This document shows positions 1 to 44,038 of a stretch of 44,038 bases of DNA, piece after piece. A program made the translations under genes and the position numbers. The stretch spans positions 1 to 44,038 of the forward strand of contig DUMM01000024.1 of the NCBI GenBank assembly GCA_012839845.1, in the 5' to 3' direction. The stretch comes from Bacillota bacterium. Its GTDB lineage: Bacteria > Bacillota > Limnochordia > DTU087. Position 1 is the stretch's first letter, and each line of letters begins with the position of its first letter. The notes beneath the pieces are model-generated. The model was not told the origin of the DNA. It saw only the letters and a program-made list of their open reading frames with translations, and ran no database searches.

Positions 1-546
1 CAGCGCCTTATGGAGGCCGGTGCAGTCGTAATTCCCATCATGTCCGAGACGGCGGCTTCGCAGGATACCCGATTTGGCAGGGCGGCAGAGTTTGTTGAAA
101 AGATTGAGAAGATGACCGGCCGAAAGGTCATAACATCCATTGTGGAGGCGGAGCCCATCGGTCCGCAAAGGCTCCTGGACCTGATGATTATTGCGCCGTG
201 TACAGGCAATACCCTGGCTAAGCTTGCCAATGGGATTACCGATTCAGCTGTTCTGATGGCTGCCAAAGCCCAGCTTCGCAACGAGCGCCCAGTCCTGATA
301 GCAATCTCGACCAACGACGGTCTCAGCAACAACGCCAAGAACCTCGGTATGCTGCTCAACAGGAAGCACGTCTACATGGTTCCCTTTGGTCAGGATGATC
401 CCTTCGGCAAGAGCAGTTCACTGGTGGCAGATATGACTTTAATTTTGCCGGCAGCTGGCATGGCCCTGGAGGGCAAGCAGGTGCAGCCTATACTGGTGCC
501 TGTAAGCTCCACGGCGGATCAGAGAGAGATGCTGACGGTTAGATAA
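1..546 (+). CDS. dpaB: Dipicolinate synthase subunit B (3' part)
   Basis: Flavoprotein-like subunit of dipicolinate synthase (SpoVFB), which with DpaA makes the dipicolinic acid packed into endospores. The reading frame is open from the first base of the window, so the 5' end lies outside; 181 residues are visible against about 200 in the family, so only the extreme N-terminus is missing. Diagnostic stretches are TRFGRAAEFVEKIE, the IIAPCTGNTLAKLANGITDS segment and FGQDDPFGKSS near the C-terminus. It is followed 22 bp later by asd, the same order as in B. subtilis spoVFB-asd-dapG-dapA. This placement links dipicolinate output with its precursor pathway. The identification is secure. Confidence 0.95.
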   Translation, partial: QRLMEAGAVVIPIMSETAASQDTRFGRAAEFVEKIEKMTGRKVITSIVEAEPIGPQRLLDLMIIAPCTGNTLAKLANGITDSAVLMAAKAQLRNERPVLIAISTNDGLSNNAKNLGMLLNRKHVYMVPFGQDDPFGKSSSLVADMTLILPAAGMALEGKQVQPILVPVSSTADQREMLTVR

Positions 547-568
547 AATTAGAGAGTGGGGATGAGCC

Positions 569-1603
569 GTGAAGACTTACAACGTAGCAGTGTTGGGAGC
601 AACTGGTGCAGTTGGCCAGGAGCTCGTGGATATCTTGCTGGAGCGGCAGTTTCCCGTTAAATCTCTGAAACTACTGGCTTCAGCCCGCAGTGCAGGACGG
701 GTCGTGGAGGTTGGGGGAGAACGCTTGGTGGTGGAAGAGGTCTCCCCCAAGAGTTTTGCCGGCGTTGATCTGGCTTTTTTCATGGCTGGAGGTTCGGTCA
801 GCCAGCGGTTTGCTGAGGCGGCCAAGGAGCACGGCGCAGTGGTCATCGATAACTCCAGCGCTTTTCGGCTGGATGAAGGTGTGCCGCTGGTGGTGCCGGA
901 GGTGAACGCCGGTGACTTGGAAGGGCATCAGGGTTTGGTCGCTAATCCCAACTGTTCCACGATCATCGCAGTGATGGCCTTGGCGCCTCTCCATGCCGCC
1001 GCGGGGATTAAGCGCATGGTGGTGTCTACCTATCAGGCTGTTTCGGGAATTGGGGCAGCGGCCATCGATGACCTGCGTCGGCAGGTGGAGCAGTATCAAG
1101 CGGGAGAAGAGATCACTGCTGAGACATTTCCCTTTCCTTCTGCGGCCAAGAAGTACCCGATGCTGTTCAATCTGATACCGCATATCGATGTTTTCGAGGA
1201 CGGGGGATACACTAAGGAAGAGTGGAAAATGGTGCGGGAGACCCAAAAGATCCTGCACGATGATGGCATCAAGATCACGGCTACCACCGTCAGGGTGCCG
1301 GTGTTCAGAAGCCATTCAGAGTCCATCAATGTGGAATTTCACAAGCCTATAACAGCTGATGAGGCCCGGGAGATTCTTGCCAACGCCCCCGGCATTAAGG
1401 TTTATGATGACCCCGCACAGCAGGAGTATCCCATGCCTATTCTCACCACCGGTGATGACCTGGTATGGGTAGGCAGGATCCGGGAGGATTTCACCGTTCC
1501 GTCGGGTCTTAACCTGTGGGTGGTAGGAGATCAGATCCGCAAGGGAGCTGCTCTCAACAGCGTCCAGATCGCTGAAGAGCTGATCAAGCGGGGACTGGTG
1601 TGA
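569..1603 (+). CDS. asd: Aspartate-semialdehyde dehydrogenase
   Basis: Reduces aspartyl-4-phosphate to aspartate semialdehyde with NADPH, the branch precursor of lysine, DAP, dipicolinate, threonine and methionine. The 344 residues match the family length. Visible motifs are the N-terminal nucleotide-binding GATGAVGQ (residues 10-17), NSSAFR (95-100) and NPNCST with the catalytic Cys129; the later RVPVFRSHSES segment carries the catalytic histidine region. The GTG start at 569 is preceded by a purine-rich ribosome binding site around 551-561; a nearby ATG at 562 is in another frame. It sits second in the visible dpa operon, and its stop is followed at once by a long hairpin before lysC. Confidence 0.97.
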   Translation: MKTYNVAVLGATGAVGQELVDILLERQFPVKSLKLLASARSAGRVVEVGGERLVVEEVSPKSFAGVDLAFFMAGGSVSQRFAEAAKEHGAVVIDNSSAFRLDEGVPLVVPEVNAGDLEGHQGLVANPNCSTIIAVMALAPLHAAAGIKRMVVSTYQAVSGIGAAAIDDLRRQVEQYQAGEEITAETFPFPSAAKKYPMLFNLIPHIDVFEDGGYTKEEWKMVRETQKILHDDGIKITATTVRVPVFRSHSESINVEFHKPITADEAREILANAPGIKVYDDPAQQEYPMPILTTGDDLVWVGRIREDFTVPSGLNLWVVGDQIRKGAALNSVQIAEELIKRGLV

Positions 1604-1606
1604 CAA

Positions 1607-1671
1607 TTTCCGATGCTGAATAGTACTATACTCTTGGGAGACTAAGAGGGTAGTAAGTTCAGGATCGGAAA
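1607..1671 (+). other. Long intercistronic hairpin between asd and lysC
   Basis: Outer arms 1607-1619 and 1659-1671 pair at 12 of 13 positions (one G-G mismatch). Inner arms 1625-1635 and 1644-1654 pair at 10 of 11. The terminal loop is 8 nt, and a small internal loop separates the two stems. No T-run follows, so it is not an ordinary terminator. It lies 3 nt after the asd stop and 13 nt before the lysC start, next to the lysC ribosome binding site. It may act in mRNA processing or translation control. Confidence 0.7.
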
Positions 1672-1684
1672 AGGGGGCCGGGGT

Positions 1685-2905
1685 ATGAACATCCTGGTGC
1701 AGAAGTTTGGCGGTTCGTCCATGGCCACACCAGCCCTGCGGGCGCAAGTGATTGAGCACATCAAAGAAGCAGAGGCTGCCGGGTACAGGGTTGTAGTTGT
1801 CGTGTCCGCCATGGGACGGGCAGGAGAACCCTACGCTACCGATACCCTCCTTCAGCTCGTGGATTACGGCAAAGGGATGGATCCCCGGGATGTAGACCTG
1901 CTGCTGTCCTGTGGAGAGGTTATTTCGGCATCGGTGCTGGTCTGTGAACTGGTCAAGGCAGGACAGCGGGCGGCAGTGCTTACCGGCGGTCAGGCCGGAA
2001 TATTGACCGATGATGCCCACGGCTCCGCCAGGATTATTGAGGTGAGACCCGACCGGGTCCTGCAGTACCTGAGTCGGGGCATTATCCCCGTTGTGGCAGG
2101 GTTTCAAGGGCGAACCCGAGACGGAGATATTACCACCCTGGGACGGGGCAGCAGCGATACCAGTGCTGTCGCTTTAGGAGTGGCCCTAAGGGCGGAGATG
2201 GTGGAGATCTACACCGATGTGGACGGTGTGATGACAGCTGATCCGCGGGTGGAACCCAATGCCAGAAGGCTGGATACTGTCACGTATCGGGAGATCGCGG
2301 AGATGGCCCATCTGGGGGCAAAGGTGATCCATCCCCGGGCAGTGGAGATCGCCATGGAAGGCCATATCCCTTTGCGGATACGGGCCACGGGATCCAAGAG
2401 CCCGGGCACATTAGTTCAAGGCGCTGCCAGTCAGGTGGAGATCAGAAGCGACCGGGTAGTGACCGGCATTGCCCATGTGGGCGGTATGGTTCAGATACAG
2501 CTGGAAACGGCCGCCGACTTTAACAGGTCTGACCTGGGATTAGCCATCTTCCAAGGTTTGGCCAATGCCGGGATCAGTTTAGATATGATCTATGTTTCGC
2601 CTAATCGAATTGCTTTTATTATAGAACACCGCTGGGCCAAGCAGGCAGAGGATGTCCTGCGGAGTTTTCCGGTGAAGGTCCAGGTCCAGCCAGGCATGGC
2701 TAAAGTTTCAGCGGTGGGAGCAGGGATGCGGGGAGTGCCGGGTGTTATGGCTAGGGTTGTATTTGCCCTCCAGCAAGCCGGCGTAACCATTTACCAGACT
2801 ACCGATTCCCATGCCAATATCTCCTGCTTGGTGCGAGAAAAAGACGTAGAGGCTGCAGTACACGCCCTGCACACTGAGTTTCAGTTGGGCGAGGGGCAAA
2901 CTTGA
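1685..2905 (+). CDS. lysC: Aspartate kinase (DapG-like)
   Basis: Phosphorylates aspartate, the first step to lysine, DAP and dipicolinate. The protein has 406 residues, the size of B. subtilis DapG (about 404). The amino acid kinase domain opens with KFGGSS (residues 7-12), continues with [12 protein letters not shown] and the nucleotide-binding [12 protein letters not shown], and is followed from about residue 260 by two ACT regulatory domains. The operon position between asd and dapA fits the DapG isozyme of the DAP/dipicolinate route. The ATG at 1685 follows an AGGGGG-type ribosome binding site. I see no lysine riboswitch in front of it. Which end product inhibits it cannot be read from sequence alone. 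Confidence 0.96.
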
Positions 2906-2922
2906 AGGAGTGTGAGATTGCG

Positions 2923-3804
2923 ATGGCGCAGTTTGGACGGTTGCTTACAGCAATGGTGACTCCTTTTAACAGTGAGCTGGAAGTGGATTATGAGAGGGCG
3001 GCGGAGCTGGCCAAGCGGCTGTGTGAAGGGGGGTCGGACGGGCTGGTAGTCTGCGGGACCACCGGGGAATCGCCCACCCTGTCCACGGAGGAAAAACTCA
3101 AGCTGATTCAAGCAGTGGTGGATGCCGTCGGCGGCGAAGCAGCGGTAATTGCAGGCACTGGTTCCAACTGCACTGCTGCGACGGTAGAACTGACCAAAGC
3201 GGTACAGCGGCTGGGTGTTGACGGCATTATGCTGGTTGCGCCTTATTACAACAAGCCCAGCCAGGAAGGGCTTTACCAGCATTTTCGCACGGTAGCGGAA
3301 TCCACTTCTCTGCCCATTATGATCTACAACATCCCCGGCCGGACTGGTGTCAATATTCTGCCGGAGACCATGGCCCGCTTGGCGGAGATTCCCAATATTG
3401 TAGCAATCAAAGAGGCTGCCGGAAATCTGGAGCAAGCTGCTCAGCTTCGGAGGCTGCTGCCCAAGGACTTTGCCATTTACAGCGGTGATGACAGTTTGAC
3501 CCTGCCCATCTTGTCGGTGGGCGGCTGCGGTGTTGTCAGCGTTGCCTCCCATCTGGTAGGGCGCCAGATGAAGGAGATGATCGAAGCATACGTAAAGGGC
3601 GATGTGGCCACAGCAGCCAGACTTCACACAGAGCTGCTGCCTTTGTTTAAGGTGCTGTTTATCACTACCAATCCTGTCCCGGTTAAACTTGCCTTGAATA
3701 TGGTCGGTTATCCGGTAGGAGGTGTCCGTCTGCCTCTGGTTGAAGCCGGTGAAAAAGAAGCACAGGCCATCCGCAAGGTGCTTGAGGATATGCATCTCGT
3801 GTAA
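2923..3804 (+). CDS. dapA: 4-hydroxy-tetrahydrodipicolinate synthase
   Basis: Condenses pyruvate with aspartate semialdehyde to form the precursor of both DAP and dipicolinate. From the ATG at 2923 the protein has 293 residues, typical for DapA. It shows [10 protein letters not shown], the [11 protein letters not shown] segment, Tyr135 in IYNIPGRTG and the Schiff-base Lys163 in IVAIKEA. An in-frame TTG at 2902 would add seven residues, but the [15 protein letters not shown] start fits the family N-terminus and AAGGAG at 2905-2910 lies upstream of it, so I chose the ATG. The lysC stop lies 17 bp before it. Confidence in function is very high. Confidence 0.96.
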
Positions 3805-3837
3805 AAAAAGCTATGACAGCGAAGGAGTGGTTATTGT

Positions 3838-5505
3838 TTGGGAAATAGAAAAGAGCCAGTCTCCCTAATTCCCCTGGGCGGCGTGGGGGAAATAGGGAAG
3901 AATATGTGGGTGTTGGAATACCAAGATGACATAATCGTGATTGATGCTGGGGTGATGTTTCCGGAAGAAGAAATGCTGGGCATTGACCTGGTGATTCCGG
4001 ACATCACCTATTTGGCAGAGAATAAGTACCGGGTAAGGGGGATCTTCCTCAGCCACGGCCATGAGGATCACATCGGTGCTGTGCCCTATCTGCTGCAGGT
4101 GCTCAATGCTCCGATTTACGGTACCCGTCTCACCTTGGGGCTTCTCCAGGGTAAATTGGAGGAACACGGTTTGGCCTCCAGCGCAGACTTGAGGGAGATA
4201 AAGGCAGGAGGCAGTGTCAAAATCGGTGCCTTGAGGATTGAGTTTATCCACGTCAATCACAGTATAGCCGATGTGGTTGCCTTTGCTATCCACACCCCCC
4301 ACGGAGTGATAGTCTACTGCAGCGATTTTAAGCTGGACCAAACGCCCATCGGCGGCCCTGTGTTGGACATGCACCGGTTTGCCGAACTGGGTCGAGAGGG
4401 CGTTCTGCTGCTGATGTCCGACAGTACCAATGCCGAACGGCCTGGGTACACGTTGTCGGAGCGGGTGGTGGGAGAGACCTTTGATCAAGTGTTCGACGAT
4501 GCTCCAGGCCGGATATTGGTGGCTACGTTTTCCAGCAATATTCATCGCATTCAGCAGATTATTGATGCGGCGGCTAAACACGGGCGAAAAGTGGGGATTG
4601 TCGGCCGCAGCATGGTTAACACTGTCACAATTGCCAGCGAGCTCGGCTATCTGAAGGTGCCGCCGAAGATCATGGTGGATATCGACGAACTGGACAAGTA
4701 CCCGGCCAATAAGGTAGTCATTATCACCACAGGCAGTCAAGGAGAACCGATGGCAGCCTTGACCCGGATGGCTATGGCTGAGCACCGCAAGGTGGACATC
4801 GTTCCTGGTGATACAGTGATCATTTCGGCGATGACGATTCCCGGCAACGAGAAACTGGTGGGCAAAACCATCAATCACCTATTCCGCCTGGGAGCACGGG
4901 TCATTTACCAGGCTGTTTCGGGGGTCCACGTTTCCGGTCATGCCAGTCAAGAGGAATTGAAGCTGCTTATCAACCTGTGCCGGCCCCGGTATTTTATGCC
5001 CATCCACGGCGAATACAGGATGTTGGTTCGGCATGCTGAGCTGGCCGAGATGGTGGGAATCCCCGCCAAGAACATCCTCATCTGCGACATCGGCGACGTG
5101 GTGGAGATTCGTTCCAACGGCATTGTCAAAGCGGGCAAAGTAACTGCCGGTCAAGTGCTGGTGGACGGGTTGGGTGTCGGCGATGTCGGTAACATCGTTC
5201 TCAGGGATAGAAAACAGTTGGCTCAAGACGGAATCCTCATCGTCGTTACTGCCATAGACAAGCAGTCGGGAACCGTAGTCGCAGGACCGGATATTATCTC
5301 CCGGGGCTTTGTCTACATGCGGGAATCTGAAAAGCTCATCGAGGAAGCTAGGGAAGAAGTGAAGCGAATTCTTCAGGAGTGCGAAGCCGAAGGCATCAGC
5401 GAGTGGAACTTGATCAAGGGCAATGTGAAAGACGGCTTAACTCAGATGCTTTACCAAAAGACAAAGCGAAGGCCTATGATCATGCCCATCATCATGGAAG
5501 TCTGA
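3838..5505 (+). CDS. rnj: Ribonuclease J
   Basis: Metallo-beta-lactamase/beta-CASP exo- and endoribonuclease for mRNA decay and rRNA maturation. At 555 residues it has exactly the usual size. The zinc motif HGHEDH is at residues 73-78, followed by the HVNHSIADV and DFKLD metal-binding segments, a GRSM beta-CASP segment and [10 protein letters not shown]. The C-terminal KTKRRPMI segment resembles B. subtilis RNase J1, although the operon place after dapA is that of rnjB (ymfA) in B. subtilis; whether the genome has a second copy is unknown. The start is a TTG at 3838 with GGAG at 3824-3827. Its stop overlaps a possible ATG of the next frame (TGATG at 5503-5507). Confidence 0.95.
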
Positions 5506-5597
5506 TGGCGGCTCATAAAAAGACCAGCGGTAGTTATACTAATGGGGAGCAGTGCTGCAGTATCCCCGCAGGGAATGGGATAAGGATAACGGGAAGG

Positions 5598-6524
5598 ATG
5601 AATTGGGTGGACAAGCCGCTGGGAACAGAGAAAGACGCAGGCCGGCCGGGGATGGGCTTATCCGGCCTTGACGGTTTGGAGCCGCACACTGCAGGCGAAG
5701 GGTGGGTACCGGAGATAGGAGCTGACCCGGAGGTGCCCAGTGAAATTCCTGCCCATGGTCAGCTGGCTGCCCTGGAAAGCATCAAGCAGGTAGGTCAGAC
5801 CGCAGTGCCGGTGTCGGCCATTTCTCCGATTCACTGCGTCTCCATTGTGGGGCAGGTGGAAGGTCATATTTTGCTTCCGCCTCGCAACAAGACCACCAAG
5901 TATGAACACATTATACCGCAGCTGGTGGCCGTTGAGCAGAGTCCGGAGATACAGGGAGTCTTGATCATACTCAACACGGTAGGCGGCGATATTGAAGCTG
6001 GGTTGGCTATCGCCGAGATGATCAAGGGATTGTCTAAACCCAGCGTATCTTTGGTTCTGGGGGGCGGACACTCCATCGGCGCTCCCATAGCTGTGGCGGC
6101 AGATTACAGCTTTATCGCCGAGTCAGCCACCATCACTATCCATCCTATCAGGTTAACCGGCCTGGTGGTAGGTGTTCCCCAAACCTATGAATACCTGGAC
6201 AAAATGCAGGATAGGGTGGTGCGCTTTATCGTGGAGAACAGCTCCATTGCCGAGCAGAAGCTGCGGGAGCTGATGTTCAGGACCGGAGATTTGATGCGGG
6301 ACATCGGCACCGTGCTCATCGGCGCTGAAGCAGTGAGGGTGGGATTGATCGATGAAGTTGGGGGTTTAGCCCAAGCTCTGGCTAAGCTGCAGGAGATGAT
6401 TGCAGAAAAGGGCGACGGCGGTATTTCAGCCCGGAAGCCCCAGCTTGCTGTCTGGCCGCTGATTCCTCGGCAAGAAGACCTGCAGCCTCAAGGCAATGTG
6501 CCCGGCCCGGGAGGCACCCAATAA
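5598..6524 (+). CDS. tepA: ClpP-family serine protease, TepA-like
   Basis: Homolog of B. subtilis TepA (YmfB), a ClpP-fold protease linked to translocation and degradation of spore-related proteins. From the ATG at 5598 it has 308 residues. The catalytic serine lies in GGGHSIGAP (Ser159) and the histidine in [11 protein letters not shown] (His182); [18 protein letters not shown] is the substrate-groove region. The first 60 or so residues are low in conservation. The frame stays open back to an ATG at 5505 that overlaps the RNase J stop; I prefer 5598 because AAGGAT lies about 10 bp upstream, but the start is uncertain. The place between RNase J and a YlzJ-like gene matches B. subtilis. Confidence 0.85.
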
Positions 6525-6745
6525 TGATGTGGACAATCGTCCCTCCCGAGGTGATCTGGGAGGGTGCCGAAGAAAAGCCCAAAGACCTCATGGAGCTTAA
6601 CTGGCAGGGAGTACAGGTGCTGGTTGAGCCCCTGGAGTTCGGCCGGGGAAGGATAGTGAAGCTCCTCAGCACTGATCCTAGGGACTACCTCAAGCCGGAG
6701 CTTGCACCCGGTAGTGTCGTAAGTCTCCTCCCTAAGAAGCCGTAG
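6524..6745 (+). CDS. YlzJ-like small protein
   Basis: A 73-residue protein whose ATG overlaps the last base of the tepA stop codon (TAATG), so the two are probably translationally coupled. The N-terminal [14 protein letters not shown] is the signature of the YlzJ-like family found next to tepA in sporulating Bacillota. The function is unknown. No membrane segment or signal peptide is visible. It is the last gene before the operon terminator. A second in-frame ATG at 6527 is an equally possible start. Confidence 0.85.
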   Translation: MMWTIVPPEVIWEGAEEKPKDLMELNWQGVQVLVEPLEFGRGRIVKLLSTDPRDYLKPELAPGSVVSLLPKKP

Positions 6746-6768
6746 CGCCTTAGCAAGTGAGCTGCAAG

Positions 6769-6795
6769 GACGGCACAACACGGTGCCGTCTTTTT
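6769..6795 (+). terminator. Rho-independent terminator of the dpa-asd-dapA operon
   Basis: GACGGCAC (6769-6776) pairs perfectly with GTGCCGTC (6783-6790) around a 6-nt loop, followed by five T. It lies 24 bp after the ylzJ-like stop and closes the operon. Confidence 0.92.
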
Positions 6796-6861
6796 CGCGT
6801 CTTAGCCGGTGCTGTTCTGCACCTCTTTATCCGGGCATAGGATGGGCCAGGAGGCGGTGGT

Positions 6862-7788
6862 ATGATCCCTATTGCTGCGGGTACAGTATTGGGGATATCT
6901 ATCTTCTTGGTGGGGCTGCGGACCATGACTCAAGGCCTAAAGACTGCGGCTGGTCAGCGGCTCCGGTGGATAATAGAGCACTTCACAGCAAACCCATGGT
7001 TGTGTCTGGTTACAGGAGCGGCAGCTGCAGCCCTCGCTCAAAGCAGCAGTGCTGTTGCGGCTGCCGCTGTGGGACTCGTTGATGCAAAGCTGCTCACCCT
7101 AGAACAAGCTTTGGGAATAATCTTGGGAGCCAACATCGGCACTACTCTGACTGCACAGCTCATTGCCTTTCGGTGGGTGAAGGGAGCCCCTTGGGCGATT
7201 TGCTTAGGGACTGTTGTGTTTTTGCTCAGCACCAACACCAAGAGGAAAGCTGTTGGATGTATTGCCGCTGGGGCAGGAGGCCTCCTTTGGGGGATAGAAC
7301 TTCTATCCTTAGCCCTTAGACCGCTGACTCAGCTTCCGCATTTAGCCAGTTTAATCCTGGAGTGGGAACACAGCATCTATTCTGGTATACTGGCAGGGAT
7401 AATTCTTGCAGTCGTCTTTCAGAGCAGCAGTGCCGCCATCGGCCTTGCCATGGCCCTTGCCAGGGAAGGGCTGCTGGGAGTTTCCGGCGGAATGGCTGTT
7501 GTCCTGGGCAGCAACATCGGCACAGTAATGACTTCCCTGATTGCCAGTATCGGTACTATTCCAGAGGCTCGGCAGACGGCGGTCGGTGACCTGCTCTTCA
7601 ACTGCTTGGGGGTGCTGGCGATGATGCCGCTGATGGATGTTTTCCTGCAGCTGCTCCAGGCTAGCTCTCAAGATGTTGTCCGGCAAATCGCCAACGGGCA
7701 TGTCTTGTTTAACGTAACAACTGCCTTGATTGCTCTGCCGTGCATAAAGTACCTGACCAGGTTGGTGAGACTGTTAGTTCCAAGCTGA
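6862..7788 (+). CDS. Na/Pi cotransporter family protein (short form)
   Basis: Membrane protein of the Na+/phosphate cotransporter family (PF02690 type), 308 residues. The family's inverted repeat is clear: QSSS at residues 60-63 with GANIGTT at 89-95, and a second QSSS at 187-190 with GSNIGT at 216-221. Several hydrophobic segments cover the chain. The cytoplasmic PhoU-like domain found in many bacterial NptA/YjbB-type proteins is absent. The start at 6862 has AGGAGG seven bases upstream. It is the first gene after the dpa terminator and lies 49 bp ahead of uppP, probably in one transcript. The substrate is phosphate by family membership; this is not proven here. Confidence 0.85.
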   Translation: MIPIAAGTVLGISIFLVGLRTMTQGLKTAAGQRLRWIIEHFTANPWLCLVTGAAAAALAQSSSAVAAAAVGLVDAKLLTLEQALGIILGANIGTTLTAQLIAFRWVKGAPWAICLGTVVFLLSTNTKRKAVGCIAAGAGGLLWGIELLSLALRPLTQLPHLASLILEWEHSIYSGILAGIILAVVFQSSSAAIGLAMALAREGLLGVSGGMAVVLGSNIGTVMTSLIASIGTIPEARQTAVGDLLFNCLGVLAMMPLMDVFLQLLQASSQDVVRQIANGHVLFNVTTALIALPCIKYLTRLVRLLVPS

Positions 7789-7837
7789 GGATGACTATCT
7801 AGAGAGGGGGAAGGCTTCATCCAAGCCGCCGTACAAA

Positions 7838-8659
7838 ATGAGTGTGAGAGAAGCCATCATCTTAGGAGTTGTGCAAGGGTTAACCGAGTTTCTTCCGGTG
7901 AGCTCCTCGGGGCATCTGGTGCTTTTCCGTCAGCTGTTCGGCCTCAAGGAACCCCACCTTACCTTCGATGTTATGGTCCATCTAGGCACGCTCGCAGCTG
8001 TGGTTGCCGCCTTGTGGGATGAGATCGCCCTGATTTTCGCCGGACTCAGGCCGATGGGGGAAGGGGCTGGTGCGGAACGGGTCAAAGCCGGCCGGCGCCT
8101 GATTTTTCTGCTTATTGTTGGCTCCTTGCCCGCAGCCCTTGTGGGCTTGTTGGCGGAGGACTTCATCACACAGCTTTTCTCTTCCGTCACCGTGGTAGGA
8201 GCTGCGCTTTTGGTAACGGGAGGACTTCTCTGGTGGGTGGAAAGCCGAGCAGAGGGCGGAAAGACTGTGGGAAAAATGAGGCCTGAGGATGCGCTGTACA
8301 TCGGGGTATGGCAGATCTTGGCGCTGGTGCCCGGCATTTCCCGCTCCGGAACCACTATTGCTGCCGGTCTTTTCCGCAAGCTCACCCGGGAAGATGCCGC
8401 CCGGTTTTCGTTCCTTCTTTCAGTGCCGGTGATTGCTGGAGCTGTGGCGCTGCAGGTTGGGGATTTGCTTGTAACGTGGCAGGAAGGGACTTGGGGGCCC
8501 ATCGTCATCGGTACCCTTGCTGCAGCCGTTTCAGGGTTTGCTGCTATACGAGGTCTGCTTAGTCTGGTCAAGCGGCATTCTCTGCGGGTCTTTTCCTACT
8601 ACACATGGGCAGTTGGACTCCTCGTGTTGATTTTGACACATTTTTTACATCAAAAGTGA
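7838..8659 (+). CDS. uppP: Undecaprenyl-diphosphatase
   Basis: Integral membrane phosphatase (BacA/UppP) that dephosphorylates undecaprenyl pyrophosphate to recycle the lipid carrier for peptidoglycan synthesis; it gives low-level bacitracin resistance. The 273 residues fit the family. The two signature motifs are present: QGLTEFLPVSSSGH (residues 13-26) and PGISRSG (165-171). No strong ribosome binding site lies close to the ATG at 7838; a purine-rich AGAGAGGGGGAAGG stretch is about 23 bp upstream. The preceding Na/Pi-type transporter gene is probably co-transcribed. Confidence 0.96.
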   Translation: MSVREAIILGVVQGLTEFLPVSSSGHLVLFRQLFGLKEPHLTFDVMVHLGTLAAVVAALWDEIALIFAGLRPMGEGAGAERVKAGRRLIFLLIVGSLPAALVGLLAEDFITQLFSSVTVVGAALLVTGGLLWWVESRAEGGKTVGKMRPEDALYIGVWQILALVPGISRSGTTIAAGLFRKLTREDAARFSFLLSVPVIAGAVALQVGDLLVTWQEGTWGPIVIGTLAAAVSGFAAIRGLLSLVKRHSLRVFSYYTWAVGLLVLILTHFLHQK

Positions 8660-8678
8660 GGAAATCGCCATTTTGTGC

Positions 8679-8707
8679 TTGACACCCGACGGTTGCTGGG
8701 CTATAAT
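8679..8707 (+). promoter_or_regulatory. Consensus sigma-A promoter of the liv operon
   Basis: TTGACA (8679-8684), a 17-bp spacer and TATAAT (8702-8707): a perfect match to the vegetative consensus. It lies 20 bp past the uppP stop. Transcription should start near 8714, giving a leader of about 70 nt before livJ. A 7-bp inverted repeat (8727-8733 with 8757-8763) sits in that leader. Confidence 0.92.
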
Positions 8708-8782
8708 CGGCAGTAAATATCTGCAGCCCAGGGATGAACTGCACTATCTGCCACAGCCCTGGGGAAGAACGGAGGGGTTGAA

Positions 8783-9940
8783 GTGTCGAAATCACGCGTA
8801 TTGTCCATCATCCTTGCAGCGGTAATGGTAGTGACCGCGACACTGGTGGTAGGGGCGGCGGAAACCTTCAAGATTGGAGTTGTAGGCCCTACCACCGGTC
8901 CAGTGGCAACCTATGGTCTGTCGGTAATTGATGCTGTGGTTATGGCTGTAGAAGAAGTCAATGCCAAAGGCGGCATCCTCGGCCAGCAGGTCCAGTTGAT
9001 TATCGAAGACAACAAGGCCGATGCTACTGAAACCAGCAATGCATTTCGGAAGCTGATCTCTAGGGATCAGGTTCATGCCATCATCGGTGCGGTGGTGACA
9101 GCCAACAGCATCGTCGGCGGCCAGATTGCCCAGATGATGAAAGTACCTATGATTACTCCTACGTCCACTGCGGAAAAGGTTACCCAAGCCGGCGATTACG
9201 TTTTCAGGGCTTGCCTCATCGACCCGGTACAGGGCAGGATCATGGCCAATTTCGCCTACAACACCTTGGGGCTCAGGGAAGTGGCAGTGCTGACTGCCCG
9301 GACCAACGATTACAGCGTAGGGCTGGAGGAGGTATTCGTTGAGACCTTCGAAGGCTTAGGCGGCAAGATCGTAGCTAAGGAGTCTTACAGTGAAGGAGAC
9401 CAGGATTTCCGGGCTCAGCTGACGAAGATCCGTGCCCAGAATCCGGAGGCAGTGTATGTACCCGGCTATTACACCGAAGCCGGCCTGATCGCCAAACAGA
9501 TGCGGCAGCTGGGCATGAATCAGCCCATCCTCGGACCCGACGGGTTCGATTCTCCAAAACTGTTCGAGATCGGCGGAGATGCGGTTTACGGCAGCTACTT
9601 TACCAACCACTATCATCCTGAAGCAGGGGACGAGGTTTCCCAGCGGTTTGTTGACAACTACAGGGCCAAATACGGCAAGGACCCCGATGGCTTTGCAGCC
9701 TTGGGCTACGATGCAGCAATGATACTGTTTAATGCCATAGAGCGGGCAGGAGAGGCTGCTCTATCCCGCAACATCAGCGCAGCTCGGGCAGCCATCCGGG
9801 ATGCAATGGCCGAGACCAAAGACCTGCATGTGGTCACTGGTGTACTCACCCTGGACGAGAACCGCAATCCCGTAAAGAGTGCTGTAATCCTGAAGGTTGT
9901 TGAGGACGGGTATGAGTTTGTGGAGCGGGTTGAGCCGTAG
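8783..9940 (+). CDS. livJ: Branched-chain amino acid type ABC transporter, substrate-binding protein
   Basis: Extracytoplasmic solute-binding protein of the LivJ/Peripla_BP_6 family, 385 residues. A signal peptide is clear (basic N-terminus, hydrophobic residues about 7-24, cleavage near VGAAET), but no lipobox cysteine is visible, which is unusual for a Gram-positive binding protein; it may remain anchored by an uncleaved signal or be released. The mature part begins FKIGVVGPTTGPVATYG and contains typical segments such as AKGGILGQQVQL and LGYDAAMILFNAIE. The GTG start at 8783 has GGAGG seven bases upstream. The ligand could be leucine, isoleucine, valine or another amide-type solute. It leads the liv operon. 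Confidence 0.93.
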   Translation: MSKSRVLSIILAAVMVVTATLVVGAAETFKIGVVGPTTGPVATYGLSVIDAVVMAVEEVNAKGGILGQQVQLIIEDNKADATETSNAFRKLISRDQVHAIIGAVVTANSIVGGQIAQMMKVPMITPTSTAEKVTQAGDYVFRACLIDPVQGRIMANFAYNTLGLREVAVLTARTNDYSVGLEEVFVETFEGLGGKIVAKESYSEGDQDFRAQLTKIRAQNPEAVYVPGYYTEAGLIAKQMRQLGMNQPILGPDGFDSPKLFEIGGDAVYGSYFTNHYHPEAGDEVSQRFVDNYRAKYGKDPDGFAALGYDAAMILFNAIERAGEAALSRNISAARAAIRDAMAETKDLHVVTGVLTLDENRNPVKSAVILKVVEDGYEFVERVEP

Positions 9941-9985
9941 AATAACGGTAACATAAGTTGGTAGCTGATGCGGAGTCCAGAGTTA

Positions 9986-10016
9986 GTCATGGGCGGCTGG
10001 CTTAGTCGCCCATGAC
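9986..10016 (+). other. Intercistronic hairpin between livJ and livH
   Basis: A perfect 10-bp inverted repeat (9986-9995 with 10007-10016) around an 11-nt loop, followed only by CTTTG. It may partly terminate transcription or protect the 3' end of livJ mRNA, so that the binding protein is made in excess over the membrane subunits. Confidence 0.7.
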
Positions 10017-10125
10017 CTTTGACATGGGATGCTGGACGGCGCGGCTCTTTTTGGGGCAGCGGGCAGTGGGCCTGTTGCGTCATCGTGTTTTTGGGCGCAT
10101 TTGCTTGTGGGGAAGGTGAGTAGGT

Positions 10126-11013
10126 ATGGAGGTAGTGCAGGAAGTCATCCAGCAGCTGGTCAACGGCATTTCCTTGGGCAGTATTTACGGGCTCATTGCC
10201 CTGGGTTACACCATGGTTTACGGCATCATCAGGCTGATCAATTTTGCCCACGGAGATATCTATATGATCGGCGCCTTTGTCGGCTATTTTGCCATCAGAA
10301 ACTTCAACTTGTCCTTTCTGCCAGCCCTGCTGGTAGCCATGGCGGTATGTGCAGCGCTGGGCACGGCCATCGAACGGCTGGCTTACAGACCCCTCCGGAA
10401 TTCCACCAGGATTGCCGCTTTAATTACTGCCATCGGCGTTTCCTTTTTGATTCAAAACGCTGCCCTATTGGCCTGGACGCCGGACCCCAGGTCGTACCCG
10501 GATGTTTTTCCCCTTCGGACCTATGAGATCGGCGGCGTCTTTGTTGACAACCGCCAGATAACTATCCTAAGTGTGGCTGTGGCATTGATGGTGGTTCTCC
10601 ATTACATTGTCAATTTTACGCAGATCGGAAGGGCCATGCGGGCTGTGGCCATAGACGCCGATACGGCCCGCTTAATGGGCATTGATGTGGACCGGGTCAT
10701 CTCCTTCACCTTTGCCCTCGGATCGGCACTGGCGGCAGCAGCAGGCGTATTGGTGGGCATCTACTACAACCGCATCGAGCCCACCATGGGTGCCATGCCG
10801 GGGCTCAAGGCCTTCGTGGCCGCGGTGCTGGGGGGTATCGGAGTGATCCCCGGAGCGATGCTGGGCGGCCTGGTAATGGGAGTCGCCGAGGTTGCCGTAG
10901 TGGCCTTGACTGCGTCTACCTGGAAGGATGCTGTGGCCTTTGCTATCTTGATTGTCATCCTGCTGGTGAAGCCAGCCGGTCTTTTGGGTCGACAAGTGCG
11001 AGAGAAGGTGTAA
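10126..11013 (+). CDS. livH: Branched-chain amino acid type ABC transporter permease LivH
   Basis: Inner-membrane permease subunit, 295 residues. Typical LivH features are VNGISLGSIYGLIALGYTMV at the start, the INFAHGDIYMIGAFVGYFA segment, and the coupling segment RAVAIDADTARLMGIDVDRV, followed by the conserved GLKAFVAAVLGGIG. ATG at 10126 follows AAGGTGAG. Its stop overlaps the first base of the livM start (TAATG), so translation is coupled. It forms the membrane pore with LivM. Confidence 0.96.
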   Translation: MEVVQEVIQQLVNGISLGSIYGLIALGYTMVYGIIRLINFAHGDIYMIGAFVGYFAIRNFNLSFLPALLVAMAVCAALGTAIERLAYRPLRNSTRIAALITAIGVSFLIQNAALLAWTPDPRSYPDVFPLRTYEIGGVFVDNRQITILSVAVALMVVLHYIVNFTQIGRAMRAVAIDADTARLMGIDVDRVISFTFALGSALAAAAGVLVGIYYNRIEPTMGAMPGLKAFVAAVLGGIGVIPGAMLGGLVMGVAEVAVVALTASTWKDAVAFAILIVILLVKPAGLLGRQVREKV

Positions 11014-12044
11014 TGACGATGAGGAAGGAAAGCATATTGCCACTGTCTGGGTTTTCGCTGAGACAGAAACTTACCTGGTTGGCAGCAGTCTTGATGGGAC
11101 TTATGCTGGTGGCTGTCAATGTAGGGGTTTACCGGGGCACTGTGGACTTTTACTTTACCGGTGTCCTTGTGGTTGCTTGGATTAATGTGATCCTGGCTGT
11201 AAGTCTGAACCTGATTAACGGCTTTACGGGGCAGTTTTCCCTGGGTCATGCCGGCTTTATGGCGGTAGGGGCTTATGTCAGCGCCCTTTTGACCATCCAT
11301 CTGAATTGGCCTTTTCCGGTAGTGCTGCTCTTGGGAGCCTTGGTTGCAGCTTTATTGGGATTCTTCATCGGTCTGCCAACTCTTAGATTGCGGGGAGACT
11401 ACCTGGCCATTGCCACCTTGGGTTTTGGAGAAATCGTGCGGGTTGTTTTGCTCAACCTGGATATTACCGGAGGGCCCCGAGGGTTGGGAGGTATATTTCC
11501 CAAGACGACGTTCTTTTCAGCGGAGGTCCTGGCGGCACTCACCATCATCGTGATCGGCAATATTATCCGCTCTTCCCACGGTCGGGCCTTCATTGCCGTG
11601 CGGGAGGATGAGATCGCCGCGGAGGCGATGGGAATTGATACAACTCGTTACAAGGTATTGGCCTTTGCCATAGGAGCGGCCTTTGCCGGTCTTGCTGGCG
11701 GTCTTTTTGCCCATCATCAGATGTTTATCGACCCCCGCTCGTTTACTTTTCAGCGGTCTATTGAGATTTTGGTCATGGTAGTATTGGGGGGCTTGGGAAG
11801 CATTACAGGCTCTGTCATTGCCGCGTTTGTGCTGACCATTCTACCTGAGGCTCTGCGGGGGATGGCAGAGTACAGGATGATCGTGTATGCACTGCTGTTG
11901 ATCGGCTTGATGTTGGTTCGGCCGCAAGGACTTCTCGGTACTAAGGAGCTCAGGGACATGCTGGGAATTGACCGGGTACGGTGGCTGAAAGCAGAACAGC
12001 CCGCGGCGGGAGCATTGAAGAGCCACGGGGGTGACGGCAGATGA
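11013..12044 (+). CDS. livM: Branched-chain amino acid type ABC transporter permease LivM
   Basis: Second permease subunit, 343 residues, with about nine hydrophobic segments. Diagnostic segments are LNLINGFTGQFSLGHAGFMA, the LRGDYLAIATLGFGEIVR stretch, and the coupling helix AVREDEIAAEAMGIDTTRYK. The start ATG at 11013 overlaps the livH stop; a second in-frame ATG is at 11019. The C-terminal tail after the last membrane segment is short and charged. The 3' end overlaps livG by 4 bp (ATGA). Confidence 0.95.
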   Translation: MTMRKESILPLSGFSLRQKLTWLAAVLMGLMLVAVNVGVYRGTVDFYFTGVLVVAWINVILAVSLNLINGFTGQFSLGHAGFMAVGAYVSALLTIHLNWPFPVVLLLGALVAALLGFFIGLPTLRLRGDYLAIATLGFGEIVRVVLLNLDITGGPRGLGGIFPKTTFFSAEVLAALTIIVIGNIIRSSHGRAFIAVREDEIAAEAMGIDTTRYKVLAFAIGAAFAGLAGGLFAHHQMFIDPRSFTFQRSIEILVMVVLGGLGSITGSVIAAFVLTILPEALRGMAEYRMIVYALLLIGLMLVRPQGLLGTKELRDMLGIDRVRWLKAEQPAAGALKSHGGDGR

Positions 12045-12808
12045 GTCTGCTGGAAGTTAGAGATCTGACAATGCAGTTTGGGGGACTGACCGCCGTAGAC
12101 CGGTTCAATCTGAATCTCAATGAGGGAGACATTGTTGGCCTCATTGGACCCAATGGAGCTGGTAAGACTACGGTCTTCAACTGCCTCACCGGTATGTACG
12201 CACCCACCAGCGGTGAGATTCTTCTCTCCGGACAGAGAATCAATGGGCTGCACCCCTATGAGATCACGCGGCTCGGTATGGCCCGCACTTTTCAGAATAT
12301 CCGGCTGTTCAAGCAGCTGACTGTTTATGACAACATCCGCATCGCGTTCCACAGTCAGAGCAGGTACAACCTGGCCGCTGCTGTTTTCCGGCTGCCCCAG
12401 TACGCAAAAGATGAGCGGGAGATCCTGGAAAAAACGGAAGAACTGCTGGAGATCTTCGGCCTGTATGAACACCGAAACGAAATCGCCAGCAGTCTGCCTT
12501 ACGGCGAGCAGAGGCAGCTTGAGATCGCTAGAGCCCTGGCTACTAATCCCAAGATTCTCCTGCTGGATGAGCCAGCGGCGGGAATGAACCCTCAGGAGAC
12601 AGAGGGGCTTACCAATCTCATCCGGTGGGTGAAAGAGCGATTTGGGCTTACCGTCTTTCTCATCGAGCACGACATGCGGCTGGTAATGAAGCTTTGCGAG
12701 CGGATTGTAGTGCTGGATTACGGGATCACTATTGCCGAAGGTACGCCGGAAGAAATTCAGAACGACCCGCAGGTGATTGAGGCGTATCTGGGGGAGGAGG
12801 TACTGTAG
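12041..12808 (+). CDS. livG: Branched-chain amino acid type ABC transporter ATP-binding protein LivG
   Basis: Cytoplasmic ATPase subunit, 255 residues. Walker A GPNGAGKT is at residues 36-43, the signature LPYGEQ at 152-157 (the degenerate form usual for LivG) and Walker B LLLDEP at about 173-178, followed by AAGMNPQE and an H-loop histidine in IEHDMRLV. ATG at 12041 overlaps the livM stop by 4 bp. It pairs with LivF to drive uptake. Confidence 0.96.
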   Translation: MSLLEVRDLTMQFGGLTAVDRFNLNLNEGDIVGLIGPNGAGKTTVFNCLTGMYAPTSGEILLSGQRINGLHPYEITRLGMARTFQNIRLFKQLTVYDNIRIAFHSQSRYNLAAAVFRLPQYAKDEREILEKTEELLEIFGLYEHRNEIASSLPYGEQRQLEIARALATNPKILLLDEPAAGMNPQETEGLTNLIRWVKERFGLTVFLIEHDMRLVMKLCERIVVLDYGITIAEGTPEEIQNDPQVIEAYLGEEVL

Positions 12809-12809
12809 A

Positions 12810-13514
12810 ATGCTGACAGTAGAGAATTTGAACGTGTATTACGGCGGCATTCATGCGCTCAAGGGGGTTTCCTTCCAGGTACGGCAGCGGGAGATTGTGA
12901 CCTTGATCGGAGCCAATGGTGCAGGTAAGACTACCACCTTAAAGACCATCTCAGGCTTGGTGAGGGCAAGAAACGGCAAGATCAGCTACCAGGACCGGGA
13001 TATTTCTTCTACGCCGGCTCACATTATCGCACGTGATGGATTGTGTCACGTGCCCGAGGGGCGTCGGGTTTTTGCCAATATGACTGTGGCAGAGAATTTG
13101 GCCTTAGGTGCGTACCACCGCCGCGATCAGCAGGGGATTAAGCGGGACTTGGAGTGGGTGTATGAATTATTCCCCCGCCTTGCGGAAAGGCGGCAGCAGC
13201 TGGCTGGGACTTTGAGCGGCGGTGAACAGCAGATGCTGGCCATTGGTCGGGGACTGATGTCCCATCCCCGATTGCTGCTCTTGGACGAACCGTCCATGGG
13301 TCTTGCTCCTCTGTTGGTCCGGGAGATCTTCGAGATAGTAAAACAGATTAATGCCTCCGGCATGACTGTTCTGTTAGTTGAGCAGAATGCCCACATGGCC
13401 TTATCTGTGGCCGACACTGCTTACGTACTGGAAACGGGCCGTATAGTCTTCTCCGGTCCAGCCCGGGAGGTTGCTGCCAACAAGCAGGTACGGGAAGCTT
13501 ACCTGGGAGCGTAA
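12810..13514 (+). CDS. livF: Branched-chain amino acid type ABC transporter ATP-binding protein LivF
   Basis: Second ATPase subunit, 234 residues from the ATG at 12810. Walker A GANGAGKT is at 34-41, signature LSGGEQ at 135-140, Walker B LLLLDEP at 155-161, and the LivF-type CHVPEGRRVFANMTVAENL at about 79-97. The frame extends upstream into livG, but the ATG at 12810 follows GGGGAGGAGG with a 9-bp gap and fits the family start. It is the last gene of the operon; a strong terminator lies 75 bp downstream. Confidence 0.96.
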   Translation: MLTVENLNVYYGGIHALKGVSFQVRQREIVTLIGANGAGKTTTLKTISGLVRARNGKISYQDRDISSTPAHIIARDGLCHVPEGRRVFANMTVAENLALGAYHRRDQQGIKRDLEWVYELFPRLAERRQQLAGTLSGGEQQMLAIGRGLMSHPRLLLLDEPSMGLAPLLVREIFEIVKQINASGMTVLLVEQNAHMALSVADTAYVLETGRIVFSGPAREVAANKQVREAYLGA

Positions 13515-13589
13515 CTCCCTCCCTTAAGCTGGATGCCGGGGCCGGCGGGCAGTCAGCCTCATCGGCGGCCGACTTCTATTTTGGCACAG

Positions 13590-13639
13590 CACACATTATC
13601 GAGGGCGCGTGCCCGCTGCCCTCTTAATGTGTGTTTTTT
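13590..13639 (+). terminator. Rho-independent terminator of the liv operon
   Basis: CACACATTA (13590-13598) and GAGGGC (13601-13606) pair with GCCCTC (13618-13623) and TAATGTGTG (13625-13633), with a small internal loop, followed by six T (13634-13639). The stem is about 15 bp. Confidence 0.92.
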
Positions 13640-13712
13640 GTTCCGGCCGGAGATGGAAACAGGGCTTCCTGTTGGAACTTAGGAGGATTTCGGCCTTCAT
13701 CCAGGCAAAGAT

Positions 13713-14612
13713 ATGGCGAGAAGCTGCTGTGTGGGGGCAGGAGCTGTGGCTGGTAGAGCAGCGGGTACAATCTGTCTTGTGGTATTGGGCGCAGTCCTGG
13801 TCTGGGCTGGCCTTCGGTGGGGGCTGGTTTCGGTTGCCGGCTGTCTCTCCAGTATGGAGGTTAACGACGCGGTGCGGCTGGAGTGGGAGTGGCGGGGTGA
13901 GGTGCTGCTTTGCCCGGAGGAAACCACCATCGCTGCACCTGTGGCAGGCAGGGTCGTGATCCTGGTCCAAGAAGGTCAGCGGGTAACCCCTGGGTCCATC
14001 GTAGCGGAAATCGCTTCACCAGAGGGTGAAACAGAGATCGTCTATTCCTCGAAGGAAGGAGTGGCAGCTTTGGAAATACCAGGGAACCTCCGCCGCAGAA
14101 GGGTCCGGGACGGAGAGGAGGTTCCGGCAGGTGAGGCGATCCTGCGAATACTCAATCCCAGGTCCATCTATCTAGAACCAGATCCTGTGTCCTTCGGGAA
14201 AGCGATCTTGAGCGGTCCGGTGAGGGTAAGAGTGCGGGAAGCTGCGCGGGGGGTTAGCAGTGTGAATGAGGGCCAGTGGTATCCGGCCCAGCTGGTGAGG
14301 AAAGAGGCGGGCGGGCAGAGGCTCCACCTTACCGAATTCCCTAGGGAGTGGCTGGGCCGAGAGAGTATGTGGGTTGCGGTTAAGCTGGAGGGACCTGAGG
14401 GCGTGAGGATACCGGCGGGAGCTTTAGCTGAGCGGGAGGGCGAGACAGGGGTATTGGTGATAGGTCAGAAAGGTCTTGAGTTCCGCCCAGTGGTCCTCAT
14501 GGGTGCGGCTGGTGGTGATGCCTTTGTTCAAGGGCTTGAGGTGGGAGAGAGGATCTTGACGAGACCGGGTTTTTTCCCCCTTGCAGAGTTTTCCAACAGA
14601 AGCAGGCGGTAG
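13713..14612 (+). CDS. HlyD-like membrane-anchored adaptor-type protein
   Basis: A 299-residue protein with one N-terminal membrane segment (about residues 19-44) and an extracytoplasmic part. The IAAPVAGRVVILVQEGQRV stretch followed by PGSIVAEIASPEG (about 73-105) is a lipoyl/HlyD-type half-motif, and the late AGALAEREGETGVLVIGQKG and GLEVGERILTRPGF stretches resemble the C-terminal part of efflux adaptor proteins. It is short for an adaptor and has no transporter gene next to it. It lies just upstream of yggS and the sepF-divIVA cluster, so a link with the cell envelope is possible. The ATG at 13713 has only a weak ribosome binding site; a good AGGAGG at 13681 is too far upstream. The function is not known. 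Confidence 0.75.
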   Translation: MARSCCVGAGAVAGRAAGTICLVVLGAVLVWAGLRWGLVSVAGCLSSMEVNDAVRLEWEWRGEVLLCPEETTIAAPVAGRVVILVQEGQRVTPGSIVAEIASPEGETEIVYSSKEGVAALEIPGNLRRRRVRDGEEVPAGEAILRILNPRSIYLEPDPVSFGKAILSGPVRVRVREAARGVSSVNEGQWYPAQLVRKEAGGQRLHLTEFPREWLGRESMWVAVKLEGPEGVRIPAGALAEREGETGVLVIGQKGLEFRPVVLMGAAGGDAFVQGLEVGERILTRPGFFPLAEFSNRSRR

Positions 14613-14675
14613 GGCAGGAACCTGGGACTTGAGCTAGAATCTGTTTTGTGAACAGGCAATAGAGGAGATGTCAAA

Positions 14676-15371
14676 ATGGTCGATGTAATGGCCAACTGGC
14701 GAGCGGTCCAGGACAGAATTGCCCGAGCCGCCCAGCGAAGCGGCCGTTCGCCGGAATCCATTGAAGTAGTGGCAGTAACTAAAGGCGTACCTGTTGAGGG
14801 AATAGCTCCGCTGATCAAAAGCGGCATCGCCGCCATCGGCGAGAATCGGGTGCAGGAAGCTCTGGCCAAGTACACTGCCGCCGAATGGCGGGATGAAGTA
14901 GAATGGCATTTCATCGGTCATCTGCAGACCAACAAAGTAAAGCAGTGCTTGCAAATTGCCAGTTTGATTCATTCTGTGGACAGTATCCGCTTGCTGCGGG
15001 AGATCAACCGCCGCGCGGAGGTATTGGGGCTGGACCGGGTGCGGGTGCTGCTTCAGGTAAATGTCAGCGGGGAAAGTACTAAGTTTGGATTCTCCCCCAG
15101 CACAGTACCAAAAGCCTTAGAGGAGGCAGTCTCCTGCCCCCGGGTTGCAGTTCAGGGTTTGATGACCATCGCACCTTATGAAGAGAACCCGGAGAGGACC
15201 CGTCCTGTTTTTCGGAAGCTCCGGCTCTTGGGCGAGAAGCTTGAGCAGCAGGGATTTCCCAGTTTTGAGATGAAGTACCTGTCAATGGGGATGTCCAACG
15301 ATTTTGAAATAGCAGTGGAGGAAGGTGCCAATCTTCTGCGGATCGGCAGTGCGATTTTTGGTCAGAGGTAG
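14676..15371 (+). CDS. yggS: YggS/YlmE family PLP homeostasis protein
   Basis: PLP-binding protein of the YggS/PROSC family, 231 residues, which buffers pyridoxal phosphate and affects amino-acid pools. It has a single alanine-racemase-like barrel without the second domain. The PLP lysine is Lys36 in VVAVTKGV; IGENRVQEAL (54-63) and HFIGHLQTNKVK (78-89) are family signatures, as are VQGLMTIAP and SMGMSNDFEIAV near the end. GAGGAG precedes the ATG at 14676. It begins the ylmE-sepF-ylmG-ylmH-divIVA order known from B. subtilis. Confidence 0.95.
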   Translation: MVDVMANWRAVQDRIARAAQRSGRSPESIEVVAVTKGVPVEGIAPLIKSGIAAIGENRVQEALAKYTAAEWRDEVEWHFIGHLQTNKVKQCLQIASLIHSVDSIRLLREINRRAEVLGLDRVRVLLQVNVSGESTKFGFSPSTVPKALEEAVSCPRVAVQGLMTIAPYEENPERTRPVFRKLRLLGEKLEQQGFPSFEMKYLSMGMSNDFEIAVEEGANLLRIGSAIFGQR

Positions 15372-15404
15372 AAGTCTTTGAGGTTGACCGAGAGGGGGGA
15401 GAGT

Positions 15405-15860
15405 ATGGCAGTCAAGTTTATGGACAAGATGCTGGCGTTTATGGGATTTGAGGAGGAAACCGAACCAGAGGCCGAAGTCCACGAGAAATACGAAACACCT
15501 CAGGTGCAGGAGACTACACAGTCAAAACGGAAAGGGCAGCTGGTGGCTATCGGCAGGCAGACCCAAACCCGGGTAATGGTGACTGCACCGACCAGCTATG
15601 AGGCGGTGGAAGATGTAGCCAATTACCTCAAGAGCGGGCGGGCCGTAATAGCGTGTTTGGACGAAATCGATCGGGATCTGGCGAAGAGGATTGTCGATTT
15701 CATGAGCGGAGCCACCTTTGCCCTGGACGGAACGGTGCGCAGGATTGCCGATGGAGTGTTTTTGTTTACCCCTGCCCATATTGTAGTAGAAGTGGATCCA
15801 TCTATCGACGTCCGGGAGAAGAAAATGTCTTGGGTGACCGGCAGTGTTACCCATGTGTAG
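15405..15860 (+). CDS. sepF: Cell division protein SepF
   Basis: FtsZ-binding membrane tether of the divisome, 151 residues from the ATG at 15405. The N-terminal amphipathic helix (MAVKFMDKMLAFMGF) is the membrane anchor, a charged linker follows, and the C-terminal SepF core contains ANYLKSGRAVIACLDEIDRD and DFMSGATFALDGTVRRI. An upstream in-frame TTG at 15378 would break the amphipathic start; GAGGGGGG sits right before 15405. The stop is followed 27 bp later by proC. Confidence 0.95.
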   Translation: MAVKFMDKMLAFMGFEEETEPEAEVHEKYETPQVQETTQSKRKGQLVAIGRQTQTRVMVTAPTSYEAVEDVANYLKSGRAVIACLDEIDRDLAKRIVDFMSGATFALDGTVRRIADGVFLFTPAHIVVEVDPSIDVREKKMSWVTGSVTHV

Positions 15861-15887
15861 GCAGCACCAGCTAGAGGGGGCTTGTTG

Positions 15888-16694
15888 GTGAAGGGATTAG
15901 GGATTATAGGAGTAGGGGCTATGGGGGGTGCATTGGCCCGGCGGTTAGCAGCTTCAGGGACCATTTCCCCCCAGTCCATTACCCTGGCGGATAAGCGGCA
16001 AGAGCATCTCCAGCGGGTGGCTGAGGAGTTGGGCGCCAGGCGTGCCTCAGTTTCGGAGCTGGCGGCGGCAGCGGATATGATCATTATAGCTGTTAAACCG
16101 CATCAGGTGGCGGAGGTGCTGTCAGAGCTCAAGGGTTGCTTGACCCCTGAACACCTGGTGATTTCGTTAGCTGCCGGGGTATCCTTAGCGGCTTTAGCAG
16201 CAAGTACATACGCGGATCAGCCTCTCATACGGGCCATGCCCAACACCCCGTGTCTTATAGGGGAAGGAGCGGTTGTGCTCAGCCCCAATGCTTATGTAAG
16301 CAGGGAACGGCTCGCTGAGGCAGTAGAGATCTTCCAGCAGACGGGCAAGGTGTGGGTGCTGCCTGAGTCTCAGATGGATGCTGTCACCGGCCTATCGGGC
16401 AGTGGGCCGGCTTATGTGTACCTGTTCTTGGAGGCCCTGATTGACGGGGGTGTGGCCGCTGGCCTGAGCCACGAAGATGCCCGGGGCCTTGCAGTTCAGA
16501 CCATCTTGGGTGCAGTACAGATGGCAGCAAAGACGGGCCAGCACCCCGCAGTGCTCAAGAATCTGGTGACTTCTCCGGCAGGTACTACTGCGGCCGGGTT
16601 AACCAAACTGGAGAGCAGCGGTATCAGGGGGGCAGTCATGGAGGCCGTTCTGGCAGCTGCCGCTCGCTCGAAAGCGATTCAAAGGAAAGAATAG
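15888..16694 (+). CDS. proC: Pyrroline-5-carboxylate reductase
   Basis: Last step of proline synthesis: NAD(P)H-dependent reduction of pyrroline-5-carboxylate. From the GTG at 15888 it has 268 residues, the usual size. The nucleotide-binding GVGAMGG is at 8-14, AMPNTPCLIGEG in the middle, and LSGSGPAYVYLFLEALIDGG forms the catalytic/dimer region. Two in-frame TTG codons at 15882 and 15885 are alternative starts; the GTG has the best spacing to AGAGGGGG. It is inserted between sepF and yggT, a place without proC in B. subtilis, and may share one transcript with yggS, whose product affects amino-acid pools. Confidence 0.95.
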   Translation: MKGLGIIGVGAMGGALARRLAASGTISPQSITLADKRQEHLQRVAEELGARRASVSELAAAADMIIIAVKPHQVAEVLSELKGCLTPEHLVISLAAGVSLAALAASTYADQPLIRAMPNTPCLIGEGAVVLSPNAYVSRERLAEAVEIFQQTGKVWVLPESQMDAVTGLSGSGPAYVYLFLEALIDGGVAAGLSHEDARGLAVQTILGAVQMAAKTGQHPAVLKNLVTSPAGTTAAGLTKLESSGIRGAVMEAVLAAAARSKAIQRKE

Positions 16695-16708
16695 GATGGA
16701 GGATACCT

Positions 16709-16978
16709 TTGTATTGGCTTATATCGCTGATTGACACCGCCTTCACTCTATACAGATGGATCATCTTGGTCAGAATAATCATGTCCTGGCTGCCCAATGT
16801 GGACTACTACAATCCATTGGTACGGTTCATATACGATATAACCGAACCGGTTTTGGCTCCGTTTCGGCGGCTTTTGCCCAGCGTCGGCGGGATCGATTTT
16901 TCCCCCATATTGGTTTTCTTGGTTTTGGATTTTGTGCGGCGGATAGTGCTGCAGCTGCTAATAGCGTTGAGGATGTGA
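16709..16978 (+). CDS. ylmG: YggT family membrane protein
   Basis: An 89-residue membrane protein of the YggT/YlmG family with two hydrophobic segments. The signature SWLPNVDYYNPLVRFIYDIT EPVLAPFRRLLPS is spread over residues about 26-59, with GGIDFSPILVFLVLDFVRR after it. The start is a TTG at 16709 with GGAGGA five bases upstream. The family lies with sepF in many Gram-positive bacteria and cyanobacteria and is thought to act in division or membrane organisation; its biochemical role is not established. Confidence 0.92.
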   Translation: MYWLISLIDTAFTLYRWIILVRIIMSWLPNVDYYNPLVRFIYDITEPVLAPFRRLLPSVGGIDFSPILVFLVLDFVRRIVLQLLIALRM

Positions 16979-16985
16979 GCGGATC

Positions 16986-17777
16986 TTGGCAGTATTCCAT
17001 AAGGAACACTTCTTGAGCCATTTGGACGGCGAAGAAAGGCAGATCGGCAGCAGGATTCTGGACATTGCCGTTGCTGCGTACACCGACAATGAGCCAGCCT
17101 ACAGTGATTTTCTTGACCCTAGGGGCCAAGAGATTGCTGCAAGTATCATCCGGGGCATCGGTTCCCTGGCTTACCGGTTCAGCGGCGGCTTTCGGGGAGC
17201 AGAACGGCAGAGGGCGGCCATCTTCCCCGATTACTACCCTAGAGAGCGGGTAGAGATACCCTTGGCTGCTGTTAAGCTGGACGGGGCAGGAGACTTCTCT
17301 CAAGTAGGCCACCGTGATGTTTTGGGAGCGGTCTTAGGGTGTGGGATCAGACGGGAGAAGATCGGTGACGTCATACTGACGGGACAAGGCGCACAAGTGG
17401 TGATGGCGCCTGAAATCGTGCCTGTGGTAGTCCACAACCTGCAGGCGGTGCAAAAAGTGCCGGTCTATGTGACCGAAATTGATCTGGAGCAATTGGAGGC
17501 GCCAGTCCAGCAGGTGAAAGAGATCAAAGCGACGGTTGCTTCGCTGCGGCTGGATGCGGTGGCCAGCGCTGGGTTTGGCACGTCCCGAAGCCAAATGGTG
17601 AGGGATATCAAGGCCGGCAAAGTCAAGGTAAACTGGAAACCCGTGGAGAACCCAGCCCGGAGCATCGCGGCAGGAGATGTGATATCTGTCCGAGGCAAGG
17701 GACGGTTGGAAGTAGCAGAGCAATTGGGATTAACCCGCAAAGGCCGCATTAGTCTTCTCTTGAAGCGATATATCTGA
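16986..17777 (+). CDS. ylmH: YlmH family S4-domain RNA-binding protein
   Basis: RNA-binding protein of the YlmH family, 263 residues, TTG start at 16986 seven bases after yggT. The N-terminal two thirds include the family segments FLDPRGQEIAASIIRGI and GHRDVLGAVLGCGIRREKIGD (the latter split by no gap). The C-terminal S4 domain is at about 180-245 with SAGFGTSRSQMVRDIKAGKV and a following VNWK. In B. subtilis YlmH has been linked to ribosome quality control on stalled 50S subunits and partly overlaps RqcP; the partner RqcH is encoded at 27315-29084. The ribosome binding site is weak. Confidence 0.93.
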   Translation: MAVFHKEHFLSHLDGEERQIGSRILDIAVAAYTDNEPAYSDFLDPRGQEIAASIIRGIGSLAYRFSGGFRGAERQRAAIFPDYYPRERVEIPLAAVKLDGAGDFSQVGHRDVLGAVLGCGIRREKIGDVILTGQGAQVVMAPEIVPVVVHNLQAVQKVPVYVTEIDLEQLEAPVQQVKEIKATVASLRLDAVASAGFGTSRSQMVRDIKAGKVKVNWKPVENPARSIAAGDVISVRGKGRLEVAEQLGLTRKGRISLLLKRYI

Positions 17778-17789
17778 GGGGGTGGGTCA

Positions 17790-18323
17790 GTGTTAAGGCC
17801 GATAGATCTTCACAACCTGGAGTTTAAGCAAGTTTTTCGAGGATATGATAAAGAACAGGTGGACGAATTCGTCTCCAGGATGGTAGTGGAGTACGAAGAG
17901 CTCTACAAGCAGAAACAACAGCTTGAGGAGCAGATAGAGGAGTTGAAAAAACAGGCTAGCCGCTACAACGGCCTGGAGGGAACGCTTCAGGAGACACTGG
18001 AGTACGTTCGTCAGACGTCAAGGGAGCTGCGGGAAGCAGCGGAACAAACCGCCGCGAGGATCATCGAGGATGCCAAGCGGGAAGCTGCTCGTATTGTGGA
18101 AAATGCCCGGCGGGAGGCAGCTGATGAGATCCAGCAGGCCAGGGAAGCTCTTGCCTTCCGTTCCAAGGTCAGACGACAGCTGGAGATGCAGCTCCTGCAG
18201 ATCTTGGACCAGGTGAGGCTGATGCCCAAAGACGATGAGTCTGATCCGAGAGCTTCAACTTCATCAAGTTCCTATGAGACGGCCCAAGAGGTTCAGGCCT
18301 TGGACAGCGACGAGTCCCAATAG
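17790..18323 (+). CDS. divIVA: Cell division/polarity protein DivIVA
   Basis: Curvature-sensing coiled-coil protein that sits at poles and septa and guides division and, in spore formers, chromosome anchoring. It has 177 residues. The N-terminal membrane-binding domain begins LRPIDLHNLEFKQVFRGY and continues DKEQVDEFVSRM; a long coiled coil follows from about 30 to 120, rich in E, K, Q and R. The GTG start at 17790 follows GAGGGGGTG. The C-terminus is short and Ser/Asp rich. It closes the ylm cluster before the T-box leader of ileS. Confidence 0.95.
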   Translation: MLRPIDLHNLEFKQVFRGYDKEQVDEFVSRMVVEYEELYKQKQQLEEQIEELKKQASRYNGLEGTLQETLEYVRQTSRELREAAEQTAARIIEDAKREAARIVENARREAADEIQQAREALAFRSKVRRQLEMQLLQILDQVRLMPKDDESDPRASTSSSSYETAQEVQALDSDESQ

Positions 18324-18336
18324 TTGCAGGAGCCAG

Positions 18337-18365
18337 TTGACGCTGCTTACTGCTTGCCGTATAAT
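18337..18365 (+). promoter_or_regulatory. Sigma-A promoter of the ileS T-box transcript
   Basis: TTGACG (18337-18342), a 17-bp spacer and TATAAT (18360-18365), 13 bp after the divIVA stop. It should start the T-box leader near 18372. Confidence 0.88.
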
Positions 18366-18371
18366 GTATTT

Positions 18372-18640
18372 TGACTGAGTGCAAAAGCGATGAAGGGGAC
18401 AGTAGGAAAGCCAGGAGTGGGTACAGCGAGCCGGGAGAGGTGGAAGCCCGGTCCTACAGGTTTCGCCGAAGATCACCCCGGAGCTGCCAGGTGAAATGCT
18501 CACTTAAGAGCTGATTAGCCTCGGCCGGTGCATGCCCGTTACTGCATGTCAGAGCTGGACGCAGGCGCGCCGCAGGCGGCCTGGGTCAAATGGGGTGGTA
18601 CCGCGGGTCCTCTCGTCCCTATGGGATGAGAGGATTTTTA
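18372..18640 (+). promoter_or_regulatory. T-box leader controlling ileS (isoleucine specifier)
   Basis: tRNA-sensing leader RNA. The hallmark T-box GTGGTACCGCGG is at about 18595-18606, just before the terminator, and can pair with the 5' side of the terminator to form the antiterminator that reads the tRNA acceptor end. Stem I carries the GAGAGGTGGAAG apical segment (about 18435-18446). The GAAGATCACC stretch fits a specifier loop, with the isoleucine codon ATC at 18472-18474 followed by A. Uncharged tRNA-Ile is expected to let transcription into ileS continue. Confidence 0.92.
18608..18639 (+). terminator. Regulated terminator of the ileS T-box
   Basis: TCCTCTCGTCCC (18608-18619) pairs with GGGATGAGAGGA (18623-18634) around a 3-nt loop, followed by five T. 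Its 5' arm begins two bases after the T-box sequence, as expected for tRNA-dependent antitermination. Confidence 0.93.
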
Positions 18641-18722
18641 GTTGCTGCGGGATGTACCCAAAGGGAAAGAGCAGTTCGGCAAGCGAGGAGCGTACCTCAG
18701 CATGCCTTTAGGAGGTTCCGCT

Positions 18723-21521
18723 ATGAAGTACCAGGATACGGTTCTGCTGCCAAAGACGGAGTTCCCCATGCGGGCCAATCTCCCGCAGCGGGAACCTCTC
18801 ATCCAAGAAAGATGGCTGAAGGAAGACTTCTACCGTCAGCTGCGGGAAAGGCGCAGGGGTCAGCCCAAGTACATTCTCCATGATGGACCGCCGTATGCCA
18901 ACGGCCACATCCACTTGGGTACCGCTGTCAACAAGGTGCTTAAGGATATTGTCATCCGGTCCCGGACTATGAGCGGGTATGATTGCCCCTATGTTCCGGG
19001 TTGGGATGTACACGGGCTGCCTATCGAGCATGCCTTGGTGCGGCAGTTGGGGGTAGACCGCCATGCCCTGTCACCCGTGGAGTTTCGGCAGAAGTGTAAA
19101 GAATTCGCTCTCCACTGGCTGAACATCCAGCGGGAAGAGTTTAAGAGATTGGGGGTTTGGGGGGAGTGGGATGACCCCTACCTAACCCTGAAGCCGGAAT
19201 ATGAAGCCAAACAGGTGGAAATTTTCGGTGCAATGGTCAACAAGGGCTATATCTACCGGGGTCTGAAGCCCGTTTACTGGTGTGCCGAGTGCGAGTCTTC
19301 CTTGGCTGAGGCGGAGGTTGAGTATCACGACCATACTTCCCACGCCATCTACGTGAAGTTTCCGGTAGCCAACGGCCAGGGCAAGATTCCCACGGACGAG
19401 CCGGCCTATGTGCTTATCTGGACTACAACGCCCTGGACGCTGCCGGCCAATGAGGCCATTGCCCTGCATCCGCAGCTTACCTATGCGCTGGTAGATACCG
19501 AAGCCGGCAGAATACTGATGGCTGAAGAACGGATCGCTGCCGTAGCTGAAGAAACCGGCCTCAAGAAGGTCGAAGTCTTGCAGCGCTGGTCCGGCCAGGA
19601 ATTGGAAGGTGTGCTGTGCCGCCATCCCTTTAGGGACAAGACTTCACTGGTGATCCTGGCTGATCATGTCACCTTGGAGCAGGGTTCCGGCTGTGTCCAT
19701 ACCGCTCCGGGCCACGGCTTGGAAGACTACGCGGTGGGGGTCGAGTATGGACTGCCGGTCTTTGCACCTGTTGACAACCAGGGGAGGTTCACTGAAGAGG
19801 CCGGCAAGTACGCCGGTATGAAGCTGGATGATGCCAATCACGTGATCATCTCAGACCTCAAAGCAGTGGGCTTGCTGCTCCATCATGCGAAGGTCGAACA
19901 TCAGTATCCCCACTGCTGGCGCTGCAAGAATCCCATTATTTTTCGGGCTACGGAGCAGTGGTTTGTCTCCATTGAAGATTTCCGGGAACAAGCCTTGGAT
20001 GCCATTGAACAGGTACAGTGGATTCCCAAGTGGGGAATAGACCGGATCAGCAACATGGTGCGGGAGAGAAGCGATTGGTGCATTTCCCGGCAGCGCCTTT
20101 GGGGTGTCCCCATTCCCATTTTTTACTGCAAGCAGTGCGGGGAGCCCGTGGTCAATGAAGAGACCATCAAGCGGGTAGCCGACCTTTTCCGTCGGGAGGG
20201 GTCTGACGGCTGGTTTATCCATACTGCTGAGGAGATACTGCCGCCAGACACCAGCTGTCCTGCCTGCGGTCATCGGGAGTTCGTCAAAGAGAAGGATATC
20301 ATGGATGTGTGGTTTGACTCGGGTTCCAGTCACATGGCTGTGTTGGAACAGCGGGAGGGACTCCGCTGGCCTGCTGATCTATACCTGGAAGGAAGCGATC
20401 AACACCGGGGATGGTTCCAGTCATCGCTGTTGACATCGGTAGCTGTCCGAGGTACCGCACCCTACAAGGCGGTTCTGACCCACGGCTTCATTGTGGATGC
20501 CGAGGGCCGGAAGATGTCCAAATCCCTCGGGAACACCATAGCTCCAGAAGAGATCATCAACCGTTACGGCGCCGATGTTTTGAGGCTCTGGGCTGCTTCC
20601 GCCGATTACCGGGGGGATATTCGGGTATCGCCCAAGATCTTGGAACAGATGTCGGACGTGTACCGGCGGATTCGGAATACCATCAGGTTTATGCTGGGAA
20701 ATCTCGCCGACTTTCGGCCGGCTGAAAACAAGGTGCCCAGGGAAGATCTGCCGGAGATGGACCGGTATATTCTCGCTCAGTTCTACCGCCTGGTGGAGAG
20801 AGTGATCAAGGCATACGACGATTACGAGTTCCACGTTGTCTATCACGGGGTGCACAACTTCTGTACCGTGGACTTGAGCAGCTTTTACCTCGATGTTGTC
20901 AAAGATAGGCTTTACTGCGACGCCCCCGATTCCTTGAGCCGAAGAGCCGCTCAAACCGTGATTGCCGAGATCCTAGTGGGTTTGATTCGCCTGGTTGCGC
21001 CTATTCTGGTTCACACAGCAGAAGAAGCTTGGGAACACCTGCCGGATGAACTAAAGGATGGGCCCAGTGTCCACTTCAGTACTTGGCCGGCAGTGGAGAA
21101 GGACATCCTAGATGCAAGGGACGAGGAGAAATGGGCAGAGTTTATGGCCATCCGTCGAGAGGTGGCCAAGGCCTTGGAGCAGGCTAGGATGGAAAAGGCC
21201 ATTGGCAGTTCCAACGATGCCGGGGTGACTCTCTACCCAGATGCCGAGCTCCATCATGTCCTAAGCCAGTTCGATACCGCAGACCTGGAGGCTTTATTTA
21301 TCGTTTCCGAGGTTGAGGTTGCCGATCCGCAGGCTGCAGCTCCGGAAGGAGTTTGGACTGGCTATGACGGCCGGCTCAAGGTACTTGTCCGGGCGCCGAA
21401 GGGAGAAAAATGCGCCAGGTGCTGGCGGTATTCGTCCTTTGTTGGCACAGCAGTTGACCATCCCAGCCTGTGTGAGAGGTGCTATGAAGTAGTTACGCAG
21501 CATGTTACTGCCAACAGCTAG
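18723..21521 (+). CDS. ileS: Isoleucyl-tRNA synthetase
   Basis: Class I aminoacyl-tRNA synthetase, 932 residues from the ATG at 18723. The HIGH-type motif HIHL is at residues 62-65 within PPYANGHIHLGTAVNK, and KMSKS begins at Lys597. An editing (CP1) domain lies between (TTTPWTLPANEAIALHP, GTGCVHTAPGHG-like segment), and the C-terminus has a CxxC...CxxC zinc motif (CARCWRY, CERCYEV). The N-terminal KYQDTVLLPKTEFPMRANLP matches the bacterial type. The frame opens earlier (18642), but 18723 has GGAGG seven bases upstream and fits the family start. It is regulated by the T-box leader. Confidence 0.97.
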   Translation: MKYQDTVLLPKTEFPMRANLPQREPLIQERWLKEDFYRQLRERRRGQPKYILHDGPPYANGHIHLGTAVNKVLKDIVIRSRTMSGYDCPYVPGWDVHGLPIEHALVRQLGVDRHALSPVEFRQKCKEFALHWLNIQREEFKRLGVWGEWDDPYLTLKPEYEAKQVEIFGAMVNKGYIYRGLKPVYWCAECESSLAEAEVEYHDHTSHAIYVKFPVANGQGKIPTDEPAYVLIWTTTPWTLPANEAIALHPQLTYALVDTEAGRILMAEERIAAVAEETGLKKVEVLQRWSGQELEGVLCRHPFRDKTSLVILADHVTLEQGSGCVHTAPGHGLEDYAVGVEYGLPVFAPVDNQGRFTEEAGKYAGMKLDDANHVIISDLKAVGLLLHHAKVEHQYPHCWRCKNPIIFRATEQWFVSIEDFREQALDAIEQVQWIPKWGIDRISNMVRERSDWCISRQRLWGVPIPIFYCKQCGEPVVNEETIKRVADLFRREGSDGWFIHTAEEILPPDTSCPACGHREFVKEKDIMDVWFDSGSSHMAVLEQREGLRWPADLYLEGSDQHRGWFQSSLLTSVAVRGTAPYKAVLTHGFIVDAEGRKMSKSLGNTIAPEEIINRYGADVLRLWAASADYRGDIRVSPKILEQMSDVYRRIRNTIRFMLGNLADFRPAENKVPREDLPEMDRYILAQFYRLVERVIKAYDDYEFHVVYHGVHNFCTVDLSSFYLDVVKDRLYCDAPDSLSRRAAQTVIAEILVGLIRLVAPILVHTAEEAWEHLPDELKDGPSVHFSTWPAVEKDILDARDEEKWAEFMAIRREVAKALEQARMEKAIGSSNDAGVTLYPDAELHHVLSQFDTADLEALFIVSEVEVADPQAAAPEGVWTGYDGRLKVLVRAPKGEKCARCWRYSSFVGTAVDHPSLCERCYEVVTQHVTANS

Positions 21522-21553
21522 CCGGCAGTGAGGAAAATCTTGGTGTCTGTGGG

Positions 21554-21597
21554 CTGCACCCACCAGCAGATGCTGTGCTGGTGGGTGCAGTTTGTTT
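21554..21597 (+). terminator. Rho-independent terminator after ileS
   Basis: A perfect 15-bp stem (21554-21568 with 21576-21590) with a 7-nt loop, followed by TTTGTTTT. It lies 32 bp past the ileS stop. Confidence 0.95.
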
Positions 21598-21697
21598 TCT
21601 CTTGCCAAAGGTGGTGGACTCCGCAAGGTGATTTTCCCCTCCCGCGGGGAAGGCTAAAGACTGACAATGCTGGGCAGTAAATCGGGAGCTTGGTGAC

Positions 21698-22003
21698 ATG
21701 GCCGAAACAAGTGATAAATTGCTGGGGACGTTATTGAAGAAGCTGAACCAACTCCTCGAGGCTTTGGAAAAAGCCAGCATCGCTGAGTACGTGGCACTGT
21801 TTCAGAATCCCAAGCGGCTTTTGTACCTCAATCTCTTAGCAGGGATTTTCCGGGGGTTCGGCATTGCCGTTGGGTTTACCGCTGTGGGGGCTGTTTTTCT
21901 CTACCTTTTGGGAAAGGCAGCGGCTTTAAACCTACCCATTATCGGTCATTTCATCGCGGAGATAGCCCGCATTGTGGAAGCTGAACTGCGGCGTTTTCCA
22001 TAG
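21698..22003 (+). CDS. DUF5665-type small membrane protein
   Basis: A 101-residue protein with a charged N-terminal helix (KLLGTLLKKLNQLLEALEK), the conserved EYVALFQNPKRLLYLNLLAG segment, and a hydrophobic region with one or two membrane helices (about residues 47-85). This pattern matches the DUF5665 family found in spore-forming Bacillota, often near ileS. The function is unknown. The ATG at 21698 lacks a strong close ribosome binding site (GGGAGCTTGGTGAC upstream). It follows the ileS terminator, so a promoter of its own or read-through is needed. Confidence 0.75.
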   Translation: MAETSDKLLGTLLKKLNQLLEALEKASIAEYVALFQNPKRLLYLNLLAGIFRGFGIAVGFTAVGAVFLYLLGKAAALNLPIIGHFIAEIARIVEAELRRFP

Positions 22004-22060
22004 TGACAGCTGCCGTAAGCTGTAGCTGGGAATTGGCAGGATAGCGGGAGGAATGAATAG

Positions 22061-22735
22061 GTGGGCGATGGTTTCTTTCGTGAAGTACGGGAGCAGCTTA
22101 AAGCAGATAAAAAGGAGCTGGAAAGAACCCTTGAGTCTCTAAACAGCGGCCTAAATGAGCGGCTGACCGATTCAGTAGGGGAACTTTCCGCCTACGATCA
22201 GCACGCTGCTGACCTAGGCCAGGAGATCTTTGAACGGGCGAAGGATTTAGCCTTGAGGGATAATACTCGACGGCTCCTGGCAGATACTGAAGCGGCACTG
22301 GAGCGAATGGATAGGGGAGAGTACGGGATTTGTGAAGGATGCGGAAAACCGATTGATGAGCGGCGTCTGAGGGCTGTTCCGTCAGCACGTCTGTGTTTTG
22401 ACTGCAAGACTGCCCAAGAGGAGAGCAGGCAGGACGAGTGGCACCGCCCGGTGGAGGAACGGGTGATTTCCTTTGATCTCGAATGGGAGGACAATGTCGG
22501 TTTTGATGCCGAAGACACTTGGCAGGCGCTGGCCCGCTGGGGAACAGCCAACAGTCCGCAAGACATACTTGGTGCGGAAGACTTTGACGATGCCTATATC
22601 AATGCTGAAGAAGATATAGGTACGGTGACACCGCTGGAAGGAATTGAAAGCGGAGGCAGCCAAACAGCAGACTGGGAGGCTATCTATCCGAGACCTAGGG
22701 AAGAAAGCGCTGGCGACCTTCATCCGGAGCCCTAG
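22061..22735 (+). CDS. DksA/TraR C4-type zinc finger protein (YlyA/YteA-like)
   Basis: A 224-residue protein of the TraR/DksA family. A coiled-coil N-terminal part (about 8-85) is followed by the C4 zinc finger with Cys91, Cys94, Cys112 and Cys115 (CEGC and CFDC). After it comes a long, strongly acidic tail (about residues 120-224) beyond the usual domain. Synteny between ileS and lspA corresponds to ylyA of B. subtilis, whose product binds RNA polymerase and affects spore properties; the length is closer to YteA. GTG start at 22061 with a GGGAGGAATG stretch upstream. Action on RNA polymerase is an inference from the family. Confidence 0.88.
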   Translation: MGDGFFREVREQLKADKKELERTLESLNSGLNERLTDSVGELSAYDQHAADLGQEIFERAKDLALRDNTRRLLADTEAALERMDRGEYGICEGCGKPIDERRLRAVPSARLCFDCKTAQEESRQDEWHRPVEERVISFDLEWEDNVGFDAEDTWQALARWGTANSPQDILGAEDFDDAYINAEEDIGTVTPLEGIESGGSQTADWEAIYPRPREESAGDLHPEP

Positions 22736-22796
22736 CTTGTTCTCCCTGTTAGGATATGCTAAGATGGGCGTGAGCTGAGCTCTTAGTGGGGGTTTG

Positions 22797-23252
22797 ATGG
22801 TCTTGCGCTTTCTCGGATTGGGCCTTCTGGTTTTTGCAATAGACCAGCTCACCAAGCACTTGGCATTGACCTATTTGCCGCCGGGAAAATCGGTGCCCCT
22901 TCCCGGCCACTTACTCTATTTGACTTTAGTTCGCAATCCCGGAGCTGCCTTCGGCCTTTTCCCCCGGGGCACTCCCTTTCTCATTGTTCTTACCTTGGCC
23001 GTTGTGGTTTTTGTCTGGCTGAACCGCAGGTCAATTGCCAGGCAGTCAACCCTTTTCCGACTGGGATTGACTTTCGCTTTGGCCGGCGGTATCGGCAACT
23101 TAGCTGACCGACTGCGCTGGGGATACGTAGTTGATTTCCTGGATGTTCGAATTTGGCCGGTGTTTAATGTTGCGGATACTGCTATTGTCACCGGGGTTAT
23201 TATGCTCATGTGGCTGATCGTTCGAGGGGACGAAGGCAGAAGCGGCGGTTGA
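22797..23252 (+). CDS. lspA: Lipoprotein signal peptidase
   Basis: Type II signal peptidase that cuts prolipoproteins after lipid modification. From the ATG at 22797 it has 151 residues and four membrane segments. Conserved blocks are IDQLTKHLAL, VRNPGAAFGLF, GGIGNLADRLRWGYVVDFLDV and FNVADTAIVTG; the catalytic aspartate pair is Asp113 (VVDF) and Asp127 (FNVAD). A TTG at 22794 directly before the ATG is a less likely start. The order ylyA-type gene, lspA, rluD-type gene, pyrR is as in B. subtilis. Confidence 0.96.
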   Translation: MVLRFLGLGLLVFAIDQLTKHLALTYLPPGKSVPLPGHLLYLTLVRNPGAAFGLFPRGTPFLIVLTLAVVVFVWLNRRSIARQSTLFRLGLTFALAGGIGNLADRLRWGYVVDFLDVRIWPVFNVADTAIVTGVIMLMWLIVRGDEGRSGG

Positions 23253-23282
23253 TGGTGCTTCCTCTTTAAGGCTGCAAGTCCT

Positions 23283-24251
23283 ATGGGTATGTGGGGGAGG
23301 AAGATGGAGAGTCAGGGCCTGAATCAGGAGAGGAGAGTCTTAGAGCTCGTTGTTGAGGAAAAAGCAGCTGGCGGGCGCCTTGACCGTTACTTGACAGAAA
23401 AAGCTGCAGGGCCGTCCCGTTCCTACCTCAGCAAGCTTATCGATGGAGGATTGGTCCTGGTCAACGGCCGGCAGGTTAAGGCCGGCTATTCCATTAGGGC
23501 GGGAGATAAGATTCGGGTGGAGATACCGCCTCCCCAGCCCCTGGAGGTTCTCCCCGAGTCCATACCGCTGGACATCCTCTATGAAGATCAGGATATTATC
23601 GTCATCAACAAGCCGCCTGGGATGGTGGTCCATCCGGCTGCTGGGAACTACCAGGGGACGCTGGTCAATGCCCTGCTGGCCCACTGTCGGGATTTATCGG
23701 GTATTGGGGGAAAGCTGCGGCCCGGCATCGTGCACCGATTGGATAAAGATACCTCTGGAGTGCTGGTGGCTGTAAAGAACGATCTTGCCCACAAGTCCTT
23801 GGCTGCTCAGCTCAAGGAGCGGTCGGTGGAGCGGTGGTATCTGGCTTTGGCAAAGGGCAGCTTCACGGCCGATGAAGGGGTAATCGATGCCCCCATCGGG
23901 AGACACCCAGTCAGGCGAAAGCAGATGACGGTCACTGAAAACGGCCGGCCTGCCCGCACCTGGTACTATGTGCGGGAGAGGTTTGACGGATACACGCTGG
24001 TGGAATGCCGTTTGGAGACGGGACGCACCCACCAAGTCCGGGTGCACCTGGCCTATATTCGGCATCCGTTGGTGGGGGACCAAGTGTACGGCGGCAGGCA
24101 GGATCATTTGGGAATGACCAGGCAGGCGCTCCACGCGTATCACCTAGGTTTCCGGCATCCACGCACCGGCGAGTTCCTTTCCTTCTCAGCGCCCCTACCT
24201 GCTGACATGGCTGAAGTACTAGAAAGACTTCGCCGAGGTGCCGTCCGTTGA
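23283..24251 (+). CDS. rluD: RluD-family 23S rRNA pseudouridine synthase
   Basis: Pseudouridine synthase (YlyB in B. subtilis), 322 residues. An N-terminal S4 RNA-binding domain (about 30-82: GGRLDRYLTEK, LIDGGLVLVNGRQVK) is followed by the catalytic domain with HRLDKDTSG (catalytic Asp154), KPPGMVVHPAAGN and LETGRTHQVRVHLA. The start is uncertain: ATG codons at 23283, 23289 and 23304 are in frame; GGGGGAGG lies too close to the last of them, so I keep the first. The exact rRNA target cannot be told from sequence. Confidence 0.94.
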   Translation: MGMWGRKMESQGLNQERRVLELVVEEKAAGGRLDRYLTEKAAGPSRSYLSKLIDGGLVLVNGRQVKAGYSIRAGDKIRVEIPPPQPLEVLPESIPLDILYEDQDIIVINKPPGMVVHPAAGNYQGTLVNALLAHCRDLSGIGGKLRPGIVHRLDKDTSGVLVAVKNDLAHKSLAAQLKERSVERWYLALAKGSFTADEGVIDAPIGRHPVRRKQMTVTENGRPARTWYYVRERFDGYTLVECRLETGRTHQVRVHLAYIRHPLVGDQVYGGRQDHLGMTRQALHAYHLGFRHPRTGEFLSFSAPLPADMAEVLERLRRGAVR

Positions 24252-24866
<615 letters not shown>

Positions 24867-24870
24867 GCAG

Positions 24871-25164
24871 CTATACCTGCACTATTCGTTTGGGATCGTG
24901 GCGGGGCGATTGGTTTACCTTTTCAATGGCAGCCAGGATAGCCTGGAAGATATCCAGCTGCACCTGTTTGGACTGAAGCTCTACTCCGATGAGCGCACGG
25001 CCTGTGGAGGAAGCGGTGTACCTGCTGGGGAGCTGACTGGCGGCTAATGCTACAACGTCATCCCTGCACTGCCGGCATGAGCAGGCAAGGGCATCTCTGT
25101 GATTGGCCAGGTATCTTTCGACTTGGTACTGAACTTCCTCCAAAACGGAGTTGTGCACAGGCAT
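24871..25164 (-). CDS. comFB: ComFB-like protein
   Basis: A 97-residue protein of the ComFB family. The N-terminal NSVLEEVQYQVERYL and the central CSCRQCRDDVVALAASQLP, followed by SRYTAS, are the family signature, with Cys28, Cys30 and Cys33 suited to bind a metal. In B. subtilis comFB lies between comFA and comFC; here it stands alone. Recent work on cyanobacterial ComFB-type proteins reports binding of cyclic dinucleotides, so a signalling role is possible, but this is not shown for this protein. The start ATG (complement of 25162-25164) is preceded by AGGAGG at about 25172-25177. It converges on pyrR with four bases between the stops. Confidence 0.85.
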   Translation of the reverse strand: MPVHNSVLEEVQYQVERYLANHRDALACSCRQCRDDVVALAASQLPSRYTASSTGRALIGVELQSKQVQLDIFQAILAAIEKVNQSPRHDPKRIVQV

Positions 25165-25300
25165 TGCAGCATCCTCCTTTGTCGGAATGATTTATCCAAT
25201 AATTCGACACTTATGATACCGATTCCTTTCTCAACCTGGGTATGTCGATGCGAATGCGGCACCAAAAGGCGATAGCACACAACGCATTTGCCGGCAGGGA

Positions 25301-25330
25301 TTGACAGGCCCTGTGGACTTTAGCTACAAT
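25301..25330 (+). promoter_or_regulatory. Sigma-A promoter of the purH riboswitch transcript
   Basis: TTGACA (25301-25306), an 18-bp spacer and TACAAT (25325-25330). Transcription should start near 25337, right before the ZTP aptamer. The whole comFB-purH intergenic stretch (25165-25498) is accounted for by this promoter, the riboswitch and the comFB ribosome binding site. Confidence 0.88.
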
Positions 25331-25343
25331 AAAGGCAAAATTA

Positions 25344-25442
25344 AGCGTCGCCTGCGACTGGCGGATTGAGGTGGATAACCACCGGGGAGCAGGAGAGTGA
25401 CGATTAGCCGACCGCCTGGGCATTTGCGCTCAGGCGGTTTTT
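25344..25442 (+). promoter_or_regulatory. ZTP (pfl) riboswitch with intrinsic terminator
   Basis: The leader carries the ZTP aptamer core: GCGACTGGCG (about 25354-25363), a GGTGG/CCACC hairpin (25370-25382), the CGGGGAGC segment and the conserved CCGCCTGGGCA (25412-25422). The outer stem can form between CCTGC (25351) and GCAGG (25389). CCGCCTG (25412-25418) also pairs with CAGGCGG (25431-25437), followed by TTTTT, giving a terminator that competes with the aptamer pseudoknot. Binding of ZTP or ZMP, which rise when 10-formyl-THF is short, should turn on purH, the enzyme that uses both. Confidence 0.93.
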
Positions 25443-25498
25443 GCTGTTTGGAGCAAGCTTTATTCCTACAGAGACTCTTGCGAAAGGAGAGTGGAGAG

Positions 25499-27085
25499 AT
25501 GCGGATCCAGAGAGCTTTAATCAGTGTGTCCAACAAGGAAGGGATTGTTGAGTTTGCCCGGGGCTTGGCGGCTTTGGGCGTAGAGATCATCTCAACAGGC
25601 GGAACGTATGGGGTTTTGAGAGAAGGGGGCATAGACGTTACGCCGGTGCAGGACATCACCAAGTTTCCCGAGTGCCTAGGAGGAAGAGTGAAAACGCTTC
25701 ATCCCGCTGTCCACGCCGGTATCTTGGCTCGGCGGGACGTGCCGGAGCAGATGGCGGAACTGGAGACTTTGGGAATCAAGCCTATTGACCTGGTGGTGGT
25801 TAATCTGTATCCCTTCGCGGCCACGGTGGCTAAGGAGAATGTCACGCTGGATGAAGCTCTGGAAAACATCGATATCGGCGGTCCTACGATGATCCGGGCA
25901 GCAGCCAAGAACTTCCCGTCGGTGGCGGTGGTTGTCAATCCAAAGCGGTATTCTGAAATCCTTAAAGCCCTTGAGGAGGGCAACGGCACTTTGCCCCTGG
26001 AGCTGCGGCAGGAACTGGCAGTAGAGGCCTTCGGGCACACTGCGCAGTATGATTCCATGATTTACAGCTACTTGGCCCGGGAAAGCGGCCGGCTCAATGC
26101 TGCTCTCTGTTCAGATCAGCTGGACACAGCAGAGTTTCCCGCCCAGGGATTTATCCCTGTGGTGCTGCAGCAGAAGATGCGCTACGGCGAGAATCCCCAC
26201 CAAAAGGCTGCTTTTTACCGGGACGTTTATCCTCCCGCCGATTCCCTCTGCTGGGCAGAGCAGCTCCACGGGAAGGAGCTGTCCTTCAATAATATCAATG
26301 ATGCCGCTGCGGCAGTGGAGATGGCAAAGGTATTCGACCGGCCGGCGGTGGTGGCGGTGAAGCACGCGAATCCGTGCGGTTGGGCTGTAGCCGACACCCT
26401 GGCTGAGGCGTACCGCAAGGCCTACGAAGGCGACCCGGTGAGTATTTTCGGGGGAATTATAGCCTGCAACCGGACTCTAGACGAGGATACAGCCAGACAG
26501 ATGGCTGAGATCTTCTTGGAGGTGATTGTCGCTCCTGATTTTACCGATGAAGCGTTAGCGATCTTGACCCAGAAGAAGAACTTGCGGCTGCTGCGGCTAA
26601 AGGCCCTGGCCAATCCTCCCCAGGATAAGTGGTGGGATTGGAAGCGGGTTAAGGGCGGGTGGCTGGTGCAGGAGGCCGATCTTTCAGAGGACACGAGAGA
26701 CGCCTGGCAGGTGGTGACTGAAACAGCACCAGATGAGGATACATGGAAAGACCTGGAGTTCGGCTGGAAGACGGTCAAATATGTCAAATCCAACGCCATT
26801 GTAGTGGCCAAAGACGGCATGACCCTCGGCGTGGGTGCAGGACAAATGAACCGGCTGGAAGCGGCGAAGATCGCCTTAAGGCAGGCGGGTGAGAGGGCTG
26901 AGGGCGCCATTCTGGCATCGGATGCCTTCTTCCCCTTCGATGATGTGGTGAGGTTGGCAGCTGAGTACAAAATCAAAGCCATCATCCAGCCAGGGGGCTC
27001 TATCCGGGATCAGGATTCCATCGCTGCTGCCAACAAGGCCGGGATACCCATGGTATTCACCGGGCGCCGGCACTTCCGGCATTAA
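25499..27085 (+). CDS. purH: Bifunctional AICAR formyltransferase / IMP cyclohydrolase
   Basis: Last two steps of IMP synthesis: formylation of AICAR (ZMP) with 10-formyl-THF and ring closure. From the ATG at 25499 it has 528 residues. The N-terminal MGS-like cyclohydrolase domain (RALISVSNKEGIVEFARGL, STGGTYGVLREGG, GGRVKTLHP) is followed by the formyltransferase domain with GENPHQKAAFY, LSFNNINDAAAA, KHANPCG and DPVSIFGGI, ending QPGGSIRDQDSI. AAAGGAG precedes the start; an upstream open frame runs through the riboswitch terminator and is not coding. It stands alone, without other pur genes, under a ZTP riboswitch. Confidence 0.97.
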   Translation: MRIQRALISVSNKEGIVEFARGLAALGVEIISTGGTYGVLREGGIDVTPVQDITKFPECLGGRVKTLHPAVHAGILARRDVPEQMAELETLGIKPIDLVVVNLYPFAATVAKENVTLDEALENIDIGGPTMIRAAAKNFPSVAVVVNPKRYSEILKALEEGNGTLPLELRQELAVEAFGHTAQYDSMIYSYLARESGRLNAALCSDQLDTAEFPAQGFIPVVLQQKMRYGENPHQKAAFYRDVYPPADSLCWAEQLHGKELSFNNINDAAAAVEMAKVFDRPAVVAVKHANPCGWAVADTLAEAYRKAYEGDPVSIFGGIIACNRTLDEDTARQMAEIFLEVIVAPDFTDEALAILTQKKNLRLLRLKALANPPQDKWWDWKRVKGGWLVQEADLSEDTRDAWQVVTETAPDEDTWKDLEFGWKTVKYVKSNAIVVAKDGMTLGVGAGQMNRLEAAKIALRQAGERAEGAILASDAFFPFDDVVRLAAEYKIKAIIQPGGSIRDQDSIAAANKAGIPMVFTGRRHFRH

Positions 27086-27279
27086 GACATGTTTAACGAC
27101 ATGTTAACTCTTGTAAGGCAGGAGACGCGGGTTTCTGGGCGTATTGTTACGACCGAAGAGAAAAGATCTGCGGCTCAATCACAGGCCAATGACGGAGGGT
27201 GGGCGCAGGCGACTAATACCACACAAAGCTGAGACACTTCAAGAACTGAGAGCTCGCCCATTTTCTGTCAGTTAATATG
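27086..27279 (+). other. Non-coding stretch after purH with possible structure
   Basis: No gene seen. It opens with a near-tandem repeat, GACATGTTTAAC (27086-27097) and GACATGTTAAC (27098-27108). Farther on TGGGCG (27200-27205) could pair with CGCCCA (27255-27260), which is followed by TTTT. I could not assign it to a known RNA family. Confidence 0.4.
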
Positions 27280-27310
27280 AAGGACCCTGCTGGTAGCGGG
27301 GTCCTTGTTT
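27280..27310 (+). terminator. Probable terminator between purH and rqcH
   Basis: An 11-bp stem (27280-27290 with 27296-27306) with one G-T pair and a 5-nt loop, followed by GTTTG. It lies between the converging purH and rqcH genes. The T-run is poor, so efficiency is uncertain. Confidence 0.7.
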
Positions 27311-27314
27311 GGTG

Positions 27315-29084
27315 TCAAGTGATTTGCCTGGCAAGCAGTTCCTGGACACCTGCAGACTGCGGCGAGACAAAAAGGGTGCGGTAGTGATCGTAGAGTACCA
27401 TTCCCGGTTTGCCTCCCCTAGGTTTGCGGACGTGTTTTCGGAAGGTGTAGTCCACTGCCACGTTTTGCCCCAAACGGGCTTTGCTATAATAGGCGGCTAA
27501 CAGGGCAGCCTCCTGCAGGGTGTTCTCCGGCGGTTCCGCGCCCAGGGTCCTGATAATTACATGGGAACCGGGCATATCCTTAACATGGAGCCAGATATCG
27601 TCTGGACTAGCAGCTCTGAAAGTCACGTACTCGTTTTGCCGGTTGTTTCTGCCGACGAGGATCTCTAGGCCGTCACTGGACTGAAAGCGCAGCGGCCGCG
27701 GTTTGCTTTCTTTGCTCTCTTTAGGCTTTGGGCCTTTGACTGGGCGGATATAGCCTTCCTCCACAAGTTCCCTGCGAATGTCCTCTAGGTCAGACGGGTC
27801 CACTGCTAGGTCTAGGCTAGTTCGCATCTGTTCCAGATATTTTTGCTCATCCAAAGAGCGCTGATAATGCTGCCTCCCTTCAACTAGGGCGTTTTTCGCT
27901 TTATTGTACCGGCGAAAGTAATCCTGTGCGTTCTCAGAAGGGGTCAGCCGGGGATCCAAGGGAATGGTGACCTTTTCCAGGTCCGCGTCATAGAAGTTCT
28001 CCAAAGCAACAGACTGCATTCCCTTCCTCAACCGGTGGAGATTGGCAGTGAGAAGCTCCCCGTAGATCCGGTAAACCTCTGCATTTTCTGCTGCTGCCAG
28101 CTCCCTTTCCTGGGCCCTGACCTTCCTGGCCAAGCGGTCTAGATGACTGTCAACTACCTGGATAAGACTGCGGCGCAAGTCGGCCGCTTCCTGTTGGGCC
28201 AGTTTCTCGGCATAGTAGGTTTCCAAGGCTTTGGACACAGAGGAAAACCCGCGGACTTTCTGGAACTGAAAGACCAATGGTACAGCCGAGACCCCGATAG
28301 GCTGGCCGTCGGCATCCAGCCCAATTTGCGGGGAAAACCGGCTGCTTTTAACTTGCTCAGAGAGGGCTTTCAACGACTGGTAAAGGTCCTTTAGCCCCTG
28401 TTGGTCGATATCTCCCCACCGAGCGTCTGCGGTCAGCCCTGCTTGCTGCACGAGTTCAGCCGCGACCCGGGGATTGATACCGGTGATGTTGCTTTGAATC
28501 AGCTGGGCGAGGGAGGCGGCAGGGGAGGCGGGGGCCATTCTGGTCAGAAAAGCCTGCCAATCCAGAGTAAGCAGTGAAAGCTTCCCCTGAGCCGGCGGGG
28601 GAATGTATAGAGCTCCGGGGACTACTTGGCGGTAACGGTTGACCCGGCTGTCGATCCGGACAACGGCATCCAGGATCTCGCCAGCTTCATTGAGTAGAAT
28701 GATATTGCTGTGACGTCCCATCAGTTCGGCAACTAACCGATAGGTAGCCCTTTTGCCGTTTTCGTCGGCGTTCTCTACGGCAATGGCCAGCATCCGCTCA
28801 AGATCCGGTTGGTCAACTCCCAGGATCTTGCCTCCCTCCAGGTACTTTCGCAGCAGCATGCAAAAGGAAGGAGGAGTTAAAGGGTTTTCTGGGACTTGTT
28901 CTGTCAAGAAAATCCGGGGATTTTGCGGATCAGCCGATACCATCACCGCCAGTTCTGTTCCAGGACGGCGGCAGTGGATGACAATATCCCGCTTCCCCGG
29001 CTGATATATCTTGGTAATGCGGCATCCAATGGTCTGCTGCATTTCTTCTCTGACTGCCGCTAAAGTGATACCATCCATTGCCAT
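27315..29084 (-). CDS. rqcH: Ribosome quality control protein RqcH (NFACT family)
   Basis: Binds 50S subunits with stuck peptidyl-tRNA and adds C-terminal alanine tails that mark nascent chains for degradation; formerly called fibronectin-binding protein FbpA/YloA. It has 589 residues from the ATG at 29084. NFACT-N is seen in the N-terminal part (MAMDGITLAAVREEM, ELMGRHSNIILLNE, RIDSRVNRYRQVVPG), a long coiled coil in the middle, and NFACT-R at the C-terminus (GRNNRQNEYVTFRAAS, DDIWLHVKDMPGSHVII). An ATG at 29096 has GGAGG directly attached and is too close; the one at 29084 fits the family start. The frame stays open farther upstream without support. Position upstream of the Ca-ATPase gene matches yloA-yloB. 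Confidence 0.95.
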   Translation of the reverse strand: MAMDGITLAAVREEMQQTIGCRITKIYQPGKRDIVIHCRRPGTELAVMVSADPQNPRIFLTEQVPENPLTPPSFCMLLRKYLEGGKILGVDQPDLERMLAIAVENADENGKRATYRLVAELMGRHSNIILLNEAGEILDAVVRIDSRVNRYRQVVPGALYIPPPAQGKLSLLTLDWQAFLTRMAPASPAASLAQLIQSNITGINPRVAAELVQQAGLTADARWGDIDQQGLKDLYQSLKALSEQVKSSRFSPQIGLDADGQPIGVSAVPLVFQFQKVRGFSSVSKALETYYAEKLAQQEAADLRRSLIQVVDSHLDRLARKVRAQERELAAAENAEVYRIYGELLTANLHRLRKGMQSVALENFYDADLEKVTIPLDPRLTPSENAQDYFRRYNKAKNALVEGRQHYQRSLDEQKYLEQMRTSLDLAVDPSDLEDIRRELVEEGYIRPVKGPKPKESKESKPRPLRFQSSDGLEILVGRNNRQNEYVTFRAASPDDIWLHVKDMPGSHVIIRTLGAEPPENTLQEAALLAAYYSKARLGQNVAVDYTFRKHVRKPRGGKPGMVLYDHYRTLFVSPQSAGVQELLARQIT

Positions 29085-29096
29085 ATCATCACTCAT

Positions 29097-29119
29097 CCTC
29101 CCAGGAAACCTGGAAGAGG
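29097..29119 (-). promoter_or_regulatory. Hairpin covering the rqcH ribosome binding site
   Basis: In the rqcH mRNA, CCTC-TT-CCAGG pairs with CCTGG-GAGG around a TTT loop. The second arm contains the GGGAGG ribosome binding site, which the hairpin would hide. Confidence 0.5.
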
Positions 29120-29145
29120 CAGGTTTCGCGTTGGAATTCCCTATA

Positions 29146-29154
29146 AGTATAGCA
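29146..29154 (-). promoter_or_regulatory. Possible extended -10 promoter of rqcH
   Basis: On the minus strand TGCTATACT reads as an extended -10 element about 60 bp upstream of the rqcH start. No convincing -35 box is seen. The remaining 29155-29285 stretch holds no other signal I can support. Confidence 0.4.
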
Positions 29155-29285
29155 CAACGGTAAGAGGAAGTCCCTTTATCTGTGCCGAAGTAAAACGGGA
29201 CATCAAGCACCCGGCGCCTTTTACTGGTGCCTGTGGTGTCTAGTGTCTTATCCGACTCTCCAGCTAGTTGGGAGAGCGCTGTGAG

Positions 29286-30053
29286 GTGTTGCATTTGCGC
29301 AGACATATCTTGTTTATGCTGGCCGGGATCTTGGCCCTCGGGGTTACGCTGGCCCCAGTCTCCAGTGCCGATCTCAACCGTGGCGACATTCATCTGACCA
29401 ACGGGCTTATCTACTATGCCCTAGGCTTTCATGATCTGGCCGTCAAGGAATTGCGGCAGGCGGCTGCCTTGGACCCCGGTAACAGTGAGGTGCGGGTGGC
29501 CTTGGGTATGGCATACCAGGTCAAGGGTGACCTGCAGGCGGCTTTAGCCGTCTACCGGGAAGCTTTGGAGATGGATGACAGTGCGCTGTACGTCCACGGC
29601 CTGATGGGGGACATCTACCGGGTGCGGGGAGACAAGGAAAAGGCTCGGGCCCATTATCTTGCTGCCATGGAGGATCCCGAGTTGGTGGCGCTGCCTGCCT
29701 ACGGATTGGGAGTCCTGGCAGAGGAAGAGGGAGACTGGGATGCTGCGGTGGAGAGGTATCGGCAAGTGCTGGAAGCAGCTCCCGACCACGCAGACTCCGC
29801 AGTGAGACTGGCTGCGCTCCTTCGCCGCAGCGGTGCAGCGGCAGAGGCTTTGGAGGTAGTTGAGAATGCGCAGCGGTACAATCCTCGAGTTGCTGAGCTT
29901 CATTACTTAGGCGGATTGCTGTACAGAGAACTGGAAAGGTACGACGAGGCAAAACACGCCTTCGACAGAGCACTGCACTTGGATCAAAACCACGATGGTG
30001 CCCGGCGGGCTCTCGATGACCTTGAGAATCTGTTGAATCAGCGACCACAATGA
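29286..30053 (+). CDS. Secreted tetratricopeptide repeat protein
   Basis: About 255 residues from a GTG at 29286. The N-terminus is a signal peptide (RRHILFMLAGILALGVTLA, cleavage near VSSA-DLN). The rest consists of roughly six TPR units, for example GLIYYALGFHDLAVKELRQA, GMAYQVKGDLQAALAVYREA and GLLYRELERYDEAKHAFDRA. TPR proteins of this type serve as protein-binding scaffolds; the partner is unknown. Alternative starts are TTG at 29268, 29289 and 29295. It is divergent from rqcH and ends in its own terminator. Confidence 0.8.
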   Translation: MLHLRRHILFMLAGILALGVTLAPVSSADLNRGDIHLTNGLIYYALGFHDLAVKELRQAAALDPGNSEVRVALGMAYQVKGDLQAALAVYREALEMDDSALYVHGLMGDIYRVRGDKEKARAHYLAAMEDPELVALPAYGLGVLAEEEGDWDAAVERYRQVLEAAPDHADSAVRLAALLRRSGAAAEALEVVENAQRYNPRVAELHYLGGLLYRELERYDEAKHAFDRALHLDQNHDGARRALDDLENLLNQRPQ

Positions 30054-30138
30054 CATAGACGGTGTTTATCGATAGATAGTGTTGAGCGCGGGCAATAACC
30101 GATGACCGGTCTTCCGGGTGGGCAGCAGTGCCGCGGTC

Positions 30139-30174
30139 AAGGGTGCTTTTCCACTAAGGGGAAGCACCCTTTTT
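30139..30174 (+). terminator. Rho-independent terminator after the TPR gene
   Basis: AAGGGTGCTT (30139-30148) pairs with AAGCACCCTT (30162-30171), with CC/GG closing an inner stem, and T's follow to 30174. The stretch from here to the ATPase start at 30320 shows no clear promoter. Confidence 0.92.
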
Positions 30175-30319
30175 GTGTCGCTGCATGGGTCTTCCTTCGA
30201 TTGCACAGGGCATTACGGCTAAGTGAAGTTGAATTATTTCCAGCCGCCGGGAATATGGATTAGGGGACTGATGCTCTCAGGACTAAGTCACTAGTGCATC
30301 GCGGGGGGAACTTAAAGCA

Positions 30320-33118
30320 ATGTCCGCCAATGCATACTACCAGCAGCGAGCAGAGGCAGTTTTAAAGGAGCTCGGCACCGATGCCGAGTTGGGGCTTTCT
30401 ACCGAGGAGGTGAAAAGGCGGGCTGCCCAGTTCGGACCCAACGCTTTGGTCGAACACTCGCGCTCTTCCCTTTTGGTCAGCTTTCTCAGGCAGTTTCAGG
30501 ATTTCATGGTCATGGTGCTGATCGCGGCCGCTTGTATTTCTGTCTTCTTAGGTGAGACTGCCGACGCCCTGGCGATCTTGGCCATCGTCTTCTGCAACGG
30601 CCTCTTGGGGTTTATTCAGGAACACAAGGCAGAGCGGTCCTTAGCGGCTTTGAGGGAGCTGGCGGCTTCCACCTGTATTGTCTTGCGGGACGGAAGGGAG
30701 CAGGAGGTGCCGGCGGCAGAGCTTGTACCGGGGGATATTGTCTTTCTGAATCCAGGACAGCGAGTGCCCGCCGACGGGCGGCTCTTGGAGACCAACCTGC
30801 TGGCTGTTGAAGAAGCGGCCCTCACCGGTGAGTCCAATCCTGTGGGAAAAGACTGGGAGTACATGCCTGCGGCAGGCGCTTCCCTGGGTGACCTCAGGAA
30901 CAGCGTCTTTATGGGTACCACCGTTGTGCGGGGGAAAGGCAAGTTTATTGTTACCCGTACCGGTATGGATACTGAGATCGGGAAGATAGCAGCTATGATT
31001 CAAGGCGCACCGGTGGAATCCACGCCTCTCCAGAGGCGGCTGGAGCAGTTGGGCAGGTGGCTGGTGGCAGGATGTCTGTTGGTAGTAGCTGTGGTGTTTG
31101 CCATCGGCGTCATCCAGGGCGTGCCCTTTTATCAGATGTTTCTCACCGGCGTGAGCTTAGCGGTTGCCGCTATTCCTGAGGGACTGCCTGCAGCAGTTAC
31201 CATAGCCCACGCGGTAGGAGTGCAGCGGATGAGCCGGAGAAATGCTGTTGTACGCCGTCTTCCAGCTGTGGAGACGCTGGGGTGTGCAACGGTCATCTGC
31301 TCTGACAAAACCGGTACCCTTACCCAGAACATCATGACCGTGCGGGAAATCCATACCGCCGCCGAGTCGTACCAAGTGACCGGCAGGGGATACCAGCCGC
31401 AGGGTTGCCTGATTGGACCCCGCGGAAATCCAGTCATGGAGCCGCAGCATGATCTCAAGGAGCTCCTCACTGCCGCTGTAGTGTGCAACAACGCCCGGAT
31501 CTATCCCCAGGCACACAAAGGTGGGTACCTGAGAGGCTTATGGCGCAGACTGACATCTGAACACAGCGGTGACAGACACGGAGAGTGGCACCTGACCGGA
31601 GATCCCACCGAAGGCGCCTTGCTGGTTGCGGCTGCAAAAGCCGGGTTTTATCGGGAGCAGGTTGAAAAACGGCTTAGACGCTGTATTGAGTTTCCTTTCG
31701 ATTCTGGCCGCAAACGTATGACGGTGATCACTAAAGGACCTGAGAGCAAGCCTACTGCTTGGACCAAGGGGGCTCCAGATGTCATCCTGGAGCTGTGCAC
31801 CCATATCCTGAAAAAGGGAAGTGTTTTTCCCATATCTACACGGGATAAACAGCAGATCCGCCGGCAGTATGAGGCTATGTCCAGCTCTGCCTTGCGGGTC
31901 TTGGCCTTTGCCAAAAGGGATGACCTGCCAGGCGTGGGGGCGGATGCTCTGCGCAGTCTGCGGGAGGGTGACATCGAGCGAAACCTGATCTTCTTGGGAC
32001 TGATGGGCATGATGGACCCTCCCCGCCCGGAGGCGGTCAAGGCTGTAGCCCAGGCCCGCCGGGCAGGGATCCGGACTATTATGGTGACCGGTGACCACGC
32101 TAATACAGCCCTGGCCGTGGGCCGAGAACTGGGACTGGTGACAGGAAAAGGCCGGGCGGTTACCGGTGCAGAGCTGGATGGAATGGACGATCTCAAGCTG
32201 CGGGAAGCTGTAGGAGGGATAACGGTTTTCGCCAGGGTAAGGCCTGAGCATAAGGTGCGCATCGTCAGGGCATTGAAGGCCAGGGGTGAAATTGTGGGCA
32301 TGACCGGCGATGGGATCAACGACGCGCCTGCGGTTAAAGAAGCGGATATTGGGATAGCTATGGGGAGAAGCGGAACTGACGTAACTAAAGAGGCCTCAGA
32401 TATTGTGCTGGCTGACGATAACTTTGCCACAATCGTCGCGGCCATCGAAGAGGGCAGAGTGATCTATGAGAACATCCGGAAGTTTATCAGGTATCTGTTA
32501 GGGTGCAACGTAGGTGAAGTCCTGACTATGCTTTTGGCAGCAGTCGCAGGCCTGCCCATGCCGCTGGTGCCCATTCAGATTTTGTGGATGAACTTGGTTA
32601 CCGATGGTCTGCCGGCTGTTGCCCTGAGCGTGGATCCCGGTGATCCAGACATTATGGAGCGGGGCCCAAGGTCTCCCAAGGAGGGGTTATTCTCTCGAGG
32701 TCTGCACCTGCGGATCGTGCTTCAAGGCCTCCTGATTGGGCTCAGCACGCTGGCGGTGTTTGCCGCAGAATTGTTCCTCGGAAGCGGCACGCTGAAAGCA
32801 GCTCAGACTATGGCTTTTACTACATTGGTCGTGGGTCAGCTGGTCTACGTCTTCCAGTGCCGTTCGGAACAGCACCGGATGTGGGAGTTGGGACTTTGGG
32901 ACAATCCTTGGCTGGTAGGTGCGGTGCTCGCATCTGCCTTAATGCAGCTCGGGGTCTTATACGTTCCTTTGCTTCAGCCCATCTTCAATACGGTGCCTTT
33001 GACAACCGGGCAGTGGGCGGTTGTGCTGTTCTTTTCCGGAGTCTGCGGCATAGCTGGAGACATTGCTGCGGCGGTTCACGGGAGGCTAAAGGCGAGGCTG
33101 ACCGTAGTCAGGGTGTGA
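30320..33118 (+). CDS. Calcium-type cation-translocating P-type ATPase
   Basis: P2-type ATPase, 932 residues, equal in place to B. subtilis yloB, a Ca2+ pump expressed in sporulation. It has the N-terminal cation-ATPase domain, TGES in the actuator domain, PEGLP at residues 286-290 in membrane segment 4 (Ca-type), DKTGT with the phosphorylated Asp329, KGAPDVIL in the nucleotide domain, MTGDGINDAPAVKEADIGIA in the hinge, and NLVTDGLPAVALSVD in segment 6. The ion is inferred as Ca2+ from the PEGLP and segment 6 motifs. ATG at 30320 follows a GGGGGG purine tract. It is upstream of yicC with a 100-bp gap. Confidence 0.94.
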   Translation: MSANAYYQQRAEAVLKELGTDAELGLSTEEVKRRAAQFGPNALVEHSRSSLLVSFLRQFQDFMVMVLIAAACISVFLGETADALAILAIVFCNGLLGFIQEHKAERSLAALRELAASTCIVLRDGREQEVPAAELVPGDIVFLNPGQRVPADGRLLETNLLAVEEAALTGESNPVGKDWEYMPAAGASLGDLRNSVFMGTTVVRGKGKFIVTRTGMDTEIGKIAAMIQGAPVESTPLQRRLEQLGRWLVAGCLLVVAVVFAIGVIQGVPFYQMFLTGVSLAVAAIPEGLPAAVTIAHAVGVQRMSRRNAVVRRLPAVETLGCATVICSDKTGTLTQNIMTVREIHTAAESYQVTGRGYQPQGCLIGPRGNPVMEPQHDLKELLTAAVVCNNARIYPQAHKGGYLRGLWRRLTSEHSGDRHGEWHLTGDPTEGALLVAAAKAGFYREQVEKRLRRCIEFPFDSGRKRMTVITKGPESKPTAWTKGAPDVILELCTHILKKGSVFPISTRDKQQIRRQYEAMSSSALRVLAFAKRDDLPGVGADALRSLREGDIERNLIFLGLMGMMDPPRPEAVKAVAQARRAGIRTIMVTGDHANTALAVGRELGLVTGKGRAVTGAELDGMDDLKLREAVGGITVFARVRPEHKVRIVRALKARGEIVGMTGDGINDAPAVKEADIGIAMGRSGTDVTKEASDIVLADDNFATIVAAIEEGRVIYENIRKFIRYLLGCNVGEVLTMLLAAVAGLPMPLVPIQILWMNLVTDGLPAVALSVDPGDPDIMERGPRSPKEGLFSRGLHLRIVLQGLLIGLSTLAVFAAELFLGSGTLKAAQTMAFTTLVVGQLVYVFQCRSEQHRMWELGLWDNPWLVGAVLASALMQLGVLYVPLLQPIFNTVPLTTGQWAVVLFFSGVCGIAGDIAAAVHGRLKARLTVVRV

Positions 33119-33218
33119 GCAGGACTTTCAGCAGCGGGCAAGAAAGTAGGTATAAAGGCCAAAGGCAGTATCTGGTCCACCACTGGGCAGTTTTTCAGTG
33201 AGAAATGGGGCTTGGTAG

Positions 33219-34100
33219 ATGGCTGTGTACAGTATGACAGGCTACGGCTATGGACAAGCTGGTGACCAAGTTGTGGTCTCTGTAGAGATGCGGTCGGTTA
33301 ACCAGCGCTACAGTGACTTTTCTATCCGTCTGCCTAGGGAATACAGTTTCCTCGAGGAGACCATTCGCCGGGTTGTCGCCGGTAGGGTGCGGCGGGGCAG
33401 AGTGGAAATCTCTGTGACAATAGAGGATTTTCGCAAGAAGCCAAGAACGGTAAAGATTGACTGGGGATTGCTCCAGGGTTTTGATCGGGCGATATCGGAA
33501 GTCGCGGAACAGTTTGAGCTGGAACCCACCAATCGGGTGGACTTTTTGCTTTCTCTTCCTGGGGTGTTGGAGCCTGTAGCGGTAGATGAGGAAGACGCAG
33601 AGCTTTTGCAGGTTCTGGCGGAGGCTGCGGCTCAGCAGGCAGCAGATGCTCTCGTGGCAATGCGAAAGGCCGAAGGGGAGAGGCTGGCCGAGACTCTATT
33701 GGAGTACCTGACCGTTCTAGAGACGGGTCTGGAGGAGGTTAAGGCAGCGGCCAAGTCGCTGCCCCAGGAGGCCCTGGTCCGCTTGCAGACCAGACTTGCC
33801 GAGCTGGTGGGGGATATGCCCATAGATCCCAACCGTCTAGCGGCGGAGGCGGCTATTATTGCCGATCGGGCGAACATCGATGAAGAAATAGTGCGCCTTG
33901 CCAGCCATCTGGCAGAGTTTCGCTCTACCCTGGAGAAAGACGAGTCAATGGGTCGCAAGCTGGACTTCTTGATTCAGGAAATGCACCGGGAAGTAAATAC
34001 CATCGGTTCAAAGTCCAGCAGTGTGGCAATATCCCGGTGGGTGGTGGAGGCAAAGACTGTGATTGAGAAGCTCCGGGAGCAAGTGCAGAATGTGGAGTGA
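33219..34100 (+). CDS. yicC: YicC/YloC family endoribonuclease-like protein
   Basis: 293-residue protein of the YicC family, some members of which act as endoribonucleases on small RNAs. The N-terminal MAVYSMTGYG and VEMRSVNQRYSDFSIRLP are diagnostic; the C-terminal DUF1732-type region has GRKLDFLIQEMHREVNTIGSKS. ATG at 33219. The block yicC-remA-gmk-rpoZ is conserved in Bacillota; here an mIHF gene is inserted after it. Confidence 0.94.
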   Translation: MAVYSMTGYGYGQAGDQVVVSVEMRSVNQRYSDFSIRLPREYSFLEETIRRVVAGRVRRGRVEISVTIEDFRKKPRTVKIDWGLLQGFDRAISEVAEQFELEPTNRVDFLLSLPGVLEPVAVDEEDAELLQVLAEAAAQQAADALVAMRKAEGERLAETLLEYLTVLETGLEEVKAAAKSLPQEALVRLQTRLAELVGDMPIDPNRLAAEAAIIADRANIDEEIVRLASHLAEFRSTLEKDESMGRKLDFLIQEMHREVNTIGSKSSSVAISRWVVEAKTVIEKLREQVQNVE

Positions 34101-34120
34101 GTGCTGAAGGAGGTAAAGGT

Positions 34121-34429
34121 GTGTCGCTGCCCAAGCTAACGGCTGAGGAGAAACTGCAGGCCCTGGAGAAAGCCCAGAGCATGAGAAAACAGCGGGCGCA
34201 GATCCGGGAACAGCTTAAGTCTGGGAAATTAACTTTGCGGGACGTTCTGAATCAAGCCGACGATGAAGTGGTGGGCCGGATGAGGGTTTCGTATCTCTTG
34301 CAATCCCTGCCCCAAATTGGTAAAGTAACAAGTAGGCGCATAATGGAGGAGATCGGCATCCACGAGAATCGGCGTGTTCAAGGGCTCGGCCCGAGACAGA
34401 TCGATGCGTTGCTGAAGAAGTTGGGGTAG
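34121..34429 (+). CDS. mihF: Integration host factor, actinobacterial type (mIHF)
   Basis: A 102-residue nucleoid-associated DNA-binding protein of the mIHF type (unrelated to E. coli IHF). The C-terminal half carries the signature SLPQIGKVTSRRIMEEIGI, then ENRRVQGLGPRQIDALLKKLG-like residues at the end, a helix-two-turn-helix style fold. The GTG at 34121 follows AGGAGG (34108-34113); an ATG at 34097 opens the frame earlier without such a site. In actinobacteria mihF sits directly before gmk; here remA lies between. Function in DNA organisation is inferred from the family. Confidence 0.87.
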   Translation: MSLPKLTAEEKLQALEKAQSMRKQRAQIREQLKSGKLTLRDVLNQADDEVVGRMRVSYLLQSLPQIGKVTSRRIMEEIGIHENRRVQGLGPRQIDALLKKLG

Positions 34430-34450
34430 GGCAGTTGGGGGGACCAAGTT

Positions 34451-34726
34451 TTGAGTATTAAGCTTGCGAATATAGGTTTCGGGAATATAGTTGCTGCCAA
34501 CCGGATCGTTGCCATAGTCAGCCCGGAATCGGCGCCGATTAAGCGAATCATCCAAGAGGCTAGGGAAAACGGCATGCTGGTGGATGCTACATATGGAAGA
34601 CGTACCCGTGCGGTAATTATTACCGACAGCGATCATGTCATCTTGTCAGCTGTGCAGCCTGAGACCGTTGCCCACCGGCTGGCCGGCAAAGACAAGGGAG
34701 ATATTTCAGACGAATCGATAGAATAA
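34451..34726 (+). CDS. remA: Extracellular matrix regulator RemA (DUF370)
   Basis: 91-residue DNA-binding protein of the RemA family, which in B. subtilis activates biofilm matrix and osmoprotection genes. Diagnostic is [20 protein letters not shown] followed by [14 protein letters not shown] and [19 protein letters not shown] start at 34451. Located as in B. subtilis directly before gmk (21-bp gap). Confidence 0.95.
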
Positions 34727-34747
34727 GGGCATTATGGAGGGCTTTCG

Positions 34748-35398
34748 GTGCAGCGGGGCTTTCTCGTAATCCTTTCCGGCCCTTCAGGGGCAGGAAAGAA
34801 TACAGTATTGGATGCAGTGCTGAAGCGCTGCCCAGATGTGGTGTACTCGGTATCGGCGACAACCCGTCCCCGTCGGCCGATGGAAGTGGACGGCCGAGAT
34901 TATTTTTTCTTGACCAGGGAAGAGTTTGAACGGCGCATTGCTGCCGGTGAGTTCCTAGAGTGGGCAGAGTTTTGCGGGCATTTGTACGGCACCCCTTTGA
35001 GTTATGTTCAGGAGTCACTGGCCCGCGGTGAAGTTGTGGTTATGGATATCGATATTCAAGGGGCCCGCCAAGTCCGCCAGAAAATGCCTGAAGCCATATT
35101 GGTATTTTTGCTGCCGCCGACCATGGCCGAATTGGAAAAGCGGCTGCGGGGCCGTTCTTCCGACAGCGATGCCGCCATCGAGCGCAGGTTAAAGGCAGCT
35201 TTGGAGGAGCTGCAGGCAGGCGTCGAATACGATTACGTCATCTGCAATGATGAAGTGGAGCGGGCAGCGGCTAAGCTGGAGGCAATCATCACCGCTGAGC
35301 GCTGTCGGGTGGGACGCAGTGAATATTTTCGCTTGGTCGAGGAGATAGTCGGGGAACAGGGAGTGATAAAGCAAAATGATGAATCAGCCGCCAATTGA
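34748..35398 (+). CDS. gmk: Guanylate kinase
   Basis: Converts GMP and ATP to GDP and ADP. 216 residues, GTG start at 34748 after GGAGGGC. The P-loop is GPSGAGKNT (residues 11-19), with Asn18 where most members have Ser or Gly. The GMP-binding stretch SVSATTRPRRPMEVDGRDYF and the LEWAEFCGHLYGTP segment are intact, as is VFLLPPTMAELEKRL. The 3' end overlaps rpoZ by 23 bp. Confidence 0.96.
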   Translation: MQRGFLVILSGPSGAGKNTVLDAVLKRCPDVVYSVSATTRPRRPMEVDGRDYFFLTREEFERRIAAGEFLEWAEFCGHLYGTPLSYVQESLARGEVVVMDIDIQGARQVRQKMPEAILVFLLPPTMAELEKRLRGRSSDSDAAIERRLKAALEELQAGVEYDYVICNDEVERAAAKLEAIITAERCRVGRSEYFRLVEEIVGEQGVIKQNDESAAN

Positions 35399-35585
35399 GC
35401 AGTTGCTGGATCGAGTGGAAAGCCGTTACACATTGGTGGTGGCCACAGCCAAACGGGCACGGCAGTTGCTGGATGGAAGTGAGCCCCTGGTTGACGCTAA
35501 TTCCACGAAACCTGTGACCGTAGCCCTCTGGGAGATAGGTGAAGGAAAGATAGTTCCTTTCTGGGAGAAACGAAAGAGCCACTAG
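35376..35585 (+). CDS. rpoZ: DNA-directed RNA polymerase subunit omega
   Basis: Small RNA polymerase subunit that helps assemble beta-prime; 69 residues. NQPPIEQLLDRVESRYTLVVATAKRARQL is the conserved omega core. The start is ATG at 35376 (or 35379) with GGGAG upstream, inside the end of gmk, so the two overlap and are likely coupled. Position after gmk is standard. Confidence 0.93.
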   Translation: MMNQPPIEQLLDRVESRYTLVVATAKRARQLLDGSEPLVDANSTKPVTVALWEIGEGKIVPFWEKRKSH

Positions 35586-35591
35586 ACCCAC

Positions 35592-35619
35592 AGCCCCAGC
35601 CGCAAGGCTAGGGGCTTCT
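35592..35619 (+). terminator. Hairpin after rpoZ, probable weak terminator
   Basis: AGCCCCAGCC (35592-35601) pairs with GGCTAGGGGCT (35606-35616) with one bulge, around a GCAA loop, followed by TCTTC. It lies 6 bp after the rpoZ stop; the T-run is broken, so it may be leaky. Confidence 0.65.
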
Positions 35620-35689
35620 TCATAGTCTGGTTGGTGTGCTCGTGCAGCGGCAGATGCAGCCGAAAGCGCTGCTTGGGGAGGCTTTGCTG

Positions 35690-38146
35690 GTGGATACGTA
35701 CGCCGAGATAATTGTAGATATTCAAAGTCAGGCGGTGGATAGACTTTTTCATTACCGAGTTCCACCAGTGCTGCAGCCCGACCTGCGAGCCGGTCACAGG
35801 GTGATTGTTCCCTTTGGTTCCCGGAAGCTAGTGGGGTATGTCATGGGGATTGTGGATCACAGTCCAGTTAATGAGGCTAAGCCCATTCTCAAGATCCTGG
35901 ATGAAGAACCACTGCTTACCGGCGAGATGGTGGACCTAGCCCGATGGCTTGCTCAGCACACCTATTGCCGGCTGATCGATGCTCTGCGCTGCCTTTTGCC
36001 TCCAGGGATACACATTAAATCGGAAAAGTACGTGGAGCTTGCCCAAGAGCATGTTGACTGCGCCCTAGAGAGACTTAAGGAGAGGGCGCCAAAACAGGAG
36101 GCGGTGCTGCGCTACCTGTTGGAAGTGGGCGGCGAAGCCCCGTGGGATGACGTCCTGGGGGCGGTGCAGTGTGGAAGCTCGGTGATAAATATCCTGGCTG
36201 AGAAGGGTTACCTAAACATCAAGCATCGGTGGACAAGTCCGGCCGTAAAAAAGAAGCGGGTGCAGGTTTGCCGCTTGAACGTCCCGGTGAAGGAAGCTGA
36301 GGCATGGGTGGAGGCAAACATGAAGCGGGCACCAAAGCAAGCAGAGGTGATCACCCGACTGATAGAGACAGAGACTGTCTGGACAGTTTCCTCCTTGGCT
36401 GCCGCAGCCAATACCACCTCTGCCTGCGTAAGGGCTTTGGAGGAAAAGGGCTTGATTAAGCGGTTTTGGCAGGAGGTCTATCGGGATCCTTACGGCGAAG
36501 GAGTCGAAGCCAGCCAGCCCCTTACTCCGAACCCTGCCCAACGCCAGGCGCTGCAGGAGATCCATAAAGCGTTGACCGAAACAACTGGAGGAGTATTCCT
36601 CCTAAGGGGCGTCACCGGCAGCGGGAAGACTGAGGTCTACCTTCAGGCCATAGCCAAGGCATTGGAACTGGGAAAGCAAGCCATCGTCTTGGTACCGGAG
36701 ATCTCCCTTACGCCTCAAACGGTGCAGCGCTTCAAAGCCAGATTCGGCGGCAGGGTGGCGGTACTGCACAGCGCCTTAAGCGGGGGAGAGCGCTTTGATG
36801 AATGGCGCCGGGTACGAAACGGAGATGCCGACATCGTGGTGGGAGCCCGCTCGGCGGTGTTTGCTCCCTTTACCCGTCTGGGACTGATTATCATCGATGA
36901 GGAGCACGAACAAAGTTATAGACAAGAAGACATGCCCAGATATCACGCTAGAGATGTGGCCTTGTGGCGGGCAAAGCGGCATGGGGCCGTTGTGGTTTTG
37001 GGCAGCGCCACTCCATCTGTGGAGTCTGCTTACCTGGCCGAAACGGGAGTCTACCGTCAGCTGGTGCTGCCGGAAAGGATTGAGACCCGCCCGCTGCCTC
37101 CAGTGGAGATAGTCGACATGCGGGCCGAACTTAAGCACGGCAACAGGTCGATGCTGAGCAGGAGACTTCGCCTTGCCATTTCCCAAAGGCTGCAAAAGCG
37201 GGAGCAGATGATCATCCTTCTCAACCGGCGGGGATATGCGACCTGTGTTCTCTGCCGGGAGTGCGGGCATGTCATGCAGTGTAAGAACTGTCGGGTCACA
37301 CTCACATACCATGAACCTGACCGAAGCGTCAGGTGCCATTACTGCGGCTGGCAGGTGCCCTTGCCGAGACTGTGTCCAGAATGCCGCAGTCAGCTGCTGC
37401 GGCGCTTTGGTGTGGGAACCCAAAGGGTGGAGGAAGTCCTGCTCCGGGAATTCCCCGGGGCCAGAGTGCTCAGGATGGATATGGACACAACTAGGCGCAA
37501 AGGGGCCCACAGAGCCATTCTGGGGGCCTTCGAACGGGGCGAAGCTGATATTCTCCTAGGGACTCAGATGATTGCCAAAGGACTAGATTTTCCCAATGTG
37601 ACCCTAGTGGGCGTAATAAGTGCCGACACATCCCTCAGCATCCCGGACTTCCGGGCCGGGGAGCGGACTTTCCAGCTGCTGACACAGGTGGCCGGTCGCG
37701 CTGGGAGGGGAGATAAAGGAGGAGAAGTGATTATTCAAACCTATAACCCAGAACACTACAGTATACAGGCTGCCGCAGCCCATGACTATACTGCGTTCTA
37801 TCAGGAAGAGCTGAGTTTTCGGCGGGAGATGGGCTATCCTCCCTACGCGTTTCTAGCTAGAGTCTTGATCTCGGGCCCAGCGGAGGGGGAAGTGATGGAG
37901 ACTGCCCACAAGGCATGGGAAGCGCTGCGGCAGCTGACCGCTGATCTGGGGTTAAAGCCGCAAGATGTGGGGATTTTCGGCCCGATGCCGGCCCCCCTTT
38001 CCCTGGTGCGGAAGCGGTATCGCTGGCATATCATTGTGAAAGGCGAGGAGGAAGCAGTGCGCCGGTGCCTCGGTGCCTTTACAGCCAGTCCCGATACATA
38101 CCCCTGCAGTGTAAGTGTTGACGCTGCTCCCAGTGCTCTGTTATGA
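35690..38146 (+). CDS. priA: Primosomal protein N' (replication restart helicase PriA)
   Basis: Superfamily 2 helicase that reloads the replisome at stalled forks; 818 residues from the GTG at 35690. The DNA-binding N-terminus starts TYAEIIVDIQSQAVDRLFHY; the helicase core has GVTGSGKTEVYLQAI (Walker A), IIIDEEHEQSYRQ (Walker B), GSATPSVES and the zinc-binding CVLCRECGHVMQCKNC plus CHYCGW and CPECRS. QVAGRAGRG is present. GGGGAGG is 8 bp upstream of the GTG; the frame opens earlier at 35636 in a region without a good start. Confidence 0.96.
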   Translation: MDTYAEIIVDIQSQAVDRLFHYRVPPVLQPDLRAGHRVIVPFGSRKLVGYVMGIVDHSPVNEAKPILKILDEEPLLTGEMVDLARWLAQHTYCRLIDALRCLLPPGIHIKSEKYVELAQEHVDCALERLKERAPKQEAVLRYLLEVGGEAPWDDVLGAVQCGSSVINILAEKGYLNIKHRWTSPAVKKKRVQVCRLNVPVKEAEAWVEANMKRAPKQAEVITRLIETETVWTVSSLAAAANTTSACVRALEEKGLIKRFWQEVYRDPYGEGVEASQPLTPNPAQRQALQEIHKALTETTGGVFLLRGVTGSGKTEVYLQAIAKALELGKQAIVLVPEISLTPQTVQRFKARFGGRVAVLHSALSGGERFDEWRRVRNGDADIVVGARSAVFAPFTRLGLIIIDEEHEQSYRQEDMPRYHARDVALWRAKRHGAVVVLGSATPSVESAYLAETGVYRQLVLPERIETRPLPPVEIVDMRAELKHGNRSMLSRRLRLAISQRLQKREQMIILLNRRGYATCVLCRECGHVMQCKNCRVTLTYHEPDRSVRCHYCGWQVPLPRLCPECRSQLLRRFGVGTQRVEEVLLREFPGARVLRMDMDTTRRKGAHRAILGAFERGEADILLGTQMIAKGLDFPNVTLVGVISADTSLSIPDFRAGERTFQLLTQVAGRAGRGDKGGEVIIQTYNPEHYSIQAAAAHDYTAFYQEELSFRREMGYPPYAFLARVLISGPAEGEVMETAHKAWEALRQLTADLGLKPQDVGIFGPMPAPLSLVRKRYRWHIIVKGEEEAVRRCLGAFTASPDTYPCSVSVDAAPSALL

Positions 38147-38207
38147 TGACTGAAGGTTACGGTGCACAGTACGGCTGTAAGGTAGTTTATCAGAGAGGAA
38201 GGGACCC

Positions 38208-38711
38208 ATGGCGGTTTTGGAGATAGTGAAGGAGGGTCATCCCGTCTTGCGGAAGAAGGCGGAGCCAGTGACCCAGGTGACCAAGCGGATCCGCAAGTTA
38301 GTGAAAGATATGCTGGACACCATGTACGAAGCCAATGGGGTGGGACTGGCAGCTCCCCAAGTGGGCATCAGCCAGCGGATTATTGTTGTTGATGTGGGAG
38401 ATGGGCCGGTTGTGCTCATCAATCCTGAAATTACCGAAGCATACGGCAAGGAAATTGACTCCGAAGGGTGTCTAAGCATTCCCGGCAAGTGGGGATATGT
38501 GGAAAGGGCCCAAGAGGTCGTGGTGAACGGGTGGAACGAATCCGGCCGAAGCGTTCGGATCAGAGCTGACGGCCTATTTGCTAGGGCCCTTCAGCACGAA
38601 ATCGATCACCTCGATGGAGTGCTGTTTATTGACAAGGCTTTGGAAATAAGGGACGAGGACCAAGACGAGAATCGAAGTGAAAAGGAAGCTGACGACGGAG
38701 GCGGAGACTGA
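38208..38711 (+). CDS. def: Peptide deformylase
   Basis: Removes the formyl group from nascent N-terminal methionine; metal-dependent, cytoplasmic. 167 residues. The three signature motifs are GVGLAAPQVG (44-53), EGCLSIPG with the metal-binding Cys88 (86-93), and HEIDH (130-134) with His130, Glu131 and His134. A short acidic tail follows. ATG at 38208 follows AGAGGAAGGG. The order priA-def-fmt is conserved. Confidence 0.97.
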   Translation: MAVLEIVKEGHPVLRKKAEPVTQVTKRIRKLVKDMLDTMYEANGVGLAAPQVGISQRIIVVDVGDGPVVLINPEITEAYGKEIDSEGCLSIPGKWGYVERAQEVVVNGWNESGRSVRIRADGLFARALQHEIDHLDGVLFIDKALEIRDEDQDENRSEKEADDGGGD

Positions 38712-38742
38712 GAGGAGTCCGGCGGTGCCGGGAGGTGATCTG

Positions 38743-39693
38743 ATGCGGATCGTTTTCATGGGGACACCGCAGTTTGCGGTGCCCAGTTTGAAGAGCCTCA
38801 TTAACAGTGGTTGGAAGGTAGAAGCAGTGGTCACTCAACCCGACCGGCCCCGGGGGCGGGGACACAGGGTGAGTTTTTCGCCTGTAAAGGAGGCGGCGTT
38901 GGATGCAGGACTTGAGGTGCTGCAGCCGGAAAAGGTCTCCGAAGAGAGTTTTATCCGCAAGCTGAAGGAGATTAACCCGGATGCTGTAGTGGTGGTCGCC
39001 TTCGGTCAGCTTATCCCCCCGGCCGTTCTGCAGCTTCCCCGTTTCGGGTGCATCAACGTTCACGCCTCGCTGCTGCCCCGCTATCGGGGAGCTTCTCCTA
39101 TTCAGCAGGCCATCATCGATGGATGTACCGTGACGGGAGTAACCACCATGCTCTTGGATGAAGGGTGGGATACAGGGGACATTTTACTCCAAAGAGAGGT
39201 GCCCATCGCACCCGAAGACACAGCCGGAAGCCTAGAGCGCAAGCTGGCTGAGGTAGGCGCCGAATTACTATGTGAGACCCTTGACCGCTTGGCCAAAGGT
39301 GACCTGCAGCCGACTCCCCAAGACGATGCCCAAGCTACCTATGCCTATCGGCTGACCAAGACGGCGGGAAAGATCTCCTGGCAGGTAGGGGCCCGGCAAA
39401 TAGCGGATTTGGTCAGGGGGGTTAACCCTTGGCCTGGAGCGTACACATATCACCGGGACCAGCTGCTGAAAGTCTGGGAAGCCGCGGCCCTTGAGGAAGA
39501 GGTTCATGATGCTCTGCCCGGTGCGGTACTTCGGATCGCAGAAGAGGGTATGGTAATCGCCTGTGGTGTGGGTGCAGTGCTGCTGAAAGTGGTGCAACCC
39601 CCCAACCGGCCCCGGATGAGGGGGCGGGACTACGCCAACGGCTATCGGGTAGAACCCGGGGAGATACTGGGAGGCACGCCGAGTGATGCATAA
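38743..39693 (+). CDS. fmt: Methionyl-tRNA formyltransferase
   Basis: Formylates Met-tRNAfMet using 10-formyl-THF. From the ATG at 38743 it has 316 residues. Catalytic residues Asn105, His107 and Asp144 lie in INVHASL, then LLPRYRG (110-116) and GWDTGDIL. A near-perfect ribosome binding site, GGAGGTGAT (38731-38739), precedes it; an upstream ATG at 38677 lies inside def and is not supported. The C-terminal domain holds KISWQVGARQIADLVRGVNPWPGA. Confidence 0.96.
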   Translation: MRIVFMGTPQFAVPSLKSLINSGWKVEAVVTQPDRPRGRGHRVSFSPVKEAALDAGLEVLQPEKVSEESFIRKLKEINPDAVVVVAFGQLIPPAVLQLPRFGCINVHASLLPRYRGASPIQQAIIDGCTVTGVTTMLLDEGWDTGDILLQREVPIAPEDTAGSLERKLAEVGAELLCETLDRLAKGDLQPTPQDDAQATYAYRLTKTAGKISWQVGARQIADLVRGVNPWPGAYTYHRDQLLKVWEAAALEEEVHDALPGAVLRIAEEGMVIACGVGAVLLKVVQPPNRPRMRGRDYANGYRVEPGEILGGTPSDA

Positions 39694-40453
39694 GGCGAAA
39701 AAGCGGGTTTTTGTAGGATTAGTAGGCATGAGCCTTCTGATCCTAACTGCACTTGCCGCAGCAGGTTGGTATCTAGTTCGGACAGGGTCAAGAGCAGCCT
39801 GGTGGGGGCTTCTGGTTCTGCTGTCCGGCATCATTGGGTTCTTGATCTATGTTGGACTGGGATTGCTCGGGTTGTTGGTATCTCTTGCTACAGGCCGCAC
39901 CGTGCCGTTTTTGAGCAGGGCCCAGGATACAGCGGCCTTCGCCCTCTTGCCGCTGGCCCTGCATTTAGGGGCAATCCTAGGGGTAGACAAAGACCGGATT
40001 AGGGCTTCTTTCATTGAGGTAAACAACCAGCTGTTCCGGCAGAAGGAGAAGCGTGTGCAGCCCCAAGAGCTTCTTATTCTCGCTCCTGTGTGCCTGCAGA
40101 ATGCGGACTGCCGCCAGAAAGTGACTAACGATGTCAGACAGTGCCGGCGCTGCGGCCGATGCAATATCGGCGGCCTCTTGAAGCTCGCTGATAAGTACGG
40201 CGTAAATTTGGCGGTGGCAACAGGCGGGACAAAAGCTCGGCAGCTGATCAGGGATTTTGCGCCGCAGGTAGTAATTGCCATCGCCTGTGAGAGGGACCTG
40301 GTCAGCGGTCTGCAGGATGCCCGCCAGATTACGGTCGGTGCCATCGCCAACCAACGCCCGCAAGGCCCCTGCTTCAACACACAAGTAGATTTGGAGAGAG
40401 TCGAAGGAGCCGTGAAAGCATCGCTGGCAGGCATAGTGGAAGGAGCAGGCTGA
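39683..40453 (+). CDS. DUF116 membrane protein
   Basis: 256-residue protein with two N-terminal membrane segments (about 9-33 and 39-70) and a cytoplasmic DUF116 domain. That domain carries seven cysteines: 137, 143, 154, 157, 160, 202 and 230, grouped as CLQNADC, CRRCGRC, ACERD and GPCFNT; this looks like a metal or Fe-S site. The GTG start at 39683 (or ATG 39686) lies inside the end of fmt, so translation is coupled. DUF116 has no established function. A redox or formyl/folate link with fmt is only a guess from position. Confidence 0.85.
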   Translation: MMHKAKKRVFVGLVGMSLLILTALAAAGWYLVRTGSRAAWWGLLVLLSGIIGFLIYVGLGLLGLLVSLATGRTVPFLSRAQDTAAFALLPLALHLGAILGVDKDRIRASFIEVNNQLFRQKEKRVQPQELLILAPVCLQNADCRQKVTNDVRQCRRCGRCNIGGLLKLADKYGVNLAVATGGTKARQLIRDFAPQVVIAIACERDLVSGLQDARQITVGAIANQRPQGPCFNTQVDLERVEGAVKASLAGIVEGAG

Positions 40454-40525
40454 GGAGTTGTTTGGATAAATCACAGTGGGCGGTAGGAGACTACGTGGGG
40501 TAGGACTTTGGTTCTAGAAATGTCC

Positions 40526-40555
40526 TGGACAGTGGATGCATCTTTAGTGTATAGT
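40526..40555 (+). promoter_or_regulatory. Probable sigma-A promoter of the metallopeptidase gene
   Basis: TGGACA (40526-40531), an 18-bp spacer and TATAGT (40550-40555), about 57 bp ahead of the start at 40612. No terminator is seen after the DUF116 gene. Confidence 0.6.
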
Positions 40556-40611
40556 TAAGGTGAGAAAAAGGGAATGGGAGCCCGGCCTGATCACAGGAAG
40601 GAGGGTGTTTG

Positions 40612-41304
40612 GTGTTCTTCCCATTTTACTATGATCCTACGTATATCCTTCTGATACCGGCTTTGATTCTAGCCATCTACGCCCAAGGGAAGGTTCAGGG
40701 CACTTTCCAGCGGTACCTGAGGGAGTATTCCCGAGTGGGGATGACTGGAGCCCAGGTGGCCCGGGCCCTGCTGGATGCCAACGGCCTGTATGATGTTGAG
40801 GTGGAGATGACCAGGGGTTTTCTATCGGATCATTACGATCCCCGCACGAGAATAATGCGGCTTTCCCCTCAGGTCTACAACAGCACGTCAGTCGCCGCCT
40901 TGGGTGTTGCCGCCCATGAGACTGGGCACGCGGTCCAGCACGCTCAGGCATATATTCCCCTCAGCATTCGCAACAACCTCTATCCTGTAGCCGCCATCGG
41001 CTCTCAGATGGCCTTTCCGCTGTTTTTCCTCGGCTTTTTAACCTGGTCCCAAACGCTGATGAGCGTCGCTATTTGGCTGTTTGTTGGAGCTTTGGCTTTC
41101 CAAGTGGTAACTCTGCCGGTGGAGTACAATGCCAGCAGACGGGCATTGGCGATGCTGGAAAGGGGCGGGTTCCTGACCCAGGCGGAGATACCTAAAGCCA
41201 GGGAGGTTCTGAGTGCCGCTGCACTTACCTACGTGGCAGCTGCGGCCATGGCTGCCCTGCAGCTCCTGAGGCTGTTGGTTTTGAGGGGTTCCCGTGATGA
41301 TTGA
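40612..41304 (+). CDS. Zinc membrane metallopeptidase (YugP family)
   Basis: A 230-residue membrane protein of the YugP (PF04298) neutral zinc metallopeptidase family. The zinc motif HETGH is at residues 102-106 (AAHETGHAVQHAQ). One N-terminal segment and three later hydrophobic segments anchor it (about 10-25, 123-150, 155-168, 205-220). PVEYNASRRAL is a second family signature. The GTG at 40612 has GGAGG 7 bases upstream; a TTG at 40609 is possible. The substrate is unknown. It has its own promoter. Confidence 0.88.
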   Translation: MFFPFYYDPTYILLIPALILAIYAQGKVQGTFQRYLREYSRVGMTGAQVARALLDANGLYDVEVEMTRGFLSDHYDPRTRIMRLSPQVYNSTSVAALGVAAHETGHAVQHAQAYIPLSIRNNLYPVAAIGSQMAFPLFFLGFLTWSQTLMSVAIWLFVGALAFQVVTLPVEYNASRRALAMLERGGFLTQAEIPKAREVLSAAALTYVAAAAMAALQLLRLLVLRGSRDD

Positions 41305-41343
41305 TGGCAGCGCTGCAGCAAGTTGGTGAACAAGAGTCTAACT

Positions 41344-41372
41344 GCCCAGGCCGGAAAGGCCTGGGCTTTTTT
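41344..41372 (+). terminator. Strong terminator between the metallopeptidase gene and rsmB
   Basis: A perfect 9-bp stem (41344-41352 with 41358-41366), a GGAAA loop and six T (41367-41372). The rsmB ribosome binding site (GGAGGAG) starts at 41373, directly after the T-run. Confidence 0.95.
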
Positions 41373-41384
41373 GGAGGAGATTTC

Positions 41385-42758
41385 GTGGTCAACAAGCGCC
41401 CCACTAATGCCAGGAAAATAGCACTACAGGTCTTATGTGCGGTGGAGTCCGAAGGAGCGTATGCTCATATCGCCCTCGATCAGCACTTGAGGCGCTCAGG
41501 CCTTGATAAACGGGACAGGGCCCTTGCCACCGAGTTGGTGTACGGTACTTTGCGCCGCCGCTTGACTTTGGATTGGGTTCTAGCGCGGTATTCCCGGTAT
41601 CCGTTAGCAAAGCTGTCGGCTCAGCTGCGCAATAATCTGCGAATGGCGGTATACCAAATCCTCTTCTTGGACAGCATCCCGGCGGCTGCCGCGTGCAACG
41701 AGGCGGTGGAGCTGGCCAAAAGATTTGGCCACCAGGGGACTGCCGGGCTTGTTAACGGCATACTTCGCTCTCTTCTTCGGGATCCGCTAAAGGGAGACTT
41801 CCGCAAGGCTGCTGAGAACATGGAGCTGGCCGAGCGCATCAGCTTGCTTCATTCCCATCCTTTGTGGTTAGTCCAACATTGGCTGGACGAGTTGGGCCCC
41901 GACGAAACCGAGGCGCTTTGCAGTGCCAACAACATCTCACCGCCTACCTGCGTGAGGGTGAACACCGTTAAGATTCAGCGGGACGAGCTCGTCAGTTTCT
42001 TGCAGGAGGAGGGTGTAACTGCCGCTTTGGGCAGATTGGCACCGGAAGCTGTGGAGATCTCGGGGTTTTCCAGTATCTCCTCCCTGAGGGCCTATCGGGA
42101 GGGATATTTTACTGTCCAGGATGAGGCTTCGATGCTGGCTGCCCACGCCTTGGCTCCCCGACCCGGACAGCTGATTTATGACCTTTGCGCCGGCTTGGGG
42201 GGTAAGACACTGCATATCGGTGCATTGATGGAAAACACCGGCAGAATCCTGGGTTTCGATATCCATCCCCGGAAATTGGAGATACTCAATAGGACCGCCA
42301 GGCGGTTGGGCGTTACCAATGTGACAACCGTCCATGCCGATTCCACAGAGCTCAACTCTGACTATTGGGGTAAAGCTGATGGGGTGCTCGTTGATGCACC
42401 TTGCACCGGGTGGGGAGTGATCCGGCGAAAACCTGATATCCCCTGGCGGATGCAGCCCGGGAAGGAATCGGATCTTATCCAGCTCCAGCGCCGGCTGTTA
42501 GTCTCAGCCTATCGCTGTCTAGCTCCCGGCGGCAAGTTGGTTTACAGCACCTGTACTATTAACCGTCGGGAAAACGAAGACAACGCGGCTTGGCTGGTAG
42601 ATAGGTACCCCGATCTGGATTATATCGACGTCACGAAGATCCTGCCCGGTGGACCTGACAAATTCGGAGCAAACCCCGAAAAAACTTTACAGCTGTTTCC
42701 CCATAGACACGGAACTGATGGATTCTTCTTGGCTGTACTTCAGAAGATTGGAAAGTGA
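41385..42758 (+). CDS. rsmB: 16S rRNA (cytosine-967-C5)-methyltransferase
   Basis: SAM-dependent rRNA methyltransferase, 457 residues from the GTG at 41385. An N-terminal NusB-like RNA-binding domain (ARKIALQVLCAVESEGAYA, ALATELVYGTLRRRLTLDW) is followed by the methyltransferase domain with DLCAGLGGKTLHIGAL for SAM binding, VDAPCTGWGVIRRKPDI and STCTINRRENE carrying the two catalytic cysteines. GGAGGAG precedes the GTG; an ATG-type start near 41301 would run through the terminator and is rejected. The position after fmt is standard, with two genes inserted here. Confidence 0.95.
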   Translation: MVNKRPTNARKIALQVLCAVESEGAYAHIALDQHLRRSGLDKRDRALATELVYGTLRRRLTLDWVLARYSRYPLAKLSAQLRNNLRMAVYQILFLDSIPAAAACNEAVELAKRFGHQGTAGLVNGILRSLLRDPLKGDFRKAAENMELAERISLLHSHPLWLVQHWLDELGPDETEALCSANNISPPTCVRVNTVKIQRDELVSFLQEEGVTAALGRLAPEAVEISGFSSISSLRAYREGYFTVQDEASMLAAHALAPRPGQLIYDLCAGLGGKTLHIGALMENTGRILGFDIHPRKLEILNRTARRLGVTNVTTVHADSTELNSDYWGKADGVLVDAPCTGWGVIRRKPDIPWRMQPGKESDLIQLQRRLLVSAYRCLAPGGKLVYSTCTINRRENEDNAAWLVDRYPDLDYIDVTKILPGGPDKFGANPEKTLQLFPHRHGTDGFFLAVLQKIGK

Positions 42759-42797
42759 GAAGCTCATGAGGGTATGTTATAGGCTTCGTTAGAGAGA

Positions 42798-42832
42798 GCA
42801 GGGGCAAGCGAGAAATCCTTCTCTGCCCCTGC
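42798..42832 (+). terminator. Stable hairpin after rsmB (possible terminator)
   Basis: GCAGGGGCA (42798-42806) pairs with TGCCCCTGC (42824-42832); inside it GAGAA (42810-42814) pairs with TTCTC (42819-42823), leaving a 3-nt bulge and a 4-nt loop. No T-run follows on either strand, so simple intrinsic termination is doubtful. Confidence 0.5.
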
Positions 42833-43078
42833 CGGCAGCAGCCGCCTGGCTGGTCCAGGCAGCGAACCGGTTGAGCGAGGTGACCGGCCTATAATACGTA
42901 ACCTCGCCGGGATGCGACCGGATCATCCCATTCGCATACCTGGCTCCAGCCTGGGTATAGTATTGCCTTCCATACCGCGAAAAATAAATGCCAGTTTTTT
43001 CCTCCGAGTACCTGGGGCTACGCAGGAATCTCTGAACCAATGTAGAAAAAAGTTCCAATAGTCACACATTGCGGTGAA

Positions 43079-43096
43079 GACACCAGGTGTCTGGTG
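43079..43096 (+). promoter_or_regulatory. Overlapping palindromes upstream of spo0A
   Basis: GACACC-A-GGTGTC (43079-43091) is a perfect palindrome, and CACCAG...CTGGTG (43081-43096) is a second one sharing bases with it. They lie about 25-40 bp before the spo0A start and could bind a regulator; GAATT (43097-) next to them could belong to a sigma-H-like -10 element, but this is weak. Confidence 0.4.
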
Positions 43097-43118
43097 AATT
43101 GAGTATTAGGGGGCGAGG

Positions 43119-43934
43119 ATGATGTTAAAGATTCTGATTGCAGACAACAATGTAGGACTTTGCGAGACTCTTAACGCCTTTTTGGAAAGGCAGGAGGGAA
43201 TGGAGGTGGTGGGTATCGCCCACGACGGAGAAGAGACCCTCCAGCTGATAGAAGACCTAGAACCGGATGTGGTTCTGTTGGACATCACCATGCCCCTTCT
43301 CGACGGTCTGGGAGTCATGGAGCGGCTTGTTCAACTGAACCTGTTCAAAAGACCCAAGGTTATAGTGCTGACTGCCTTTGGTAGAGAGGATGTTATCCGG
43401 CGTTTCACCGACCTGGGCGCAGATTATTTTGTGGTCAAGCCCTTCGACCTCAATGTGCTGGCTGAGCGGATTCGCCAGTTCGCTGGTGAAGATGGCGATG
43501 AATCAGTGGTGAAGGAGGCCGACGGAGAATTAAGTTCCCAGTCCTCTCGGATGGCTGTGCGGCCAGCCATCAGCCGCGAGGCCCAGGTGACGGAATTGTT
43601 GCATAGAATAGGCATTCCGGCTCATTTCAAAGGGTACAACTACCTGCGGGATGCCGTGATGGTAGTAATTGAAGAGGAGGGCTTGTTTGGCGGTTCGCTG
43701 ACGAAGGAACTCTATCCGCGGTTGGCCCAGAAATACAACACAACTCCGGGAGGGGTAGAGGCGGCCATCCGCAATGCGGTGATCACCGCGTGGGAACACG
43801 GGAATAGGGCGTATCTTGAGGAGTTGACAGGCAGAACCAACAAGGGCCGCTTCCCCACCAACTCCCTGATAATAGCCAAGCTGGCTGACCAGATCAAGTA
43901 CAAAAGCCGGCTTGATAGCGTCAAGCTACTGTAG
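43119..43934 (+). CDS. spo0A: Sporulation master regulator Spo0A
   Basis: Response regulator that starts sporulation when phosphorylated; 271 residues. Receiver domain: phospho-acceptor Asp55 in VVLLDITMPLLDGL, switch Thr in VLTAFG, and Lys in VVKPFD. The acid pair that in B. subtilis is Asp-Asp reads Asp9-Asn10 here. The C-terminal Spo0A DNA-binding domain is typical (VTELLHRIGIPAHFKGYNYL, ITAWEHGNRAYLEELTG), but its recognition helix reads TTPGGVEAAIRNAV where B. subtilis has TTASRVERAIRHAI. The start is ATG at 43119 (or 43122) after GGGGGCGAGG. spoIVB, the usual upstream neighbour, is absent; rsmB lies upstream. Confidence 0.96.
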   Translation: MMLKILIADNNVGLCETLNAFLERQEGMEVVGIAHDGEETLQLIEDLEPDVVLLDITMPLLDGLGVMERLVQLNLFKRPKVIVLTAFGREDVIRRFTDLGADYFVVKPFDLNVLAERIRQFAGEDGDESVVKEADGELSSQSSRMAVRPAISREAQVTELLHRIGIPAHFKGYNYLRDAVMVVIEEEGLFGGSLTKELYPRLAQKYNTTPGGVEAAIRNAVITAWEHGNRAYLEELTGRTNKGRFPTNSLIIAKLADQIKYKSRLDSVKLL

Positions 43935-44038
43935 GATCGAAGACCCAATGCCACCCTGTTGCGACGAGTTGAATGTGTTCTTTTGTTCGGATTAGAAAGT
44001 GAAAGTAGCGTTCGCGATCCGTCGCAGCAAAGGTCCCC
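43935..44038 (+). other. Sequence after spo0A to the end of the window
   Basis: About 100 bp with no gene, terminator or promoter that I can support. Confidence 0.5.

Follow-up and report, generated by a model that had tools for sequence, protein, structure and literature searches.

A divergent stand-alone ComFB protein with a predicted zinc site and a putative sigma-H-type promoter in a lineage of Bacillota

The closest described systems are the ComFB protein of Bacillus subtilis and the cyanobacterial ComFB/CdgR proteins (Slr1970/Alr3277). For B. subtilis, PMC4381287 describes a zinc site (structure 4wai) made of a CxCxxC motif and a fourth ligand that can be Cys or His. The same source names E7 and N40 as dimer-interface residues, reports that the E7K variant was abnormal in solution, places the comF operon under ComK and raises a role as zinc or oxidation sensor; deletion of comFB left transformation unchanged in the tested conditions. 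The cyanobacterial proteins bind c-di-AMP and c-di-GMP (PMC12313861, PMC13075795), which confirms what a preliminary description of the DNA analyzed here had said of them. Mutants in the cyanobacterial gene lose transformation (PMC12313861), and the CdgR of Anabaena is active in its ligand-free state, part of its effect going through the transcription factor DevH (PMC13075795). What is on record on the role of ComFB in Firmicutes is this B. subtilis deletion with transformation unaffected; the family is common among them. With regard to sporulation, dRNA-seq in Sporomusa mapped SigH promoters in which AGGA and GAAT have a spacing of 17-18 nt, and the same paper counts spo0A among the established targets of SigH (PMC12456013).

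We have analyzed a window of 44,038 nucleotides (the whole stretch of DNA under study) in which one ORF of the minus strand codes, from an ATG start, for a protein of 97 aa (Table 1). This protein matched the Pfam ComFB profile (PF10719) with 52.9 bits (E 3.9e-14; cut-off 25) and the NCBIfam ComFB equivalog (NF052654) with 28.2 bits, where 120 are required. It is a member of the ComFB family, an assignment that we regard as virtually certain, without being the named equivalog of the NF052654 type. No second ComFB match appeared in the profile search of this genome, which resembles that of a spore former. A first AlphaFold2 model, built from 16 rows, had a pLDDT of 74.3 and a second one, from 42 rows, reached 86.7; Foldseek ranked 4wai and 8hja at the top with both. 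In VIA-align the better model was superimposed on B. subtilis ComFB 4wai with Z 12.5 (rmsd 1.8, 88 residues) and on the c-di-GMP-bound CdgR 8hja with Z 11.2 (rmsd 3.8, 90 residues), the next row being only at Z 4.5. We disregarded the weak rows (sigma-28 at Z 5.4 with the first model, nothing over 4.5 with the better one), as helical proteins commonly resemble each other to this extent. The structure prediction that had been proposed as a check, and the profile match, bear out the ComFB-type protein, and the CxCxxC motif noted in the preliminary description is indeed there as CSCRQC (C28, C30, C33). The gene is real and under purifying selection, with dN/dS between 0.05 and 0.15 in the 8 of 15 pairs that had measurable dS. 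A search of a plasmid collection gave three weak records for the 97-aa protein and none for the CdgR piece.

Table 1. Features of the comFB locus and of spo0A, in positions of the window
Feature	Position	Strand	Basis and remarks
pyrR, convergent neighbour	24282..24866	+	ends 4 nt before the comFB stop codon
comFB, 97 aa, divergent 'VELQ' ComFB subfamily	24871..25164	-	Pfam profile, fold, tree
P87-R88-H89, with H89 as predicted fourth zinc ligand	24898..24906	-	alignment; Cys or His at this place according to PMC4381287
Y49 to Q64, TASSTG loop and VELQ segment	24973..25020	-	alignment; G60 where most relatives have K/R
Predicted zinc-site cysteines C28, C30, C33 (CSCRQC)	25063..25083	-	16/16 rows; phylum 94/94, 93/94, 94/94
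Putative ribosome-binding site AAAGGAGG	25173..25180	-	read from sequence; precedes comFB; good match
Putative sigma-H-type element AGGAATC-N12-GTCGAAT	25202..25227	-	AGGA and GAAT 18 nt apart; conserved in family
Putative sigma-70-type promoter for purH, transcribed divergently from comFB	25301..25330	+	sole such site at 24800-25520
ZMP/ZTP riboswitch of purH	25344..25428	+	63.6 bits, gathering 39; outside the comFB unit
spo0A	43119-43934		TIGR02875, 279.6 vs 200 bits
Predicted helices of the ComFB protein	residues 6-21, 31-43, 53-63, 66-85		model

As the preliminary description stated, the gene is not beside comFA or comFC. Its neighbours are pyrR and purH, so that, unlike in B. subtilis, it does not form part of a comFA-comFB-comFC operon, and the best ComF(C)-like match in the genome (92 bits, below the cut-off of 233.55) is found in another contig (C103). 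comFB and purH are divergent and have one riboswitch-bearing spacer between them. Another leader, a T-box before ileS (97.6 bits, gathering 93), was seen at 18381-18623 of the plus strand of the window. The gene is single-copy in the 11 genomes of the family (its own and 10 relatives). Both flanks are visible in eight of these relatives, and there it is located between pyrR and purH; the other two, G001 and G005, show one flank only, as their contigs stop next to comFB. The distance from pyrR to comFB is about 1.5 kb in six relatives outside its own genus, and the two genes nearly touch within the genus. We read the ORF found between them in two relatives (L036 5061-6461, L038 7824-9086) and by eye it resembles a uracil permease. 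The arrangement is kept within the family only. In other relatives of the class the neighbours were a GGDEF gene (G012) or a gene that by eye resembles serine dehydratase (G054, G060). The G012 locus (L041) has a gene for a 437-aa protein with an intact C-terminal GGDEF at 3824-5137 (plus strand), tail to tail with comFB at 5291-5674 (minus strand). We considered the neighbour genes as a clue to function and rejected them, as no operon partner emerged and the neighbours differ outside the family; the opposite orientation of comFB also led us to abandon a link to the purine or pyrimidine genes.

What is new here is a sigma-H-type element before comFB, like the one found before spo0A. When the comFB-purH spacers of seven genomes were aligned, two conserved blocks appeared upstream of comFB and the remainder had diverged. 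On the comFB strand, the pattern AGGAA[AT][CT]-N11/12-RNCGAA is found at -54 to -69 of the gene in 11 of 11 family genomes, with a spacing of 17-18 nt between AGGAA and GAA. In its plain published form (AGGA-17/18-GAAT) the motif is no rarity in the window, with 4 found versus 3.1 expected. The strict pattern, which was defined after viewing the family sequences, has 12 matches over both strands of the family loci (228,785 bases), 11 of them before comFB and the other before spo0A, versus a mean of 0.5 and a largest value of 3 in Markov copies. The spo0A gene is located in the same window and its leader (43020-43119) contains AGGAATC-N11-GTAGAAA, conserved in three relatives. Actually, AGGAAT-N11-nnnGAA precedes spo0A in the four genomes examined (the window, G008, G009 and G010), GCAGGAAT and GAA being invariant over leaders that are otherwise divergent. 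The GAA is present in all 11 comFB elements and GAAT is complete in six of them and in none of the four before spo0A. On the comFB strand, the search of 24800-25520 gave no site of the sigma-70 type. Judging from this conservation, sigma-H-type control of comFB is likely, and the gene would probably be switched on at the start of sporulation, in contrast to the ComK control of the B. subtilis operon (PMC4381287). The link to development that had been suggested gains support because the element precedes comFB (11/11) and a similar one precedes spo0A (4/4); the support comes by a route that the preliminary description did not name, with the use of sigma-H predicted from the element. Among the matches listed in our literature search for ComFB with SigH none contained ComFB, and we make no claim of priority for the link.

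Over the wider phylum, a looser sigma-H pattern was found in 8 of 88 comFB upstream regions versus 2 of 119 upstream of other ORFs (Fisher p 0.020, the control ORF starts being taken as the first ATG), the other 80 comFB regions having none of the sigma-H patterns. They were also absent from the seven upstream regions of single-domain relatives of the class outside the family. The upstream regions of tandem ComFB genes add no support, with one sigma-H-like pattern in 17 versus 0.28 expected.

The reading that we prefer is that of a cytosolic regulator with the ComFB fold and a zinc site, belonging to a lineage-specific subfamily, which would be expressed from a sigma-H-type promoter and act as a dimer with a docking partner; to this combination as a whole we give about an even chance. 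Transcription would take place in stationary phase or at sporulation entry, from a promoter of the type common to spo0A, and would set the dose of ComFB. The protein would then, most likely and by analogy with CdgR on DevH in Anabaena, dock as a dimer on its partner. Cyclic dinucleotides may tune it, and such ligand control may be reduced, changed or lost because part of the interface that is kept in the cyanobacterial receptors is altered. By this analogy, the partner would be a regulator, met as sporulation begins, and the control by ligand would be weak, altered or absent. The family, the fold, purifying selection, the conserved place of the gene, the conserved element and the altered residues are observations; zinc binding, the dimer, the use of sigma-H, the timing and the partner docking of the window protein are inferred. 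If true, a conserved promoter of this type, in common with spo0A, would indicate sporulation entry as the place to seek a phenotype, and it would be the first regulatory context for a stand-alone ComFB.

In order to place the protein among its relatives we compared residues in 10 family rows, 94 phylum rows (30 best-scoring, 20 mid-range and 44 weaker or odd ones, hence not a random draw) and 62 cyanobacterial rows, which are the distinct sequences from the best 80 of 476 loci and hence close to CdgR. The duplicates L201 and L223 and the G001 gene, which runs off its contig, were left out of these counts and the tandem proteins were counted apart. Two surfaces behave differently. The presumed zinc ligands C28, C30, C33 and H89 are kept in 10/10 family rows, 7/7 single-domain rows of the class and 93-94 of the 94 phylum rows, and none of the sampled cyanobacterial rows keeps any of them. 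B. subtilis ComFB also has its fourth ligand in the C-terminal tail, a Cys there and a His here, and we take CxCxxC with H89 as a predicted zinc site. The preliminary description had mentioned the motif in proposing a candidate receptor. The motif is no sign of cyclic dinucleotide binding because the sampled cyanobacterial homologues have no zinc ligands (0/62), and its absence from the relatives of the proven receptors led us to discard it as such a sign.

Three other residues show the reverse pattern. E8 is found in 84/94 phylum and 62/62 cyanobacterial rows but in 0/10 family rows (L8 in the window); N43 in 80/94, 62/62 and 3/10 (S43 in the window); and K or R at position 60 in 73/94, 62/62 and 0/10 (G60 in the window). 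In the dimer interface of B. subtilis ComFB the counterparts of E8 and N43 are E7 and N40. Within the set N4, E7, D33, N40 and Y46 of that protein, E7 and N40 are replaced here by L8 and S43, the interface residues N5, D36 and Y49 (window numbering) being shared with both 4wai and 8hja. Possible stand-ins are E9, beside L8, and R56 (9/10 family rows). We do not propose a coupled loss of N43 and of K/R60, as several of the weaker phylum rows have S/T43 together with K/R60; the three residues at 8, 43 and 60 are likewise all missing in a distant clade, in six phylum rows. The lineage may have lost part of the nucleotide-binding surface of its cyanobacterial relatives. With the zinc site and the presumed ligand surface told apart in this way, a family-wide receptor claim becomes testable with matched proteins.

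These residues weigh on the best of the alternatives, a functional CdgR-type receptor for c-di-GMP and c-di-AMP that binds at the dimer interface. The preliminary description had proposed a candidate cyclic dinucleotide receptor, and held that a lack of binding together with missing ligand residues would speak against it. The latter is what we found in part, with the loss of E8, N43 and the basic residue at 60, their invariance in the sampled cyanobacteria serving as a proxy for the contacts in 8hja. The CdgR-like fold stands, the match to 8hja being made with the c-di-GMP-bound form, and the LP..Y...G loop with G55 is kept too. But the cyanobacterial protein has an N-terminal extension of some 60 residues and no zinc ligands, and CdgR was matched by profile only at E 0.0056. 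The cyclases looked for in the genome are present: GGDEF gave four strong matches and a weak fifth (three intact GGDEF and a fourth with GSDEF), there is one DAC-domain protein of 364 aa, DisA-like and beside a RadA-like ORF (both names by eye), and PilZ had three matches. These, and the tail-to-tail GGDEF gene of G012, would suit a receptor, but GGDEF was found in the genomes of 59 of 60 relatives and its presence says little. Taken together, a receptor of this kind is rather unlikely, and binding of cyclic dinucleotides at micromolar strength by the window protein is conceivable but doubtful. The receptor idea is possible but weaker than was stated in the preliminary description, and the developmental one is stronger.

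Two further explanations seem to us improbable to a similar degree. One is a zinc protein whose role is structural or redox only and which binds no small molecule; this fits the zinc ligands being the most strictly kept positions in the 94 phylum rows while the interface residues vary, and also the sensor role raised in PMC4381287; but a zinc ion with a structural task would be retained anyway. The other is a ComFB without ligand control: having lost the widely kept interface residues, the subfamily would be stuck in an active state like the ligand-free one of CdgR and would be dose-ruled by sigma-H along with spo0A, acting in development on a transcription factor of this lineage. As for competence genes, besides the ComF(C)-like gene below cut-off there is one ComEC match (ComEC is also in 59/60 relatives), and a motor of the PilB/ComGA type did not turn up in the draft genome, which is in 135 contigs and in which the absence of a gene is not proven. 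As no such motor was seen, a cyanobacterial-type role through type IV pili is unlikely. An accessory protein of DNA uptake, in keeping with the name of the family, is very unlikely. ComEC, the ComF(C)-like gene and the loss of transformation in cyanobacterial mutants favour it; the sole secretion-ATPase match (PF00437) over cut-off, which by eye resembles CpaF of Tad pili and not PilB/ComGA, and the unaffected B. subtilis deletion speak against it. This ATPase (C106:641-1465, L171) shares one open frame of 701 aa with a MinD-like N-terminal part, and the genome may have a pilus or secretion system of the Tad type.

The gene is stand-alone and not beside comFA/comFC, as had been said, but this is not special by itself, the family being present in 233 of 398 sampled genomes of the phylum and in 38 of 58 of the class. 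The distinctive thing is the lineage-specific subfamily and not the presence of ComFB. In a tree of 160 rows, which has 92 columns only and an unsettled bootstrap (0.985), the 10 family rows, the 7 single-domain rows of the class and the phylum row L191 form a group with support 98/96. This group is apart from B. subtilis ComFB, distant in the tree, from the tandem proteins and from cyanobacteria. ELQ at 62-64 was found in all 17 family and class single-domain rows; of the remaining aligned rows, none outside cyanobacteria has it.

The class also contains tandem proteins, alike in their ComFB domains and different in having two of them fused (L009, L011, L014, L019, L022, L024-L030, L138-L140, L004 and L210, plus L204 outside the class); G060 has a tandem gene together with a single gene of the window type. 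Domain 1 keeps the zinc ligands (C28 in 13/18). Domain 2 has G55 in 18/18, R60 in 16/18 and the Y..TxxG loop, with its cysteines mostly lost. It looks like a split of the two dimer roles between the domains. In other families of the phylum (L204-L209) the ComFB domain ends frames of 271-449 aa, the N-terminal part of which is of low complexity and rich in Pro, Glu and Ala.
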